A stretch of 64,000 bases of DNA, from assembly GCF_000153285.1 (NCBI RefSeq), contig NZ_CH724168.1, positions 231,823-295,822 of the forward strand. Reading direction: 5' to 3'. The translations under genes and the position numbers were made by a program. This stretch comes from Synechococcus sp. WH 7805. Lineage in GTDB: Bacteria > Cyanobacteriota > Cyanobacteriia > PCC-6307 > Cyanobiaceae. The first letter of the stretch is position 1. Each line of letters begins with the position of its first letter. A model generated the notes under the pieces. The model was not told the origin of the DNA. It worked only from the letters and a program-made list of their open reading frames with translations, and did not search any database. Of the stretch, positions 1 through 64,000 are shown one piece after another.

Positions 1-255
1 GGTGTGATGCGAGGCTTCCCAAAGCTTGGTGATGCGGCATTTGATGGACATTTGAACTTCAATGCTCGCCTTCAGAAATTTATGGATCAAGGCGGAAAAG
101 TGTATGCCTGTCGTTTTGCTTTGCAGGCGCTTTATGGCCATGGCGAGAAAGCTCTGATGCCTGGAATTACACCTGTGAACCCTCTTGATGTTCTCGACAT
201 CGTCTTGATGCACCGCAAAGAGGGCGCCTTCATTCTTGACACCTGGACGCTTTGA
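1..255 (+). CDS. MSMEG_0572-family protein of the Nit1 cluster, C-terminal part
   Basis: The frame is open at the left edge, so the N-terminal half lies outside the window. The visible 84 residues include [31 protein letters not shown] and a stop after LDTWTL. They match the C-terminal half of the DsrE-like MSMEG_0572 family, named for nitrogen-starvation response in the 'Nit1' cluster (family knowledge; biochemical role unknown). It lies 22 bp before the nitrilase and is probably co-transcribed with it. The family call rests mainly on this context and on recognisable sequence. Confidence 0.8.
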
Positions 256-277
256 TTCTGCCTGGAGGCTCTCCACT

Positions 278-1276
278 GTGACCACTGTCAAAGTTGCTGC
301 CGCTCAGATCCGTCCTGTGCTGTTCAGTCTGGATGGATCCCTCCAGAGAGTTCTGGATGCGATGGCCGAAGCAGCTGCCCAAGGGGTTCAACTGATCGTT
401 TTCCCCGAAACATTTCTCCCCTACTACCCCTACTTTTCCTTCGTTGAATCTCCGGTTTTGATGGGACGATCCCATCTGGCTCTCTATGAGCAAGCCGTTG
501 TCGTTCCAGGGCCTGTCACCGATGCCGTTGGCGCCGCTGCTCGTCAGCACGGCATGCAGGTTCTGTTAGGCGTTAACGAGCGTGATCGGGGAACGCTTTA
601 CAACACGCAGTTGTTGTTCAACAGCTGCGGTGAGCTGGTTCTGAAACGGCGGAAAATCACGCCGACTTATCACGAGCGAATGGTTTGGGGCCAAGGAGAT
701 GGCTCAGGCCTGAAGGTGGTGCCGACGCCTCTGGCTCGCGTCGGCGCTCTGGCCTGCTGGGAGCACTACAACCCCCTGGCCCGTTACGCCTTGATGGCTC
801 AGGGGGAGGAGATTCACTGCGCTCAGTTCCCTGGCTCGCTGGTGGGACCGATCTTCAGTGAACAGACCGCCGTGACAATGCGTCATCACGCTCTTGAGGC
901 CGGTTGTTTCGTGATCTGTTCCACCGGCTGGCTGGACCCCGAGGACTTTGCGTTGATCACCCCAGAGACGTCTCTGCACAAGGCCTTTCAAGGTGGATGT
1001 CACACCGCTGTGATCAGCCCCGAAGGCCGTTATCTGGCTGGACCTCTCCCCGATGGTGAAGGGTTGGCGATTGCTGATCTGGATTTCGCACTGATCACCA
1101 AGCGCAAACGAATGATGGACAGCGTCGGCCATTACAGCCGTCCTGAGCTGTTGTCCCTGCAGATCAACAGTTCGCCAGCGCTTCCTGTTCAAGACATGTC
1201 CACGTCGTCGGTTTCCTTGGAGCCGGCCGCGGTGTCCGACTCCCTGTCATCGATGGAGGCTTTGAACCATGTCTGA
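278..1276 (+). CDS. Nit1-cluster nitrilase (Nit6803 type)
   Basis: A 332-residue carbon-nitrogen hydrolase of the aliphatic/aromatic nitrilase branch, which turns a nitrile into a carboxylate and ammonia. The catalytic triad is visible: Glu in [15 protein letters not shown], Lys in [13 protein letters not shown], and Cys in [15 protein letters not shown] chose GTG 278 (Met-Thr-Thr-Val-Lys-Val) because nitrilases begin just before the VAAAQI strand; the frame stays open upstream without a better start. The stop overlaps the next gene by 8 bp. Such enzymes occur in the conserved Nit1 operon of cyanobacteria and other bacteria, for example in Synechocystis 6803. The natural substrate is not known to me. 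Confidence 0.93.
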
Positions 1277-2357
1277 GCTTGGTCGCTTGGTTACAGAACT
1301 CCAGGTGCATGGCGTTCGGGTTGACCCGGTCAAGGGCAACCCCGGCCGGCGAGGAGGTGCTGGGCCTTCTGACCACCGTGCCTTGGATCTCGATGGCACC
1401 ACCGTGATGGTGCCCGTTTACAACGATGCCTCTGCAGCCTCGCCTTACAAGCTGGCATCCACTGGCACGTCACTTTCGATCGATGGTCCAGAGCAGTCCT
1501 GCGCTCCAGTGATCACAACCCCACGGGAGCCAACGTTTTACGGCTTGAGCACAGCCGACGGTATTTCCTATCGATCGATTGCCTTGCTGCACAGCAATGA
1601 CGTTTTGGCCACCACGTTGCTGCAGACCTGCATCCGCTTCCGGGACCGATCCCAGTCTTGTCAGTTCTGTGCCATTGAACAGTCGATCGACGACGGGGCT
1701 TTGATTCGGAAAACACCCGAGCAGGTGGCGGAGGTGGCGGAGGCTGCCGTCCGGCTTGACGGGGTCAAGCAACTGGTGATGACCACCGGTACGCCGAACA
1801 GTGACGACCGCGGCGCTCGTCTGATGGCTGAAACCGCTGAAGCGGTGAAACGTCGAGTGGATCTGCCGATCCAGGGGCAATGTGAACCGCCGGAGGATCC
1901 ACGCTGGTATCAGCGCATGAAGGACTCTGGAATCGACAGCCTTGGCATGCACCTTGAGGTGGTGGAGCCGGATGTGCGCCGTCGGATCCTTCCCGGGAAA
2001 TCAGAGCTCACCCTTGAACGGTATTACGAGGCCTTCGCCGACGCCGTTGAAGTGTTCGGTCGTGGTGAAGTGTCGACGTATCTGTTGGCTGGCCTCGGTG
2101 ACAGCAAAGACGCTTTGCTGGCCTGCAGTCGCCGTCTGATCGAACTCGGGGTCTACCCCTTCGTGGTGCCCTTTGTTCCGATCTCTGGAACTCCGCTTGA
2201 GAGTCATTCTTCTCCGGATAGTTCCTTCATGGTCGACGTGTATCAGGGTGTTGCCGAGATGCTGAACGCGGGGGATCTGCGCTCAGAGCAGATGTCCGCC
2301 GGCTGTGCCAAATGCGGAGCTTGTTCCGCGCTCTCCCTTTTTGAATCGGTGTCGTAG
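1269..2357 (+). CDS. MSMEG_0568-family radical SAM protein
   Basis: A 362-residue radical SAM enzyme. The iron-sulfur cysteines are in [17 protein letters not shown] (Cys-x9-Cys-x2-Cys, an unusual spacing). A C-terminal cysteine group, CAKCGACS, may hold a second metal or cluster. The Nit1-cluster family is recognisable from the barrel segments [15 protein letters not shown] and [16 protein letters not shown] 1269 lies inside the nitrilase gene (8-bp overlap), and the next gene starts 2 bp after the stop, so this is the middle of an operon. The product of the reaction is unknown; presumably it helps make the metabolite that the cluster handles (inference). Confidence 0.9.
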
Positions 2358-2359
2358 TC

Positions 2360-3028
2360 ATGGTTTCTTGTCTTGATCCCAGCAGCCGCGGCATTGGTCG
2401 CAGCAAAAGTTCCGCGCCTCATTTGTTCACGCCATCTGTGCGCTGCGGCATTGGTATTGATGCTGATGATTTCCGCCTGTCTCCGACAGCGAGTTCCGAT
2501 CGTTTCACCTTTCATCTTCTTCGCGCTGATTCCTTCCTGATCCAGGGGTATTGGTCGTTGCGGCGCAGCATCTTTTGCAGCGAGCAGCATGTGTTTGAAG
2601 ACTCAGATCGAGATGAACTTGATGCGATTGCCTATCCGATTGCGGCGTTGCATCACAGCTCAGACTCAGAGCATGACGATGCCGATGAAACCAATGTGGT
2701 GGGAGTGGTTCGGATTGTGGAAACGGAGCCGCGACATTGGTATGGCGGTCGCCTCGGAGTGCATTCCGACTTCCGCCGTCATAACCAGATTGGGAAGGGG
2801 TTGATCTGGAAAGCTGTCACCACCGCCAATGGTTGGGGATGTGATCGTTTCTGCGCCACGGTGCAGATTCAGAACGTGCGTTTTTTTCGCCGCTTGCACT
2901 GGACCTCGATCGATGAGCTTGAGATCCGTGGCATCCGTCACCACCTGATGGAAGCTGATCTCGATTACTACATGCCCTCACGTGAACAACGGCCGATCGT
3001 CTCGCATCACCTTTCAGTTGCGGCGTGA
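2360..3028 (+). CDS. MSMEG_0567/Sll0786-family GNAT acetyltransferase
   Basis: A 222-residue protein of the Gcn5-related N-acetyltransferase fold. The middle contains VVGVVRIVETEPRHWYGGRL followed by LGVHSDFRRHNQIGKGLIWK, which fits the acetyl-CoA-binding strand and the R/Q-x-x-G-x-G/K loop. HHSSDSEHDDADE is an acidic insertion. ATG 2360 is 2 bp after the radical SAM stop, and the stop overlaps the next gene's GTG by 4 bp, so translation is probably coupled. The acceptor substrate is not known; the position in the Nit1 operon identifies the subfamily. Confidence 0.88.
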   Translation: MVSCLDPSSRGIGRSKSSAPHLFTPSVRCGIGIDADDFRLSPTASSDRFTFHLLRADSFLIQGYWSLRRSIFCSEQHVFEDSDRDELDAIAYPIAALHHSSDSEHDDADETNVVGVVRIVETEPRHWYGGRLGVHSDFRRHNQIGKGLIWKAVTTANGWGCDRFCATVQIQNVRFFRRLHWTSIDELEIRGIRHHLMEADLDYYMPSREQRPIVSHHLSVAA

Positions 3029-4002
3029 ATGACGTGGGGCTGGTGAACGTCTTGCGCACGACCAGTGGCCTGTTGGCCAAGAGCGATATTCGCTCGGCCG
3101 CTGCCACCTTTGGCCATCAGCCCTTTCCTCAGCTGGGATTGGCAGGAATGCTCGGTGATGATGCTGCGGTGCTTCCCGCTCAGGCCGGTCAACTGTTATT
3201 GGCCTGTGAGGGGATGCATCCCGGTCTTGTTGAAGAGGACCCATGGTTTGCCGGCTGGAGTGGGGTCTTGGTCAACCTCAGTGATATCGCCGCAATGGGA
3301 GGACGTCCTCTGGCTCTCGTGAACAGTGTCTGGAGCACCGATGCAGAGGGAATCAGCGCCTTAATGGAGGGCATGCGATTCGCGTGTGATCGCTTCGGTG
3401 TCCCCATGGTGGGTGGCCACTCCAACCAGCAGAGCTCTTATCAGGCGCTCTCTGTTTCCGTTCTGGGCGTGGCGGATGGTCCCGTCCTGTCCGCTCGTTC
3501 AGCACGTCCCGGCGATGAGCTTTGGATGCTGGTCAACAAAGCTGGAGGCTTCTATCGCCACTACCCCTTCTGGGATGCCGCGACACTTGCTTCTCCCGAG
3601 CACCTTCGTGCACAACTTGCTTTGCTGCCATCGCTGGCTGCGGAGCAGCTGGTGCATGCCGCCAAGGACATCAGCATGGGAGGAATCACCGGTACTGCCG
3701 TGATGTTTGCTGAGGCTTGTGGTCATCAATTGCTCCTTGACCTCGACGCCGTGGAACGTCCAGAAGACATCCACGAGGAGGCCTGGCTGACCTGCTTCCC
3801 GAGTTTTGGCTACCTGCTGGCTGTGGACCCCTCCCGCACTGCAGCTTTGGCGCAGCAGGTATCACGCGATCCGACGCTGATTTGCTGCCGTATCGGACAC
3901 TTTGCTTTGGGCGATTGCAGCGTGGTTTTGAAACATTTAGGTGCGATCCATCACTTCTGGGATGGGACTGATGCACTCACTGGTTTTGGCTGTGTTCGAT
4001 GA
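3025..4002 (+). CDS. Sll0787-family AIR-synthase-like protein
   Basis: A 325-residue member of the PurM/SelD/ThiL/HypE ATP-binding superfamily. The N-terminal GMLGDDAAVLP segment is the usual phosphate/Mg-binding strand, followed by WSGVLVNLSDIAAMGGRPLA, typical of the dimer interface. The C-terminal PurM domain holds AAKDISMGGITGT. The GTG start at 3025 sits in a GTGA overlap with the acetyltransferase stop. Known relatives phosphorylate or cyclise small substrates with ATP; this family's substrate is unknown. It completes the nitrilase, radical SAM, acetyltransferase and ATP-enzyme series of Nit1. Confidence 0.88.
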   Translation: MNDVGLVNVLRTTSGLLAKSDIRSAAATFGHQPFPQLGLAGMLGDDAAVLPAQAGQLLLACEGMHPGLVEEDPWFAGWSGVLVNLSDIAAMGGRPLALVNSVWSTDAEGISALMEGMRFACDRFGVPMVGGHSNQQSSYQALSVSVLGVADGPVLSARSARPGDELWMLVNKAGGFYRHYPFWDAATLASPEHLRAQLALLPSLAAEQLVHAAKDISMGGITGTAVMFAEACGHQLLLDLDAVERPEDIHEEAWLTCFPSFGYLLAVDPSRTAALAQQVSRDPTLICCRIGHFALGDCSVVLKHLGAIHHFWDGTDALTGFGCVR

Positions 4003-4054
4003 GACAGTCATGGGCGATGTTGCCGTGCAAGATCTTTGAATTGAGCATCGATCA

Positions 4055-4336
4055 ATGCCTGAAGTTCGACTTCAACTGGAGTGGCCTGATGGGCAAGCCA
4101 GTACGTTATATTCACCATCAACGGTGATTCTCGATTACTTCAAATCTGACGAATCGTTGTTGGTTTCTGAGCTCGAATTGCGTGGCATCGAAGCCCTTCG
4201 CGCGGCATCAGAGCGCGTTCGCGAACGTTATGGATTTGCCTGCACGCGTACGGATGAAGAGGCATCCCGGCTGCGCCAGTGGATCTCCCGTTACAACTCC
4301 GATGACACTGTTCGTGTTACTGGACCCCTGTCTTAA
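4055..4336 (+). CDS. MSMEG_0570-family Nit1-cluster protein
   Basis: A 93-residue protein beginning MPEVRLQLEWPDGQASTLYS. This matches the small MSMEG_0570 family that accompanies the Nit1 nitrilase (family knowledge). No catalytic motif is visible. Positions 25-60 hold YFKSDESLLVSELELRGIEA and a helix with many Arg and Glu residues. It lies 52 bp after the AIR-synthase-like gene on the same strand, probably the last gene of the operon. The other frequent cluster members, an FAD-dependent MSMEG_0569 protein and a MSMEG_0565 glycosyltransferase, do not follow it here. Confidence 0.85.
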   Translation: MPEVRLQLEWPDGQASTLYSPSTVILDYFKSDESLLVSELELRGIEALRAASERVRERYGFACTRTDEEASRLRQWISRYNSDDTVRVTGPLS

Positions 4337-4364
4337 TGATCACTCCTTTACTTAGCCGCCTTCA

Positions 4365-4832
4365 ATGTCTGGAAAACCTCCTTTCCCCCCATTCACCCTC
4401 GAGACCGCTCGCCAGAAAGCGCGCATGGCGGAAAATGCATGGAACAGCAAGGATCCCGAGAAGGTCTCCCTGGCTTACACCGAAGACAGCGTGTGGAGAA
4501 ACCGCAGTGAGTTCATTCATGGTCGTGCTGAAATCCTGGCCTTCTTACAGCGCAAATGGGCCAAGGAGCTGGATTACAAACTGATCAAAGAGGTTTGGGC
4601 TTGCAGCGACAATCGCATTGCTGTTCGTTTTCAGTACGAATGGCATGACGCGGAGGGGCAGTGGTTTCGCGCCCATGGCAATGAGAACTGGGAATTTGCT
4701 GAGAATGGTTTGATGCGCCGTCGTGAGGCGAGCATCAACGATGTGCCGATTGGAGACGGCGATCGCTTGTTCACCTGGGGCGGTGGACCGAGGCCCGATG
4801 ACTTCCCAGGCTTGACAGAGTTGGGGCTTTGA
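4365..4832 (+). CDS. DUF1348 (NTF2/SnoaL-like) protein
   Basis: A 155-residue protein filling the family length. Diagnostic segments are [57 protein letters not shown] and [20 protein letters not shown]. The fold is a cone-shaped NTF2-like pocket; no reaction is established for DUF1348. It lies 28 bp after the Nit1 operon and 1 bp before the DUF3050 gene, so it may share their transcript. ATG 4365 begins [16 protein letters not shown], a natural family N-terminus. Confidence 0.88.
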
Positions 4833-4833
4833 C

Positions 4834-5640
4834 GTGATGGAGCTGCAGAGCCACCCGCTGCCGCAGGCGATTGACTCAATGGCTGGCCTGCGGCTCTTCA
4901 TGGAACATCACGTCTTTGCCGTGTGGGATTTCATGCAATTGCTCAAAGCCCTGCAGCAGCACCTGGCCCCTTCTGGGGTGCCGTGGACGCCCCCATCCCA
5001 CCCGCAGTTGGCCGGTCTGATCAACAGTTTGGTGGCGGAGGAGGAATGCGATCTGCTTCCTAACAGCCTTGGGGGGCCGCTGTATCTGTCCCATTTCGCG
5101 ATTTACCGCAAAGCGATGGAGGAGATCGGTGCGGACACCACGGTGATTGATGCAATGCTGCAACAGGCGTCCAGCGGCGATTGGCCCCGCGCCCTTCGCC
5201 AGGTTGGGATCCCTGAGCCCGCTGCGCGATTTCTTTGCACGACCCAAGCGTTGATCGCCTCCGGTGAAGTCCATGCACTGGCAGCGGCGTTTGCTTACGG
5301 CCGGGAGCTTTTAGTTCCCGATCTGTTTCGTGCGTTGCTCGATCGCTTGTCCGGGCTGGCTCTTCCCTGCCCGACCTTGCGCTGGTACCTCGAACGTCAT
5401 ATTGCCCTCGACGGAGATAGCCATGGGACTTTAGCGGAAACAATGGTGTTCACCCTCGCTGGAACCGACCCGGCTGTGCATCAACGGGTCCAGGCCGTGC
5501 GGGAGCAGGTGCTTGCCGACCGGACTGCGTTTTGGGATGCGATCGAGACCAGGCTTCGGGAGATGTCTCAGTTCAATCGATCCGGCGGCGAACATTCACA
5601 GATGTTCAGTTTTCGATTGATGGAATTCCAGACACCTTAA
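4834..5640 (+). CDS. DUF3050 (haem-oxygenase-fold) protein
   Basis: A 268-residue, largely helical protein of the DUF3050 family, related in fold to haem oxygenase-like proteins (family knowledge). Characteristic segments are FMEHHVFAVWDFMQLLKALQ near residue 25, the Glu-rich VAEEECD near 75, YRKAMEEIGAD, and FAYGRELLVPDLFRALLDRL. GTG 4834 and ATG 4837 are both possible starts; the previous stop ends at 4832. The reaction is unknown. The last ~15 residues share DNA with the frame that continues into the decayed DUF411 fragment downstream, so the original 3' boundary may have been rearranged. Confidence 0.85.
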   Translation: MMELQSHPLPQAIDSMAGLRLFMEHHVFAVWDFMQLLKALQQHLAPSGVPWTPPSHPQLAGLINSLVAEEECDLLPNSLGGPLYLSHFAIYRKAMEEIGADTTVIDAMLQQASSGDWPRALRQVGIPEPAARFLCTTQALIASGEVHALAAAFAYGRELLVPDLFRALLDRLSGLALPCPTLRWYLERHIALDGDSHGTLAETMVFTLAGTDPAVHQRVQAVREQVLADRTAFWDAIETRLREMSQFNRSGGEHSQMFSFRLMEFQTP

Positions 5641-5690
5641 GGGCTCAAGCAGAAGCGGATGCTCAGCACTCACCCATAGAAAAAATACTA

Positions 5691-5825
5691 ACCTGCGGAA
5701 AAATTGCTTGTCACACCGCTGTTGTGGAGGGATCTGTGATTGAAGGGCATGTGCCCGCTTCTGCGATCCAGCGGATGTTGATGGAGCGGCCCAATATCCG
5801 TGTTAGCAGGCTACGGACTAGTTAA
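5691..5825 (+). pseudogene. Remnant of a DUF411 metal-binding protein
   Basis: Reading 5691-5825 gives CGKIACHTAVVEG, then VIEGHVPASAIQRMLMERPN, then unrelated residues and a stop. The SCHTAVV.GY.IEGHVPA..I.RLL.ERP core is specific to DUF411, a periplasmic metal-linked family often near copper resistance genes (family knowledge). The usual N-terminus and the C-terminal GLAVPGMPxGSPGME segment are absent, and I see no start codon suited to a full gene. I read it as a decayed fragment. The neighbours on the other strand are also metal-linked. Confidence 0.7.
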
Positions 5826-5849
5826 GAGAGACTTACGAGCAACCCTCTC

Positions 5850-6119
5850 TCATTGCGATGATCTCAAGAGCATCACCGCACCTGACACTGTGACGATGAC
5901 GGTCAGCGCACCCAAGAGCATTGGATAGACAGGCTGAAGGTTCAGAACGCCAAAGTTCCCGGTGTGGATCTTGAGCAGCCAGAAGGCATCAATTTCTTGC
6001 TCCAAGAGCAAGCTGTAAAGAGATCCCGTGCCGGCGGTGATCAGCAACGGGAGAGCAGCAATCGGGACCAGCCAACGGTGAATCTTGCGTGCTCGCCTTG
6101 TCAGCTGTCGTTGGCTCAT
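5850..6119 (-). CDS. PepSY-type small membrane protein
   Basis: An 89-residue protein with a basic N-terminus (ARKIHRWL), a first membrane segment (LVPIAALPLLITAGTGSLYS), a short loop (DAFWLLKIHTGNFGVLNLQ) and a second segment (LLGALTVIVTVSGAVMLL). The K/R-x-x-H-R-W-L start and the GxLYSLLLEQ part resemble PepSY-associated transmembrane proteins. It is the last gene of a minus-strand operon: its ATG overlaps the DUF3721 stop by 4 bp. The role is unknown; the neighbours suggest metal handling. Confidence 0.75.
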   Translation of the reverse strand: MSQRQLTRRARKIHRWLVPIAALPLLITAGTGSLYSLLLEQEIDAFWLLKIHTGNFGVLNLQPVYPMLLGALTVIVTVSGAVMLLRSSQ

Positions 6120-6367
6120 TGCTTACGAAGTTGACGGTGGAGTTCCTGCTCATCCGCGCACGGCATCCACTTCCCGTTGTTCTGATGCACCGACATGCAA
6201 CCAATCTCGCCGGCACGTTGTTGCGCGTCAGCTTTGGATTGGTAGATGCCTTTGCTATGTCCCAGACTTGCCATGGGATAGAGAGCGAACGCAGCGGCGA
6301 CTGCGAATGGGATTGAGACCCAGCCCATCACCCTTGTTGTGAAAGGAATGAACATGGTGGCTTTCAT
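6116..6367 (-). CDS. DUF3721 small exported protein
   Basis: An 83-residue protein with a hydrophobic N-terminal segment (WVSIPFAVAAAFALYPMAS) and a C-terminal DUF3721 motif: YQSKADAQQRAGEIGC, then HQNNGKWMPCADEQE. The two conserved cysteines and the W-M-P-C element are diagnostic. The family is common in marine Synechococcus and Prochlorococcus and has no known function. Its start overlaps the upstream DUF305 frame by 4 bp and its stop overlaps the next gene by 4 bp, so it is in the middle of an operon. A second intact copy is at 16322. Confidence 0.85.
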   Translation of the reverse strand: MKATMFIPFTTRVMGWVSIPFAVAAAFALYPMASLGHSKGIYQSKADAQQRAGEIGCMSVHQNNGKWMPCADEQELHRQLRKQ

Positions 6368-7242
6368 AACGCAAAGAGGCCATCAAATTTGTAGTAGTCA
6401 GACTTATTCATGCCTTCGCTTTGCAACATTTTGCGGAGATCAATGATTTCTTTGCGCTGGGCGACGATGATCTCGCGCGCAAGACGAAGAATGGTGGGGT
6501 TGGTTGAGTTTTTGCGTGCTTCATGGGCCATCTGAAGGGCCCCGCCATGGTGTTCAATCATTCCCTCTAGGAACCACTGCACCCTGTTTTCGCGTGTCGG
6601 CTTCGTTCCCGACATTCGCATTCCGGCAATCACCTCAGGACTCATGCGCACGAGGTCTGCCATGGAGTTGGGGTCGCCATCGGGGCGCAATGCCACGGGG
6701 TACACGGGAGCATCGGGATACTAGGCCTTGCGCCATTCGCGCATCGCTTTGATCTCACGGGCCTGCTCGTCCCAAATGCTGTTCGCCAGGGCCCCCACCC
6801 CAGGGGCGCCGATGTTGAAGACGTCTTCACTCATCCGCAACGCCCCGGTGTGGTGCTCGACCATGCCGTCGATGAAGCGCAGGTCGTAGGTGCTGCCTGC
6901 GGGCCCCATTCCATGAGCATGGTGATGATGCGTGCCGGAATGCGTGGGTGCTGGGTCTTTTGTGCGTTCAGGCTGTGCGTGATGCATCCCGTGCCCATGA
7001 TGCCCGTGGTGATGGTCCATCTGGGCGAATACGACTTGAGGGGGAAGAGCCGAGATTGCAATCAGGGCAAGGGCAAGACGCAGCACCGGTTGAAGACGTA
7101 GAGGTTGATCGTTTTTACAAAATTTGAGCCTGGATTGCTCCTTGATTCTTGGACCTGGTGCTGTGGAATCCAGGGTGCGCTGGAGGTTTGCCAATGAATA
7201 GACGTGCCGATTAGTCCTGGGGTTTCTGGCCGCTGTTGGCAC
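6364..7242 (-). pseudogene. Two-domain DUF305 protein split by an in-frame TAG
   Basis: One continuous frame encodes two DUF305 domains, each with the hallmark FIDGMVEHHTGALRM or FLEGMIEHHGGALQMA. The first has a His-rich linker (MDHHHGHHGHG) after a likely signal peptide (LRLALALIAISALPPQVVFA). A TAG at 6721-6723 interrupts it between MREWRKA and YPDAPVYPVAL. DUF305 proteins normally have Trp-Tyr here, so a single TGG-to-TAG change explains the break. Downstream sequence stays in frame to 6364 and overlaps the DUF3721 ATG, so the lesion looks recent. An exported first domain alone could still be made. The start is uncertain; the far-upstream ATG at 7242 lies in repeat DNA, so an internal GTG before LRLALALIA is possible. 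Confidence 0.8.
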
Positions 7243-7335
7243 CGAGTTCTCAGTTGTTTTAACTGTCTAATGAGCATGTCCATGAGTTGTCCCTGAAATT
7301 TTGTGCAACTGGGCCGGATGGTGTGCAACTACATC
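7217..7335 (+). repeat. DUF4336-derived dispersed repeat, copy A (5'-truncated)
   Basis: Two blocks match the other copies. The first is CTGGGGTTTCTGGCCGCTG at 7217-7235. The second is the tail from GAGTTGTCCCTGAAATTTTG to GGTGTGCAACTACATCC, about 7282-7335. The first half of the repeat is missing. It lies just upstream of the split DUF305 gene. Confidence 0.75.
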
Positions 7336-7885
7336 CTTCGCCTTCGCTGGCTGATGCTGTGTTCTTCCGTTGTGACGTTGTTCGGGTGAGGTGTCCAAGG
7401 TTGTTGTTTCAGGGTTTTTTGATCTCACTGTGCAGTTCTGAATGTGATGTGTGTGGGCCGCAGGTCAATGTTCTTCAACAACTGAGTGAAGGGTTGAATG
7501 TCTCAGACTGCATCAGTCAACCCGGATGGCAGCGGTGAGCTTGCTCACGGCGTTCCATGCCGGATTGACATTGGCTGTGGTCATAGCGGTGTGTTGACGA
7601 CCAATCTCAACTCGTGCATCGCCCTGGTTCTGAAGCCATGACACGCAGCTGAGAGATCAGCAGATCGCTTGAGTGCTCCGCCGGTCATTAACGAACGCGA
7701 CGGCTGGTTCGAAAACGACGGCGTCGGGCGGATCGGTCTTGGCTTGCTCTTCTAGGGAGTTGGAGCTGGTGGTCAGCCCAGTCCATCGTGAGGGCTTCGA
7801 TCAGGGTGTCACGGTCACCAAATAGCCGAAGCATGGCGTTCGCACTTGAGATTGGATCTCAATAGAGCATGATTGCCGTAATTTT
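7336..7885. other. Gene-free stretch upstream of the Nramp gene
   Basis: About 550 bp with no frame I can assign. A short minus-strand frame beginning MLRLFGDRDTLIEALTMDW (about 7730-7830) looks protein-like but is quickly closed and matches no family I know. It may be a remnant. Confidence 0.4.
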
Positions 7886-7904
7886 GCAAGTGATTCTCAA
7901 TAGC
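7886..7904 (-). promoter_or_regulatory. Fur-like box upstream of the Nramp gene
   Basis: On the minus strand the sequence reads GCTATTGAGAATCACTTGC, which keeps the core of the Fur consensus (AATGAGAATCATT). The extended stretch 7892-7909 is identical at 17 of 18 positions to one near the Crp-type gene at 33240-33257. It lies about 100 bp before the transporter start, a plausible operator position. Fur rather than Zur is an inference from the transporter family. Confidence 0.55.
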
Positions 7905-8005
7905 GTTAAGTCTCCTGAAGAGTCCGGCTGATCAGTCGTGCGCCCAGGTGCTAACGAGCGCGCAACGACACTTTTGACCAACATGCGGCAAGTCTGACCA
8001 GTCCG

Positions 8006-9247
8006 ATGATGCGCTCGGGAATGCTCAAAGCCCTCGGACCGGGAATTTTGCTGGCGGCGGCATCGATCGGTGGTTCCCATCTGGTCGCCTCAACCCAGGC
8101 GGGAGCTCTTTACGGGTTGGGTCTGCTCGGGTTGCTGCTTCTCGCCAACCTTTTCAAATACCCTTTTTTGTTGATCGGAAGCCGTTTCACCGCAGTAACC
8201 GGTCGCAGTCTTCTGGAGGGCTATCAGCACCAGAGTCCATGGTTTCTGCCCCTCTACCTGCTGATCACCCTCAGTACGGGTGTGGCCAACATTGCAGCTG
8301 TTAGCTCCTTGGCTGGCAGCTTGGCGACTGCGGTGGCTCCCGGATCACCGCAGGCTCTTGGATTGCTGGTACTGGCGATCAGCCTGGTGGTGTTGCTGTT
8401 GGGGCAATACCGCAGCCTGGATCGGCTCAGTAAGGCAGTCGTCGCGCTACTGGTTTTGTGCACCCTCATGGCAGCTGTCGCGACATTGATCCGTGGCCCA
8501 GCCGCTGGTTTTGCCGTGATGTTCACCCCCAGTCCCTGGACCTGGGGGTCGTTGCCTTTTCTGGTTGCTTTGTTGGGGTGGATGCCATGCCCGCTGGATC
8601 TCTCCGCCTGGACATCGCTTTGGATTTATGCCCGAGAACAGGATTCAGGCCACAAGAGCAGCCGCACTGAAGTGGAGGCTGATTTCAACATCGGCTATGC
8701 CGCGACGGTATTGATGGCAGTGTTGTTTCTGGTGCTGGGAGCTTGGGTGATGCATGGCACCGGGACGGAGTTTTCCCAGGCTGGAGCAGCTTTCTCCCAG
8801 CAGCTCATCGAGCTTTACACCGCCAGCTTGGGAGCTTGGGCTTATCTCTTGATTGCACTGGCTGCACTGATGACGATGTTCAGCACAGTGCTTACCTGCC
8901 TTGATGGCTACCCGCGCTCGGCGTCTGCCTCGGTTCGTTTGCTGCGAGGTCATCGCGGTATGGCGGTGCTGAACACCAACAACCAGCGTCTTTGGATGCT
9001 GCTGCATTTCGCATTGGCCTGCGCTGTGCTGCTGTGGTGGTCCGGTTCGATGGGGGCTCTGGTCACCTTGGCGATGTGGGTGTCGTTTGTGACCACACCG
9101 GTTTTGGCATGGATGAATTGGCGGGTGATGCAGAGCCGTCAAGTTGCCCCTCAAGATCGCTTTGGCCCGGCCATGAGCCGTTTGGCTGCGATCAGCCTCG
9201 GTGTGTTGAGCCTGTTTGTTGTCCTTTTCGGAATCAGCCTTGTTTGA
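8006..9247 (+). CDS. Nramp-family divalent metal transporter
   Basis: A 413-residue polytopic membrane protein with about eleven hydrophobic segments. The first helix region, LGPGILLAAASIGGSHLVAS, is where classical MntH has the DPGN metal-binding motif; here the Asp-Pro-Gly-Asn sequence is replaced by Ala-Ser-Ile-Gly-Gly-Ser, so this belongs to a divergent Nramp branch. A cytoplasmic loop contains REQDSGHKSSRTEVEADFNIGYA. ATG 8006, 8009 and 8021 are all possible starts. The upstream Fur-like box suggests regulation by iron or another metal. Substrate cannot be assigned from sequence. Confidence 0.82.
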   Translation: MMRSGMLKALGPGILLAAASIGGSHLVASTQAGALYGLGLLGLLLLANLFKYPFLLIGSRFTAVTGRSLLEGYQHQSPWFLPLYLLITLSTGVANIAAVSSLAGSLATAVAPGSPQALGLLVLAISLVVLLLGQYRSLDRLSKAVVALLVLCTLMAAVATLIRGPAAGFAVMFTPSPWTWGSLPFLVALLGWMPCPLDLSAWTSLWIYAREQDSGHKSSRTEVEADFNIGYAATVLMAVLFLVLGAWVMHGTGTEFSQAGAAFSQQLIELYTASLGAWAYLLIALAALMTMFSTVLTCLDGYPRSASASVRLLRGHRGMAVLNTNNQRLWMLLHFALACAVLLWWSGSMGALVTLAMWVSFVTTPVLAWMNWRVMQSRQVAPQDRFGPAMSRLAAISLGVLSLFVVLFGISLV

Positions 9248-9345
9248 GGTGCAGAAGCGCGTTGTTTTCCTTCCATGCGCTTGTTTTCTGTGTACTGGGT
9301 GAGTCTGCTTCAGTTCGCGAAACGGTGACAGGGGCCACCACCATT

Positions 9346-9386
9346 GCGGGGGGGTGTCGCGTCTTCGTTGCGGCGTTCCCCCCCGC
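9346..9386. repeat. G7/C7 inverted repeat downstream of the Nramp gene
   Basis: Arms GCGGGGGGG (9346-9354) and CCCCCCCGC (9378-9386) are perfect complements around a 23-base loop. There is no following run of T, so it is not a canonical Rho-independent terminator, although it lies 100 bp past the transporter stop. Confidence 0.6.
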
Positions 9387-9719
9387 CTCTTTGGTGAAAA
9401 GTGGCTTTCTCCTGTCAGTTCTCTAGCAACCGCGTCGGGAGCTAAGGCATGAGAACAGGTTTGATCAGCACAAATATTTCTGAAAGTCTGAGGTTGCGAG
9501 GGAGAGCGCTTGGTGGTGGCTCCCAACAGATCAGGCCAACTTCTAAACGAAGCGCAGAACAGACCGGAGTCGAATTCAAATCTTCAATACCCCAAGGGTT
9601 TATGTATCAATGCCTTTGTGGTCATCGAATGGGTCATTCGCGCAATGCGATCGAGGCATGTCACCGATGCAGCAACCGGCGTGGCGTGTGGTTCTGTTTT
9701 GCGCCGGGTTCGCTGATTG
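9387..9719. other. Gene-free stretch after the Nramp gene
   Basis: I see no frame with a recognisable family, no ribosome-binding site with a credible start, and no terminator. The DNA becomes repeat copy B at about 9720. Confidence 0.4.
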
Positions 9720-9922
9720 CCCCTGGTCTGATCAATTCCTCTGCAGAATCACTGCACTGATGGGGAGCGTGGTGGCTGGAGCTGGTGTGAATCCTGCTGA
9801 TCAACGCTGGGGTTTCTGGCCGCTGCTGCCACTTAGTTCCTGGCTCTTGGAAGAGCTCCGAAGGGCTTGTCCTTGAGTTGTCACTGGAATTTTGTGCAAC
9901 TGGGCTTGATGGTGTGCAACTG
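9720..9922 (+). repeat. DUF4336-derived dispersed repeat, copy B (full)
   Basis: The first ~115 bp, from CCCCTGGTCTGATCAATTCC through GGGGTTTCTGGCCGCTGCTG, copies the region around the start of the DUF4336 gene at 17456. After CTGCTGCC it departs from that gene (ACTTAG in place of GCTCTACCCC) and continues with a ~90-bp tail ending GATGGTGTGCAACT. The copied reading frame stops soon after entering the tail, so it makes only a short peptide. Confidence 0.85.
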
Positions 9923-10006
9923 AGGCCTAATCACACAGCTCCGGCCTATAAAACAGAAGCTCACTGAGCGCTACGAAATCAATGGTGGTGCTCCTGTGCT
10001 GGCAGC

Positions 10007-10051
10007 TATGCCTTTGGCTGCAAGGGTGCCCGAAATTGGGTGTGCACTAAA
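10007..10051 (+). pseudogene. Possible DUF3721 remnant
   Basis: One frame reads FGCKGARNWVCTKTC. The intact DUF3721 protein at 16322 has FGCKGAHQMGSMWMVCAKH, so the match would need an internal loss of about five residues. No start codon or signal peptide precedes it. Weak but specific resemblance; it could be chance. Confidence 0.3.
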
Positions 10052-10058
10052 ACGTGCC

Positions 10059-10241
10059 CTAAATCAATTCGTCCCACTCCGCTGGGTAGAGCCTTGTCTT
10101 GGTTGCGGTTAGGCCAGGCGTGTCCTCTACGAGGTGCTGGGCTTCCCACATGCCTTTGACTACGCGGCATACGCCTTCGTCGTCGCAGACCCGATAGTAC
10201 TCAAGGCCACTTGGAGTGTTGGTGAGTTTGGTTGGTCCCAT
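10059..10241 (-). CDS. Small hypothetical protein
   Basis: A 60-residue protein starting MGPTKLTNTPSGLEYYRV, with CDDEGVCRVVKGMWEAQHL in the centre and ending AEWDELI. I chose ATG 10241 because AGGAAAAG lies at ribosome-binding distance; a longer frame to 10298 has no such site. No family is recognised. Two cysteines five residues apart (CDDEGVC) and a soluble composition are the only visible traits. It is convergent with the DUF3721-like remnant. Confidence 0.6.
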   Translation of the reverse strand: MGPTKLTNTPSGLEYYRVCDDEGVCRVVKGMWEAQHLVEDTPGLTATKTRLYPAEWDELI

Positions 10242-10471
10242 TTCATCTTTTCCTGTTGCTCTAAGAGCTAGGCGATAAATCGAGTCCTGCCTGAGCAAGG
10301 AGAGACAAAACGTTCAGCTCGTCACAAAACCTTGGGTGGCTTAACGATGCGGGTTGCGACAGGTAAAGCTGCTCGCTTTAGCGAGGGTCAACCGCACTTC
10401 AATCGTCGGTTTTGCTCATTGCAGTTCACTAGTACTATTGCCTACCTGTTGGGGCGCGACGAGAGAAGTGG

Positions 10472-10735
10472 ATGTCGGTTGATCATTCGGTCGTCACAGC
10501 ACGGCCTGACCGCGACCCACTGTTCCTGCACGTCAAAGCAGGAATGACAGTGATCGTTGAAGACAACGGTGACTGGTGGATGGCTGACGTGATTCTCGTC
10601 ATTGGCAGCGTCAGAAACCCAAAACTTCCAAGATTTTTCCAGGTAGCAGACGTGGAAACACGTGTTGTCCGTTGGATCAACGCTGATCTGGTGACTCATA
10701 TCGTCCCCAGGATTCACGAACCAGTGGCGGCCTAA
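10472..10735 (+). CDS. DUF3104 protein
   Basis: An 87-residue protein with the family core LHVKAGMTVIVEDNGDWWMA, then VRNPKLPRFFQVADVETRVV and NADLVTHIVPRI. DUF3104 is a small family of marine cyanobacteria with no known role. The fold is probably a small beta-barrel (inference from alternating hydrophobic strands). The stop is followed within 5 bp by the first hairpin of the RNA-like array, so read-through from this gene could feed the array. Confidence 0.8.
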   Translation: MSVDHSVVTARPDRDPLFLHVKAGMTVIVEDNGDWWMADVILVIGSVRNPKLPRFFQVADVETRVVRWINADLVTHIVPRIHEPVAA

Positions 10736-10910
10736 CTATCCCCACTTAGGGGTATTGGCACACACCAAAGGAGAAGAGATTGAACAAGTCGAAGGAGCGC
10801 TGGCTAGCTCTTACGACCATCGCGTGAATGCCCTGGTCCTGATTCACCCTGGGCTTTCCTCTGCGTCGAGAAGGGAACCCTGGAGCCGTCACACTTCAGG
10901 GTTTTCTTTT
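10736..10910 (+). ncRNA. Array unit 1: putative structured small RNA
   Basis: The unit opens with a CCCC-ACTTA-GGGG hairpin (10740-10752) followed by TATTGGCAC. A central stem is formed by GTCG..GAGC and GCTC..CGAC (about 10788-10818). It ends in a terminator-like hairpin, AACCCTGGAG / CTTCAGGGTT followed by TTCTTTT (10876-10910). The order of elements is shared with units 2, 4 and 5. A 15-codon frame from a TTG after AGGAGA is also possible but is not conserved. Confidence 0.55.
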
Positions 10911-11077
10911 GTCCCCTTGAAGGGGTATTGGCATGTGTGAAATATGAGTTGAGTGATCTCATCAGCGGAGGTCAAGGCTTCTTCTGCTGGTCAGCGAGCG
11001 AGAGCCCTGGACCTGAGACGACAGGGCTTTTCTCGAGAAGGGAACCCTGGAGCCGACGATCTCCAGGGTTTTCTTTA
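10911..11077 (+). ncRNA. Array unit 2: putative structured small RNA
   Basis: The unit has a CCCC-TTGAA-GGGG hairpin (10913-10925), then TATTGGCA, GTTGAGTGATCTCATCAGCG and a stem pairing CAGC with GCTG. Two hairpins follow. AGCCCTG / CAGGGCT with TTTTCT spans 11003-11033. AACCCTGGAG / CTCCAGGGTT, a perfect 10-bp stem followed by TTCTTT, spans 11043-11077. The second is a convincing Rho-independent terminator. No frame of useful length is conserved between units. Confidence 0.6.
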
Positions 11078-11095
11078 GTCCCCATGAAGGGGTAT
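11078..11095 (+). repeat. Array unit 3: opening hairpin only
   Basis: CCCC-ATGAA-GGGG (11080-11092) followed by TATC repeats the opening of the other units. The rest of the unit is replaced by the small gene at 11148. Confidence 0.6.
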
Positions 11096-11147
11096 CAAAA
11101 GGCTTGTGCCGGATGGGAGATTGCAACAATCGAGGCAGGAGGGCTTT

Positions 11148-11339
11148 ATGGCTCAGTCCGTCAATCAGCAAACGTGTATCGGTAGAACTTGCTTGAAGTG
11201 GTCGGCTGACGGCTCATTGTCGGAGCACGATCAGAATGAGCTGATGAGACGTCTTTGCTCTGCAGATCCAGAAGTGGCTAAATCCGGAGCTTGCAATGTT
11301 TTTCAGGATGCAGATCTAAGCAAGACCCACAAAAGGTGA
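11148..11339 (+). CDS. Small hypothetical protein within the array
   Basis: A 63-residue protein starting MAQSVNQQTCIGRTCLKWSA, preceded by a strong ribosome-binding site (GGCAGGAGGG). It contains three cysteines and charged helices (SEHDQNELMRRLCS). No family is recognised. It lies between array units and 8 bp before the Nif11 gene, so the two may be co-transcribed. The good ribosome-binding site is the main evidence that it is real. Confidence 0.55.
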   Translation: MAQSVNQQTCIGRTCLKWSADGSLSEHDQNELMRRLCSADPEVAKSGACNVFQDADLSKTHKR

Positions 11340-11347
11340 GGCGATCT

Positions 11348-11562
11348 ATGGCTCTCGATCAACTAAAAGCTTTTCTGTTGCTTCTGCAGGACGACGAAGC
11401 CGTGAAGCAGTCGGTGCTGGCGGCCTCAACAGCTGATGATGTGGCCAAAATCGCTCAGGAATGGGCTATTCCTTCAGCGGGGACGAATTACTGCGGTTCT
11501 CCGGCAACAAAGTGGGCCGGGTGACGGTGTCCAAGCAGGAGACGCCTGGGGAATACAACTGA
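11348..11562 (+). pseudogene. Nif11-family protein with a one-base frameshift
   Basis: ATG 11348 starts MALDQLKAFLLLLQDDEAVK, then STADDVAKIAQE, the typical N-terminus of Nif11-type proteins (the leader class that includes many cyanobacterial precursor peptides). After CAGGAA at 11455-11460 this frame becomes unrelated and stops at 11524. One base over, the sequence continues naturally as GYSFSGDELLRFSGNKVGRV and VTVSKQETPGEYN to a TGA at 11560-11562. A single-base deletion near 11461-11463, where an Ala codon usually lies before Gly-Tyr/Phe, explains this. AGGTGAGG is a plausible ribosome-binding site. Confidence 0.75.
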
Positions 11563-11680
11563 TTAGGAGGCAGTCGCTAGGGCAGTCAGGGCATGGTGTT
11601 TGGTGGTTTTGCTCGCATCTATTTACAAAACTGAGCGAGTATTTATCTGCGGCAGTCTTGACTAGTTCTTGGCGTGTTGC

Positions 11681-11860
11681 CTAACTGTCCCCATGCAGGG
11701 GTGTTGGCACGCGCCAAACAGGTGTTGATGGATCCCATCGGCAGAATCCACCGTTACTTCTGTCGGTCGCCGAGCGAGGGTCTTGGTGCTGCAGTCAAGG
11801 CTTTTCTGCTGTGACTAAGGGAAATCAAGCCCTGGACTGGACGCTTCAGGGTTTTTCTTT
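11681..11860 (+). ncRNA. Array unit 4: putative structured small RNA
   Basis: It opens with CTAACTGTCCCCATGCAGGG (hairpin 11689-11701). The preceding bases GCCTAACT also precede unit 1. Then come TGTTGGCAC and GTTGATGGATCCCATCGGCA, a stem pairing CGGCAGAA with TTCTGTCG, and a terminal hairpin CCCTGGA / TTCAGGG with TTTTTCTTTT (about 11830-11860). The layout and spacing match units 2 and 5. Confidence 0.6.
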
Positions 11861-12030
11861 TGTCCCCATGCGGGGGTGTTGGCACGTACTTAACGGGAGT
11901 TGATTGATCCCATCGGCGGGAGTCGTCATCCTTCTGCCGGTAATTGAGGGATGGCCTTGTTACTGAGCGGCAAGGCTTTCTTTCAGGAACGCAGACTTTT
12001 TGGAGCCGTCACTCTCCAGGGGGTTTCTTT
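11861..12030 (+). ncRNA. Array unit 5: putative structured small RNA
   Basis: The opening hairpin CCCC-ATGC-GGGGG (11864-11876) is followed by TGTTGGCAC and GTTGATTGATCCCATCGGCG, with a stem pairing CGGC and GCCG. Hairpin GCCTTG / CAAGGC with TTTCTTT lies at 11954-11983, and a weaker TGGAG / CTCCA hairpin with TTTCTTTG at 12000-12029. It begins 175 bp after unit 4. Confidence 0.6.
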
Positions 12031-12072
12031 GTCCTGGTGACTCAGATCGTTCCGAGGGTCCAAGCCTTGGCC

Positions 12073-12174
12073 TCAGTCTTTTGCGGGCTGCGTCAGCTTG
12101 TAGAGGTTCAGGGCTACGAGAGCCACCCCGAAGCTGCAAAAGAAGACGATCAGGTCTTGGCTGGAGATGGACAT
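12073..12174 (-). CDS. Possible 33-residue membrane peptide
   Basis: The frame reads MSISSQDLIVFFCSFGVALV, then ALNLYKLTQPAKD and a stop. It has one hydrophobic helix with a short charged C-terminus, the shape of many small cyanobacterial membrane proteins. There is no clear ribosome-binding site; upstream on the same strand, TTACAAAAATTCGTTACATT could act as a promoter. No family is recognised. Confidence 0.45.
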   Translation of the reverse strand: MSISSQDLIVFFCSFGVALVALNLYKLTQPAKD

Positions 12175-12281
12175 GAGGACCCAGAAGCGAGTTTGTGACG
12201 GAATGTAACGAATTTTTGTAAGATGGGGGTGTCGGTGAAATCAAAAAAGTTCCAGCAAACTTCGCCTTTTGGGGTGTCGGC

Positions 12282-12419
12282 GTGATCGTCGCGGTTATGT
12301 TTTTGGCTGTCTTTGTTGGCGGTGCAAATGCTGGTGACTGCCCTCGCAGCAAGTCAGCTGAAGCAACCTCTGTTGAGACCCATCACAAGTCGAACGAAAT
12401 AGCTGAGGTCGAAGACTGA
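12282..12419 (+). CDS. Possible small membrane protein, start unclear
   Basis: From GTG 12282 the frame gives MIVAVMFLAVFVGGANAGDC, then a polar tail with KSAEATSVETHHKSNEIAEV, 45 residues in all. Protein-like sequence continues upstream in the same frame (KKVPANFAFWGVG) with no start codon before an in-frame stop at the TAA preceding it. An ATG in another frame lies just before a run of six A at 12242-12248. One base lost or gained in that run would give a longer, natural N-terminus. So the gene is either frameshifted or starts at GTG 12282. Confidence 0.5.
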   Translation: MIVAVMFLAVFVGGANAGDCPRSKSAEATSVETHHKSNEIAEVED

Positions 12420-12421
12420 CG

Positions 12422-12625
12422 ATGTCTATCGACGCCCGATGCCGTGAACAGCGGTCAGTCGCTGATCGCATGTTCATGGACTTCAAATACACCCGGCCTG
12501 GCTCGAAAGAGCAGCTACAGGCCTTAAGCACTCTGAGCTTTCTCATAGGGATGTGTGCCGATTTCCTTACTGCCGAGGAAAAGAGAATGGATCAAGTGTT
12601 GGTCCTAGAAGTCGGTCACTCGTAG
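12422..12625 (+). CDS. Small hypothetical protein
   Basis: A 67-residue protein, MSIDARCREQRSVADRMFMD, then SKEQLQALSTLSFLIGMCAD and TAEEKRMDQVLVLEVGHS. It is mostly helical and soluble. Its ATG is 2 bp after the stop of the small membrane gene, suggesting an operon. No family is recognised. Confidence 0.45.
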   Translation: MSIDARCREQRSVADRMFMDFKYTRPGSKEQLQALSTLSFLIGMCADFLTAEEKRMDQVLVLEVGHS

Positions 12626-12829
12626 GGACTGGACGGCGATCACGCTGGGTGTTCCACCCTCCAGCTGAATCGATGACCCACATCGTTCGCACGGGTGCCT
12701 TTGTGTTTGGCGTCGCGAATGTGGTGCTCCCTTTGCTGGAGCAATCGCTAGTGCCCAACGGTTGGATTGACCTGCAGCAGTTTCTGTTCGGTGGCCCTCT
12801 TCTGCTCAGGGGTCTGTGGTTTGACTCTG

Positions 12830-13026
12830 TTCTGATCTACTCCTCTGCAGAATTACTGCGTTGACGAGGAACATGGTGGCTGGAGCTGGTACGAATCCTG
12901 CGGATCAGCGTTGGGGTTTCTGGCCGCTGCTGCCACTTAGCTCTCAGTCACAGGAAGCGGTCTGAAGGGCTTGTCCCTGAGTTGTTCCTGGAATTTTGTG
13001 CATTTGGGATCAATGGTGTGCAACTC
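12830..13026 (+). repeat. DUF4336-derived dispersed repeat, copy C (full)
   Basis: TCTGATCTACTCCTCTGCAG, the ATGGTGGCTGGAGCTGGT part, GGGGTTTCTGGCCGCTGCTG, then the ACTTAGCTC junction and the tail through GAAGGGCTTGTCCCTGAGTT to GGTGTGCAACT. The copied start codon has been altered (GACGAGGAACATGG). Confidence 0.85.
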
Positions 13027-13058
13027 CCACAGGGAGCTGACCTCCCTTGGATCTTGCT

Positions 13059-13541
13059 CTACTCGTGATGGTCCAAGACCACCTGCCTGCAGGCATCCTG
13101 ATCGGGCACTTCAACCCCATGAACCTTGGCCCGGTTGTCCCAGCTCCGCAGTGCCAAGGCATCGTCCATCCCCTCTAAGGCCAACAGCCGCATTGCTTCA
13201 GAATGGCTTAGCTCTCCGCCTTGGACGGCAAAGCTGCGTTTCGATGCATCCGGTAACCCCGCAGAATACGTCCCATCCAGGGAGCACAGCAGCCGTTTGG
13301 CTGAGATATGCCGCTGTACGAGGGCAACGACCTGCGTGGGGAAGAACACCGAGAGTGCTCGGGCTGCCACGGCCTCATGGGCACAGTCTTGATCGAGGAA
13401 ATTCCTCTGCTCATTGATCATTGGATGGCCGATGTCATGAAGTAGTGATGCAAACCTTTCCGGGCGACTGGTGACCGATTGACATTCCAAGTTTTTACCC
13501 CAATCGAATAAGGGGATGATGCCAACAACGAAAACCTCCAC
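13059..13541 (-). pseudogene. PhnZ-like HD-domain protein lacking its N-terminus
   Basis: The frame holds FASLLHDIGHPM, then DCAHEAVAARAL, VALVQRHISAKRLLC, GELSHSEAMRLLALEG and LRSWDNRAKVHG. This order fits the HD-type mixed-valent di-iron oxygenases such as PhnZ, which cleaves 2-amino-1-hydroxyethylphosphonate. The first helix, with a metal-binding His before the HD pair, is absent. The residues before the HD motif (MEVFVVGIIPLFDWGKNLEC) come from another frame of the preceding amidinotransferase gene. I therefore read it as a 5'-deleted gene joined to its neighbour. No PhnY partner is nearby. Confidence 0.65.
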
Positions 13542-14622
13542 CTTGCCAGCTCAGGGCGTCAATCGGAGTCGTGATCACCTCAAGACCTTCAGCTTCAAGT
13601 TCTTTTTTCAAGCCAGGTAGATTGTCGCCGATAATAATGCTGTCTTTGCTGAGAACAAGACCATTGCATCCCAATTTCTTTTCAGCATCATCTGCTGAAA
13701 CATTGATAAGTTTCCATCCATTGAGGAATTTAGGAAGACCTTCAGTAAATGCTTCCTGACATACAATGGCTAGACCAGGCCTTGGTAAAGCAAGCGTAGT
13801 ATCAAGATGGAGAAAACGTCGACTTAATGGTACTGCATGAACTCTGTATTCCTGGCCCAGGTAATCACTTAGCCAGCGTATTCCAGCGAGGTTCGTTGCA
13901 TTGCCTGTATGTCCTACATAAATATCTTTCCCGACCAACATAACATCCCCTCCTTCAAGGTATGGTCCAGGTCCATAGTCGCCAACTGATCTGGATTGAT
14001 ATGGGTCAGGTTGTGGCATGGATACCAGAAAAGACCCACTTTTTTGCAATCGTTTTTCAATTGTCCTTCGAATCGCAAATCGCTCTTTTCGTCGATAGGG
14101 CTCAAGCATTGAAGTTTCAATCACCTTATTTCCAATCACGAGAATTGGATCGCGCGGAAAAGTTTGCATTACTGCATCACTATCGGCAGCCAAATAATTT
14201 GTTTCAGCGTCGGAAAGCTTTTCGACCTGATGTACGATGATGCCTCGATCCCGCAGTATTGATATAATTGAGTTCATTTGATCGATTGATTGCTGATTTA
14301 AGTCTGGTTCGCATTCTTGCAACCACTGACCTCTATTTTTTTCTATGAATTCTATGGATGATTCTGGTAAATAATTTTTACTTGTGTTCGGAACTTTGGT
14401 GGGAACTCGAACGTTGGTCAATCCAACAACTACTTCCTTCAGCGTTCCCCATTCATGATCCACCGACACATCTCTGCCGTCTGGAGAAGCTTTATGATTC
14501 ACGCTCTTTGCGGATGATTTGAAATTGCTAGACGCAATGGCAAACGCCGACGCACTCGAGGCAGCACCCCAAAGAAAGTTGCGTCTGGTTGAATTTAAGC
14601 CTGGCACGTGAACATGAAGCAA
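13495..14622 (-). CDS. Tat-exported amidinotransferase-superfamily protein
   Basis: A 375-residue protein of the guanidino-group-modifying superfamily (amidinotransferases, arginine and agmatine deiminases). The N-terminus carries a twin-arginine signal, STRRNFLWGAASSASAFA, so export of the folded enzyme is likely. Catalytic features are visible: GPYLEGGDVMLVG (Asp), RRFLHLDTTLAL (His) and a C-terminal Cys in GGGFRCWHHPL. The substrate is not predictable; the superfamily acts on arginine-like compounds. The stop follows 8 residues after the Cys, a natural end. An upstream AT-rich stretch of about 300 bp probably holds its promoter. Confidence 0.8.
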   Translation of the reverse strand: MLHVHVPGLNSTRRNFLWGAASSASAFAIASSNFKSSAKSVNHKASPDGRDVSVDHEWGTLKEVVVGLTNVRVPTKVPNTSKNYLPESSIEFIEKNRGQWLQECEPDLNQQSIDQMNSIISILRDRGIIVHQVEKLSDAETNYLAADSDAVMQTFPRDPILVIGNKVIETSMLEPYRRKERFAIRRTIEKRLQKSGSFLVSMPQPDPYQSRSVGDYGPGPYLEGGDVMLVGKDIYVGHTGNATNLAGIRWLSDYLGQEYRVHAVPLSRRFLHLDTTLALPRPGLAIVCQEAFTEGLPKFLNGWKLINVSADDAEKKLGCNGLVLSKDSIIIGDNLPGLKKELEAEGLEVITTPIDALSWQGGGFRCWHHPLIRLG

Positions 14623-14739
14623 GCACTTTTACTACTAGCTGAAGCTTTGAGCATCGGCAAATAAATGTTTTAAAATGAAACAAACAAAATATTGATCAAT
14701 GCTTTAAACCTGGCTAGTTAATAGTGAAGTGGGGGCTAT

Positions 14740-14856
14740 TCATTCGTTAGTAACAACACAATCGTCTTCAGTGAAGATTTGATTGCAACCTTTGACTGAA
14801 GTTTGAATGTGAATACTGAATTCGGTTTTATCAGCATTTAATCTCTCTGCTTGCAA
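14740..14856 (-). CDS. Doubtful small ORF in an AT-rich gap
   Basis: The frame from TTG 14856 reads MQAERLNADKTEFSIHIQTS, then VKGCNQIFTEDDCVVTNE and a stop. The composition looks protein-like, with two cysteines, but the only start is TTG and no ribosome-binding site is evident. The rest of 14623-15049 is AT-rich with nothing else I can name. Confidence 0.25.
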   Translation of the reverse strand: MQAERLNADKTEFSIHIQTSVKGCNQIFTEDDCVVTNE

Positions 14857-15049
14857 TGGGCTCTTTGTAGAATTTTTTTGTTGTTCTGCCTAGCTTAATT
14901 GAATCGCCTCAATCTGGAATTGACGTGTTGATTGCGCCTAAGCGGGTCAGCCTAAGCCCGACGTGATTTTTCCTCTCCCAGTTGAGCCCCCAGGCACCAC
15001 TACCACTGCCCCTTGCATCGTTGTTGCGAGTGCTTCCCTGATGTGGCCT

Positions 15050-15246
15050 GGTTGATGCAAAGTCACTGCATCGATGGGGCGCGTGGTGGCTGGCGCTGAT
15101 ATGAATCCTGCGGACCAAAGCTGGCCTTGGTGGCCGCTGCTGCCACTTAGCTCCTTATTACAGGAATAGGTCTGAGGGGCTTGTCCCTGAGTTGTCCCTC
15201 GTTTTTTGTGCAAGTGGGCTGAATTGTGGGCAACTACAACCTTCTC
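15050..15246 (+). repeat. DUF4336-derived dispersed repeat, copy D (full, more diverged)
   Basis: GCATCGATGGGGCGCGTGGT, then GATATGAATCCTGCGGACC, TGGTGGCCGCTGCTGCC, the ACTTAGCTCC junction and the tail GGGGCTTGTCCCTGAGTTGT to TGGGCAACTACAACC. It is the most diverged of the full copies. Confidence 0.8.
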
Positions 15247-15329
15247 CTTAGCTGAAAATGTCTCTGGATTGAAAACGTGAATCTCGGGAAGCAGCAGAGT
15301 CCTTTGCACGGACTGAGAAGGAAACCTCT

Positions 15330-15836
15330 TTAAAGCGTTTCGGGCTTCAATCGGCTTGGCCGGTAAGAGATCAGAAAAGCCTGTTGGCTGTCACTCTCTG
15401 TCTTCACGGCTGTGATCAGGTCTTCACCTGTGTTCCAAACCCAGACCTGGTCGTTGTGGCTGTCGTGCTCAAGGCTTGTGCTCAGGGGTGGGCCGTGTCG
15501 AGCGCGCAGGCCTGCAAGCACCTCAGTCATGTCATCGATGGCGAACTCGTAAGCCAGGTTCGTCAGCCCTTTATCGGGATCGACTTCAAAGGTGGCCTGA
15601 GAGACGGGCAGTCGATCCAGAAACACATCGCGAGTCACGTAGCGACCGGACCGCTCTTCGTTCACGGTTTTCCCTTCACCCATATGGGTGGTCACCTGCT
15701 CCAACGGCATTCCCCAAGCCAACCCTTCAACGCAAGCGTCCACGCGGCCTGCGCTGCACAACAACAGCAGCCCTAAACAGGCAGTGATCAGAAGGTTCTG
15801 GAGTTGGGGCAGCACCTTCATGCGGCGATCATTCAC
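15330..15836 (-). CDS. Secreted hypothetical protein
   Basis: A 168-residue protein with a signal peptide (LLITACLGLLLLCSAGRVDA). The mature part contains EGLAWGMPLEQVTTHMGEGK, a repeat-like 'start of helix plus turn' pattern, and near the C-terminus VWVWNTGEDLITAVKTESDS. Only two cysteines are present, one in the signal peptide and one just after it. No enzymatic motif is visible. It faces a repeat on its 3' side and is probably a periplasmic protein of unknown role. Confidence 0.65.
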   Translation of the reverse strand: MNDRRMKVLPQLQNLLITACLGLLLLCSAGRVDACVEGLAWGMPLEQVTTHMGEGKTVNEERSGRYVTRDVFLDRLPVSQATFEVDPDKGLTNLAYEFAIDDMTEVLAGLRARHGPPLSTSLEHDSHNDQVWVWNTGEDLITAVKTESDSQQAFLISYRPSRLKPETL

Positions 15837-15948
15837 TGTGCAGATTCTGTTGGTTCGTGGGTCCGTTGCCTACTGCCTTTTGTGAAGGCAAGCCCTGAAT
15901 CATCCGTTCAATCTTGAATTGCTGTCTCCTGAGCCGTCTTGGTGCCGA

Positions 15949-16095
15949 TCAGCCCAGCTTCGGGTGCATCCCGAACCACTCGCAGCAGTAACCCAGCCTC
16001 AAGACCAAAGCGATCATGACCGCAGAGGCTGCCGCCACAAAGGCGATTCCCAGAGAGACCTGCCGGTTCTTCTCGTCTTGCGCCGTTCGGACCAT
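15949..16095 (-). CDS. Possible single-pass membrane protein
   Basis: A 48-residue frame, MVRTAQDEKNRQVSLGIAFV, then AAASAVMIALVLRLGYCCEW and FGMHPKLG. It has one membrane helix after a charged N-terminus. No ribosome-binding site is visible, and the family is unknown. Confidence 0.45.
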   Translation of the reverse strand: MVRTAQDEKNRQVSLGIAFVAAASAVMIALVLRLGYCCEWFGMHPKLG

Positions 16096-16321
16096 TCGGA
16101 GGGAGAGGGTGTCAGTACTTAACCCATGTATTTTCCGCTTTTGCAAGGCGCACCTCAACTCCAGCAGCCAGTCCCGCTTTTCTCCCTGGACGGCTACAAC
16201 GCGTGACTTCGGGGGCAGGAGCAGCGCTCAAGCGCTGGCTCGATGTACACGTCTCTGCGATGGATGGGGTTGTTTCAGCCTGTTTCGAGGCGAATGTTCC
16301 CCACCACGCAGGTCTTGTTGA

Positions 16322-16543
16322 TCAGTGATGTCCGTGCTGCTCAGCTTCCTCGTGTTTGGCGCAGACCATCCACATGGACCCCATTTGATGTGCTCCCTTG
16401 CATCCGAACCTTGGAGCTGCTTCCTCTGCCTCCTGCTGGGTCTTGAACATCGCCTGTTTCGGCTGACCACCGTGGGGGTTGGCGAAGGCTGAACCTGCGG
16501 ACATCACCAAGATGGAGCTGAACAAAAGAGCTGCGCGCTTCAT
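16322..16543 (-). CDS. DUF3721 small exported protein
   Basis: A 73-residue protein with a signal peptide (AALLFSSILVMSAGSAFA) and the family motif FKTQQEAEEAAPRFGCKGAH followed by QMGSMWMVCAKHEEAE. The His-rich end, EQHGHH, may bind metal. ATG 16543 places the signal peptide correctly; a longer frame upstream adds only unlikely sequence. It is a paralogue of the protein at 6116. The function is unknown. Confidence 0.82.
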   Translation of the reverse strand: MKRAALLFSSILVMSAGSAFANPHGGQPKQAMFKTQQEAEEAAPRFGCKGAHQMGSMWMVCAKHEEAEQHGHH

Positions 16544-16772
16544 CGGTTGATTGGATTCAACCCTTACTATGCAGTTGATGACATCAGTGCGCCGCAGAGG
16601 TTGTTGTGCCTCCAGCAACGGAGCAAAAGGGATGCCGTGTCTCGTTTAATCCAGGGCCACCATTTAGCTCCGGCCGCTTCTATGGCCTGATGCGAGGTTG
16701 TTGAAGAATATTGTCCTCTTCTGTACGTCGCGGAGATTCAGTCGCAAAATACATGAGTCAAAAGACCTATTC

Positions 16773-17114
16773 ATGCGTCACTTTCTTTCTCTCGCGCTGG
16801 CGGCTTTGATCGCTCTTATTGCCCCATCCATGGTATCCGCTGCTGATTCAGCGCATGGCGAGCAGATCTTCTCTGCCAACTGCGCTGCATGTCATATGGG
16901 TGGAGGCAACGTTGTTAACGGTCAACGCACGCTCCAACAGGACGATCTCAAGGCTTACCTGGCTAACTACAACGAAGGCCATGAAGAAGCCATCGCTTAC
17001 CAGGTGACCAATGGCAAAAACGGCATGCCTGCGTTTGGCGGGAAGCTTGGTCCAGACGACATCGCTGATGTTGCCGCCTATGTTGAATCGCAATCGATCA
17101 ACGGCTGGGCCTGA
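16773..17114 (+). CDS. petJ: Cytochrome c6
   Basis: A 113-residue precursor with a signal peptide ([22 protein letters not shown]) and an ~88-residue class I cytochrome c. The haem-binding motif is NCAACHMGG, and the axial Met is in [10 protein letters not shown]. It carries electrons in the thylakoid lumen from cytochrome b6f to photosystem I, in place of plastocyanin. ATG 16773 sits at the signal peptide start. A strong terminator follows 45 bp after the stop. It is a monocistronic gene within the accessory region. Confidence 0.95.
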
Positions 17115-17157
17115 GCAGTCAACTCTACAGATTTGAGACTTTGACGGTTTTTAATAG

Positions 17158-17196
17158 AGCCCCTGATTGGTCAAACAACCAGGGGCTTTTTCTTTG
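17158..17196 (+). terminator. Rho-independent terminator of petJ
   Basis: AGCCCCTG (17158-17165) pairs with CAGGGGCT (17180-17187) across a 14-base loop and is followed by TTTTCTTT. Confidence 0.85.
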
Positions 17197-17414
17197 AGTA
17201 GATATAGAAGAGGGTATTTCCTTTGAAACGGACTCTTCCTCTTACAGGTTGTTTGATTGTTCGATCTGAGCGTGAACACGGCTTTCCTGATTCAGTTGTG
17301 AACAGCAAAGGGTGGAAGACCACTCGTTTTGAATTGATTTCTCCATTGCGGCGAGTGTTTAGGGCATTCAGTTGGGGAACTCATAGCCCTGTTGAGTGCC
17401 GGTGTTCGAGGGTG

Positions 17415-17535
17415 TCCCCTGGTCTGATCCATTCCTCTGCAGAATCACTGCATTGATGGGGAGTGTGGTGGCTGGAGCTGGTGTGAATCCTGCGGATCAG
17501 CGCTGGGGTTTCTGGCCGCTGCTGCCGCTCTACCC
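17415..17535 (+). repeat. Source-like copy E of the dispersed repeat, inside the DUF4336 gene
   Basis: CCCCTGGTCTGATCCATTCC, the ATG region, and GGGGTTTCTGGCCGCTGCTG match copies B-D. After CTGCTGCC the gene reads GCTCTACCCCTATGG and never enters the shared tail. It is the only copy with a long reading frame beyond this point. Confidence 0.85.
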
Positions 17536-18646
17536 CTATGGCCGGCGAGCCACGCATGCCGAAGAGCTGATTCCCGGTGAGGTCTGGAGCTTTGAGCAGC
17601 TTCAGGGGGTGTATTACGTGGCGGTGCCGATCCGGCTCACGGTGGTGAAGGTGCCCGGTGGTCTGATGCTGTTGAACCCGCTTCCTCCCACCCGGGAGCT
17701 CTGCCAGGGGATTGCTGCGCTTGAGCAGCAGCATGGTCCGGTGTTGTCGCTTGTGTTGCCGACGGCGTCCGGCCTGGAGCACAAGCTTCCCCTAGGCCCT
17801 CTGGCGCGGGCTTTCCCTCGGGCGGAGGTTTGGGTCTGTCCGGGCCAGTGGAGTTTCCCCGTGCAATTACCCCTTAGCTGGTTGGGGGTACCGGAACGCC
17901 GCACCCGGGTTCTGCTCGACGACGGGGTGCCCCACCCAGAGATCTGCGATTGGTTGTCGCTCGGTCCACTGGATCTCGGTGTGGGTCGGTTCCAGGAGAT
18001 CAGCTGTTTTCACCGTCCTTCCGGGGCCCTTCTGGTGACCGATGCACTCGTGGGGATCAGCGCTGAGCCTCCCGCGGTGTTCGATGCAGACCCCACCCCG
18101 CTGTTGTTCCATGCCCGCGAGCGGGGCGATGAACCTTTTCTGGATTCAGTTGAAGCACGCCGTCGCGGTTGGGCCCGGCTTGTGCTGTTCGCCTCTTACC
18201 TGAGGCCGGAACCGCTGGACGTTCCTTCGTTGCTTCAGGTGTTGCGCCAGTCCTTTCGTCCGGGTTTGCGTTCCCCCCGTGGGCACTTCGGGCTGTATCC
18301 CTTCTCCTGGAAGGACGGCTGGCATCAGGCAGCATCGGCTTTGATGGGGGATTCGGCCCCGCGTCTGCAGGTGGCTCCTGTCTTGGAGAGGTTGGTGCTG
18401 CCGCGGGCCCGCCAAGCCTTGCTCCGTTGGTTGGATGAATTGGCCAGCCTTGAGGCCATGCGTTGGCTGGTGCCAGCGCACTACAGCGCTCCTCTCGCGT
18501 TCACACCCGAGGTGGTCGCTGCTTTCAAAGAGGAACTCGTGCAGAGGCCCTGGGCTCCAGATCAGGGCAACTGGGATTTTCTTGCTGAAATCGACAAAAC
18601 ACTGGTGCGGTACCGGCTGGTGCCGCGCGATCCGTTCACAGATTGA
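17456..18646 (+). CDS. DUF4336 protein
   Basis: A 396-residue protein typical of cyanobacteria and plastids. The N-terminus RWGFWPLLPLYPYGRR is conserved in the family, followed by GEVWSFEQLQGVYYVAVPIR and LTVVKVPGGLMLLNPLPPT. The fold resembles metallo-beta-lactamase proteins, but the usual HxHxDH motif is not obvious. No reaction is established. I chose ATG 17456 because homologues start shortly before the RWGFWPL segment. Its 3' end overlaps the converging DUF760 gene by 11 bp. Its 5' end has been copied elsewhere in the window. Confidence 0.82.
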   Translation: MGSVVAGAGVNPADQRWGFWPLLPLYPYGRRATHAEELIPGEVWSFEQLQGVYYVAVPIRLTVVKVPGGLMLLNPLPPTRELCQGIAALEQQHGPVLSLVLPTASGLEHKLPLGPLARAFPRAEVWVCPGQWSFPVQLPLSWLGVPERRTRVLLDDGVPHPEICDWLSLGPLDLGVGRFQEISCFHRPSGALLVTDALVGISAEPPAVFDADPTPLLFHARERGDEPFLDSVEARRRGWARLVLFASYLRPEPLDVPSLLQVLRQSFRPGLRSPRGHFGLYPFSWKDGWHQAASALMGDSAPRLQVAPVLERLVLPRARQALLRWLDELASLEAMRWLVPAHYSAPLAFTPEVVAAFKEELVQRPWAPDQGNWDFLAEIDKTLVRYRLVPRDPFTD

Positions 18647-18989
18647 GTTCTTCGTCAGGACCGATCGCCATGTCATCGTCGCCGAACATCGCGTCCTCCA
18701 GCTCCTTGCGTTGCTCCATCTGACGCAGGAAGTAACCCGTCATCATGGCCGAGGCGAGCATGTTCGCCAGGTTGTCGCGATGGGCGGTGACCTTCACCTC
18801 GAACTGTTCGCTGGGAAGCATTCCCAGAAGCCCCTGCACGTTGTGACGGATCACATCCTGGATGTCGTTGCTCGCGGATTTCGCGACGCGCTGGAGAACA
18901 TCGGGTGATTGATCCTGCAGGTACTGAATCAGTCCGTTAACGGGTTGTCCGTCTTGGCTGTCCGTGGTCAGGAACTCAGGATTAAACAT
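18636..18989 (-). CDS. DUF760 protein
   Basis: A 117-residue soluble protein. The segments SPDVLQRVAKSASNDIQDVI, RHNVQGLLGMLPSEQFEVKV and LANMLASAMMTGYFLRQMEQ are typical of DUF760, found in cyanobacteria and chloroplasts. The function is unknown. It has an acidic C-terminus (FGDDDMAIGPDEELNL). ATG 18989 starts at MFNPEFLTTD; the longer frame upstream runs into lepB and is rejected. Confidence 0.85.
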   Translation of the reverse strand: MFNPEFLTTDSQDGQPVNGLIQYLQDQSPDVLQRVAKSASNDIQDVIRHNVQGLLGMLPSEQFEVKVTAHRDNLANMLASAMMTGYFLRQMEQRKELEDAMFGDDDMAIGPDEELNL

Positions 18990-19003
18990 CCCGCCGCTCT
19001 CCG

Positions 19004-19621
19004 TCAGGACCCTGAACTTATCGCAGCTGTGTGCTGCGTCACAGTTGAATCCGGTTGTGAGAACCGAATCGGACCGAACCGTGTGAGCGGCCAGTACCGC
19101 CAGACGGCCGTTCCGATCACCAGGTTGTCCGGCAGGGAGCCCCACAAGTGGGAATCAAGACTGGCATTGCGGTTGTCACCCATCACCCACAACGCTCCAT
19201 CCGGCACGGTGACGCTCGGCATGGCGTAGTCGATCGCTTCATCCAGCCAGGGCTCGTTCACCACGCTGTTGTTGCGCAGCAGCTGTCCATCGCGGACCTC
19301 GAGCTGATCGCCTGGCAAACCCACCACCCGTTTGATCAGCGCCGCATTCGGGTCGTAGCCCGCCGCCACGAGCTGGGGGGGAACGGCGAAGACCACGATG
19401 CTGTTCAGGGGCAGCGCCTGGTGCGTGGCGCGATCGAACCGCGGCCTCAGCTTCTCCACCAGAATTCGATCTTGCAGCTGCAGGGTTGGCAGCATCGACC
19501 CCGATGGAATCCAACGGGGTTCCAGCACTTGCCATCGCAGCAGCAGTGCCAGAACCACCCACAGGAGTAGGGAGGTCCAGCCACTGCGGCGTGAGTCGGA
19601 CTGATCGGGTTGGCTGGGCAT
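19004..19621 (-). CDS. lepB: Signal peptidase I
   Basis: A 205-residue type I signal peptidase that removes signal peptides from exported proteins at the membrane. There is one N-terminal membrane segment (LLLWVVLALLLRWQVLE), the catalytic Ser in IPSGSMLPTLQLQD, the catalytic Lys in NAALIKRVVGLPGDQLEV, and the box E motif MGDNRNASLDSH. It lies 14 bp downstream-side of DUF760 on the same strand and is divergent from menD, with roughly 60 bp between the coding regions, depending on the menD start. Confidence 0.95.
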   Translation of the reverse strand: MPSQPDQSDSRRSGWTSLLLWVVLALLLRWQVLEPRWIPSGSMLPTLQLQDRILVEKLRPRFDRATHQALPLNSIVVFAVPPQLVAAGYDPNAALIKRVVGLPGDQLEVRDGQLLRNNSVVNEPWLDEAIDYAMPSVTVPDGALWVMGDNRNASLDSHLWGSLPDNLVIGTAVWRYWPLTRFGPIRFSQPDSTVTQHTAAISSGS

Positions 19622-19723
19622 CGAGGGTAAAAACCCAGGGGCAGACGCTGCACGAGGATCGCATCAGCGCCGCCGATCGGTCTGAGCCACGCCATCGCCA
19701 ATCTCAGGGCCGCTGTCAGTCTC

Positions 19724-21451
19724 TTGGCCCATCTGCAGCAGCAGGGACTTCAGCAGGTTGTTCTCTGCCCTGGCAGCCGCTCCGCCCCTCTGGCCCTGGC
19801 GGCCGGCGGCTTGGCCAGGCGTGCTGGGCTGATGCTCGTGACCGCGATCGATGAGCGCTCAGCTGGTTTTCATGCCCTCGGGCTTGCCCTGGCGTCCGGT
19901 CGTGCCACAGCGGTGATCACCACCTCCGGCACAGCCGTCGCCAATCTGTTGCCTGCCGCCGTCGAGGCTGATCGTTCCTGCATTCCTCTGCTGCTGCTCA
20001 CGGCCGATCGGCCGTCACGCCTGAAGGACTGCGGCGCCAACCAAACCGTGAATCAGGAGGATTTTCTCAGCTCTGTTTGCCGCGCGTTTCTGACCACCCC
20101 CGGCGATGGGCTGCATCTCCAGGACGATGCTCAGCTGCAGACCCTGGCAGCGACGCTCTGGGAGAAGGCGATGGGATCGGCAGGGCCCGTGCACCTGAAT
20201 GTGCCGTTCGAGGAACCACTCCATCCCAGTGGGGCTGAGCAGCAGGTGTTCTGGTCGGCATGGCAACCCCGCTCTGGCAGTGGTGAGGAGGCGCTCAGGC
20301 TGCAGACGCTTCCCACACCATGGGGTGGTCCAGTTCTGGATTGGTCGCATCCGGGCGTGGTGGTGGCGGGACCCTGGCGTGGTCTGGCGGCAGACCTCCC
20401 GGCCTACCAAGGGGCGTTGCAGGCGCTGGCCCTCACCACCGGCTGGCCTGTTCTGGTGGATCCTCTGGCCGCCGCACCCCGGGATCTACCGGGCATGATC
20501 CGCCACTGGGACCTGATGCTGCCGGCCGGTTTGCCCAAGCCGGAGGCATCGCTTCAGGTGCTGCGTCTTGGCCCTCTCCCGGCCAGCCGCCGGCTTGAAG
20601 CCTGGTTGCGCACGCTGGGGCCCGGCCAATGGCTCATCAGCGAGGGAGACGGCCGTGGCCTCGACCCTCTGGGCCTGGCCAGCCAGTGCAGCCAGGGGCT
20701 CTCCAGCTGGTGGAACGGCGTCTCTCCCCAGCAGGTGTGCTCTGAAGAACGTCCCAGCGCCTTGCTCAAGGCCTGGCGTGCTCTGGATGCGGCCGTGGAG
20801 CGTGCGCTTGCCCAGCAGTTGCCCCAAGTCGGCCCCGTCAGTGAACCGGCCTTGATGCGGTGTCTGCCTCAGCTGTTGCCTCCAGCGATGCCGGTGATGC
20901 TGGCCGCCAGCAGTCCCGTTCGGGACTGGCAGGCGTTTGCAGCTGCTGATACCGGCCACCGCCGTTGCTTCAGTTTCCGCGGAGCCTCTGGCATCGATGG
21001 GACCCTCTCTCTGGCCGTTGGACTTGCACGGGAGCTCGGCCCCCTGGCTCTGCTCACGGGCGATCTCGCACTCCTGCACGACAGCAATGGCTGGCTGCTG
21101 GCGGCGGCCTCAGCACCGCCCTTGCTGGTGCTGTTGATTGACAACAGCGGCGGCGGCATCTTCGGGCAGCTGCCGATTCCTGCCGGTTCGGCGGCTGAGT
21201 TCGACCATCTCTTCGCCATGCCCCAGGCAGTGGATCCGCTGGCGTTGGCCAGGGCCCATGGCGTGCCCTCCCGTCAGCTGGCCTGCCTCGAGGATCTTCC
21301 CCATGCCCTGGAGTGGGGACTGGACCAGAGGCGACCGGTGCTGCTGCGGGTCTGCACGGACCGAATTGCTGATGCAGCCTTGCGGCAGACGCTGCGGCGA
21401 GAGGTGGAGCAGGTGCTCCGCTGTGATCAAGGCAGTACAAAAGAACACTGA
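19724..21451 (+). CDS. menD: MenD, SEPHCHC synthase
   Basis: A 575-residue thiamine-diphosphate enzyme that joins isochorismate and 2-oxoglutarate in the route to phylloquinone, the photosystem I quinone. Motifs are [34 protein letters not shown] and [16 protein letters not shown]. The start is uncertain. TTG 19724 is the first usual start codon, but the family expects about 14 more residues, and these are encoded just upstream in frame (SHAIANLRAAVSL, from 19685). No ATG, GTG or TTG precedes them; CTG 19682 is the only candidate I see. menB follows 14 bp after the stop. Confidence 0.93.
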
Positions 21452-21465
21452 TCCCCACCGCCTCC

Positions 21466-22341
21466 ATGGCCGATCCGACCTCCCGATCCGTGCTTCCTGG
21501 TGATCCGGGAGTGGTGTGGCAGCCCTGGGGGGATTACAGCGATGTGTTGCTGCATCGAGCCCAGTCGGGCATTGCGCGGGTGGCCATCAATCGCCCGCAC
21601 AAGCGCAACGCCTTCCGGCCTCGCACGGTGGTGGAACTCTGTGATGCCTTCACGCGCATCCGCGACGACAGCAGCATCGGTGTGGTGCTGTTCACCGGTG
21701 TCGGTCCCGCGGACGACGGTGGCTACGCCTTCTGCGCCGGCGGTGACCAGAGTGTGCGCGGTGATGGCGGCTATCTCGATGAGGACGGGCTGCCCAGGCT
21801 GAATGTGCTCGATCTGCAGCGGATCATCCGCAGCCTGCCCAAGGTGGTGATCGCCCTGGTGGCTGGGTATGCCATCGGTGGTGGACAGGTGCTGCATCTG
21901 CTTTGTGATCTCAGCCTTGCTGCAGAGAATGCCGTGTTTGGTCAGACCGGCCCGCGCGTCGGCAGCTTTGATGGCGGTTTCGGTGCGGGGTATCTGGCCC
22001 GGGTCGTGGGTCAGCGCAAGGCCAGGGAAATCTGGTTTCTCTGCCGTCGCTACGGAGCGGAGCAGGCCCTGCAGATGGGACTGGTCAATGCCATCGTTCC
22101 GCTGCACAAGCTTGAAGCCGAAGGCGTGCGTTGGGCTCAGGAGGTGCTGCAGCACAGCCCCACGGCGATCCGCTGCCTCAAGGCGTCCTTCAATGCTGAA
22201 ACTGATGGCCTGGCGGGCATTCAGGAATTGGCGGGTCAGGCCACCCATCTCTTCTACCGAACGGAGGAGGGGCAGGAGGGGCGTAACGCTTTCCTTGAGA
22301 AGCGGGACCCTGACTTTTCAGCCTCCCCCTGGCTCCCCTAG
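21466..22341 (+). CDS. menB: MenB, 1,4-dihydroxy-2-naphthoyl-CoA synthase
   Basis: A 291-residue crotonase-fold enzyme that closes the naphthoquinone ring in phylloquinone synthesis. The oxyanion-hole and active-site segments are visible: [50 protein letters not shown] and [18 protein letters not shown]. The C-terminal [20 protein letters not shown] is typical. It is directly after menD in the same operon. Confidence 0.95.
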
Positions 22342-22380
22342 CTAAAAAAGTTGCATCGTTCACTTCGTTTCGGCGCCGCG

Positions 22381-23037
22381 ATGCTCCAGCGCATCCTTCC
22401 AGCAACCATCGGATTGCTTGCCCTGGCTGCGCTTCCGCCGCTGCCCTGGCTGCGGCCTGTGCATGCGGCGGATGTTCCCAAGGCTGAGGCGGCTGAGGCT
22501 CCAACGCAACGGGAACCGGATCCGATTCCTCCGCTCGCGGCACCGGTCAGCGATGCCGTTTCGATGGCCCGTGTCCCAGCGGAGCTCCTGCAGCGTGTGG
22601 GTCTGCAGCTCGTGCTTGATCGTCAGCACCGGCAGCTACTCGTGCTCCACGATGGTTTGCTCACGCGTCGGTTCCCTGCGGCCGTGGGCACGGTCGGCTG
22701 GGAAACCCCTTCCGGACGGTTCCGGGTGATGCAGATGGTGAAGGAGCCGGTGTGGACGCACCCTGTCAGCGGCGAATTGCTGGGCCCCGAGGTGGCTAAC
22801 AATCCGTTGGGATCGCGATGGATTGGTTTTCATCGCGATTGCAAAGGCCGTAAAGGCTGGGATGGTGAGCAGTACCTCGATATTGATGGCTGCACAGTGG
22901 CGGGGTTTCACGGCACCCCTTACCGCTGGACGGTGGGACGTGCGGTATCCCATGGGTGTGTGCGTCTCTATGAGGAGAACGTTCAGGAGATCTTTGAGAT
23001 GGTGAGGATCGGTACTCCAGTGACAGTGCTTCCCTGA
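22381..23037 (+). CDS. L,D-transpeptidase (YkuD) with signal peptide
   Basis: A 218-residue exported protein. The signal peptide runs LPATIGLLALAALPPLPWL and probably ends after VHA. The YkuD domain ends in the catalytic segment FHGTPYRWTVGRAVSHGCVR, with the H-x14-SHGCxR pattern. These enzymes form 3-3 cross-links in peptidoglycan or attach proteins to it. ATG 22381 puts the hydrophobic segment at the N-terminus; a TTG at 22351 would extend it by ten residues. The Pro- and Glu-rich stretch after the signal peptide is a likely spacer. Confidence 0.88.
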   Translation: MLQRILPATIGLLALAALPPLPWLRPVHAADVPKAEAAEAPTQREPDPIPPLAAPVSDAVSMARVPAELLQRVGLQLVLDRQHRQLLVLHDGLLTRRFPAAVGTVGWETPSGRFRVMQMVKEPVWTHPVSGELLGPEVANNPLGSRWIGFHRDCKGRKGWDGEQYLDIDGCTVAGFHGTPYRWTVGRAVSHGCVRLYEENVQEIFEMVRIGTPVTVLP

Positions 23038-23096
23038 CTGAACTCAACCCAACTGATTGCGCTTAAAGTCGCGCCTCACAATCGGTTGAACTGACC

Positions 23097-24671
23097 ATGC
23101 GCGTGCTCTTTGCTGCCGCTGAATGTGCACCGATGGTGAAGGTGGGCGGCATGGGCGATGTGGTCGGCTCACTTCCGCCCGCCCTGGCGGAGCTTGGTCA
23201 CGATGTGCGTCTGATCTTGCCCGGCTACGGCAAGCTCTGGAGCTCTCTGGATATCCCTGCAGAACCGATCTGGCGGGCCCAGACCATGGGCACGGAATTT
23301 GCTGTCTTTGAGACACGACACCCGACGAATGGTTTGCCGCTCTACCTCGTGGGTCACCCCGTTTTCGATCCCGAGCGGATCTATGGCGGCGAAGACGAAG
23401 ACTGGCGGTTCACCTTCTTTGCCAGCGCGACGGCGGAATTTGCCTGGAATGTTTGGAAGCCCCAGGTTCTTCACTGCCACGACTGGCACACCGGCATGAT
23501 TCCGGTGTGGATGCATCAGGATCCTGAGATCAGCACGGTGTTCACGATCCACAACCTCAAGTACCAGGGTCCCTGGCGCTGGAAGCTGGATCGCATCACC
23601 TGGTGCCCCTGGTACATGCAGGGAGATCACACCATGGCGGCAGCACTGCTCTACGCCGACCGGGTGAACGCTGTGTCGCCCACCTACGCGCAGGAAATCC
23701 GCACCTCTGAATACGGCGAGAAGCTTGAGGGCCTGCTCAATTACATCTCCGGCAAGCTGCGCGGCATTCTCAACGGCATCGATCTCGAGGCCTGGAATCC
23801 TGCAACGGACAAGGCTTTGCCTGCGACCTTCAGCCCCTCCAATTTTGCTGGGAAAGCCACCTGCAAGCTTTTGCTGCAGGAACGGATGGGTCTGGCTGTG
23901 AACCCCGACACCTTCCTGCTGGGCATGGTGAGTCGTCTGGTGGATCAAAAGGGTGTGGATCTGCTGCTTCAGGTGGCCGACCGTCTTCTGGCCTACACCG
24001 ACACGCAGATTGTCGTTTTGGGAACCGGGGATCGTGGGCTGGAGTCCGGCCTTTGGCAACTCGCTTCACGCCATCCAGGTCGCGTTGCGGTGTTCCTCAC
24101 CTATGACGACGCCCTGTCGCGTTTGATCTACGCAGGCAGTGATGCCTTCCTGATGCCCAGCCGCTTTGAACCCTGCGGTATCAGCCAGCTCTATGCCATG
24201 CGCTACGGCAGCGTGCCTGTGGTGCGCAAGGTGGGTGGCTTGGTCGACACCGTTCCGCCCCACGATCCCCGCCACAAGACCGGGACGGGCTTCTGCTTTG
24301 ACCGGTTCGAACCTGTGGATTTCTACACCGCTTTGGTTCGGGCTTGGGAGGCCTTCCGCCATCAGGAGAGTTGGACGGAGCTTCAGCGGCGGGGGATGGA
24401 GCAGGACTACAGCTGGGCCCGTTCAGCACTGGAGTACGACCTCATGTACCGCGACGTCTGCGGTCTCAAGGAGCCCAGTCCTGATGCCGCTGCGGTGGAG
24501 CAGTTCTCCCAGGGTCAGGAGGCCGATCCCTCCCGTCACGGTGCAGCCCCTCCGGCTCTCTCCTCCTCCGACGATGGCCCGATCGAGAACAGCGAGTCGT
24601 CCGGTTCTTCAAGGCCGGTGCGCTCCAGCCGCAACCCCCTCGCCAGGCTGCTCGGTAAACAGCGACGCTGA
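23097..24671 (+). CDS. glgA: Glycogen synthase
   Basis: A 524-residue GT5 family enzyme that transfers glucose from ADP-glucose to glycogen in the cytoplasm. The ADP-glucose-binding [16 protein letters not shown] lies at the N-terminus, with [13 protein letters not shown] and [17 protein letters not shown] in the two Rossmann domains. The C-terminal ~55 residues (after SPDAAAVEQ) are low-complexity Ser/Pro-rich and are not part of the catalytic core. The next gene begins immediately after the stop. Confidence 0.95.
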
Positions 24672-25415
24672 GTGTGGATGGCTGATCCTCAGGCGGAACC
24701 CCAGGACAAACGTTCGCTTCCAGCTCCTTACCAGAGTCCTTGGGAGGCCTTGCGCCGTGATGTTCCCGCTGCGCTGGCCGACCTCCGTCTTCGGTTTCAG
24801 GAACTCTGGCGGCGCAACCGTGAGGGAGATCTCTCCACCCCGGGGTTCTGGCCCCAGGATCTGGCACCGCTGTTCTGGCCGCTGCTTCTTGCCCTTGGCA
24901 CCGCAGTGTTGCTTCTTGGTGTGATCCAACTCAGGGGAGCGCTCGCGCCCGTGGCGGAACCAGAGCCACAAGGCGTCGAGCGCATCGTCACCACTCCGCT
25001 GCCCGAGGCCAGACCTCTGGCAGCGATTCCGGAGCCCGTACCGTCTGAGCCTGTTGCTGCTGAACCGATTGCTGCTGAACCGGTGGCCGCCGAGCCGGAG
25101 CTCCCGCTGTTGCAGGTCACCCCCCTCCTGAAACTTCTCGCTGAGGTGGATCGTGATTCCGCTATCCCGGAGGGTCTGCTGCTCACGGCTCAACCGCTTC
25201 CGGAGCGCAATGGGGCTGTGCTGACGCTGGATGCGAAACAGTGGAGGGAACTGCCGCCGTCCCAACGCCTCAATCGCACGGAAGCCTGGTGGGAACAGCT
25301 TCAGGAGGAGGGTTACGACGATCTCACCCTGGAAGATACCGACCACCATCTGCTGGCACGGCCATCCCGCGTCGGAAACGGCATGATCATGTTCGATCCG
25401 CAGACAACACCGTGA
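24672..25415 (+). CDS. Membrane-anchored hypothetical protein
   Basis: A 247-residue protein. After a ~65-residue cytoplasmic N-terminus there is one membrane helix (LLLALGTAVLLLGVIQL). Then comes a linker with an imperfect EPVAAEPIAAEPVAAEPE repeat, and a C-terminal domain (LPPSQRLNRTEAWWEQLQEE..DDLTLEDTDHH). No family is recognised. GTG 24672 directly abuts the glgA stop, and the stop overlaps the murF GTG by 4 bp, so it belongs to a glgA-to-murF transcript. ATG 24678 is an alternative start. Confidence 0.75.
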   Translation: MWMADPQAEPQDKRSLPAPYQSPWEALRRDVPAALADLRLRFQELWRRNREGDLSTPGFWPQDLAPLFWPLLLALGTAVLLLGVIQLRGALAPVAEPEPQGVERIVTTPLPEARPLAAIPEPVPSEPVAAEPIAAEPVAAEPELPLLQVTPLLKLLAEVDRDSAIPEGLLLTAQPLPERNGAVLTLDAKQWRELPPSQRLNRTEAWWEQLQEEGYDDLTLEDTDHHLLARPSRVGNGMIMFDPQTTP

Positions 25416-26827
25416 CGCTGCAGCTTTCCCAGCTGGTGCAGCTCTGGGGGCAGCCCCTCTGGGCAGGTGGTCCTCGACCAGACCTTTCCGAGGCCCTCGG
25501 ACCGGTCTGCACCGATAGCCGGACCCTGGAGCCTGGGTCCTTCTTCATTCCGCTGCGAGGGGAACGTTTTGATGGGCATCGCTTTCTCGCGAATGCTGTG
25601 GAGAGGGGAGCCCAGGCCGCTTTCGTGGCCAGGGATTGTGCCCATGCTGTGCCCGACGGTTTGCTGCACTGGCGAGTGGAGGACACGCTTTTGGCCTATC
25701 AGCAGCTCGCCACCCTCCATCGCCGGCAGCTGAGCGCTGCCGTGGTGGCGGTGACTGGATCAGCCGGAAAGACCACCACCCGCGAATTGATCCGCTCAGC
25801 GTTGGCTCCCCTGGGCGATGTTCAAGCCAGCGACAGCAACAACAACAACGACATCGGCGTTCCCCTCACCCTTCTGGGTGCTCATCGCGAGCATGCGGCC
25901 GTGGTTGTGGAGATGGGAATGCGTGGAGCCGGTGAGATTGAGCGTCTCTCGCGCTGTGCTGAACCGCAGATTGCAGTGATCACGAACATCGGCACCGCTC
26001 ATATCGGCCGGTTGGGGAGTCGGGCGGCCATCGCCTCAGCCAAATGCGAGATCACTGCGGCTTTATCGCCCCTCGGGATTGTGGTGATCCCAGCTGGTGA
26101 TGCTCTTCTTGAGGATGCTCTGTCGCGGTGCTGGACAGGACGCATCCTGCGTGTGGCTCTCGATGGGGATGAGCCTGAGAATGGCCCTGAGGTCAGTGGG
26201 CTGACCTCAGGAGACCTTCCTACCCCCGATCTTGTGGGTCATTTTCTGCCGGAGGATCAGTCGCTGGCATTCAACGGCCTGCGCTTTCACTGTCCTCTCG
26301 AGGGACGACACAATGCCCGCAACTTCATGTTGGCTCTGGCGGTCGCCCAAGAACTCAAGGTCTCTCTGCAAACCATTCAGGCCTTGGATGTGCAGGTGCC
26401 AGGAGGTCGGAACCGGCGACTGTCCCTTGGGGGAATCGCCCTGCTCGATGAGACCTACAACGCATCACCGGAAGCGGTGTTTGCCGCTTTGCAATTACTT
26501 GCTCATCAACCGGGACGTCGTTATGCGGTTTTAGGAACCATGCTGGAACTTGGCAGTCGCAGCGTTGATCTGCACCGGAGGGTGGCTCAGAAGGCCGTCG
26601 ATCTTCAGCTTGATGGATTGGTGGTCGTCGCGGGCGGTGAGGAAGGCGAAGCGATGGAGGTCGCTGCAGGCTCCCTCAGTCGATTTGAACGGGTTGAGAC
26701 CCCTGAACAGGCGGCCCTTCCTCTGGCGGAATGGCTGAAGCCTGGAGACACAGTGCTTCTCAAGGCCAGCCGTGGTGTGGCGCTGGAGCGCCTGATTCCT
26801 TCCCTGCAGAACGCACTGATCGGCTGA
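25412..26827 (+). CDS. murF: UDP-MurNAc-tripeptide:D-Ala-D-Ala ligase
   Basis: A 471-residue Mur ligase that adds D-Ala-D-Ala to complete the peptidoglycan precursor. The ATP loop is VTGSAGKTTTRELI, followed by NNNNDIGVPLTLLG and the Mg/ATP-binding GRHNARNFMLALAVA. GTG 25412 overlaps the preceding stop (GTGA) and gives the expected N-terminus MTLQLSQLVQLWG; frames upstream belong to the previous gene. It ends against a converging small gene. Confidence 0.95.
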   Translation: MTLQLSQLVQLWGQPLWAGGPRPDLSEALGPVCTDSRTLEPGSFFIPLRGERFDGHRFLANAVERGAQAAFVARDCAHAVPDGLLHWRVEDTLLAYQQLATLHRRQLSAAVVAVTGSAGKTTTRELIRSALAPLGDVQASDSNNNNDIGVPLTLLGAHREHAAVVVEMGMRGAGEIERLSRCAEPQIAVITNIGTAHIGRLGSRAAIASAKCEITAALSPLGIVVIPAGDALLEDALSRCWTGRILRVALDGDEPENGPEVSGLTSGDLPTPDLVGHFLPEDQSLAFNGLRFHCPLEGRHNARNFMLALAVAQELKVSLQTIQALDVQVPGGRNRRLSLGGIALLDETYNASPEAVFAALQLLAHQPGRRYAVLGTMLELGSRSVDLHRRVAQKAVDLQLDGLVVVAGGEEGEAMEVAAGSLSRFERVETPEQAALPLAEWLKPGDTVLLKASRGVALERLIPSLQNALIG

Positions 26828-27022
26828 TCAGGCGGCAACCAGGCTGGAGTGGCCTTCTTCGCAGCGGATCAGATCGATGGCATTGGGATGGTCTTTGATG
26901 TACTTGATCATCTCCATGGCCAGGACTCGAGCCTCAAAGGCATCGCCGGCGTAGTAGCAACCTTCAACGCGATTGCTGTTGGCATCGCGGTAGCGCACGG
27001 TGTAACGCTTTTGGTCGTGCAT
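26828..27022 (-). CDS. Small conserved cyanobacterial protein
   Basis: A 64-residue basic protein, MHDQKRYTVRYRDANSNRVE, then GCYYAGDAFEARVLAMEMIK and YIKDHPNAIDLIRCEEGHSS. It resembles a short conserved protein of marine cyanobacteria, but I cannot name its family. It probably folds as a small alpha-beta domain. Its stop lies directly against the murF stop, convergent. Confidence 0.7.
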   Translation of the reverse strand: MHDQKRYTVRYRDANSNRVEGCYYAGDAFEARVLAMEMIKYIKDHPNAIDLIRCEEGHSSLVAA

Positions 27023-27206
27023 GAATCCAGAGGATTGATACCACCAACCTCACGCATGAATGGCCTTTTGCCATCATCGCGAAGTGAAGAGAATCTGGTG
27101 ATTTGAATAAGTTTCTTGGGGGTTAATTCTTCCTTGATCTTTCCTTCTCAAGGACGCAATTTGATGGTGATTCGCTGACCACTGCATCAGAACAATCCTG
27201 TTTCTT

Positions 27207-28550
27207 TCAGGAGTTCCAGCCCTCTTTCACCCATTGTTTGGCACGGCCCAGGGCGAGGGAACCATCAGGGACATCCTTGGTGATGGTGGAACCAGCACCG
27301 ATCGTCACATCGTTGCCGATGGTGATAGGGGCGACCATGACGGAGTTGGCTCCGGTTTTGCTTCGGTCTCCAATCACGGTGCGGTGCTTGTTGACACCGT
27401 CGTAATTCGCCGTGATGGTACCCGCACCCACATTCACATCCGCTCCAAGCTCAGCATCACCGATGTAACTCAGGTGATTCACCTTGCTGCCTGCGGCCAG
27501 GGTGCTCTTCTTCACTTCAACGAAGTTGCCGATGCGGCACCCTTCGCCGATGTCAGCCGCTGGCCTGAGATGGGCAAAGGGGCCAATGGCCACATCCCGA
27601 GCCACCTTGGCGCCGCGGACCACTGAATGCAGCACGCTCACATTCTCGGCCAGCTCGGAATCCTCCAGCAGGCTTCCAGGCCCGAGGCGGCAGTTGTCGC
27701 CAATGCTGCATACACCACGCAGATGGGTCTGGGGTTCGATCACAACGTCGCGTCCAAACCGGCATGACTCACTCAGGGTGCAGCTGGATGGATCCACGAA
27801 GGTCACGCCCTGATCCATCCAATGGTCGCGAAGACGCTGCTGGAGGAGGGTTTCGCACTGGGCCAGCTGACGACGGTTGTTGATTCCGTTCACTTCATCG
27901 GCGTCGGCCACCTCCACATGCATGGCGCGCTCCAGCATGGAGACGGTATCGGTGAGATACAGCTCACCCTGATCGTTGTCGGTGCTGAGGTTGGGCAGTA
28001 CGGCCAGGAGCTTGCTCCAGTTGAAGCAGTAGATCCCAGCGTTGGTGAGGGAATTGCGTCGCTGCTCTTCGGTGCAATCACGGTGCTCAACAATGGCGCT
28101 CACGCGACCGTCGTCATCGGCGAAGACGCGGCCGTAACCGGTTGGATCCTCAAGGCGGGCGGTGAGCAATGTCACATCAGCACCGCTGTTGCGGTGCGTT
28201 TCCACCAGCTGCTCAATGGTTGCGGCCCGAAGCAAGGGAACGTCTCCATTGAGAACCAGCAATTCCCCGGTAAAGCTCTGAAGGGGAGCGATCAACTGCT
28301 GAACAGCGTGTCCGGTGCCGTTTTGCGGTTGCTGCAACACGAATTCGAGCCCTTCCACGTGGCTCAGCTGCTGTTCGACCCGCTCTGCCTGGTGGCCCAC
28401 GATCAAGACCCGACGCTCTGGCTCAAGGTTGCGGGCGCTCGCCAGGACGCGTTCCACGAGTGTTGCCCCTGCCAGGGGCTGCAACACCTTGGGCAGAGCA
28501 CTTTTCATGCGGGTGCCTTTCCCTGCGGCCAGAACGGCAACGGCGAGCAT
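27207..28550 (-). CDS. glmU: Bifunctional GlmU
   Basis: A 447-residue enzyme with an N-terminal uridylyltransferase ([29 protein letters not shown]) and a C-terminal left-handed beta-helix acetyltransferase (hexapeptide repeats, e.g. [20 protein letters not shown]). It makes UDP-GlcNAc for peptidoglycan and envelope glycans. ATG 28550 begins [12 protein letters not shown], the family N-terminus; longer frames upstream enter the previous gene's spacer. It is the last gene of a minus-strand series aroA, mnmD-like, glmU. Confidence 0.95.
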
Positions 28551-28585
28551 GGTCTGCAGAACGAACCCGAGGGAATCTACCGGGA

Positions 28586-29524
28586 TCAGCCAGTGGAGTC
28601 TTGCCGCCAGCGCCGTTGCCACGCATTGGTCGGTTCCAGGTTGCAGCTCGCCTGCTCCACACTCCGTCGCTGCAGGATCGCAGCGCTGTCGTCCGTGCTG
28701 AGGGGGTCACGGAAAGGCACGGCGGCGCGGGTTTGGAGGTGCTCTTCCTCCATGGTTGAGAGCGCTCTCCAGCCCGGTCCTGCATCGGCGATCACTGCCT
28801 CAGGACGAACGGCCAGCGTGCCGCTGCTCCAGCCTGGTCGTTCACCGGGAGCCGGCAGGAGTGAGAGCAGCTTCAGACCGTTCCGTTGCAGGGTCGCTCT
28901 CACGGCGGCGGAACGGCTGTAGGTCAGGAGTCTCCCCTGCGATGTCAGGCGGTGCGCCAGAGCTCCCAGGAATTCCTCACTCCATAGTTCCGGGCAGCGC
29001 TGGGGTGAGAAGGCGTCCAACAGAACCAGATCGAAGCGAACGGGCTCAGGAATCTCCTGAAGCATGGATCGGGCATCCCCCCAGAGCTGGATCCCCTGGC
29101 TGTTGGGCTCCTGCCATCCGCCGTGGTCGCGGATCGCTTCAAGCTTCGCCAGCACAGGGGCTGGCCAGAGGGATTGGAAACTCGCCTGGTCCAAGGCTTG
29201 TTCCAGGGGGCGGCGGTCCAGCTCAAGTCCCCACCACTGCACCGTCGTCCCAGCCGACGGCAAGGCCTCCAGAACAGCGGCCGTGTTGTAACCGAGCCCC
29301 AGGCAGACATCGAGGATCTTCAAGCCAGAGCCGGTGCTGAAGCGCTCCAGTTCTGCGGGTTGGACGAACTTGGCCCGGGCCTCATTCAGGGCCCCCGCCG
29401 AGTTGTGAAAGGCCTCCCCGAAGTGATCGCTGTGCAGGCTGAAACTCCCGTCTGCAGTCGGGTAGGCGTGCAGCGCTCCGAGCTCAGGTTCCCAGTGGTC
29501 AGGTTCGCAGTCGGGCAAGGTCAT
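28586..29524 (-). CDS. MnmC-like (MnmD) tRNA methyltransferase
   Basis: A 312-residue protein with the DUF752/MnmD fold: [20 protein letters not shown], the SAM loop [16 protein letters not shown], and [20 protein letters not shown]. In E. coli this domain methylates the aminomethyl group of wobble 2-thiouridine in tRNA. Here the FAD oxidase half of MnmC is missing, as is common in cyanobacteria. ATG 29524 ([18 protein letters not shown]) overlaps the end of aroA by 26 bp. It could equally be described as an MnmD-like methyltransferase of unproved target. Confidence 0.85.
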
Positions 29525-30818
29525 CCCAGAACGATGGGTAAGACACCGCTGCTGCTTCGCTTCGCTCCAGCGTGGAATCACCTTTCGCCATCAGCGATGC
29601 CACCGCCAGACTCATGGCGACGCGGTGGTCCGTTTCACTGTCCAACACCGCTCCTCGCAACGGACGGCCTCCGCGGATCACCAGACCGTCGGGTGTCTCA
29701 TCGAGATCAGCGCCCATCGCTTTCAGTTGACGGGCCATCACGGCCAGGCGATCCGTTTCCTTCACCCGCAGCTCGGCGGCTCCGCTGATGTGGCTTTCGC
29801 CGTCGCAAAAACAGGCCGCCACCGTGAGGATCGGCACCTCATCCACCAGCCTCGGCATGATCTCCTCTCCGAAGCGGAAGGGTTGCAGCGGGCCGCAGGT
29901 CACCCGCAGATCGCCCACGGGTTCTCCGGCCACATCACGGCGGTTGAGCACGTCGATCTTTGCGCCCATCTGCTCAAGCACATCCAGAACGCCCGTCCGG
30001 GTGGGGTTCAACCCCACGTTTTCCACGGTGAGGTCGGCGCCGGGTACCAGAGCACCGGCCACCAGCCAGAAGGCTGCTGAACTGATATCCCCAGGCACCA
30101 CCACATGCTGTCCTTTGAGTTGTGCCCCTGGTTGCACGCTGATGTGACGCCCCATTTCCCCTCCCACGGTGAGATCGGCTCCAAAAGCTTTGAGCATCCG
30201 TTCGCTGTGGTCGCGGGACGGTGCCGGCTCGATCACCGTGGTAGTTCCTTCGGCGGTGAGTGCCGCCAGCAACAAGGCTGATTTCACCTGGGCACTGGCC
30301 ACAGGAGTTCCCACCACAGCCCCCCGAAGCCGGCGACCCTGCACGGCCAGAGGGGCGTAGTTGCCATTGCCGCGTCCCCGGACTTCGGCGCCGAGGATCG
30401 CCAGGGGATGGCCGACACGCTGCATCGGGCGTCGACGCAGCGAGGCATCACCAGTGAGGACGAAATGACGGTCGTGGCGGCCAGCAAGCAGCCCGAGCAT
30501 CAGTCGCATGGTGGTACCTGAATTGCCGCAATCGAGCACGGTGTCCGGCTCCTGCAGGCCATCAAGCCCGACGCCCTGAACATGGATCAGGGATCCTTCG
30601 GCGATGGGGCTGATCTCTGCCCCCATCGCTCTCAGGCAGGCGGCGGTGCTGATCGGGTCCTCTGCAGGGAGAAGGCCCTCGATGGTTGTAACGCCCTCAG
30701 CGATGGCACCAAACAACAGTGCACGATGCGAAATCGACTTGTCACCGGGCACACGTACACGTCCACTGAGTCCACCTCCTGCCTTGAGATCACGAGGGGG
30801 CTTTGGCGTTGACGTCAC
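29499..30818 (-). CDS. aroA: EPSP synthase
   Basis: A 439-residue enzyme of the shikimate pathway (shikimate-3-phosphate plus PEP). Motifs are [20 protein letters not shown] at residue 21 onward, [20 protein letters not shown], and [20 protein letters not shown]. Length is normal. The first gene of the aroA, MnmD-like, glmU transcript; upstream is a ~980 bp AT-rich gap. Confidence 0.95.
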
Positions 30819-31799
30819 TAGGTGGGGAGATGGACTCGACCCATCGATCCTATTGGTCGGCTTTGCCCAGTTGCCGAATATATAGTTGCAGTCACATTTT
30901 TAAGATTTTTGGTTAATTGAATGATTATCGAATGATTGATATGACGATCAAATTGTTACTGTTAATCGAGTTATCAATGGAGTGAAATGTGATTAATTTT
31001 AAAGCAGTTTTACGCGAAGTGTTTAGAAAAATGCACTGATTATTCATTTTGGCTCACTTGGGGTAAGAGACACTTATCCAGCAGTAAAGTTGTAATTTTT
31101 ACTTGGGCACAACCTTTCACTCTCAGGAGTGAGCCATCTTATTGTTTAATTGGCTATTTAAAGATCAATTTGCAAACTGCAGGCAAGAAGTATTGGCCTT
31201 TAGCTTAATCGATAATCGTGGAAGGTTAATCTGGCAGTTGCCAGTGCTAAATGGTTTTATTATCCATTCCCTTGGGCGCCAGTCGATTATTTGTAAATTA
31301 ATTGATAATCTTTTCGCTTGCTAGCGCTGAAGTGCTAAATAAAAGAGTGAATATATGGCTTTTTGTCTTTTAAAAAAATTCTCGATAGAAATTCAAAAGA
31401 ATGAAGGTTTACTTTTTACAGGCCATCCAGGGGCTTTGGTCGATATGCTTGTGACATTGATAAAAAATTGAAAGTAAGAATATTAAAAGTGTGTAATTAA
31501 GTAATTCTGATGATGTTAATCTCGTCCGCATTTGCATTTTTCACCCTTCCATTTTGAACATTTTAATTTTTTGCATCCCTTTTTTCTGGACTTTTGTGTC
31601 ATGACTGCGATTTTGCTTTTTAATAGATAGGCTCCTGTTAGGTCTTGAGCAGGGCCCAGTGCACACGTCAAAAACCCCAATTAGTTTTTTTAGATCAAGT
31701 TGAAATATAGCCTATTCATATTCTGCACATGCGCATCATTTGATACTTGACAATAGCTCAAACAGTACTCATGCTAAACGAAATAAAAAATATTAAATA
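30819..31799. other. AT-rich intergenic region before the ferritin gene
   Basis: About 980 bp, clearly richer in A+T than its neighbours. Apart from the possible small frame at 31355, I see only a short hairpin (CACTCTCAGGAGTGAG, about 31116-31132). I find no tRNA and no clear Fur box immediately upstream of the ferritin. Confidence 0.5.
31355..31471 (+). CDS. Possible 38-residue peptide
   Basis: ATG 31355 opens MAFCLLKKFSIEIQKNEGLL, then FTGHPGALVDMLVTLIKN and a stop. An AAAAGAG stretch lies at ribosome-binding distance. The C-terminal part looks like an amphipathic helix. No family is recognised. Confidence 0.35.
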   Translation: MAFCLLKKFSIEIQKNEGLLFTGHPGALVDMLVTLIKN

Positions 31800-32369
31800 G
31801 TGTCTGGTGTCCCTTCCGCATCCATTTCTGAGATTGCCACCCATGGTCCCTCAGGTCGGGTGATTGCTGAGTCAATGTCTCAGGAGCTTGTTGTTGCCAT
31901 ACAACAACACATCAATCTGGAGCTAGAAGCATCGATGTCTTATTTGTCGATGTCGATTTGGTGTGCTGAAAAAGAACTCGCTGGATATTATAAGTTTTTT
32001 AGAGATGAATCTGCCGAGGAGCGTGGTCATGCCATTCAGTTCTCTGACTACCTAATCGCGCGTGCACAATGTAATGACCTTCAATCTCTTCAAGCACCTT
32101 GCCAGGCCTGGAAACAATTGGACGACCTTTTATACAATGCTTTTAGGTTAGAGGCAGATACTACAAGCTCTATTCAAAACTTGTATTCAACCTCCGAGCG
32201 CGAGAATGATGTTAGAACAACGGTTTTTCTAGATCCAATTTTGGAGCAGCAAATTGCATCTGAGGACCAGTATGCTTATCTGTATGGAAGAACTAAATCT
32301 GCAGGCAATGATCCGACAGCTTTGTTTGTTATTGATGGCGAGGTTCGTTCAGGCCAGATAAACCGTTAA
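31800..32369 (+). CDS. Ferritin
   Basis: A 189-residue four-helix iron-storage protein similar to the marine Synechococcus ferritin studied in strain CC9311. The family N-terminus [20 protein letters not shown] is followed by helix A ([20 protein letters not shown]), with ferroxidase residues in helix B ([20 protein letters not shown]) and [19 protein letters not shown] in helix D. It stores Fe(III) in the protein shell. GTG 31800 is needed to include the GPSGR segment. I see no good ribosome-binding site. Confidence 0.92.
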
Positions 32370-32570
32370 GATGTACAGTCCTGGATAAGGCTTCTAAAGT
32401 AAATTAAACCTCAATCTTTGAAGCATTTTTTGAGGTGCAAATAACATTCTCTATAATTTCTGATACCAAGTGAAGCTTCTTGTTGAGGCTTATTCTCAGC
32501 TTTGAGCTGATACTTCGAGAAAGTCTTTCGTTGATTTTCTGTTTCTTTTGAATAAGCCTATAAATGCTCA

Positions 32571-33179
32571 TTAGCTTAATTTAGAATAAAATGTTAGAGG
32601 ACTAGTATTGATAAGTTCCGGTGAAAGTCGCATTTCTGCATCTCCCGACGCCGTCTTGAGCATTTTTCCATTCCTTAATTTCGACATCAAGCGAGTCGAA
32701 GTAACTCGTGTTGAGCCGATTAATTCTCCGATCCGTTCATGGGTCAGTCGGAAAGGCAGGTTGCACCATTCTCCGTAACGCTTTCCAAGTCGGTTCACCA
32801 GCAGGCTAAGTAATGCGTGAAGTCGTTGCTCGGCTTGGCCAAGATGGCGAATGCGGAGTAGCTGAAGCGTCCACTCGTTGACTGAGTCGTAGCCATATTC
32901 TGCAGTTTCTTCTGCTTTGGTTTCGAGTCGCAGACTTGTTAGTGCTTCAACGCATACTCCGTCACTGCAGAGGCAATCGGTGCGCAGTTGATCACCGTCT
33001 TGCAAGAAGGCAAGGGTCATTCCTTGGGTCTCTTCACATGGGCAATACACGCGTGCAATTCCTTCAAGAACGTTCAGTTTCAGGCATTCGGAGTGGTCGC
33101 GGCTGTTGATCAACACAGTTTGGCCAGGAGGGACCCGGATTGATCCGTTGGGTTCATCGGGGAGAAATCGGAAATCCAA
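32571..33179 (-). CDS. Crp/Fnr-type transcriptional regulator
   Basis: A 202-residue regulator. The N-terminal half is a degenerate cyclic-nucleotide-type barrel (VPPGQTVLINSRDHSECLKL), and the C-terminus a winged helix (FRLTHERIGELIGSTRVTST, then RLMSKLRNGKMLKT). Four cysteines are clustered in the barrel and its exit (VYCPCEETQG, DCLCSDGVCVEA), which could bind metal or sense redox state (inference). TTG 33179 is the first start. A Fur-like box lies 11-29 bp upstream, so iron control is likely. It sits between the ferritin and a porin. Confidence 0.85.
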   Translation of the reverse strand: MDFRFLPDEPNGSIRVPPGQTVLINSRDHSECLKLNVLEGIARVYCPCEETQGMTLAFLQDGDQLRTDCLCSDGVCVEALTSLRLETKAEETAEYGYDSVNEWTLQLLRIRHLGQAEQRLHALLSLLVNRLGKRYGEWCNLPFRLTHERIGELIGSTRVTSTRLMSKLRNGKMLKTASGDAEMRLSPELINTSPLTFYSKLS

Positions 33180-33189
33180 GCACTCAATA

Positions 33190-33208
33190 GATAATGAGAA
33201 TCATTTTT
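33190..33208 (+). promoter_or_regulatory. Strong Fur-like box
   Basis: GATAATGAGAATCATTTTT matches the classical GATAATGATAATCATTATC at most positions. It is 11 bp upstream of the Crp-type gene's first codon on the opposite strand, so it should overlap that gene's transcription start. Confidence 0.7.
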
Positions 33209-33233
33209 AATATACCTGCAACGAGGCCCTTTT

Positions 33234-33252
33234 GTAAACGATTCTCATTAGC
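33234..33252 (-). promoter_or_regulatory. Second Fur-like box, opposite orientation
   Basis: On the minus strand it reads GCTAATGAGAATCGTTTAC, sharing TAATGAGAATC with the first box about 44 bp away. Together they could be bound by two Fur dimers. Confidence 0.55.
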
Positions 33253-33271
33253 GTTAATCTATTGAGAGTAG

Positions 33272-33433
33272 TTAGTCTGTGTCTGGAGGCTTTTGACTGA
33301 TCCCTGGGAGGGCTGCTGCGCTCCTGGGATCGCGGATGGTTTCTCCTTGATCGTTTTGTTCCAATCCCCCTTTGGCTGCTACGAAGCCTGTGAAGACAAG
33401 ACCTGTAAGACTGATTTGCAAGAGTCTGATCAT
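33272..33433 (-). CDS. Possible small secreted protein
   Basis: A 53-residue frame, MIRLLQISLTGLVFTGFVAA, then KGGLEQNDQGETIRDPRSAA and ALPGISQKPPDTD. It has a clear signal-peptide-like start and a polar, proline-rich end. No ribosome-binding site is evident. It lies next to the two Fur-like boxes, upstream of the Crp-type gene on the same strand. Confidence 0.45.
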   Translation of the reverse strand: MIRLLQISLTGLVFTGFVAAKGGLEQNDQGETIRDPRSAAALPGISQKPPDTD

Positions 33434-33636
33434 TGGTTTGTGTTGGCTGACACGCAACGATTAGTTCAGTGTGGATAAGCATGTTCTTTGTTTCGTATCA
33501 ATTGATCGCTTCTGTCTAATCTTTTGATTCGTTTGATTCGCTCAATTGTCGGATCGCGTTGTGACTTTATACAGGTTTTTGTTTTTAAAGCGGTTAATTT
33601 TTTGTCGGGGTATCGCTCCTTTTTTGTGAGGAATTC

Positions 33637-35265
33637 ATGAATCTTTTCCAGATGCTTCTGGTGGCTCCTGCCGCCATGGGCCTGCTGGCTCCCATGGCGG
33701 CCAACGCCACTGAGCTCAACATCGACGGTGTGTCTGATTACGCCGCTTCCGGTGAGCAGGTCACCAGCATCACTCAGTTCTCTGATGTGGTCCCCACCGA
33801 CTGGGCATATCAGGCACTGAGCAACCTGATCGAGCGCTACGGCTGCGTCGCTGGCTACCCCAACGGCACCTACCGCGGCAACCGGGCGATGACCCGCTTT
33901 GAAGCGGCTGCCCTGCTGAACGCCTGTCTCGACCGCGTCACCGAAGTGACCGACGAGCTCAAGCGCCTGATGAAGGAGTTCGAGAAGGAACTCGCCATCC
34001 TCAAGGGCCGTGTTGACGGTCTGGAAGCTCGCGTGGGCAAACTGGAAGCAACTCAGTTCTCCACCACCACAAAACTGAGGGGGAAAGTGGACTTCGTAAC
34101 TGGAGGTGTTAGCTATACCGGCGAGGGTTACGATTTGGGGCAAGGCCCTGCCTATCAGGGGCAGGATTCGTTCACGTTCAACTACCGAACAACCCTAAAT
34201 CTCAACACCAGCTTTACTGGTAAGGACCTGCTCTACACACGTCTACGCGCAGGTAATTTTGGCAGGGGTGCCTTCTCCGGCAAGGGATACACAGGCAACC
34301 AAACTCAGTTGGATGTCGCCAAAGAAACTGCCAACAATCTCACGGTCGACAAGCTCTGGTATCAATTCCCGGTTGGTGACGATCTGAAGGTTTTTGCTGG
34401 TCCTCTGATTGAGAACTATTACATGCTTGGTGCTGCTCCGAGTGTGTATCGCCAAATTCTCAAACAGTTCAAGCTCGGTGGTTATTACGGTGTTTATGGT
34501 GCTTCGACAGCTCCTGGTGCTGGTGTTGTCTGGAAACCAAACAGCAAAGTTAATCCTCTAGATCCTAAGTTCAGTATTTCACTGAACTACACAGCGAAAG
34601 GCGGCAATAATTCGGACCCACAAGAGGGGGGTATTGGTACAGATAATTCTAGAGGAAAGTTTTTGGCTCAGGTTGGTTATGGGGGGCCACAGTGGTCTCT
34701 TTCGGCAGCCTACGCATACATCCAGAACGGAGCAACGGTTGGCTTCGGTACTCCTCTTGGTGCTTCGACCACCGTTGTTGGTGGTGGTGATTCCTCATTC
34801 TCCCGCGGTTTCAAAGATGCTAGTGCAGTTGCTTTGCGTGCTTGGTGGCAACCTGAGACATCGGGCTGGATTCCCAGCATCAGTGCCGGTTGGGGCCTGA
34901 CTTCTTTCAACAGCAACGACTACGACCTGACGGAATTTGAAATTCCTAAAAAAGAGACATCACAAGATTGGATGGTGGGTCTCGGTTGGAAGGATGCCTT
35001 CGTAAAAGGCAACTTGCTCGGCTTTGCTATTGGCCAGCCTCAGTTTGAAACGGCTCGCGTCAGCGGCACTCCCGATGATGGCAACTACGCGATGGAACTG
35101 TTCTATCAGTTCCAGGTGACAGACAACATCTCTGTGACTCCGGCTGTCTTTTATGTTTCACGTCCCTTTGGTGAACTGACAGGTACCAATGACACCTATG
35201 GTGGCACTGGTGTTGAGTCTTTTGGAACCTTTGGCTATCTGGTGAAGACCTCCTTTAAGTTCTGA
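33637..35265 (+). CDS. SomA-type outer-membrane porin
   Basis: A 542-residue outer-membrane protein. After the signal peptide (LLVAPAAMGLLAPMAANA) comes an SLH domain (SDVVPTDWAYQALSNLIERY, then GCVAGYPNGTYRGNRAMTRF), which binds peptidoglycan. A coiled coil follows (VTDELKRLMKEFEKELAILK), then an OprB-type beta-barrel ending in Phe. These porins carry small solutes, and some are linked to iron uptake in cyanobacteria. The position within an iron block supports, but does not prove, an iron role. A terminator follows. Confidence 0.93.
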   Translation: MNLFQMLLVAPAAMGLLAPMAANATELNIDGVSDYAASGEQVTSITQFSDVVPTDWAYQALSNLIERYGCVAGYPNGTYRGNRAMTRFEAAALLNACLDRVTEVTDELKRLMKEFEKELAILKGRVDGLEARVGKLEATQFSTTTKLRGKVDFVTGGVSYTGEGYDLGQGPAYQGQDSFTFNYRTTLNLNTSFTGKDLLYTRLRAGNFGRGAFSGKGYTGNQTQLDVAKETANNLTVDKLWYQFPVGDDLKVFAGPLIENYYMLGAAPSVYRQILKQFKLGGYYGVYGASTAPGAGVVWKPNSKVNPLDPKFSISLNYTAKGGNNSDPQEGGIGTDNSRGKFLAQVGYGGPQWSLSAAYAYIQNGATVGFGTPLGASTTVVGGGDSSFSRGFKDASAVALRAWWQPETSGWIPSISAGWGLTSFNSNDYDLTEFEIPKKETSQDWMVGLGWKDAFVKGNLLGFAIGQPQFETARVSGTPDDGNYAMELFYQFQVTDNISVTPAVFYVSRPFGELTGTNDTYGGTGVESFGTFGYLVKTSFKF

Positions 35266-35291
35266 TCGCTAGGTTCTTGCATTTGTTTTCA

Positions 35292-35316
35292 TACCCCCTT
35301 TGTTTAAAGGGGGTTT
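35292..35316 (+). terminator. Terminator of the porin gene
   Basis: ACCCCCTTTGTTTAAAGGGG plus GT forms a stem of CCCCCTTT with AAAGGGGG, followed by a T-rich stretch (TTTCTCGTTT). Confidence 0.75.
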
Positions 35317-35373
35317 CTCGTTTGCAAAAAGTAGTTGAACTCCATTGCTCTTGATTGAGCGTGGTTCATCGAA

Positions 35374-35613
35374 TTACCAGCAATTCTCGCCTTCTCCGAT
35401 CGGAATGCAAATATCCTCTTCATCTGCTTTGTCTGCTGCCCGTTGAGCATCAGCATCCTTCACTGCCTCGGCATCAAGATTCTGATCGGTGTTCCATTCT
35501 GTGAGGCCTCCACCAATGGCCCCGGCGTCAGCAAGACTGGTAGGAGTTGTCAATGTACTGCTGAGTACGGCGGTACTCGCTAGGAAAATGGATAGTGTTG
35601 TGGAGCGGTTCAT
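35374..35613 (-). CDS. Small secreted hypothetical protein
   Basis: A 79-residue protein with a signal peptide (LSIFLASTAVLSSTLTTPTS). The mature part is acidic (DAEAVKDADAQRAADKADEE) and ends DICIPIGEGENCW, where two cysteines may form a disulfide. No family is recognised. It is on the same strand as the PKHD gene, 48 bp downstream of that gene's stop. Confidence 0.6.
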   Translation of the reverse strand: MNRSTTLSIFLASTAVLSSTLTTPTSLADAGAIGGGLTEWNTDQNLDAEAVKDADAQRAADKADEEDICIPIGEGENCW

Positions 35614-35661
35614 GTTTCAACTTTGGTTTGAATTAATTATTCTAGGGTTGGAGGTGACTTC

Positions 35662-36321
35662 TTATGTTCCTAGTGACCTCAGTAAATTGGTATATGCGAG
35701 AAAAACTTGATCTAACTCATCACTTCGTCCGTGTTTGGCTAGCAGCCCACGAGCACCACTGTCGAGTTGAAACAACGTAACTCGATCAGTCTCGCTTTTA
35801 ATGTAACTTTCGATCCAGCCAACGCAAACAATTCTTTCGCCGCTGGTGACCGTATTGACCCGATGTAATGTCGTGCTGGGGTAAATCACGATCTCACCCT
35901 GCAGCAGCTTCCATTCGGTTGAATCGCTGATGCTGTCAATTTCCAGGCTTCCTCCTTCGAAGCTCTTGGGATCGGAAAGACAGACCGTGAAGGAGAGATC
36001 GCTTCTTCCGTTGCTCATGTAGGCGTTATCGACATGGCTTTCGTAACCTCCACCTTTGCTTGTTTTGCTGATTTGAAAACGATGAAGTTTTCGAGGCAAG
36101 CAGAAGCTTTTAATGGCTGGTTGATTCCACATTGCTGCTTGGACGATTTTTTGTATTTCGATGAGCTGAGGGGATCTTTGCTCAACTTGTTGATTGATCT
36201 TTCCCCTGCTTGCTTGAGCCCCCGCCGTTGTACGACCATCGACCCATTCTGCTTGATTGAGAAGGCTGATGATTGATCCGCATTGCTTCCGTGAAAGAAG
36301 TGTAAGTTTGAGATGGTTCAT
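35662..36321 (-). CDS. PKHD-type Fe(II)/2-oxoglutarate dioxygenase (PiuC-like)
   Basis: A 219-residue hydroxylase of the prolyl-4-hydroxylase type. The iron ligands are in YESHVDNAYM (His-x-Asp) and STTLHRVNTVTSGERI (distal His), with the 2-oxoglutarate-binding Arg in ERIVCVGW. PiuC-type proteins are usually iron-regulated and sit near iron-uptake genes; their substrate is unknown. It is divergent from the FutA-type gene, with a 101-bp shared promoter region carrying a perfect palindrome. Confidence 0.88.
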   Translation of the reverse strand: MNHLKLTLLSRKQCGSIISLLNQAEWVDGRTTAGAQASRGKINQQVEQRSPQLIEIQKIVQAAMWNQPAIKSFCLPRKLHRFQISKTSKGGGYESHVDNAYMSNGRSDLSFTVCLSDPKSFEGGSLEIDSISDSTEWKLLQGEIVIYPSTTLHRVNTVTSGERIVCVGWIESYIKSETDRVTLFQLDSGARGLLAKHGRSDELDQVFLAYTNLLRSLGT

Positions 36322-36341
36322 TGTCCAGCAAGGATTGGTAT

Positions 36342-36355
36342 CAAATGATCATTTG
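36342..36355. promoter_or_regulatory. Palindrome in the divergent PKHD/futA promoter
   Basis: CAAATGATCATTTG is a perfect 14-bp palindrome in the 101-bp gap, about 21 bp before the PKHD start and 68 bp before futA. It could be a Fur-family or other dimer site shared by both genes. It is only partly similar to the Fur consensus. Confidence 0.5.
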
Positions 36356-36422
36356 GTGCGTATCTTCTGTGTGCGATGTATGGTTGTGACGATGTCACGA
36401 TAGTGCAGGTTTTTTTTGTTCT

Positions 36423-37424
36423 ATGAAGTGTATTGCTGCCGCTCTTTTTGCATCAATCACTTTTACGCAGTTCTCGGTTCATGCTCGGGAAGTTCGTGTT
36501 TATTCTGGGCGTCATTACAATGCAGACAGGCAGAGTTATAAGGACTTTTCTGAGCAAACGGGTATTAATGTTCGTTTGATTGAGGCATCGGGGATCTCGC
36601 TTGTTGAACGGCTCAAGCGTGAAAAGTCCAATACAAATGCAGACGTGATCATCCTTGTGGACGCTGCTCGCATCAACAATGCTGCAACAGCTGGTTTATT
36701 TCAGCCCATATCATCGACCGTACTCAAATCAAATGTTCCTTCCCGTTATCGAGATCCAGCTAATCGCTGGTTCGGCTTGACTCGAAGAGTTCGTGCGATT
36801 CTCGTTAATCCACAGTTGGTCAATCCGGCCAGGGTGCAGACCTATGCGCAGCTGGCATCCCCAGATTTGAAGGGTAAGCTTTGCCTCAGGAATCGCAGAA
36901 ATGTTTACAATCAATCTTTGGTTGCCGACCAACTTGCCCTGAAGGGTGAGGTTTCAACCAAGGTTTGGTTGAGTGGGGTGACAGCGAACGTCACACAGCC
37001 CTACTTTACTGGTGATATTGGCCTTATTCGTGCTGTTGCTCAAGGTAAGTGTGGTGTGGGTGTTGTCAATCATTATTATCTGGCCCGCATGTTATCGGGA
37101 GTGAATGGATCCAAAGATCAGCAGCTGGCTCGCAAGGTGTCGATCGTGATGCCCAAGCCTGCCCACGTGAACATCAGCGCGGCTGCAGTTTCGCGTTTCG
37201 CTAAAAATAGAATGGAAGCGATTCAGCTAATTGAATTCCTAACATCTCCGAACGGCAGTGCCAAATTCGCCGGGCCGACGTATGAATTTCCTCTCCGAGG
37301 AATCGGATCTTCGGTTTATCTGAAGGGCATGACTAACTTTACGCCCGATAGCGTTAGCATTTCTCAACTGAGTGCTTTCATTCCACTGGCAATACAGCTT
37401 ATGACTCAGTCCGGTTGGAAATAA
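36423..37424 (+). CDS. futA: FutA/IdiA-type ferric-iron-binding protein
   Basis: A 333-residue substrate-binding protein of an iron ABC transporter. Signal peptide KCIAAALFASITFTQFSVHA; the mature chain begins REVRVYSGRHYNADRQSYKD. Iron-binding tyrosines are expected in YSGRHYN and further on in VVNHYYLARM (Tyr-Tyr pair), as in FutA/IdiA. It delivers Fe(III) to the FutB permease, whose gene is not in this window. The last 26 bp overlap the converging UbiD gene. Confidence 0.93.
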   Translation: MKCIAAALFASITFTQFSVHAREVRVYSGRHYNADRQSYKDFSEQTGINVRLIEASGISLVERLKREKSNTNADVIILVDAARINNAATAGLFQPISSTVLKSNVPSRYRDPANRWFGLTRRVRAILVNPQLVNPARVQTYAQLASPDLKGKLCLRNRRNVYNQSLVADQLALKGEVSTKVWLSGVTANVTQPYFTGDIGLIRAVAQGKCGVGVVNHYYLARMLSGVNGSKDQQLARKVSIVMPKPAHVNISAAAVSRFAKNRMEAIQLIEFLTSPNGSAKFAGPTYEFPLRGIGSSVYLKGMTNFTPDSVSISQLSAFIPLAIQLMTQSGWK

Positions 37425-38958
37425 GTTGATCCAACAAATAGCCGAATAACTCAGGATTCGGGTCCTCGTTACCGATGTCGTCCAAACCGAGTTCTTCCAA
37501 CCTTTCTGTCACCCGTTGTTCGAGATCGTCGGGTCTGCTCAGGGGCTTCCCCCACTCATGGTTTTTCTCAGGGCCGATCTTGGTGGTGGCATCGATTGCC
37601 ATCCGTCCACCTAATCCCAGTTGCTCGCTGGCGAAGTCAAGGGTGTCGAATGGCGTGTTCTCGAGCACGAACAGATCGCGTTGGGGATCCACCTGAGCAG
37701 CGATGGCCCACACAACCTGCCTGGGATCACGCACGTTCAAATGGCTGTCGATCACCACAACGAATTTGGTGTAGGTGAACTGGGGCAGCGCACTCCAGAA
37801 GGCCATGGCCGCCCGCTTCGCTTGCCCTGGATACGCCTTGTCAATCGAGATCACCGCCAGCTTGTAGCTGAGGGCTTCCATGGGAAGGAAGAAATCCTTG
37901 ATCTCTGGAATCTGCTGTCTCAGGATCGGTGTGTAGATCCTGTTCAGAGCGATCGCCAACATCGCTTCTTCCTTCGGTGGACGGCCACTGAACGTTGTGA
38001 GGAAGATCGGATCGCGGCGCTGGGTCATGCAGTGGAAGCGCACCAGTGGTGAGTCTTCGACGCCGCCATAGAACCCCATGTGATCGCCGAAGGGGCCATC
38101 GGGCAGCACCTCTCCGGGGGTGATCGTTCCCTCCAGCACCACTTCGCTGTGGCTTGGGACCTGCAGATCCAGGGTCTTGCAGGGTGAGAGCCGCACCCCT
38201 TCGCCGGCGTAAATCCCCGCAAACAGCCACTCGCTCAGTTGCACGGGAATCGGCGTGGCTGCTGCCATCACCAGCAGAGGATGGACGCCGATGGCCACGG
38301 CTACCTCGAGTTTTTTGCCCATGGCCGCTGCCTTGCGCAGGTGGCGCGCACCACCGCGCACGCTCAGCCAGTGCACCGTCATGGTGTTCACCGACTGTCT
38401 TTGCAGTCGATAGACCCCCACATTCGGAACCCCGGTTTCCGGGTCCTTAGTGATCACAAGTCCAAGGGTGATCACGCCACCGGCGTCACCTGGCCAGGGC
38501 CTGATCAGTGGGATCTGGCCCAGATCCACCTCATCACCCTTGAAGATTTCCTGCCGGCAGGGAGGCAGCAGATCCCGATCGGGGCGCGCCTTCACCAGAT
38601 CCCAGAACACCCTCGCGAACTTCTTGGTTTCCCCGAGACCTTTGGGGGGACGCGGCTGTTGCAGCAGGGCCAGCCGTTCTCCAAGGTCTTCCAGTTGCTC
38701 CGGCCGCTCCAGGCCCATGCTCCACACCACCCGTTCCACCGTTCCGAGCAAATTCACGGCCACCGGCATGGAGGAGCCGATGACGTTCTCGAAAAGAAGT
38801 GCTGGTCCGCCACTGGCCAGAACGCGATCGGCGATGGCGGCCAGTTCAAGATCGGGATCAACGGGGGCCTGGATCCGCTTCAGTTGTCCACGCTCCTCCA
38901 AGAGTTGAATGAAGGAACGCAGATCCCGGGTGCCGGGGCCTGGGCGGAACAGAGCCAT
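37399..38958 (-). CDS. UbiD-family decarboxylase
   Basis: A 519-residue protein of the prenylated-FMN decarboxylase family. The N-terminus MALFRPGPGTRDLRSFIQLL and the segment GGVITLGLVITKDPETGVPN are characteristic, as is PFGDHMGFYGGVEDSPLVRF. In cyanobacteria it is usually assigned to plastoquinone synthesis (decarboxylation of the prenylated ring), which fits the solanesyl diphosphate synthase gene 3.6 kb away. Substrate is not shown by the sequence. Confidence 0.88.
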   Translation of the reverse strand: MALFRPGPGTRDLRSFIQLLEERGQLKRIQAPVDPDLELAAIADRVLASGGPALLFENVIGSSMPVAVNLLGTVERVVWSMGLERPEQLEDLGERLALLQQPRPPKGLGETKKFARVFWDLVKARPDRDLLPPCRQEIFKGDEVDLGQIPLIRPWPGDAGGVITLGLVITKDPETGVPNVGVYRLQRQSVNTMTVHWLSVRGGARHLRKAAAMGKKLEVAVAIGVHPLLVMAAATPIPVQLSEWLFAGIYAGEGVRLSPCKTLDLQVPSHSEVVLEGTITPGEVLPDGPFGDHMGFYGGVEDSPLVRFHCMTQRRDPIFLTTFSGRPPKEEAMLAIALNRIYTPILRQQIPEIKDFFLPMEALSYKLAVISIDKAYPGQAKRAAMAFWSALPQFTYTKFVVVIDSHLNVRDPRQVVWAIAAQVDPQRDLFVLENTPFDTLDFASEQLGLGGRMAIDATTKIGPEKNHEWGKPLSRPDDLEQRVTERLEELGLDDIGNEDPNPELFGYLLDQLISNRTES

Positions 38959-39022
38959 GAAGACGACACCTCATCGGTGGGTGGTCTCGGTACTGTGACG
39001 CACGCGGATCAAGAGCGTGGCC

Positions 39023-39763
39023 ATGCAGGTTTCCTATTTCCAAGTGGCTGCTGATGTTCCCGATGCCATCGGCACACCGGATGGGCCCGATGCAGCTGTG
39101 GTGATCGATGTGCTGCGCGCCACCACCACCATCGCCTGGGCTCTTCACAACGGGGCCGAGGCGGTTCAGGCCTTCGCTGATCTGGATCAGCTGCGCCTTC
39201 AGTCACAAAACTGGCCGGAGCAATCCCGCTTGCTTCTTGGAGAGCGGGGTGGTCGCATGCTCGAGGGATTTGATCTCGGTAATTCTCCTGTGGCCGTGAC
39301 TCCTGAGGTGGTGCAGGGAAAACGTCTGTTCATGAGCACCACCAATGGCACGCGTGCTCTGCAACGCGTGCGCGAGGTTTCTGTAGTGATGACGGTGGCT
39401 CTCCCCAACCGAGACGCTGTGGCTCAGCGACTCCTTCGGGACAAGTCGGAGCGGGTGTGGATGGTGGGCAGTGGTTGGGAGGGCACGTATTCCCTTGAGG
39501 ATTCCCTGGCGGCAGGAGCGCTGGCCGAGCAGTTGGCGGCTTCTGGTGCCCAGATATCCAACGATGAAATGCAGGCCGCCCTCGCCCTCTGGTTGCAGTG
39601 GAAGCACGACCCTGAGGCCTGTCTGCGTATCGCGTCCCATGGGCAGCGCCTGACGCGGCTGGGAAATCACGACGCCGATTTCAGTTGCTGCGCCGCTCTG
39701 GATCAGCTGAATGTTGTGCCAACCCAGACCGAACCTGGGGTCTTGAAGGCCATCCGGGTCTGA
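39023..39763 (+). CDS. ComB-family 2-phosphosulfolactate phosphatase
   Basis: A 246-residue protein with the family signature [20 protein letters not shown] near residue 30, then [20 protein letters not shown] and [12 protein letters not shown]. In archaea ComB acts in coenzyme M synthesis; cyanobacteria do not make coenzyme M, so the physiological substrate is uncertain. ATG 39023 is preferred over GTG 39017. It is divergent from the UbiD gene. Confidence 0.85.
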
Positions 39764-39799
39764 ACAGCCATACCATTTGCTTCGATCGCATCCCTATCT

Positions 39800-40621
39800 G
39801 TGAGTGATTTTCTGGCGGCTGCCGTGCAACTCACCAGCACTTCCGATCCAGAGACCAACTTCAGTGCTGCTGAGGAACAGATTGATCTGGCGGCCCGTCG
39901 GGGCGCCGAACTGATCGGACTTCCTGAGAATTTCGCCTTCATCGGTGAACCCGAACAGCGTCTGGCGATCGCACCGGCACTCGCCGATCAGGCGTCCCAG
40001 TTTCTGATCACCATGGCGCGTCGCTACCAGGTGGTGATTCTCGGCGGGGGATTTCCTGTTCCGGTGGGAGATGGTGCTCACACCTGGCAGAGAGCTCAGC
40101 TGGTGGGACGGGATGGTCAGGTCCTGGCCAGTTACGACAAAATCCACCTGTTTGATGTGGATCTTCCTGACGGGAGTTCCTACCGGGAATCCAGCAGTTT
40201 CATGCCGGGTTCCTCACCGCCTCCAGTCGTGGATGTTCCTGGACTGTGTCGGGTGGGGGTGTCCATCTGCTACGACGTGCGCTTCCCTGAGCTGTATCGC
40301 CATCTCGTCGGCGCTGGCGCCGAGTTGCTGATGATTCCAGCTGCCTTTACGGCTTTCACGGGTAAAGATCACTGGCAGGTGCTGCTTCAGGCCCGCGCGA
40401 TCGAGAACACGGCTTACGTGTTGGCTCCGGCTCAGACGGGGAGCGATGTCGGACGTCGTTTCAGTCATGGTCATTCCATGGTGATCGATCCTTGGGGAAC
40501 CGTTCTGGCAGATGCCGGGGTGTCCCAGGGGGCTGCCGTCGCTCCTGTCGATCTGGATCACCTCGCCCGTATTCGCAGTCAGATGCCCTGTCTGCAACAC
40601 CGCCGATCCACGGTGTTCTGA
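39800..40621 (+). CDS. Nitrilase-family amidase (Nit1/Nit2-like)
   Basis: A 273-residue carbon-nitrogen hydrolase. The triad is Glu in LIGLPENFAF, Lys in ASYDKIHLFDVDLP and Cys in GVSICYDVRFPELYR. This branch contains deaminated-glutathione amidase and omega-amidase, which clean up side-products of transamination (family knowledge). It is unrelated to the operon-borne nitrilase at 278 beyond the shared fold. It lies 36 bp after comB. Confidence 0.88.
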   Translation: MSDFLAAAVQLTSTSDPETNFSAAEEQIDLAARRGAELIGLPENFAFIGEPEQRLAIAPALADQASQFLITMARRYQVVILGGGFPVPVGDGAHTWQRAQLVGRDGQVLASYDKIHLFDVDLPDGSSYRESSSFMPGSSPPPVVDVPGLCRVGVSICYDVRFPELYRHLVGAGAELLMIPAAFTAFTGKDHWQVLLQARAIENTAYVLAPAQTGSDVGRRFSHGHSMVIDPWGTVLADAGVSQGAAVAPVDLDHLARIRSQMPCLQHRRSTVF

Positions 40622-40629
40622 GCTTGCTC

Positions 40630-41721
40630 ATGCCACGGCTGCCTCTCCGTTTCAGTGCCTTGCTGATCGCCGCTGCTTTGCAGTCGACAGGATGGTTGAT
40701 GGGATTACCCGCAAGGGCGGCCAGTGCCCTAGCGGCATGGTCCCTTGGCAGAGATGGTGTCCTGCAGCTGCGCACGGCCACCGGGGCGCGTCTGGACGCG
40801 TTCTTTGAGGCTGGTGATCGCCGTCAGGGCCCTCGGGTTTGGATTGATTTTCCTGGTGAGCTCAGTCGTCCCAGGCGGATTCTTGGTTCGGGGCCTGTGC
40901 GTGAAATCCGCCTTGGCAAGCCAACGCCTGGCGCTACCAGGTTGGTGATCGAGTTTCAGCAGGGGGTGACGCTCGACCCGGGAAATCTGCGGTTGGTGGG
41001 GACGGCGCCGGACCGATGGAAGCTGATGTTCGAGGGACTTCCCACCCAAGGTCTGCGCGCGATCGGTGAGGGAGATCTCAACCGCGCCAGCACTGGGCGA
41101 TGGGGAGGCGTACGTATCCGGCCGACGCAGACTCCGGTCAATGCTGCAGGCCTGCCTGAAGTAGCCAGAGGCCGGTACAGGGTTGTGGTGGATCCAGGGC
41201 ATGGAGGGCCTGATCCCGGTGCGGTCGGTATCAACGGAATTCGTGAGGCTGAGATCGTTCTCGATATCTCCTTGCAGGTTGCCCGCCTTCTGGAAGCCAA
41301 AGGTGTCCAAGTGACCCTGACGCGCACGGCTGAAGTGGATGTGGACCTGCCACCACGCGTCTCACTCGCGAATCGCATCGGCGCCACGGCGTTCGTCAGC
41401 ATTCATGCCAACGCCATCAGCATGTCGCGCCCGGATGTGAATGGCATCGAGACTTTCTACTTCTCTGATCCCCGATCGGCGCGTCTTGCGGCTCATATCC
41501 AGCAGCAGGTGCTCAATGTGTCGCCAGGCAGCCCAAACCGAGGTGTCCGTCGCGGCCGGTTCTTCGTGATCCGACGAACCACCATGCCCGCGGCGCTTGT
41601 GGAAACGGGATTCGTGACCGGAAACATCGACTCACCCCGTCTGGCTACGGCATCGCATCGCCGCAGGCTGGCGCTTGCCATCGCAGCAGGCATTCTTGAG
41701 TATCTGCAAGGGGTTCGTTGA
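40630..41721 (+). CDS. N-acetylmuramoyl-L-alanine amidase with AMIN domain
   Basis: A 363-residue exported cell-wall hydrolase. The signal peptide is ALLIAAALQSTGWLMGLPARA. The N-terminal region (residues ~40-170) fits an AMIN targeting domain. The zinc amidase_3 domain holds VVVDPGHGGPDPGAVG, INGIREAEIVLDISL, VSIHANA and a C-terminal ALVETGFVTG. It cleaves the lactyl-alanine bond during cell separation. ATG 40630 puts the signal peptide at the N-terminus. Its stop overlaps the murI start by 4 bp. Confidence 0.92.
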   Translation: MPRLPLRFSALLIAAALQSTGWLMGLPARAASALAAWSLGRDGVLQLRTATGARLDAFFEAGDRRQGPRVWIDFPGELSRPRRILGSGPVREIRLGKPTPGATRLVIEFQQGVTLDPGNLRLVGTAPDRWKLMFEGLPTQGLRAIGEGDLNRASTGRWGGVRIRPTQTPVNAAGLPEVARGRYRVVVDPGHGGPDPGAVGINGIREAEIVLDISLQVARLLEAKGVQVTLTRTAEVDVDLPPRVSLANRIGATAFVSIHANAISMSRPDVNGIETFYFSDPRSARLAAHIQQQVLNVSPGSPNRGVRRGRFFVIRRTTMPAALVETGFVTGNIDSPRLATASHRRRLALAIAAGILEYLQGVR

Positions 41722-42524
41722 CCATCCGTCTCGGTTTGTTCGACAGCGGCCTGGGGGGGCTGACGGTGCTGCGGCGTGTGCTTGAGCGTCATGGCGCAGT
41801 CCCCACGATTTATCTCGGAGACACGGCCCGGGTGCCCTACGGCAGCCGTTCTCCATCCGAGATCCGAGTCATTGCCTCCGAAGTGGTCGCTTGGCTTCGT
41901 CACCAGAAGGTGACCACAGTGGTGATGGCTTGCAATACCACCAATGCTCTTGCCCGTGATGTGGCTGAGGGTAAGGCTGGGGTTCCAGTGGTCGGCCTGA
42001 TCGGAGCCGCTGCCGCCATGGTGCGGGAGTCGCGGGTGGGTGTGCTGGCCACTCCAGCGACCGTTGCATCCGGGGCCTATCGAGACAGCATCGAAGCTCT
42101 TCACCCTGGAACGCTTGTGGTGCAGCAGGCTTGTCCGGACTTTGTGCCCCTCATTGAGGCAGGGGACCTGAACTGCGACGAGCTGTACAGAGCAGCGATC
42201 CGCTACCTCCAGCCTCTCCTGGAGGCATCCGTGCAATCGATCGTGCTCGGTTGCACCCATTACCCGCTGCTTCTTCCTCTCCTCTCAAACCTCTTGCCGG
42301 AGTCGATCCGGCTGATCGATCCGGCTCTCGGTGTTGCCAGCCAGCTTGACGTTCTCCTTGGGCAGCCGCTGCCGGGTGGACTCGATCAGCCGCTAGCTCT
42401 GGGGGCTACCCATATCTATGTGACGTCCGATCCGCAGGGATTCGCCGACCGTGCGACTCCCTGGCTAGGGCAACGCCCCCGGGTCGAACAAATTGCTCTG
42501 CAGTCGCCGGTCGATGCCTTCTAG
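41718..42524 (+). CDS. murI: Glutamate racemase
   Basis: A 268-residue enzyme that makes D-glutamate for peptidoglycan. Catalytic cysteines are in VVMACNTTNALA and VLGCTHYPLLLPLL; the N-terminus is GLFDSGLGGLTVLRR. TTG 41718 overlaps the amidase stop (TTGA), an unusual start set by translational coupling. Following sdsA begins 22 bp later. Confidence 0.95.
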   Translation: MTIRLGLFDSGLGGLTVLRRVLERHGAVPTIYLGDTARVPYGSRSPSEIRVIASEVVAWLRHQKVTTVVMACNTTNALARDVAEGKAGVPVVGLIGAAAAMVRESRVGVLATPATVASGAYRDSIEALHPGTLVVQQACPDFVPLIEAGDLNCDELYRAAIRYLQPLLEASVQSIVLGCTHYPLLLPLLSNLLPESIRLIDPALGVASQLDVLLGQPLPGGLDQPLALGATHIYVTSDPQGFADRATPWLGQRPRVEQIALQSPVDAF

Positions 42525-42546
42525 GATCCCGGCACCGAGAGGACCC

Positions 42547-43518
42547 ATGGCCACCGTCACCGAGTTGTTGCAGCCGGTCGAGGCGGATCTTGAGATCCTG
42601 CTCAGCGATCTTCGCAGCCTGATCGGTGCAGGGCACCCGATTTTGCAGGCAGCTGCCGAGCATCTGTTCAGTGCCGGTGGCAAACGGCTGAGGCCAGGAA
42701 TTGTTCTGCTTGTGTCACGAGGCTTATCTCCAGAAGGTGAGCTCTCCCCCAGGCATCGGCGTCTGGCAGAGATCACTGAAATGATCCACACCGCATCCTT
42801 GGTTCACGATGATGTGGTGGATGAGGCTGGGACTCGCCGAGGTGTGGAAACGGTCCATAGCCGTTTCAACCATCGCGTCGCTGTCCTTGCTGGCGACTTT
42901 CTGTTCGCACAGGCCAGCTGGCACTTGGCCAATCTGGACAACCTCGATGTGGTGAAACTTCTCAGCCGAGTGATCATGGATCTGGCTGATGGAGAGGTGA
43001 AGCAGGGGCTGTTCCGCTACGACACGGGTCAGACCTTTGAGACCTATCTCGAAAAGAGCTACTGCAAAACAGCCTCCCTGATTGCCAACAGTGCCAGGGC
43101 GGCCGGAGTTCTCAGTGGGTGTACCGAGCCTCAGTTGGAATCCTTGTATCACTACGGCAGGCAACTGGGCTTGGCCTTCCAGGTGGTTGACGACATTCTT
43201 GATTTCACAGGAAGTGATCAACAGCTCGGCAAGCCTGCTGCCAGTGATTTGTCCAGCGGTTATCTCACCGCTCCAGCGCTGTATGCGCTTGAAGAGAATC
43301 CTTCCTTAGGTGTGCTGATTGAAAGGGAATTCAGCAACGAAGGTGATCTCGATGAAGCCCTTCGGATTGTGCGCCAATCCGATGCGATCGCTCGAACCCG
43401 TCAGCTTGCTGAACGCTTCGCTCAGGAGTCCCGTGAGGCTCTGAGCTGGCTTCCTGAATCACCTTCCCGTTCGGCATTGCTGGAGCTGCCAGATTTCGTG
43501 TTGAGTCGTCTCTACTGA
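42547..43518 (+). CDS. sds: Solanesyl diphosphate synthase
   Basis: A 323-residue trans-prenyltransferase that makes the long tail of plastoquinone. The Asp-rich motifs are VHDDVVDEAGTRRG and QVVDDILDFTGSD, with GGKRLRPGIVLLV at the N-terminus. ATG 42547 starts MATVTELLQPVEADL. The last 7 bp overlap the converging HAD gene. Confidence 0.93.
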   Translation: MATVTELLQPVEADLEILLSDLRSLIGAGHPILQAAAEHLFSAGGKRLRPGIVLLVSRGLSPEGELSPRHRRLAEITEMIHTASLVHDDVVDEAGTRRGVETVHSRFNHRVAVLAGDFLFAQASWHLANLDNLDVVKLLSRVIMDLADGEVKQGLFRYDTGQTFETYLEKSYCKTASLIANSARAAGVLSGCTEPQLESLYHYGRQLGLAFQVVDDILDFTGSDQQLGKPAASDLSSGYLTAPALYALEENPSLGVLIEREFSNEGDLDEALRIVRQSDAIARTRQLAERFAQESREALSWLPESPSRSALLELPDFVLSRLY

Positions 43519-44204
43519 ACGGATCGTCGTAATTGGGTTTCCAATTCGGAGAGTGCCTTGATAGTGATCACTGCTTGATGGCTGTACGGCCTCGCGAATT
43601 CAACGGGTTGCATGAGTCGCCAGACGTTGCAACCGGCTTCTGCCGCTGATTGGCATCCGGCATCGGAATCTTCGATTGCCCAGCAATCCTGAGGGTTCAC
43701 ATTCAGTTTTGAGGCTCCCAGCTTGTAAGGATCAGGAGCTGGTTTTCCAGCCTTCAGGGCGCTGTCGTCTCCACACACTTGGACCTGCAACAGATTCACC
43801 CAGGAATGGTGACCGATTTTGTGTTGCATCGAAGTTCGCTCACTGCTGGTGACCAGGGCCATCGGCAGATTCAAGGAGTGGATGTACCGCACGAGGGATT
43901 CGGCTCCCGGCATCGCCGGGGCTGAGGCCATCAGGTCGGCGGCAATCGGTTGACGCACCGCGAGCAACTCCTCTGGAGTGATGGGTTGACTGATCCATGA
44001 ACAGACCTGCCGGGAATTCTCCAGCCGGCGCTTGCCCTGCAGTTGCGCAAGCTGCCCATCAGTGAGATCGGTTCCGAAGTGCGTCGCCGCCTGGCGCCAG
44101 GCGATGGCATGCAGAGGTTCGGTGTCCAAGAGGACGCCGTCCAGATCGAAGAGAAATGCCTCAGGTCTGACTGTTCGAACGCGAGTGGACCCCGGCTCTG
44201 GCAT
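43512..44204 (-). CDS. HAD-superfamily hydrolase
   Basis: A 230-residue phosphatase or phosphomutase of the HAD type. Motifs are FLFDLDGVLLDTEPLH (nucleophile and acid Asp), LVTSSERT (motif II), and KPAPDPYKLGASKL followed by AIEDSDAGCQSA (motifs III-IV). The cap is of the beta-phosphoglucomutase kind. Substrate unknown. It is divergent from acs, with a 151-bp gap. Confidence 0.85.
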   Translation of the reverse strand: MPEPGSTRVRTVRPEAFLFDLDGVLLDTEPLHAIAWRQAATHFGTDLTDGQLAQLQGKRRLENSRQVCSWISQPITPEELLAVRQPIAADLMASAPAMPGAESLVRYIHSLNLPMALVTSSERTSMQHKIGHHSWVNLLQVQVCGDDSALKAGKPAPDPYKLGASKLNVNPQDCWAIEDSDAGCQSAAEAGCNVWRLMQPVEFARPYSHQAVITIKALSELETQLRRSVQ

Positions 44205-44355
44205 GGTGCCACCTACCCCCTCAAAGCATTCTGCAGGCCATGCCTCCGGGATTCAGTGACGGAAAGAGGAACCTGGCAACGCTTGGCAACGACCCGCTGT
44301 CTCTGGAGCTGCACGCTGGATAACCTTGCGGTGACACTGCAAGCGGCTGCTGGCG

Positions 44356-46326
44356 ATGAGCGAAGGTTCCACGATCGAAAGCGTGCTCAAGGAACAGCGC
44401 GTTTTTGCTCCGCCCATTGAGCTCACTCAGTCAGCACGGATTGGTGGCATGGATGCCTATCAAGCCATGGCCGATGCAGCCAGGAACGATCCGGAAACGT
44501 TCTGGGGCAATGCGGCTCGCCAGGAACTTGATTGGTTTACACCGTTTGAGCAGGTGCTCGACTGGACCAACCCTCCCTTCGCTCGCTGGTTCCAGGGAGG
44601 CACCACCAACCTCTCCCACAATTGTCTTGACCGGCATCTTCACGGTGAAACGGCCGACAAGACGGCTCTGATCTGGGAAGGGGAACCCGGCGATGTCCGC
44701 CGTTTCACTTACAGAGAACTGCATGCCGAGGTGTGCAAGGCAGCCAATGCGCTGAAGTCCATGGGCATTGGCAAGGGGGATCTGGTGGCCCTCTACATGC
44801 CGATGGTTCCGGAAGCGGCCATCGCCATGCTGGCCTGCGCCCGAGTCGGTGCTCCCCATTCAGTGGTGTTCGGAGGCTTCTCTGCAGAAGCGCTTCGGGA
44901 CCGGTTGATCGATGGTGAGGCCAAAGCTGTGATTACCGCCGACGGTGGCTTTCGCAAGGACAAGCCCGTTTCTCTGAAACCTGCCGTTGATGCTGCTCTC
45001 GCTGATGGTGCCTGTCCATCGGTGACCTCCGTGCTGGTGGTGCAGCGCACCGAGCAGCCGGTGGACATGGTGCAGGGCCGTGATCAGTGGTGGCATGAGC
45101 TGGTGGATGGTCAGTCCAGCGACTGCCCGGCTGAGCCCATGGAGAGTGAAGACCGGCTCTTCGTGCTTTACACCTCTGGATCCACCGGCAAACCCAAAGG
45201 TGTGGTGCACACCACGGCGGGTTACAACCTCTGGGCTCATCTCACGTTTCAGTGGATCTTTGATCTCCGTGATGACGACGTGTTCTGGTGCACAGCGGAT
45301 GTGGGCTGGATCACCGGTCACAGCTACATCGTGTATGGCCCGCTGTCGAATGGGGCCACCACGGTGATGTATGAGGGAGCGCCACGACCTTCCAACCCGG
45401 GAGCTTTCTGGGAGTTGATCCAGAAGCACAGGGTGACGATTTTCTACACCGCTCCCACCGCGATCCGGGCCTTCATGAAGAACGGTCGGACCGTGCCTGA
45501 CCAGTTCGATATGAGTAGCTTGCGACTGCTCGGAACCGTTGGCGAACCCATCAATCCCGAAGCCTGGATCTGGTATCAAGATGTGATTGGTGGTGGTCGC
45601 TGCCCGATCATCGACACCTGGTGGCAGACCGAAACAGGCGGCGTGATGATCAGCCCGCTCCCTGGGGCCACACCCACCAAGCCGGGTTCAGCCACCCTGC
45701 CGCTGCCCGGGATCGAGGCCGATGTGGTGGACGCCGATGGCAACAGTGTGGGGGCCAATGAAGGGGGATATCTGGTCGTGCGTCGTCCCTGGCCGGGGAT
45801 GATGCGAACGGTGCATGGCAATCCGGAGCGCTTCCGCCAGAGCTATTGGGAGTACATCCGTCCTGAGGATGGCAGCTACATCTACTTCGCCGGTGATGGT
45901 GCTCGACGGGATGCGGATGGTTACTTCTGGGTGATGGGACGCGTGGACGATGTCATCAACGTGTCTGGCCATCGCCTTGGCACCATGGAAATCGAATCAG
46001 CCCTGGTTAGTCACCCTGCGGTGGCGGAGGCCGCTGTGGTCGGTCGTCCTGATGAGCTGAAAGGCGAGGGCATCGTGGCGTTCGTCACCCTTGAGGCCGA
46101 TCGCGAATCCAATGACGCCCTGATCGCTGAGTTGCGGGCTCATGTGGGCACCGAAATCGGTCCGATCGCTCGCCCTGATGAAATCCGCTGCAGCGATGCC
46201 CTTCCTAAAACGCGCAGCGGCAAGATCATGCGCCGGATTCTCAGGGCACTGGCTGCCGGAGAGGATGTGACAGGTGACACCAGCACCCTGGAAGATCGCT
46301 CCGTGCTGGATCGTTTGCGGGCCTGA
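44356..46326 (+). CDS. acs: Acetyl-CoA synthetase
   Basis: A 656-residue AMP-forming enzyme converting acetate, ATP and CoA to acetyl-CoA. Motifs are [40 protein letters not shown] and the lysine motif [19 protein letters not shown]. Length is normal for the family. No partner genes adjoin it. Confidence 0.95.
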
Positions 46327-46328
46327 TT

Positions 46329-47054
46329 TCAGGCCCAGGTAAGCAGAAGGTCGACTAAGCGGCGGATGCGTCGACTGCGGCCTTGGTCATCCGCCCAGCC
46401 GCCGAGAAGTCCCTGCCGCAGTCCCGCACTCGCTGGGGTGAGGTGGTCGCCTGTGGTCTGCACAAAGCGGCTTTGGTCTCCAGGTCTGCGCTGGAGTGCC
46501 TGAATCAGATCGTCACTTTGATCGAGGGCATCGTCTCCGAAACGCACGACCAGATTGCGCTCCTGCCTGTAGAAACGCTCGATCATGTTGAGTGTTTCTA
46601 CAGGCCCTGGGCTGAACTCGGTGACCACACCGAGTTTTGGAGCGAGGGTCCCGAGCAGGGGAATGGACCGTTCGGCTGTGAAGTTGTTGAAACTGAGTGC
46701 TGCCAGACCACTGCAGCCGCGCCCATCATCCGGAGCCAGGAGATGGAGTTTGCAACCGAGACTGTGACCCAGCCGCATCGGCGTGATCGGTCTGTTCAGC
46801 CGCTCCTCTAGGAGCCGGCGGCACTGCCTCAGTTGCTGCCAGCCTTCGCGGGCCTGAAGCTGGTGGTCGAATCCCGGAACGTAACTCCAGGCGTGAATGG
46901 CATAGCCCTCATCCGCCAACCATTCCAGGAGGCGTCGGTAGCTGATCTGGGGACTGGTGGCGAGATAACTGCCACCAATGAAGTCCACGAGACCTCGAAC
47001 GGAGTCCTTCGGCCACAGACACCAACACTGTTCACGACGCTGCCAACGGTTCAC
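46329..47054 (-). CDS. DUF1350 protein
   Basis: A 241-residue protein of the alpha/beta-hydrolase-like DUF1350 family, found in cyanobacteria and chloroplasts. Segments: VDFIGGSYLATSPQISYRRL, AWSYVPGFDHQLQA and MRLGHSLGCKLHLLAPDD. GHSLGCK resembles a nucleophile elbow, which would make Ser the catalytic residue (inference). GTG 47054 overlaps the PrxQ stop by 4 bp. Confidence 0.85.
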   Translation of the reverse strand: MNRWQRREQCWCLWPKDSVRGLVDFIGGSYLATSPQISYRRLLEWLADEGYAIHAWSYVPGFDHQLQAREGWQQLRQCRRLLEERLNRPITPMRLGHSLGCKLHLLAPDDGRGCSGLAALSFNNFTAERSIPLLGTLAPKLGVVTEFSPGPVETLNMIERFYRQERNLVVRFGDDALDQSDDLIQALQRRPGDQSRFVQTTGDHLTPASAGLRQGLLGGWADDQGRSRRIRRLVDLLLTWA

Positions 47055-47509
47055 CCTGCGGCCAGAGTGCGCACAACCGACTCCGCCTCCTTCACATGGG
47101 CTGGTCCATCGAGGAGGTTGTTGAAAACGAGTTTGATCACGCCCTTCTGATCAATCACGTAGGTCACCCTTGCGGGGAGGAGTCCGAAGGTTTTGGGCAC
47201 ACCAAATGACCTTTTCAGGCTTCCAGTCTTGTCGCTCAAAAGCGGATACGGCAATTGGTAGCGTTCAGCGAAACGCCTGTGGCTCACTGCGTCATCCCCG
47301 CTCACTCCCCAGACTTCTGCTCCCAGTGCCGTGAGATTGGCGTGGTGATCCCGGAACGTGCAGGCTTCCGCTGTACAACCTGGAGTGTCGTCCTTCGGAT
47401 AGAAGAACAGCACAAGAATCCGATCCTTCACGTCATCCAGACGGCGCATCTGACCGTCTTGGTCTTCGAGAGCAAAGCTCGGGGCCACATCGCCGGTCTG
47501 CAGAGCCAT
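47051..47509 (-). CDS. Peroxiredoxin Q (Bcp type)
   Basis: A 152-residue thiol peroxidase that reduces hydroperoxides using thioredoxin. The peroxidatic and resolving cysteines are in DDTPGCTAEACTFRDHHANL (Cys-x4-Cys). The N-terminal GDVAPSFALEDQDGQMRRL is characteristic. It is translated just before DUF1350. Confidence 0.93.
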   Translation of the reverse strand: MALQTGDVAPSFALEDQDGQMRRLDDVKDRILVLFFYPKDDTPGCTAEACTFRDHHANLTALGAEVWGVSGDDAVSHRRFAERYQLPYPLLSDKTGSLKRSFGVPKTFGLLPARVTYVIDQKGVIKLVFNNLLDGPAHVKEAESVVRTLAAG

Positions 47510-47592
47510 GGGTGTTCAGCGCTCGATTCACCCTAGGAAGCTGGGGTTGATGACGAGAGAATGGATCCGCTGAGATCTCACGGCCCCTTCCC

Positions 47593-48411
47593 ATGACTGA
47601 CAGTGCTCTGGAGTCCGGTCAATTGGATCTGCTGCAGGGTTTTCAATCACCTTCCTCTGCTTCGCGATCAATCGAGCAGCCGTCCATCACTGAACCCTCT
47701 CCAGACGTGCAACCGTCCCGTTTGCTGATTGTTGATACGGAAACGACAGGGCTCGATGCCGATCGTGATCAGTGCCTTGAAGTTGGAGCGATTCTGTTTT
47801 CCGTCCCCCATCGTCAGGTGCTGGCGCAGATGTCATGTCTGTTGCCTGTCGACAGCAATCCTGCTGAGTCGATCAATCGAATCCCAGCTGAGGTCAGCCG
47901 CGTTGAGCAGCCTTGGGGTGATGGGCTTGCTTGGTTTGAGCGAATGATGATGAGCGCGGATTATTTGGTGGCTCACAACGCAGCCTTTGATCGCCAGTGG
48001 TTCGGTCGCGGTGCTTTGCCAGAGGCGAAGCGTCCCTGGCTTTGCACCCTTGAAGACATCCGTTGGCCTGAAGCGCGCAATCTGAAAGCCAGGCCTTCGG
48101 TGATTGACCTGGCCCTGGCCTACGGAATTCCTGTGTGGTCAGCGCATCGGGCTCTCACGGATTGCATTTATTTGGCTGAGGTGTTTCAGCGCTGCGACGA
48201 CCTGGAGGAGCTGATCACCCATGCCTTGGAACCGCGTCGACTTGTGCGTGCCCAGGTGTCCTACGACCAACGCCATCTCGCCCGCGAAGCAGGGTTCCGC
48301 TGGAATGAACCCGTCAAGGGGGCCTGGGCCCGGCGGCTTTCGGAGCGGGAGGAGCGGGAGCTTCCCTTCACCGTGGTGCCGGTGGACGCTGCGTTGCCAC
48401 GGGCATCCTGA
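47593..48411 (+). CDS. DEDDh 3'-5' exonuclease
   Basis: A 272-residue exonuclease similar to the epsilon subunit. Exo I is LLIVDTETTGLDADRDQCLE, exo II YLVAHNAAFDRQWFG, and exo III contains WSAHRALTDCIYLAEVF. The last ~70 residues (RRLVRAQVSYDQRHLAREAG.. AWARRLSERE) form an extra domain common in cyanobacterial proteins. Whether it proofreads for DnaE or acts in repair is unknown. Confidence 0.85.
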   Translation: MTDSALESGQLDLLQGFQSPSSASRSIEQPSITEPSPDVQPSRLLIVDTETTGLDADRDQCLEVGAILFSVPHRQVLAQMSCLLPVDSNPAESINRIPAEVSRVEQPWGDGLAWFERMMMSADYLVAHNAAFDRQWFGRGALPEAKRPWLCTLEDIRWPEARNLKARPSVIDLALAYGIPVWSAHRALTDCIYLAEVFQRCDDLEELITHALEPRRLVRAQVSYDQRHLAREAGFRWNEPVKGAWARRLSEREERELPFTVVPVDAALPRAS

Positions 48412-48482
48412 TTTGCTTCAGCAGTCCGAAGTCTCACGGGTTTTTTGACCGATGGTTGCGCTGCCTCGGCCACCCTGATGGC

Positions 48483-48788
48483 ATGAAATCGTCGACGCAT
48501 CGCCAATCTGTTCGTTTACGCCTGCAGCGCTGGCAGCAGGTTCGAACTTGGGCGCGTCTGATTCGAGAAGCTGAAAGTCTTTGGCATGTTGATGTACGGG
48601 AGCTCAAACGATTAGGAGCCTTGGAACTTTCCCAGCTCCTGAACGAAGTTCCCTCGTGTCAGCGCAGTCGGGTGAACCGTTGGCTGACCCGCTACAGCGT
48701 TTCGACCCGTCTCCCCTTTGAAACGAGTGCAACCCGTTCGCGTTCTTGCAGCTCGTCTTGGACCAAAGATGAGTCTCGTCGGCCCTGA
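48483..48788 (+). CDS. Basic hypothetical protein
   Basis: A 101-residue, Arg- and Ser-rich protein: MKSSTHRQSVRLRLQRWQQV, then WHVDVRELKRLGALELSQLL and a Ser/Arg-rich tail. It is largely helical in the first 70 residues. No family is recognised. It lies 71 bp after the exonuclease gene. Confidence 0.5.
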   Translation: MKSSTHRQSVRLRLQRWQQVRTWARLIREAESLWHVDVRELKRLGALELSQLLNEVPSCQRSRVNRWLTRYSVSTRLPFETSATRSRSCSSSWTKDESRRP

Positions 48789-48806
48789 ACAGGCTTTGCG
48801 ATCACC

Positions 48807-48826
48807 CTTAACCTACTGCTAACGAC
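48807..48826 (+). promoter_or_regulatory. Pho box upstream of pstS
   Basis: CTTAACCT (48807-48814) followed by CTAACGAC (48819-48826) matches the CTTAACCT-type tandem repeats bound by PhoB in cyanobacteria. It lies 54 bp before the pstS start, where activation by phosphate starvation is expected. Confidence 0.7.
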
Positions 48827-48879
48827 CAAATCCGTATTGGAAGGCTACTCCTAGGACGCCGATTTCTCCCAGGCTTCTC

Positions 48880-49860
48880 ATGAGCTTCGCCAAGAAGGCT
48901 CTCATTGTTTCCTCTTTGCTGGCTCTCGGAGCCGGCGTTTCCGCATCCGCCGCTGATCGTCTGAACGGTGCAGGTGCATCATTCCCCGCCAAGATCTATC
49001 AGCGCTGGTTCGCTGAGCTGGCCAAGGCCGGTGGTCCTCAGGTTAATTATCAGGCGGTTGGATCCGGTTCCGGTCGTAAGGCTTTCATCGACCAGACCGT
49101 GAACTTCGGCGCTTCTGACGATCCGATGAAGCCCAAGGACATGGCCAAGGTGAAGCGTGGTGTTGTGCAGATCCCCATGGTGGGTGGCACCATCGCTTTC
49201 GGTTACAACAAGCCTGGTTGCAACCTCAAGCTGACCCAGAAGCAGGCAGTTCAGGTGGCGATCGGCAAGATCACCGATTGGAAGCAGCTTGGCTGTGCTC
49301 CCGGCAACATCACCTGGGTGCACCGTTCTGACGGTTCCGGCACCACCAAGGCCTTCACCAACTCCATGCAGGCCTTCTCCTCCGAGTGGACTCTGGGCAC
49401 CGGTAAGTCCGTCAAGTGGCCCGGTAAGAACGCTGTTGGTGCCAAGGGCAACTCCGGCGTCGCTGGCACCATTCAGAACAAAGTTGGCGCCATCGGTTAC
49501 GTCAACCAGTCCTACATCAAGGGCAAGGTTGTGGCTGCAGCCCTGCAGAACAAGTCCGGTGAATTCCTCAAGCCTTCTGTGAAGGCCGGTGCCACTGCAC
49601 TGAACGGCATCAAGCTGGATTCCAACCTGGCTGGCAAGAACCCCAACCCCACCGCCAAGGGTGCTTACCCCATCGCCACCCTCACCTGGGTGCTGGCTTA
49701 CAAGACCGGCAACGGCAAGAACACCGCTGCCATCAAGGAAGCCTTCAACTTCATGCTGAGCAACAAGGCTCAGGACCAGGCTCCCAGCCTCGGTTTCGTT
49801 CCCCTGAAGGGCGGCATCCTCAGCAAGGCCAAGGCTGCTGTGAACAAGATCGGTAATTGA
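48880..49860 (+). CDS. pstS: Phosphate-binding protein PstS
   Basis: A 326-residue periplasmic phosphate-binding protein. The signal peptide is ALIVSSLLALGAGVSASA; the mature part begins ADRLNGAGASFPAKIYQRWF. Phosphate-contact segments are NYQAVGSGSGRKAFIDQTVN, FGASDDPM and VHRSDGSGTTKAFTNSMQA. It hands phosphate to the Pst transporter, whose permease genes are not here. Codon use is strongly biased, suggesting high expression. A terminator follows. Confidence 0.96.
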   Translation: MSFAKKALIVSSLLALGAGVSASAADRLNGAGASFPAKIYQRWFAELAKAGGPQVNYQAVGSGSGRKAFIDQTVNFGASDDPMKPKDMAKVKRGVVQIPMVGGTIAFGYNKPGCNLKLTQKQAVQVAIGKITDWKQLGCAPGNITWVHRSDGSGTTKAFTNSMQAFSSEWTLGTGKSVKWPGKNAVGAKGNSGVAGTIQNKVGAIGYVNQSYIKGKVVAAALQNKSGEFLKPSVKAGATALNGIKLDSNLAGKNPNPTAKGAYPIATLTWVLAYKTGNGKNTAAIKEAFNFMLSNKAQDQAPSLGFVPLKGGILSKAKAAVNKIGN

Positions 49861-49892
49861 TTCTCTGAATCAACTTCACTGATCGCATGAAC

Positions 49893-49917
49893 GAGGAGGG
49901 GGCAACCCCTCCTTTTT
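49893..49917 (+). terminator. Terminator of pstS
   Basis: GAGGAGGGG and CCCCTCCT pair across a short loop (GCAA) and are followed by TTTTTAT. Confidence 0.85.
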
Positions 49918-50031
49918 ATGTTTCCTTTATCTTTCTGATTTTTTAGGAGAGTCTTAAAGCGCTGATCCCCATCCCTTTGCCTGCTAGGGATGTTGTGCTC
50001 CATACACTTCGTTGTATCGAGAGCTTCAACA

Positions 50032-50664
50032 ATGGTCTCTTCTCCTCAGTCCGTTTCCAGCCGTCGAGAAGGTTTCCGTGAGCTTTTAGAAAACAGTTTT
50101 CAGAAGCGCAACCTTGTGCATCTCTCCTCTGGAAGCGTGGTGCCTCTGCTGAAAAACAGCCTTTGGCTTGTGGTGAGAGGCATGGTGAAGTTGGGTGCTG
50201 TTTCTGTTCATGGCGACGAGCTTCTGCTCGGACTGGCTGGTCCCAATGAGCCGTTTGGTGAGCCTCTGAGCACCGTGGAGGCCTATGAAGCCGTCACCCT
50301 CACGGATTGTGATCTCCTTTGCGTGACCCTTGCAGAGGTGCATGAATCGGCGGAGTTGGCTAGGGCACTGCTTGATGCTGTTGTTCTGCGATACCGCCAA
50401 TCTGAATATCTCCTCTCACTTCTCGGTTTGCGTCGCGTGGAGGAACGGGTTCGGAGCTTTCTGGAACTGCTTGCCCAGGATTATGGTCAGCCCTGTGATG
50501 AAGGATTGCGCCTGAATCTTCGTTTAACCCATCAGGAGATGGCGAGCGCTTTAAGCACCACGCGCGTGACGGTGACCAGAGTGATCGGCCTTCTCAAGGA
50601 TGAGGGTTGGCTGAAGATTGATTCCCAGCGTCATCTTGTGATTACCCACCTTCCCAAGAAATAA
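50032..50664 (+). CDS. ptrA: PtrA-type Crp-family phosphate regulator
   Basis: A 210-residue Crp/Fnr-type regulator. The barrel includes SLWLVVRGMVKLGAVSVHGD and the DNA-binding part LRLTHQEMASALSTTRVTVT. In marine Synechococcus WH8102, PtrA lies next to pstS and coordinates the later phosphate-stress response. The position directly after pstS on the same strand, with a terminator between, fits. ATG 50032 begins MVSSPQSVSSRREGFRELLE; a longer frame from 49990 is less likely. Confidence 0.85.
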   Translation: MVSSPQSVSSRREGFRELLENSFQKRNLVHLSSGSVVPLLKNSLWLVVRGMVKLGAVSVHGDELLLGLAGPNEPFGEPLSTVEAYEAVTLTDCDLLCVTLAEVHESAELARALLDAVVLRYRQSEYLLSLLGLRRVEERVRSFLELLAQDYGQPCDEGLRLNLRLTHQEMASALSTTRVTVTRVIGLLKDEGWLKIDSQRHLVITHLPKK

Positions 50665-50763
50665 GTCAACGCGCTTGTCAGTGCTTAGCGGTTTAGCTGG
50701 AACGGATTTGATCGCTCAAGTTTGTGGCTGGACCTTCTTTCCCACTGCTGATGTTGCTGCTTC

Positions 50764-50971
50764 ATGCAGAGCAGGGCTACTGACTGGTTGGCTGGATTGG
50801 TGTTCTCCTTTGTCTTTGCACTCTTCGGGGTGCAGTTGATTGATTCCGCTGCCAGGGGGTGGGATTATCCCTGGCTTGTCACTGTGCTTGCCGCTTCTGC
50901 TCCTGCGCAGGGTGCGTCGGCAGGGGCCGCTGCGGGAGCGCAATGCCCATTGCCTTGCATCGCGGCCATGA
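50764..50971 (+). pseudogene. Small membrane protein, possibly frameshifted
   Basis: ATG 50764 gives MQSRATDWLAGLVFSFVFAL, then FGVQLIDSAARGWDYPW. Beyond this the first frame turns into low-complexity Ala/Ser. One base over, from 50876, it reads LSLCLPLLLLRRVRRQGPLR and ERNAHCLASRP to a stop at 50971, which would make a natural second helix and basic tail. So a one-base insertion near 50875 is likely. No family is recognised. 50972-51249 holds no gene I can support. Confidence 0.4.
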
Positions 50972-51249
50972 TCCGGTCCCATCACATAGGGGTCATGCCA
51001 GCAGCCGACCCTTTGTCAGTCGGCATCCCTATGCGTCTCTTCAGCCACTGGTCACGATCACAGCCAATGCTCGCCTGTTTGATGTGATGCAAGGAGTGAT
51101 CCAGTTCACCGATGGAGGGGTGTTCTTGGCCATGCCTGCCGGTCAAGGGAAACGTCAGCACACTGAACTCAAAGCCAATTCCGCGCACGTCTCCAATCAA
51201 CGTCGGTTGCGTGATGCCCGCTTGCAGGTGGATGGCCCACGCTTGAGCA

Positions 51250-51276
51250 TAAAAAAATCCCTCCTCAGAGGGATTC
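51250..51276 (-). terminator. Terminator of tRNA-Pro
   Basis: On the minus strand, AATCCCTCTGAGGAGGGATT forms ATCCCTC / GAGGGAT, followed by TTTTTTAT. Confidence 0.8.
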
Positions 51277-51300
51277 GATGCTTTCAACTCGACGGTGAAA

Positions 51301-51377
<77 letters not shown>

Positions 51378-51388
51378 GATTCAAGTTA

Positions 51389-51736
51389 TCACAAGGCATC
51401 CACGGCTTTGATCCTCCTACGGATGCGGGCGAGAAGACGGGCGCTGAGCTTGTCTCTTGATTCGCCCGTGTACCCCCAGATGCGCAATTCTCGGGAGAGT
51501 TGACGCAGCTCCCGTAGCGACATCGAGGCGAGCTGCAATTCCGGCAAGGTTCTCCAGGCTCGTGAGGTCATCGGCAGGGGAGCTCTTGCTCCCCGTCCCC
51601 CCAGGTTGATCGTGCCGTCAGCGATCCATTCCGGGATCAGCACCACCAGCACGGCAATCAGTCCGTAGAGCTCAACCAGTCCCTTCGGGAGCGGATGGAG
51701 GCGTCTCCTCTCTGTTGGTTTGGGAGGCTTAGACAC
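51389..51736 (-). CDS. Membrane-anchored protein with a SAP-like end
   Basis: A 115-residue protein with one membrane helix (LVELYGLIAVLVVLIPEWIA) and a C-terminal helix-turn-helix: MSLRELRQLSRELRIWGYTG then ESRDKLSARLLARIRRRI, which resembles a SAP domain. SAP domains usually bind DNA or RNA, which would be odd beside a membrane anchor (inference). It ends 15 bp from the tRNA gene. Confidence 0.65.
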   Translation of the reverse strand: MSKPPKPTERRRLHPLPKGLVELYGLIAVLVVLIPEWIADGTINLGGRGARAPLPMTSRAWRTLPELQLASMSLRELRQLSRELRIWGYTGESRDKLSARLLARIRRRIKAVDAL

Positions 51737-51749
51737 AGGACTTCAGTCG

Positions 51750-51929
51750 TCAGAGCGCGAGGGTTCCAGTCTGGTTAGGACTGCGATCGAGCCCAGGACC
51801 AGGGTCCCGCCAGAGGAAGGGCTGCCTGTCCGTGGACGGTGCTCGGAGCGAAAACGCCAGGGCGAACACCATGAGCATCGTTGCGGCCAAGATGGCGATC
51901 ACCCAGCGGTCCGGAAGGGATCTGTTCAC
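51750..51929 (-). CDS. Small single-pass membrane protein
   Basis: A 59-residue protein, MNRSLPDRWVIAILAATMLM, then VFALAFSLRAPSTDRQPFLW and a polar tail. GTG 51929 overlaps the msrA stop (GTGA), a coupled start; a longer frame to 52001 would overlap msrA by 76 bp and is rejected. No family is recognised. Confidence 0.6.
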   Translation of the reverse strand: MNRSLPDRWVIAILAATMLMVFALAFSLRAPSTDRQPFLWRDPGPGLDRSPNQTGTLAL

Positions 51930-52648
51930 GGGTTCAGGTTGATTGGACTGTTGTCTCCACGCAGCACGCAGTGGCTGATCGACCAGTCGTAATGCGTCCA
52001 AACCTTCGCTGGTAATCGGTACTCGGCGCCTTCAAAGGCCCCCAGAGTCACGCCTGTCGGCATTGCTGAGCAGTAGGGCCTGCTGCCTGGCCTTGCCAGG
52101 TACTGCTGGTGATAAGACTCGGCGAAATAGTAAGGACGATCTGCGGCGATCTCCGTGGTGATTGCACCGCGGCCTGCCGCCGACAGAGCGTTCTGATACC
52201 ACTCTCGGCTTGCCTGGACCCGTTCGATCTGTCGGGCATTCGTGGTGTAGATCGCTGATCGGTACTGGCTGCCGCAGTCATTGCCCTGGCGATCTCCCTG
52301 GGTTGGGTCATGACATTCCCAGAAGAGCTTGAGCAGATCACTCACATCGATGGCGGGTGAGCTCCACACCACGCGCACCACTTCTGTATGTCCTGTGCGT
52401 CCGCTGCAAACCTGGTCATAGCTCGGATGATCCGTCTCTCCGCCGGCGTATCCAACGGAGGTTGAAATCACACCAGGAAGTCTCCAGAACCCTTTTTCGG
52501 CGCCCCAGAAACAGCCACAACCGAAAATGATCTCTTCCTGATCCTCCATCAGAGGAGCTTTAAGCGGCGACCCGAGCACGACGTGGCGCTCAACTCCGTC
52601 GCCCTGCTCACGAGTCCCTGTGGAACCTGTCAACCAGTTGGGGAGCAT
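51926..52648 (-). CDS. msrA: Peptide methionine sulfoxide reductase A
   Basis: A 240-residue enzyme reducing the S-form of methionine sulfoxide in proteins. The catalytic Cys lies in IIFGCGCFWGAEKGFWRLPG. The family segments GYAGGETDHPSYDQVCSGRT and LLKLFWECHDPTQGDRQGND follow. An extension of about 45 residues precedes the family core. Its stop overlaps the next gene by 4 bp. Confidence 0.94.
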   Translation of the reverse strand: MLPNWLTGSTGTREQGDGVERHVVLGSPLKAPLMEDQEEIIFGCGCFWGAEKGFWRLPGVISTSVGYAGGETDHPSYDQVCSGRTGHTEVVRVVWSSPAIDVSDLLKLFWECHDPTQGDRQGNDCGSQYRSAIYTTNARQIERVQASREWYQNALSAAGRGAITTEIAADRPYYFAESYHQQYLARPGSRPYCSAMPTGVTLGAFEGAEYRLPAKVWTHYDWSISHCVLRGDNSPINLNP

Positions 52649-52672
52649 GGCAACGACGTTTCAGGTTCCAAA

Positions 52673-52930
52673 TTAGGTCGTTGTCCCTGGATCCAGGCGG
52701 ATGTGATTCAACAGGGTCGTGACAAAGGCGAAGAGCAGGAATGGAAGGCTTAGAACGAGAATCAGCCCCACACCCACCAAGGCAAAGAGCGGTCTGGACG
52801 ACCCCATGAGCGCTAAGCCTGAGGCGAGGCTCACAAAGATCACAGCCATCCAGGCCAGGATTTGGCCGTAGATATCACCAAACGTGAGGGTACAGCGAAC
52901 GTGAAATGGGGTTTCGGTGCCTGACGTCAT
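52673..52930 (-). CDS. Two-helix membrane protein
   Basis: An 85-residue protein with two hydrophobic segments (ILAWMAVIFVSLASGLALMG and FALVGVGLILVLSLPFLLFA). The N-terminus FHVRCTLTFGDIYGQ is cytoplasmic or periplasmic. No family is recognised. It sits 24 bp upstream of msrA on the same strand. Confidence 0.65.
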   Translation of the reverse strand: MTSGTETPFHVRCTLTFGDIYGQILAWMAVIFVSLASGLALMGSSRPLFALVGVGLILVLSLPFLLFAFVTTLLNHIRLDPGTTT

Positions 52931-53002
52931 GATTCCAGGGCAGTGAACTCAGCTAAGCCGAGGTCGGGAGCTTTGTCCGCCGTTCATTGCGCAAGCTTTG
53001 CG

Positions 53003-54754
53003 TCAGGCCACCGATTCCAGTCGTTCTTCGGCCTGTTCCCTCTCCCAGAGACTGCGGTAGAGGCCTTGTTCCTTGATCAATTGGTTGTGATGACCTTCCT
53101 GAACGAGACGGCCCTCCTCCAGCACGAGGATGCGATCGCACGCGGCAGCGGCAGAGAGCTGATGGCTGATCATCACCACGGTTCGCTGGGTCTGACGTCG
53201 CACCGACGTGAGGATCTCTGCGGCCGTGTTGTTGTCCACGCTGGCCAGGGCGTCATCCAGCACCAGAACAGGACATCGCATCAGCAAGGCCCGGCCGAGG
53301 GCCGTGCGCTGACGCTGGCCGCCGCTGAGAGTGATTCCCCGTTCGCCGACGAGCGTATTCATGCCGTCAGGGAAACCCTTCACATCACCGAGTAATCGCG
53401 CCTGTTCTGCAGCGGATTCCACCCTGTCCAAGGACGCCTGAGGGTCCCCGTAGCGGAGATTGTCCGCCAACGTGTTCGTGAAGAGATAGCCCTCCTGGGG
53501 AACCAGAGCGATCTGAGCGCGTAGATCGTCGAGGCGAAGCCTGGTCACGTCTTGGCCATCGAGAAAAAGTTCTCCTGCCGGCACATCCACCATTCGGCCC
53601 AGAGCTCTCGCCAGGGTGGTCTTGCCACATCCAACTGGCCCTACGACAGCCACGAGTTCTCCTGCGCTGATGCTGAAGCTGAGTCCGTTCAACGTGTCCT
53701 TTGCGCTGTCCTCGTAACGAATGTGCAGGTTGCGGGCCTCAAGTTCGCCGCGCACTGGTTGTTGAAGAGTGATGGGATGGCGACTGTCGCGGATCAGGGG
53801 TCTGCGCGACAGCAGTTCCTCCACTCGTTCCAGACTCACCTGACCCGTCTGAAAGGTGTTCAAGGTGAAGCCCAGCAGAGCGGTCGGGAACACGAGCCTT
53901 TCCACGTAAAGGATCAGCGCCACGAGTCCTCCGATTGACAGGGTGCCCTGTTGCAGCTGGCCACTGCCGAGAGCCAGAAGCAGGAGGAGGGACATCGAGG
54001 AAATCCCCTCGAGCAGAGGAAACAATGTGCTGCGAGTTTTGGCCAGTTGGATGGCGGAATCTCGATAGCGACGATTCCTGGAACTGAATGCATCCAGTTC
54101 CTGATCCTCCTGGTTGTAGATCTTGATGGCGGCGATGCCCGAAAGGTCCTCCTGAATCAGTTCGCTCAGCCCAGCCAGGGCCTCCTGCTGTCGTCGCTGC
54201 TGATGCATCATCCGCCGCCCGAAAAGACGAACGGACCCCAGCATCACGGGGTACAGAGCAATGGCAGCAACGGTGAGCCCCGGGTCGATCGCCAGCATCG
54301 CCGGCAAGGTGAAGGCATACGCCAGGGCCGTGTTTGTAAGGCTGAGCACTGCGAAACCAAGCAGCCGGCGAACGTTCTCCACATCACTCGTGGCCCTGCT
54401 GATGACCTCACCGCTGCCGGTCTTCTGAACCCAACCGGGCTCCTGTTGCAACATCTGGTCAAAGAGCTTCTGGCGCAGCTCCACTTCCACCTGCCTTCCC
54501 ACCCCGAAGACGAGTTGTCGGGAGTACAGCCGCACCACGGCCATCGAGCTCGCCAGCAGAACGATCCAGCCGGCCTGGGTCAGCACATCCGACAGCGCAA
54601 AGTCGCTCTGAAGGTCGTCAACCACGCGACGTACTTCCAGTGGGATGGTGACACTGAGAATGTTCACCACCACCAGCGCGATGGCACCCAGAATCACCGT
54701 TCGACGGTGGGGTTTCAGATAGCGGCCGATCAGATCGAGGCGGAAGGCGGCCAT
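53003..54754 (-). CDS. ABC exporter (permease-ATPase fusion)
   Basis: A 583-residue half-transporter of the MsbA/multidrug type. Six membrane helices cover residues ~15-310. The ATPase has Walker A VGPVGCGKTTLARAL, signature LSGGQRQRTALGRAL and Walker B CPVLVLDDALASVDN. It would work as a dimer; no partner half-transporter is adjacent, so a homodimer is likely. The substrate is unknown: lipid or small-molecule export are the usual options. Confidence 0.92.
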   Translation of the reverse strand: MAAFRLDLIGRYLKPHRRTVILGAIALVVVNILSVTIPLEVRRVVDDLQSDFALSDVLTQAGWIVLLASSMAVVRLYSRQLVFGVGRQVEVELRQKLFDQMLQQEPGWVQKTGSGEVISRATSDVENVRRLLGFAVLSLTNTALAYAFTLPAMLAIDPGLTVAAIALYPVMLGSVRLFGRRMMHQQRRQQEALAGLSELIQEDLSGIAAIKIYNQEDQELDAFSSRNRRYRDSAIQLAKTRSTLFPLLEGISSMSLLLLLALGSGQLQQGTLSIGGLVALILYVERLVFPTALLGFTLNTFQTGQVSLERVEELLSRRPLIRDSRHPITLQQPVRGELEARNLHIRYEDSAKDTLNGLSFSISAGELVAVVGPVGCGKTTLARALGRMVDVPAGELFLDGQDVTRLRLDDLRAQIALVPQEGYLFTNTLADNLRYGDPQASLDRVESAAEQARLLGDVKGFPDGMNTLVGERGITLSGGQRQRTALGRALLMRCPVLVLDDALASVDNNTAAEILTSVRRQTQRTVVMISHQLSAAAACDRILVLEEGRLVQEGHHNQLIKEQGLYRSLWEREQAEERLESVA

Positions 54755-54814
54755 CGGAGATCCTGAACAAGCAACAACTTAGGCAGTGGCATGAGGCAGG
54801 CTGCAGCGATCCGC

Positions 54815-55144
54815 ATGCCAGGTGTGTCCAATTCCGATTCCGATGATCAGAACCATCCTCTGGAAGCAATTGATCGCGACACGGTGGATCGCCTCCTGGC
54901 CTGTGAACGCCCTGGTCCTCAAGACATCACAGATCTGGCTCGGCTTTTCACGCGGTACGAGATGTTTCCAGGCGCCGCTTCCCTTCGCAACGATCTCGAT
55001 CGGGTCCTGACCTTCTGGGCGATCACTCGTGATGAACTCAACAGCCGAGCTCGCAAACTCTGGTCCTCAGGCTTCCGTCCTGGTCAATCGGGTGCAGAGG
55101 ATGTGGGATCCGGATTCGATGCTCAGCAATCCGACAGCCCGTGA
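54815..55144 (+). CDS. DUF3288 protein
   Basis: A 109-residue protein whose core NHPLEAIDRDTVDRLLACER, DITDLARLFTRYEMFPGAAS and LRNDLDRVLTFWAITRDEL matches DUF3288 of cyanobacteria. It is helical and soluble, with no known function. ATG 54815 (MPGVSNSDSD) is preferred; ATG 54791 would add eight residues. Divergent from the ABC exporter. Confidence 0.8.
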   Translation: MPGVSNSDSDDQNHPLEAIDRDTVDRLLACERPGPQDITDLARLFTRYEMFPGAASLRNDLDRVLTFWAITRDELNSRARKLWSSGFRPGQSGAEDVGSGFDAQQSDSP

Positions 55145-55222
55145 CGCTGCGACGAGCAGACGCCAGCAGAACTGGTCACAAATTCAATCCTGAGTAATAG
55201 TAGAAACATCCCCATCATCCGG

Positions 55223-55252
55223 CCCGGCGTGCTTTTGCACCCGGGTTTTTTT
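55223..55252 (+). terminator. Terminator before trpD
   Basis: CCCGG-C-GTGC and GCAC-CCGGG pair around TTTT with one bulge, followed by seven T. It closes the upstream unit, 42 bp before trpD; a role as an attenuator is possible but no Trp-rich leader is visible. Confidence 0.7.
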
Positions 55253-55294
55253 CTGTTCACTGCTCATCGTTTGAAGTTTTGAAGGCTCTGCCTC

Positions 55295-56341
55295 ATGGTT
55301 TCTTTGCCTAATCCCTGGTCCAAGCGCCTGGATCATCTGCTTGACGGCGGTGTGTTTGGTCATGCCGAAGCGACAGAGTTGATGGAGGCCTGGCTTGCCG
55401 AAGCACTGACACCCGTTCAGACCGGCGCCTTCCTCGCAGCCTTTCGCTCTAGGGGGGTGGACGGAACCGAACTGGGAGCCATGGCGGCCGTGCTGCGCCA
55501 GGCCAGTCCTCTTCCCTGTGACAGACCATCCCTGCGCATGGTCGATACCTGCGGCACCGGAGGCGATGGTGCTGACACCTTCAACATTTCCACGGCCGTG
55601 GCGTTCACAGCTGCCGCCTGCGGAGCCACGGTGGCGAAACACGGAAACCGAAGTGCCAGCGGCAAGGTCGGTTCTGCCGATGTTCTCGAAGGGTTGGGTC
55701 TTCATCTCAAGGCTCCTGCTGACCAAGTGGTGAAGGCCTTGCCAGCCACCGGGGTGACCTTTTTGTTCGCACCTGCCTGGCATCCCGCACTGGTGAATCT
55801 CGCTCCTCTGCGCAAGAGCCTCGGCGTGCGAACGGTTTTCAACCTGCTTGGTCCTCTCGTGAATCCCCTGCGGCCCGATGGCCAGGTGCTCGGCGTTGCG
55901 ACCGATGACCTGCTTGACCCGATGGCTGAGGCTCTGCGTTCGTTGGGGCAGGACCGGGCTGTGGTGGTTCACGGATCCGGTGGTTTGGACGAAGCCTCCC
56001 TGGCCGGTCCCAATCCTGTGCGCATTCTGGAAAACGGCCATGTGCGCTCCGAATGGATTGCTCCAGAGGATCTGGGTCTGCAGCAGACACCGCTCGACGA
56101 CCTGCGTGGTGGTGATCTGCTCTGCAATCAGACCATTCTTGAGGAACTGCTAAAGGGACGCGGCAGTCAGGCCCAGAATGAGGTGGTGGCGTTCAATGCG
56201 GCGCTTGTGCTCTGGGTCGCGGGTGTTGAGTCCGATCTCAGCCGCGCTGCCCAGCAGGCTCTCGATGCCCTTGCCCAGGGCTCCCCTTGGCGTCGTCTTG
56301 AACAACTTCGCGATGCCCTGACCCCCGCCAAGGAAGAATGA
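55295..56341 (+). CDS. trpD: Anthranilate phosphoribosyltransferase
   Basis: A 348-residue enzyme of tryptophan synthesis joining anthranilate to PRPP. The PRPP and Mg motif is [20 protein letters not shown], followed by [20 protein letters not shown]. It is alone, without trpC or trpB beside it, as is usual in cyanobacteria where trp genes are scattered. Confidence 0.96.
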
Positions 56342-56375
56342 ACGTGTCCGACTTGCTGAAGGGATCGGTTCAACA

Positions 56376-57521
56376 ATGATGACAGCCTCATCCGTGAACC
56401 CGGCGATGCTGATGCTCGCTGATGGAACCGTGTTTCAAGGTCTGGCCTGTGGAGCGGTTGGCAGTGCCGTGGGTGAGGTGGTCTTCAACACGGGGATGAC
56501 CGGTTATCAGGAAGTGATGACGGATCCCAGCTATTCCGGACAGCTGGTCACATTCACCTATCCCGAGCTGGGCAACACCGGTGTGAATGATCACGATCAG
56601 GAGGCAGACCATGCCCACGTGCGTGGGTTGATCGCCCGTCAGCTCTCTCCGGTCTCCAGCAGCTGGCGATCCACTCAGAGCCTGCAGGCCTGGCTGGAAC
56701 AGCAAGGTGTCGTTGGTATTCAGGGGATCGACACGCGTGCCCTGGTGCGCCACCTGCGTGAAACAGGAGCGATGAATGGAATCATCAGTTCCTCCGGACG
56801 TTCTCCAGCCGATCTGAGGGAGGAGCTTCGTGCTGCTCCTTCAATGGAGGGGCTCAATCTTGCTGATCGGGTGACAACGCAGACCCCCTACACCTGGGAA
56901 AAGCCCTGCAGCGTTGCGTTCGACCGTCGTCTGCAATCCAGCCGATCTGAACGGCCTTATCGCGTCGTGGCGATTGATTTCGGGATCAAACGGGCCATCC
57001 TCGACCGCCTTGTGAGTCATGGTTGCGCTGTCACGGTGGTCCCGGCCTCGGTGGATTTGAACACCGTGCTCGCCCATGAGCCGGAGGGGGTCTTCCTGTC
57101 CAACGGGCCCGGTGACCCCGCGGCCGTGACCCATGGCATCGATCTGGCCCGTGGCCTTCTTGAGCATCAAGCCCTGCCTTTGTTTGGAATCTGCCTCGGT
57201 CATCAGATTCTCGGCTTGGCGCTCGGTGGTGAGACGTTCAAGCTCGGGTACGGCCATCGCGGACTCAACCATCCCTGCGGTACATCCGGTCAGGTGGAGA
57301 TCACCAGCCAGAACCATGGCTTCGCTCTGGATGCCTCAAGCCTTCCCCAGGACAAGGTGGAGATCACTCATCTGAATCTCAACGACCGCACAGTTGCGGC
57401 GATTGCCCATCGTCATCAGCCGGTCTTCAGTGTTCAGTACCACCCAGAAGCCAGTCCTGGACCCCATGATGCGGATCATCATTTTTCCCGATTCGTGACA
57501 CTGATGTCGGATCGCCGCTGA
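56376..57521 (+). CDS. carA: Carbamoyl-phosphate synthase, small subunit
   Basis: A 381-residue glutaminase subunit that supplies ammonia to CarB. The N-terminal domain holds [20 protein letters not shown]. The class I amidotransferase triad is in [20 protein letters not shown] (Cys) and [11 protein letters not shown] (His, Glu). ATG 56376 and 56379 are both possible. carB is not in the window. Confidence 0.96.
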
Positions 57522-57561
57522 ACCGTGGTCTGTTCCGGTGTTGATCCCTACACTTCGCACG

Positions 57562-57951
57562 ATGCATCCAGGGGGGTCTGTTCCCATCACTGAACTCCAG
57601 CGACTGACGGTTTCGCTACGCGGCGGATTCGAACAGAAGGGTGGGTGTCTGGTTTTTCACTTCACCGGACAGCTGGATGCCTTCTCCGAGAAGCAGTTCC
57701 TCAGCTACGTGGCTGATGTGCTCAAGGCCAATGCTTCCTCAACGGTTCTCGATTTGAGCAAGATCGACTTTCTTGATTCATCCGGTTTGGGCGCTCTGGT
57801 GCAACTCGCCAAACAGTGCAACGACTCCAAACGCAGCTTTGTGGTGGTGGGTAATGCTCGCGTCAGCCAGACTGTGAAACTGGTCAGGCTTGAGGCGTTC
57901 CTTCACCTCGTGAACGATCTGGAGTCGGCTTTCACCCAGCTGGCCGCTTGA
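57562..57951 (+). CDS. STAS-domain protein (anti-sigma-factor antagonist like)
   Basis: A 129-residue protein with a single STAS domain. The phosphorylatable Ser is expected in FLDSSGLGALVQLAKQCNDS. The first strand begins LVFHFTGQLDAFSEK. Partners would be a kinase and a sigma factor or another regulator, none adjacent. ATG 57562 is preferred to one at 57538. Its stop overlaps the next start (TTGA). Confidence 0.88.
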   Translation: MHPGGSVPITELQRLTVSLRGGFEQKGGCLVFHFTGQLDAFSEKQFLSYVADVLKANASSTVLDLSKIDFLDSSGLGALVQLAKQCNDSKRSFVVVGNARVSQTVKLVRLEAFLHLVNDLESAFTQLAA

Positions 57952-58358
57952 GCGACTGGGTCCGGATTCAGCAGGCTCTGCCTTCGCAATCCGTTGATCT
58001 TGGTCCCCTCCAGCTTGCCTGGCTCGGTGATGCCGTCTGGGAACTGCATCAACGACTTCGCCATTGCCGACGTCCAGGACGGGCGTCTGATCTGCACCGG
58101 TCGGTTGTCGCCGAGGTCCGGGCGGATGCGCAAGCTCTCGCCTTGGAGCGACTTCGGCCCATGCTGACTGAGTTTGAAAGCGATCTGGTCCGTCGCGGCC
58201 GCAACCGCGCCGGGAGGGGGCCGCGCGGTGGCGACCCCGCTGCCTATGGGAAGGCCACAGGATTTGAGACAATGGTTGGCTGGCTCTATCTTCACAATCC
58301 GACGCGGCTTGCCCAGCTTCTGGATCGCCTTGAGGAGACCGAATCAGCCCTGTCATAA
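57948..58358 (+). CDS. mrnC: Mini-ribonuclease III
   Basis: A 136-residue RNase III domain without a double-stranded RNA-binding domain, which trims rRNA precursors. The catalytic helix is LAWLGDAVWELHQRL, and the second acid lies in the C-terminal ATGFETMVGWLYLHNPTRL. TTG 57948 is set by the TTGA overlap with the STAS gene. Confidence 0.88.
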   Translation: MSDWVRIQQALPSQSVDLGPLQLAWLGDAVWELHQRLRHCRRPGRASDLHRSVVAEVRADAQALALERLRPMLTEFESDLVRRGRNRAGRGPRGGDPAAYGKATGFETMVGWLYLHNPTRLAQLLDRLEETESALS

Positions 58359-58369
58359 CCATCGATCCC

Positions 58370-59755
58370 ATGAGCTCCCGTTTTGAACGCCGCCCGTCCC
58401 GTCCCCCACGCGGTGGAGATCCCGGGGGAGGTCGTCCGTCCAGAGGAGGTCCTCGCGGAAGTTCGGCTCGGATGGATGAACGAGGACCGGGCCGTGATCG
58501 CCGTGATCGCCGTGATGGCAGCGACGAGCGAAGGGAGTCTCCTTGGCGAGTCGAGCGGAGTGGCGATACCAAGCGACGCGTCCCCGCCAGAGGTGGGTCT
58601 AGTGATTACGCGCGATCAGTCAGTAGAGCTGGCGTCCGATCTGTGGACGTTGCAGCACGCGGGCGTCGGGATCAACGCAGCTCTGAGCGTCGCCTCTCTG
58701 AACGCAATCGTGAGGTGCCTCTGCGGTCCCGTGATGGTGAAGCCAGGGGAAGCCGTTCGCAAGACAGTCGATCGCTGCGATCAGACCGCCAAGACCGTCG
58801 TTTTGATGAGAAGCCCCGGGGCGAGGCCAAGTCCCACTCCGCAGATTCCGTTGCTGATGATCTTCTCTGGGGCCGTCATGCCACCCAGGCAGCTCTGGAA
58901 GCCGGTCGCCCCATTCACCGGATCTGGTGCACCAGTGAGATGCGGAGTGCACCGCGTTTCATGCAGCTCCTTCGAGACGCCAAAGCCTCAGGTGTTCTGG
59001 TGGAGGAGGTGACCTGGGCCCGGCTGGCCCAGATGACCGGAGGGGCTGTCCACCAAGGCATCGCCCTGCAGACCGCTGCTGCTGAGACCCTTGATCTTTC
59101 CGATCTCATCGAGGGCTGTGCCGCACTCCAAGAAGCCCCCCTGCTGCTGGCACTGGATGGTCTGACCGATCCTCATAATCTGGGCGCCATCGTCCGCTCT
59201 GCGGAAGCTCTCGGCGCTCATGGCGTTGTGCTTCCCCAACGCCGAAGCGCTGGATTGACAGGATCTGTGGCCAAAGTGGCAGCTGGTGCCCTCGAACACC
59301 TCCCGGTTGCGAGAGTGGTGAATCTCAACCGTTCGTTGGAAACTCTCAAAGATGCCGGGTATCGGGTGGTGGGCCTGGCTGAGGAGGGTGACCAGACGCT
59401 GGAAGAAGTCGACCTTGATGGTCCATTGGTGGTGGTGACCGGTTCGGAGGACCAGGGACTGTCGATGTTGACGCGCCGCCATTGCGATCACTTGATCCGC
59501 ATTCCCCTCAGAGGCATCACTCCGAGTCTCAATGCGTCGGTTGCCACCGCTCTTTGCCTCTACGAGGTGGCCCGTCGTGGCTGGATGAAAGGCCTGCGTG
59601 GTCAGAACCCTTCGCCGCAGATCGTGCGCCCAAGATTGCCAGCGGCACCGAAGACCCGCAGCGTCGTGAAGCCTCACGAAACAGTGCTGGATCTTCAGCT
59701 TGAACGCTCGACCGAGATTCCAACACCCAGTTTCGATGGAAGTGTCGAACTTTGA
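58370..59755 (+). CDS. SPOUT rRNA 2'-O-methyltransferase (RlmB/TrmH type)
   Basis: A 461-residue protein. The C-terminal SPOUT domain carries LALDGLTDPHNLGAIVRSAE, VVTGSEDQGLSMLTRRH and IRIPLRGITPSLNASVATAL, typical of RlmB, which methylates G2251 of 23S rRNA. The first ~150 residues are Arg-, Gly-, Asp- and Ser-rich (e.g. RRPSRPPRGGDPGGGRPSRG), probably disordered and RNA-binding. The substrate domain (HATQAALEAGRPIHRIWCTS) precedes the SPOUT fold. Confidence 0.9.
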   Translation: MSSRFERRPSRPPRGGDPGGGRPSRGGPRGSSARMDERGPGRDRRDRRDGSDERRESPWRVERSGDTKRRVPARGGSSDYARSVSRAGVRSVDVAARGRRDQRSSERRLSERNREVPLRSRDGEARGSRSQDSRSLRSDRQDRRFDEKPRGEAKSHSADSVADDLLWGRHATQAALEAGRPIHRIWCTSEMRSAPRFMQLLRDAKASGVLVEEVTWARLAQMTGGAVHQGIALQTAAAETLDLSDLIEGCAALQEAPLLLALDGLTDPHNLGAIVRSAEALGAHGVVLPQRRSAGLTGSVAKVAAGALEHLPVARVVNLNRSLETLKDAGYRVVGLAEEGDQTLEEVDLDGPLVVVTGSEDQGLSMLTRRHCDHLIRIPLRGITPSLNASVATALCLYEVARRGWMKGLRGQNPSPQIVRPRLPAAPKTRSVVKPHETVLDLQLERSTEIPTPSFDGSVEL

Positions 59756-59807
59756 AAGCCGAGCGTGCTAAATCAAGGCACAATGACGGAGTCTTCACAG
59801 CTCCGCC

Positions 59808-60053
59808 ATGAGCCCGCTGATTTGGCCGATGCGCTCCCTTGCCAACGGCCTTGGACTCGCATGGTGGGCCAAAGTTCACACCCGTAATCCGAGTGTGACT
59901 TACTGGTTCGGACCTTATGTCCGCCGCTCCGGTCTTGAGAAAGCTCTCCCAGGATTTCTCGCAGACCTCGAATCTGAGTCACCCGATTCCATCGAGCAAT
60001 CCCTGATCCGCTGTCGTCGTACGGAGCCGTTCACGATTGAGTCTGCGTCCTGA
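59808..60053 (+). CDS. DUF1816 protein
   Basis: An 81-residue protein whose core WWAKVHTRNPSVTYWFGPYV and SRSGLEKALPGFLADL-like segment fit DUF1816, a small family of cyanobacteria with a proposed link to phycobilisome linker proteins. It is 58 bp upstream of gatA. Function unproved. Confidence 0.8.
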   Translation: MSPLIWPMRSLANGLGLAWWAKVHTRNPSVTYWFGPYVRRSGLEKALPGFLADLESESPDSIEQSLIRCRRTEPFTIESAS

Positions 60054-60111
60054 GAGGCTCTCTGGCATTTCGACTGGCTGATAGCGTCTCAGCTGCACGA
60101 AAGTTCTGACC

Positions 60112-61575
60112 ATGGCGATCGCCGAATGGCGTCAGCAATTGGCGAACGGAGAGGTTTCAGCACGGGAGCTCACCGACCACCATCTGGCCAGGATCGAAGC
60201 GGTTGAACCTGGAATCCATGCCTTCCTTGAGGTCACCGCGGAGCGGGCCAGGGCCGATGCCGATCGCGTTGATGAAGCCCGTGCCGCCGGTGAGGACTTG
60301 CCTCGTCTCGCCGGGGTTCCTTTGGCCATCAAGGACAACCTCTGTACACGTGGTGTTCGTACCACTTGCTCCAGTCGGATGCTGGAGCAGTTCGTTCCCC
60401 CCTATGAGTCCACGGTGACCGAGCGCCTCTGGGCTGCTGGAGCCGTTCTGCTCGGTAAGACGAATCTCGATGAGTTCGCCATGGGTGGATCCACGGAGAC
60501 ATCCGCCTTCGGGCCCACGGCGAACCCCTGGAATCCTGACTATGTCCCTGGCGGCAGCTCCGGTGGAAGCGCTGCGGCGATGGCGGCCGGCGAGTGTCTG
60601 GCCTCCATCGGTTCCGATACCGGCGGTTCGATTCGTCAGCCGGCCTCGTTCTGCGGCGTGGTCGGTCTTAAGCCGACGTATGGGCGTGTCAGTCGCTATG
60701 GACTCGTTGCCTTCGCCAGTTCCCTCGACCAGGTCGGTCCCTTCAGCCATTCCGTGGCCGATGCCGCGGAGCTGCTTCAGGTGATGGCGGGTGCGGATCC
60801 CCGCGATTCCACCTGTCTCAATGCTCCCGTTCCGGATTACTGCGCGGCACTGGGGCGTCCCGTGGAAGGCCTGAAAGTTGGACTTGTGAGGGAATGCTTC
60901 GAACAGGAGGGTCTGGATCCTCAGGTGAAAGCATCCGTTCTTGCTGCTGCGCAGCAGCTGCAGGCCCTTGGGGCGGATTTGGTGGATGTGAGCTGTCCCC
61001 GGTTCAACGACGGGATCGCCACCTACTACGTGATTGCACCGTCTGAGGCATCGGCCAACCTCGCCCGTTACGACGGTGTGAAGTATGGATACCGGGCTGA
61101 GGATGCAGCCTCGCTGGCCGCGATGACCGCACGTAGCCGTGCCGAAGGATTCGGCAGTGAGGTACAGCGCCGCATCCTGATCGGCACCTATGCGCTGTCG
61201 GCGGGCTATGTGGATGCTTACTACAAGAAGGCCCAACAGGTGCGCACGCTGATCCGGCGTGACTTCGATGCCGCATTCCAGTCAGTGGATGTGCTGCTGA
61301 CGCCAACTGCTCCCGGTACGGCCTTTAAGAACGGCGCCCACGCGGATGATCCGCTGGCGATGTACTTATCTGATTTGCTGACGATTCCGGCCAATCTGGC
61401 GGGTCTTCCGGCGATCAGCCTCCCCTGCGGCTTTGATAACGGAGGACTGCCGATCGGAGTGCAGCTGATTGGAAACGTGCTCGAGGAGCCGCGCCTCTTG
61501 CAGGTTGCTCACCAGTACGAACAGGCAGCCGATGTCATGAAATCCCGTCCAGAGGGGGCGTTCATCCCAGGCTGA
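60112..61575 (+). CDS. gatA: Asp/Glu-tRNA amidotransferase subunit A
   Basis: A 487-residue amidase that releases ammonia from glutamine to convert Glu-tRNA(Gln) to Gln-tRNA(Gln). The Ser-cisSer-Lys triad lies in [11 protein letters not shown] (Lys), [20 protein letters not shown] (cis-Ser) and [20 protein letters not shown] (nucleophile). gatB and gatC are not adjacent. Confidence 0.96.
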
Positions 61576-61667
61576 ACGTTGCCAGCTGGTTCGATTGGAT
61601 CCATTCACGCTAGATGCGGTGTTGGCGACTCGGTCCTGCCCCTGCATCTTGCGCCGGCGCTTAGGCT

Positions 61668-64000
61668 ATGCCTATGGCATTCGTTCCCCTTCACAACCAC
61701 AGCGATTACAGCCTCCTGGATGGCGCATCTCAGCTGCCCCAGATGGTTGAGCGTGCCAAAGAGCTGGGAATGCCGGCACTGGCTCTGACGGACCATGGTG
61801 TGATGTATGGAGCCGTGGAGCTGCTGAAGCTCTGCAAGGGGGCGGGGATCAAGCCGATCATCGGCAATGAGATGTACGTCATCAATGGGTCCATTGATGA
61901 CCCACAGCCCAAGAAGGAGCGGCGTTATCACCTGGTTGTGTTGGCGAAAAATGCTGTCGGCTATCGAAATCTCGTCAAGCTGACCAGCATCAGTCACCTG
62001 CGCGGCATGCGCGGTCGGGGAATTTTCTCCCGAGCCTGCATCGACAAGCACCTCCTCAAGCAGTACAGCGAGGGTCTGATCGTGGCAACCGCCTGTCTAG
62101 GCGGAGAGATTCCTCAGGCCATCATGCGTGAGAGACCCGATGTGGCCAGGGACGTGGCCCGGTGGTACCAGGAGGTGTTCGGAGAGGATTTTTATCTTGA
62201 GATCCAGGATCACGGCTCTCCCGAAGATCGCATTGTGAATGTGGAGATCGTCAAGATCGCGCAGGAGCTCGGTATTCAGGTGGTGGCCACCAACGATGCC
62301 CACTACCTGACCCGTCATGACGTGGAAGCCCATGACGCCCTCCTCTGCGTGCTCACGGGCAAGCTGATCAGCGACGAGAAACGCCTTCGTTACACAGGCA
62401 CTGAATATCTCAAGAGTGAAGAGGAGATGGGCCGGTTGTTTGCCGATCACCTTGACCCTGCTGTGGTGCAGGAGGCCATTGCCAATACTGTGTCTGTGGC
62501 GGAGAAAGTTGAGGACTATGACATCCTCGGCCGCTATCAGATGCCCCGCTTCCCAATCCCTGAGGGGCATACGCCGGTCACCTACCTGCATGAGGTCACC
62601 GAGCAAGGTCTGCGTGATCGGCTTGGATTATCCAGCAACGACACGATCGAGGAGACCTACGCCGATCGTCTCGCCCATGAACTTCAGATCATGGAGCAGA
62701 TGGGATTTCCCACCTACTTCCTTGTGGTGTGGGACTACATCCGTTTCGCCAGAGAGCAAGGTATTCCAGTCGGTCCTGGCCGCGGCTCGGCGGCTGGCTC
62801 GCTCGTGGCCTACGCCCTTGGAATCACCAATATCGACCCGGTGAGCAATGGCTTGCTGTTTGAGCGCTTCCTGAACCCAGAACGCAAGTCGATGCCTGAT
62901 ATCGACACCGACTTCTGCATTGAACGCCGGGGCGAGGTGATCGACTACGTCACGCGCCGTTACGGCGAGGAGAAAGTGGCGCAGATCATCACCTTCAACC
63001 GGATGACGTCGAAGGCTGTGCTCAAGGATGTGGCCAGGGTGCTGGATATTCCCTATGGCGACGCCGACCGGCTCGCGAAGCTCATCCCGGTGGTACGCGG
63101 AAAGCCAGCCAAGCTCAAGGCAATGATCGGCGATGAGTCGCCGAACCCCGAATTCAAGGAGAAATACGACAAGGACCCTGTGGTTCAACGCTGGGTTGAT
63201 ATGGCCATGCGCATTGAGGGCACCAACAAGACCTTTGGTGTGCACGCTGCCGGTGTGGTGATTGCCGCGGATCCCCTTGATGAGTTGGTCCCCCTGCAAC
63301 GCAACAACGACGGTCAGGTGATCACCCAGTACTTCATGGAAGACGTGGAGTCCATGGGGCTCCTCAAAATGGATTTCCTGGGGCTCAAAAATCTCACGAT
63401 GATCGACAAGACCCTTGAGCTTGTTGCTCAGAGCAGTGGGGAACGGATTGATCCCGACAAGCTCCCCCCTCAGGATCAGGGGACCTTTGATCTTCTGGCC
63501 CGCGGTGACCTGGAGGGCATTTTCCAGCTTGAGTCGACCGGGATGCGTCAGATCGTGCGCGATCTCAAACCGTCGTCACTGGAGGATATTTCTTCAATCC
63601 TGGCGCTGTATCGCCCTGGCCCTCTCGATGCCGGACTGATTCCCAAGTTCATCAACCGGAAGCATGGACGTGAGGCGATCGACTTCGCTCACAGCACCCT
63701 GGAGCCGATTCTCAGCGAAACCTACGGAATCATGGTGTATCAGGAGCAGATCATGCGCATCGCCCAGGATCTTGCGGGTTACTCCCTGGGGGAAGCTGAC
63801 CTGCTGCGCCGGGCCATGGGCAAGAAAAAGGTGTCTGAGATGCAGAAACATCGGGGCATCTTTGTGAAGGGCGCCTCCGAGCGCGGTGTCGACGACAAGG
63901 TGGCCGATGAACTCTTCGACCAGATGGTGCTCTTCGCCGAATACTGCTTCAACAAGAGTCATTCCACGGCGTATGGGGCGGTGACCTATCAGACCGCTTA
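61668..64000 (+). CDS. dnaE: DNA polymerase III alpha subunit, 5' part
   Basis: The replicative polymerase, 777 residues visible and open at the right edge. The PHP domain begins [20 protein letters not shown]. The palm has [20 protein letters not shown] and the catalytic [19 protein letters not shown]. Start at ATG 61668 or 61674. The split-intein site of many cyanobacterial DnaE proteins (before Cys-Phe-Asn in [14 protein letters not shown], 63944/63945) is uninterrupted. Confidence 0.95.

Follow-up and report, generated by a model that had tools for sequence, protein, structure and literature searches.

What are the hairpin-bearing units that lie close together within a 64,000-nucleotide stretch of Synechococcus sp. 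WH 7805 (hereafter the window), and how did they come to stand side by side? Inspection of the sequence recovers four complete units that share a single order of hairpins (Table 1), in agreement with the original prediction of four full units and one opening element (unit 3), and the C4-N5-G4 opening hairpins lie where that prediction placed them, at 10740, 10913, 11080, 11689 and 11864. Start-to-start spacings of the opening elements are 173, 167, 609 and 175, where 166-175 bp had been given earlier. The motif TRTTGGCAC, said to follow the opening hairpin, is found in units 1, 4 and 5, but unit 2 has TATTGGCAT and unit 3 TATCAAAAG at this place; the GTTGATTGATCCCATCGGC-like block is present in units 2, 4 and 5, as had been noted. 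Unit 1 begins 3 nt past the stop codon of a DUF3104 gene, and unit 2 directly at the end of the unit 1 terminator. The array is the single occurrence in its own genome of 2.63 Mb, where all three C4-N5-G4-TAT sites fall inside it (none for a reversed control).

Table 1. Array units and accompanying genes, in window positions
Feature	Positions	Strand	Evidence
MGPT small-protein gene, upstream, divergent	10059..10298	-	tblastn (L082, L083, L084, L085, L088, L090)
DUF3104 small-protein gene, unit 1 companion	10472..10735	+	Pfam PF11302, E 7.3e-22; gene order in L084
Unit 1, complete	10739..10911	+	R1 and R2 matches 10739-10860; terminal hairpin; tree
Unit 2, complete	10912..11078	+	R1 and R2 matches 10912-11033; fold z -3.7
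Unit 3, C4-N5-G4-TAT opening and leader of small Cys-protein gene	11079..11147	+	
CysP, 63-aa small protein with two Cys, companion gene	11148..11339	+	tblastn
Unit 4, complete	11688..11862	+	R1 and R2 matches 11688-11807; terminal hairpin 11827-11854
Unit 5, complete	11863..12032	+	R1 and R2 matches 11863-11982
DUF3104 gene-end relic past unit 5	12034..12062	+	direct repeat of 10688-10716, 83%
GDCP small membrane-type ORF, downstream, start putative	12234..12419	+	tblastn (L082, L083, L084, L085, L091)

A search of 400 genomes with an exact pattern, the opening hairpin plus TRTTGGCA, gave matches in 13, and the element itself is carried only by the own genome and by G034, whose locus L026 is the one clear relative from another genus. 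Seven same-genus matches share one other conserved context, probably coding, which we take to be purL (three lie about 3.76 kb from the contig start); those in G054, G092, G188 and G209 come without the rest of the unit, and by eye none of eight viral contigs with a pattern match shows it. A covariance model (R1), made from the 120-nt core of the four units and L026, was searched against 300 family genomes and matched 21 times in 10 of them, the own genome and nine from genus g5; outside the training set, the lowest E value is 5.5e-20, so the model search proposed with the original prediction does find further members. With a second model (R2, 23 sequences), 22 matches, of which three are weak (E 1.7e-4 to 1.3e-3), were obtained in 11 of the 34 genomes of g5, at one to six copies per positive genome. 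Three of 31 genomes of the own genus gave R2 matches, four strong ones in the own genome and weak ones in G020 and G025, and under stricter filters R2 matched 12 of 400 family genomes in two of 59 genera. Given this presence in 12 of 400 genomes, and strongly in one of 31 of its own genus, the family is not essential. Synechococcus sp. MU1642 is among the relatives. Of 15 C4-N5-G4-TAT sites in five relatives, 11 lie at family loci (a count that takes in opposite-strand readings and one Cys-protein leader), as against three control sites. Scanning named genomes for CCTGGAGCCGTCACTCYNGG gave three loci, two in Synechococcus that are model matches (L071, L072) and one in an archaeal MAG (L073). 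The set of units used for the tree leaves out the truncated L059, the weak L075, L076 and L078-L081, and L071 and L072, which we took as repeats since their model scores equal those of L062 and L064. Neither the array DNA nor the DUF3104 protein found a match in phages, and no DUF3104 or MSRRG relative was confirmed on viral contigs.

Is it RNA structure that is conserved? The internal stem had been described as keeping its pairs while its bases change, and a pair-covariation test bears this out: 21 distinct sequences hold 57 double-change pair cells against 23.0 +/- 4.7 in shuffles, with 0 of 500 shuffles as high. In the alignment of these 21 sequences, which was made to the model and leans toward the model's structure, 87.8% of cells pair and the covariation score is 0.393, compared with at most 0.139 for slid partners; four of five covariation measures were matched by 0 of 500 shuffles, and that for further pair types by 3 of 500. 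Within the internal stem some pairs are often broken, one of them in nine of the 21 sequences. An alignment made from sequence only recovers part of this set of helices, with 17 pairs of which 10 carry double changes, and RNAalifold on five sequences finds double changes in 6 of 25 pairs. When 13 full-length units were tested against a structure drawn up from unit 2, pairing was 86-96% in all four helices, and 0 of 500 shuffles reached the real value on any of the five measures; this set is without L069 and, on account of their extra hairpin, without L051 and the seven copies of the L063 type. The opening C4/G4 stem hardly varies and is therefore conserved as sequence, with little information on pairing. 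One claim has to be withdrawn: the GTCG/CGAC stem of unit 1, called unrelated, aligns with the stem of the other units and is homologous to it, with close relatives in L054, L055, L056 and L067. Folded singly, units 1, 2, 4 and 5 have z scores of -2.5, -3.7, -1.2 and -2.5 relative to shuffles, and since 27 of 200 shuffles fold as well as unit 4, that unit by itself is no better than many of them. The weight of the structural evidence is comparative and does not lie in single-unit folds. We conclude that the units almost certainly represent a real structured RNA family.

Read 5' to 3', the conserved module of about 155-215 nt comprises the C4-N5-G4 hairpin, an unpaired AGTTGATTGA stretch, the covarying internal stem, an unpaired GGTCATCGAGCGAA-like stretch, a U-tailed hairpin and then a terminator-like terminal hairpin; in unit 5 the U-tailed hairpins are at 11953-11977 and 11993-12026. 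The terminal hairpin of the original prediction is present in the units, with the correction that unit 5 pairs U-G where units 1 and 2 have C-G. Most copies share its loop, GCCGTCAC, on a stem of changing sequence, and a script located the hairpin with its T-rich tail in 20 of 22 copies; for L056 and L069 the script picked another hairpin, and the terminal one is visible there by eye. Terminator-like sites number six against 1.8 +/- 1.3 in shuffles, and a terminator consensus scan picked up three hairpins, all within units 4 and 5, but not those of units 1 and 2. Across five genomes GAGCCGTCAC is not enriched (45 sites against 55 for the control); among 30 sites inspected, five belong to family copies, and by eye the other sites lack a comparable U-tailed hairpin. 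Three general features of a small RNA ended by an intrinsic terminator are found here: conserved secondary structure with compensatory changes, a G+C-rich hairpin with a T-rich run, and non-coding sequence. Model search and covariation thus support the reading of the units as putative structured, terminator-ended RNAs. In seven copies (L063, L064, L057, L065, L070, L074 and L077) a further hairpin stands between the two U-tailed hairpins, which marks a second subtype, and L051 has an extra hairpin similar to theirs.

That the units are instead decayed coding sequence is extremely improbable, although some of the tests are not clean. One frame is open over the core in six of 22 copies (units 1, 2 and 4, L052, L062 and L069), and one codon position is favoured among the variable columns of three groups: 13 of 27 for unit 4 and L052, 21 of 46 for the seven L063-type copies, and 15 of 32 for unit 2 and L058. 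The most open frame, however, has stops in the other 16 cores; the favoured position differs among the groups, and in the L063 group and in unit 2 and L058 it fits a frame with at least one stop in each member; the unit 1 group (16, 18, 18) and the L053 group (10, 15, 11) show no bias. Frames are interrupted by internal gaps of 1, 2 and 5 nt, three translations have no Pfam match, and the pairs covary. These frame checks agree with the initial observation that no reading frame is kept between units, and decay of a coding sequence, raised at the time as an alternative, is without good support; we read the units as non-coding.

Could they be a known RNA? Rfam includes models for Yfr1 and Yfr2, and Rfam 15 gave no gathering-score match in the window apart from a tRNA elsewhere. 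With E values up to 1 admitted, positions 10400-12200 matched Hovlinc and mir-492, far under their gathering scores, and eight relatives gave a tRNA and a weak SorX match, both outside the units. As with the Yfr2-type small RNAs of cyanobacteria, there are several related copies per genome, but this family has no gathering-score match in Rfam and is restricted and patchy. The most pertinent comparison is with the abundant ncRNA family Yfr103, which resembles the units in being multi-copy and structured, in the same organisms, with a function likewise not known. Genome G235, which we take to be strain CC9605, has one family copy (R2), and the sequence of this copy finds only itself there up to E 1. 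Yfr103 is 290-328 nt long, with seven paralogs in CC9605 and a range that covers many strains of Synechococcus and Prochlorococcus; a palindrome before its start is a further point of likeness (PMC5069720). Set against that account, the module is shorter at about 155-215 nt between predicted ends, is far patchier at 12 of 400 genomes, and has one copy and no paralogs in place of seven. From the copy numbers in particular, and from length and distribution as described, the units are probably not Yfr103, and identity with it is very unlikely. The initial failure to recognise any known Yfr RNA is to this extent supported, there being no gathering-score match in Rfam and a differing description of Yfr103.

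Two other classes of RNA invite comparison. Bacterial small RNAs derived from 3' untranslated regions are terminator-ended and lie a few bases past a gene's stop codon; the module likewise ends in a terminator just past a stop codon, but it is also found divergent from a gene and head to tail. In type III toxin-antitoxin systems, short tandem RNA repeats precede a ToxN-kind toxin gene. The likeness here is one of repeated RNA units near small genes; the difference is that our units are about 170 nt long, diverged and each terminator-ended. PADLOC found no toxin family among seven neighbour proteins, and gave weak matches (E 8e-5 and 0.003) for one protein about 0.9 kb upstream in L084. Among the papers listed by literature searches on marine picocyanobacterial ncRNAs, Yfr RNAs, DUF3104 and Nif11, no title or abstract opening describes these elements, though an unnamed entry may exist in a transcript table. 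The family is apparently new and of a known general kind.

In their gene settings the copies follow a few patterns. The module lies 3-23 nt past the stop codon of three kinds of small-protein gene: 3 nt past DUF3104 in unit 1 and L084, 14 nt past a secreted-type small protein in L082, L083, L085, L086 and L091, and about 23 nt past MGPT in L090. Elsewhere it is about 90 nt from a divergent fourth small gene, MSRRG (five copies: L082, L083, L085, L088 and L089), or follows another unit head to tail; L087 has it about 270 nt past DUF3104. The core is recognisable in all settings despite unrelated flanks. A Cys-protein gene lies downstream in the window, L086 and L089; CysP has no Pfam match, and tblastn finds it at E 8e-21 in L086 and 5e-27 in L089. 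At all three loci the leader of this gene opens with a C4-N5-G4-TAT-like element and scores weakly with R2 (12-18 bits), the match for unit 3 being 11079-11149 at 12.3 bits and E 0.46. Unit 3 therefore does have the opening element ascribed to it, yet to call it a broken unit would be too simple: it forms the leader of the 63-aa ORF, and L086 and L089 have the same leader and ORF. In MU1642 (L084) the order is MGPT, DUF3104, one unit, GDCP; the window has the same order, except that four units with the Cys-protein and Nif11 genes replace the one unit.

Several observations concern the surroundings. An ORF with a Nif11 domain lies between units 3 and 4 (11348-11524, plus strand; Pfam E 7.8e-9), and its match to the RiPP leader model TIGR03798 is below the model cut-off. 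When the array DNA was searched against the genus outside the own genome, only this Nif11 region was matched, in 18 of 30 other genomes, unlike the RNA units. A stretch resembling the DUF3104 relic also follows, by eye, the single unit of L054. The MSRRG leader contains a conserved stretch (CAGATCTCGCGTYGTGGTCTSTCGGCCCWTYCGCG-like on the other strand; L082, L083, L085, L086, L088, L089 and L091), present in copies near the RNA and in those 500 nt away, and which may be a regulatory site or a leader. Where the loci are divergent, the C4/G4 element extends to a longer DNA palindrome, for example ATACCCCC-ATG-CGGGGGTAT (L082 about 15660-15685, L083 about 5284-5305, L089 about 4932-4955), midway between the RNA and MSRRG and placed as a shared operator would be. 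In L088 a 39-aa membrane-type ORF on the minus strand, with a Shine-Dalgarno-like AAGGAG, is seen by eye just past the terminal hairpin. Elsewhere in the window, small secreted-type ORFs at 6116-6367 and 16322-16618 (minus strand) share GC-x3-HQ ... WM-x-CA and look paralogous by eye, and an ORF at 13495-14622 (minus strand) partly matches dimethylargininase and arginine deiminase models, far below the cut-offs (best E 4.4e-12).

How did the array arise? The view of its units as local tandem duplicates fails: a tree that keeps the four together is worse by 41.8 log-likelihood units and is rejected (AU p 4e-15), so the array did not grow by local tandem expansion. In a tree of 22 units, unit 1 groups with DUF3104/MGPT copies (97/96; L054, L055, L056 and L067), units 4 and 5 with L052 (89/93), and unit 2 with L058, a copy preceding a Cys-protein gene (84/79). 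In a reduced tree of 20, without the long-branched L069 and without L058, which has a deletion, support for units 4 and 5 with L052 falls to 81/61 and unit 2 stands alone. The seven L063-type copies form one long-branched clade (100/100). Topology tests reject units 1 and 2 together (p 0.0004), are borderline for units 2, 4 and 5 together (p 0.043), and do not reject units 4 and 5 as sisters (p 0.22). On these groupings and tests we conclude that at least two old paralogs, probably three, were brought together, apparently along with their companion genes; units 1 and 2 group with copies that elsewhere lie beside the same small genes.

What might the RNAs do? As judged from sequence, each copy is likely to be a discrete transcript. 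It would be transcribed from a promoter of its own or through read-through of the small gene upstream, and would end at the last hairpin; the 5' C4-N5-G4 hairpin may protect its 5' end, and the conserved unpaired stretches and the terminal loop may act in trans on mRNAs or on an RNA-binding protein. To this reading, terminator-ended small RNAs acting in trans, we give a rough probability of 0.5, because the core is recognisable whatever flanks it upstream or downstream. No sigma-70-like promoter was found in 10400-12200 (0.6 expected), and units 2 and 5 begin at the preceding terminator, so that the RNAs would have to arise by processing or from an unusual promoter within the opening element. 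When the unpaired stretch of six units was compared with the leaders of five neighbour genes, no pairing signal emerged, the lowest p among the 30 pairs being about 0.07 (mononucleotide shuffles).

A position beside small genes is compatible with a role in cis too. The main rival to a trans-acting small RNA, which we hold to be somewhat unlikely, is a cis-acting 3' end, that is, an elaborate double terminator that closes and stabilises small-gene transcripts and insulates neighbours, with no trans role. It would account for elements placed 3, 14 and about 23 nt past the DUF3104, secreted-protein and MGPT stops and ending in U-tailed hairpins, but upstream of five copies (L082 at 15559, L083 at 5288, L085 at 4231, L088 and L089) there is only a divergent gene, units 2 and 5 follow another unit, and the conserved unpaired stretches and constant loop are superfluous for termination. 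A cis-acting leader of the downstream gene, an attenuator or ligand sensor whose terminal hairpin is conditional, is improbable: a Cys-protein gene comes next in the window, L086 and L089, and by eye a short ORF, with AAGGAG as a Shine-Dalgarno-like site, starts just past the terminal hairpin of L051, yet the downstream genes vary between copies, some copies have no nearby ORF, and no alternative antiterminator pairing was noticed. More improbable again is a small non-autonomous mobile element, for instance of the IS200/IS605 type with a hairpin at each end, spreading as DNA. In its favour are a left boundary set sharply at the C4 hairpin although the flanks are unrelated, the hairpin at each end and the patchy distribution; against it, the pairs covary as RNA, phages gave no array match, and the L063-type copies (L063, L064, L057, L065, L070, L074 and L077) are one clade, the five examined (L057, L065, L070, L074 and L077) occupying the same locus after the secreted-protein gene, which indicates that the element is stable there.

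A further proposal, which we regard as doubtful, is that each RNA subtype partners one small-protein gene as a functional, exchangeable pair: the unit 1 type with DUF3104, the unit 2 type with the Cys protein and the L063 type with the secreted protein. With a usable model and some 20 clear members, this well-supported family of structured RNAs is an addition to ecologically important organisms in which neither the RNAs nor the small hypothetical proteins of variable regions are well understood. The link of RNA subtypes to particular small genes opens a testable route to the function of those genes. If the pairing is true, shared RNA homology would let pairs of RNA and small protein recombine into arrays such as this one, and the RNA would serve as a regulator and also as the joint in a modular island of small proteins.
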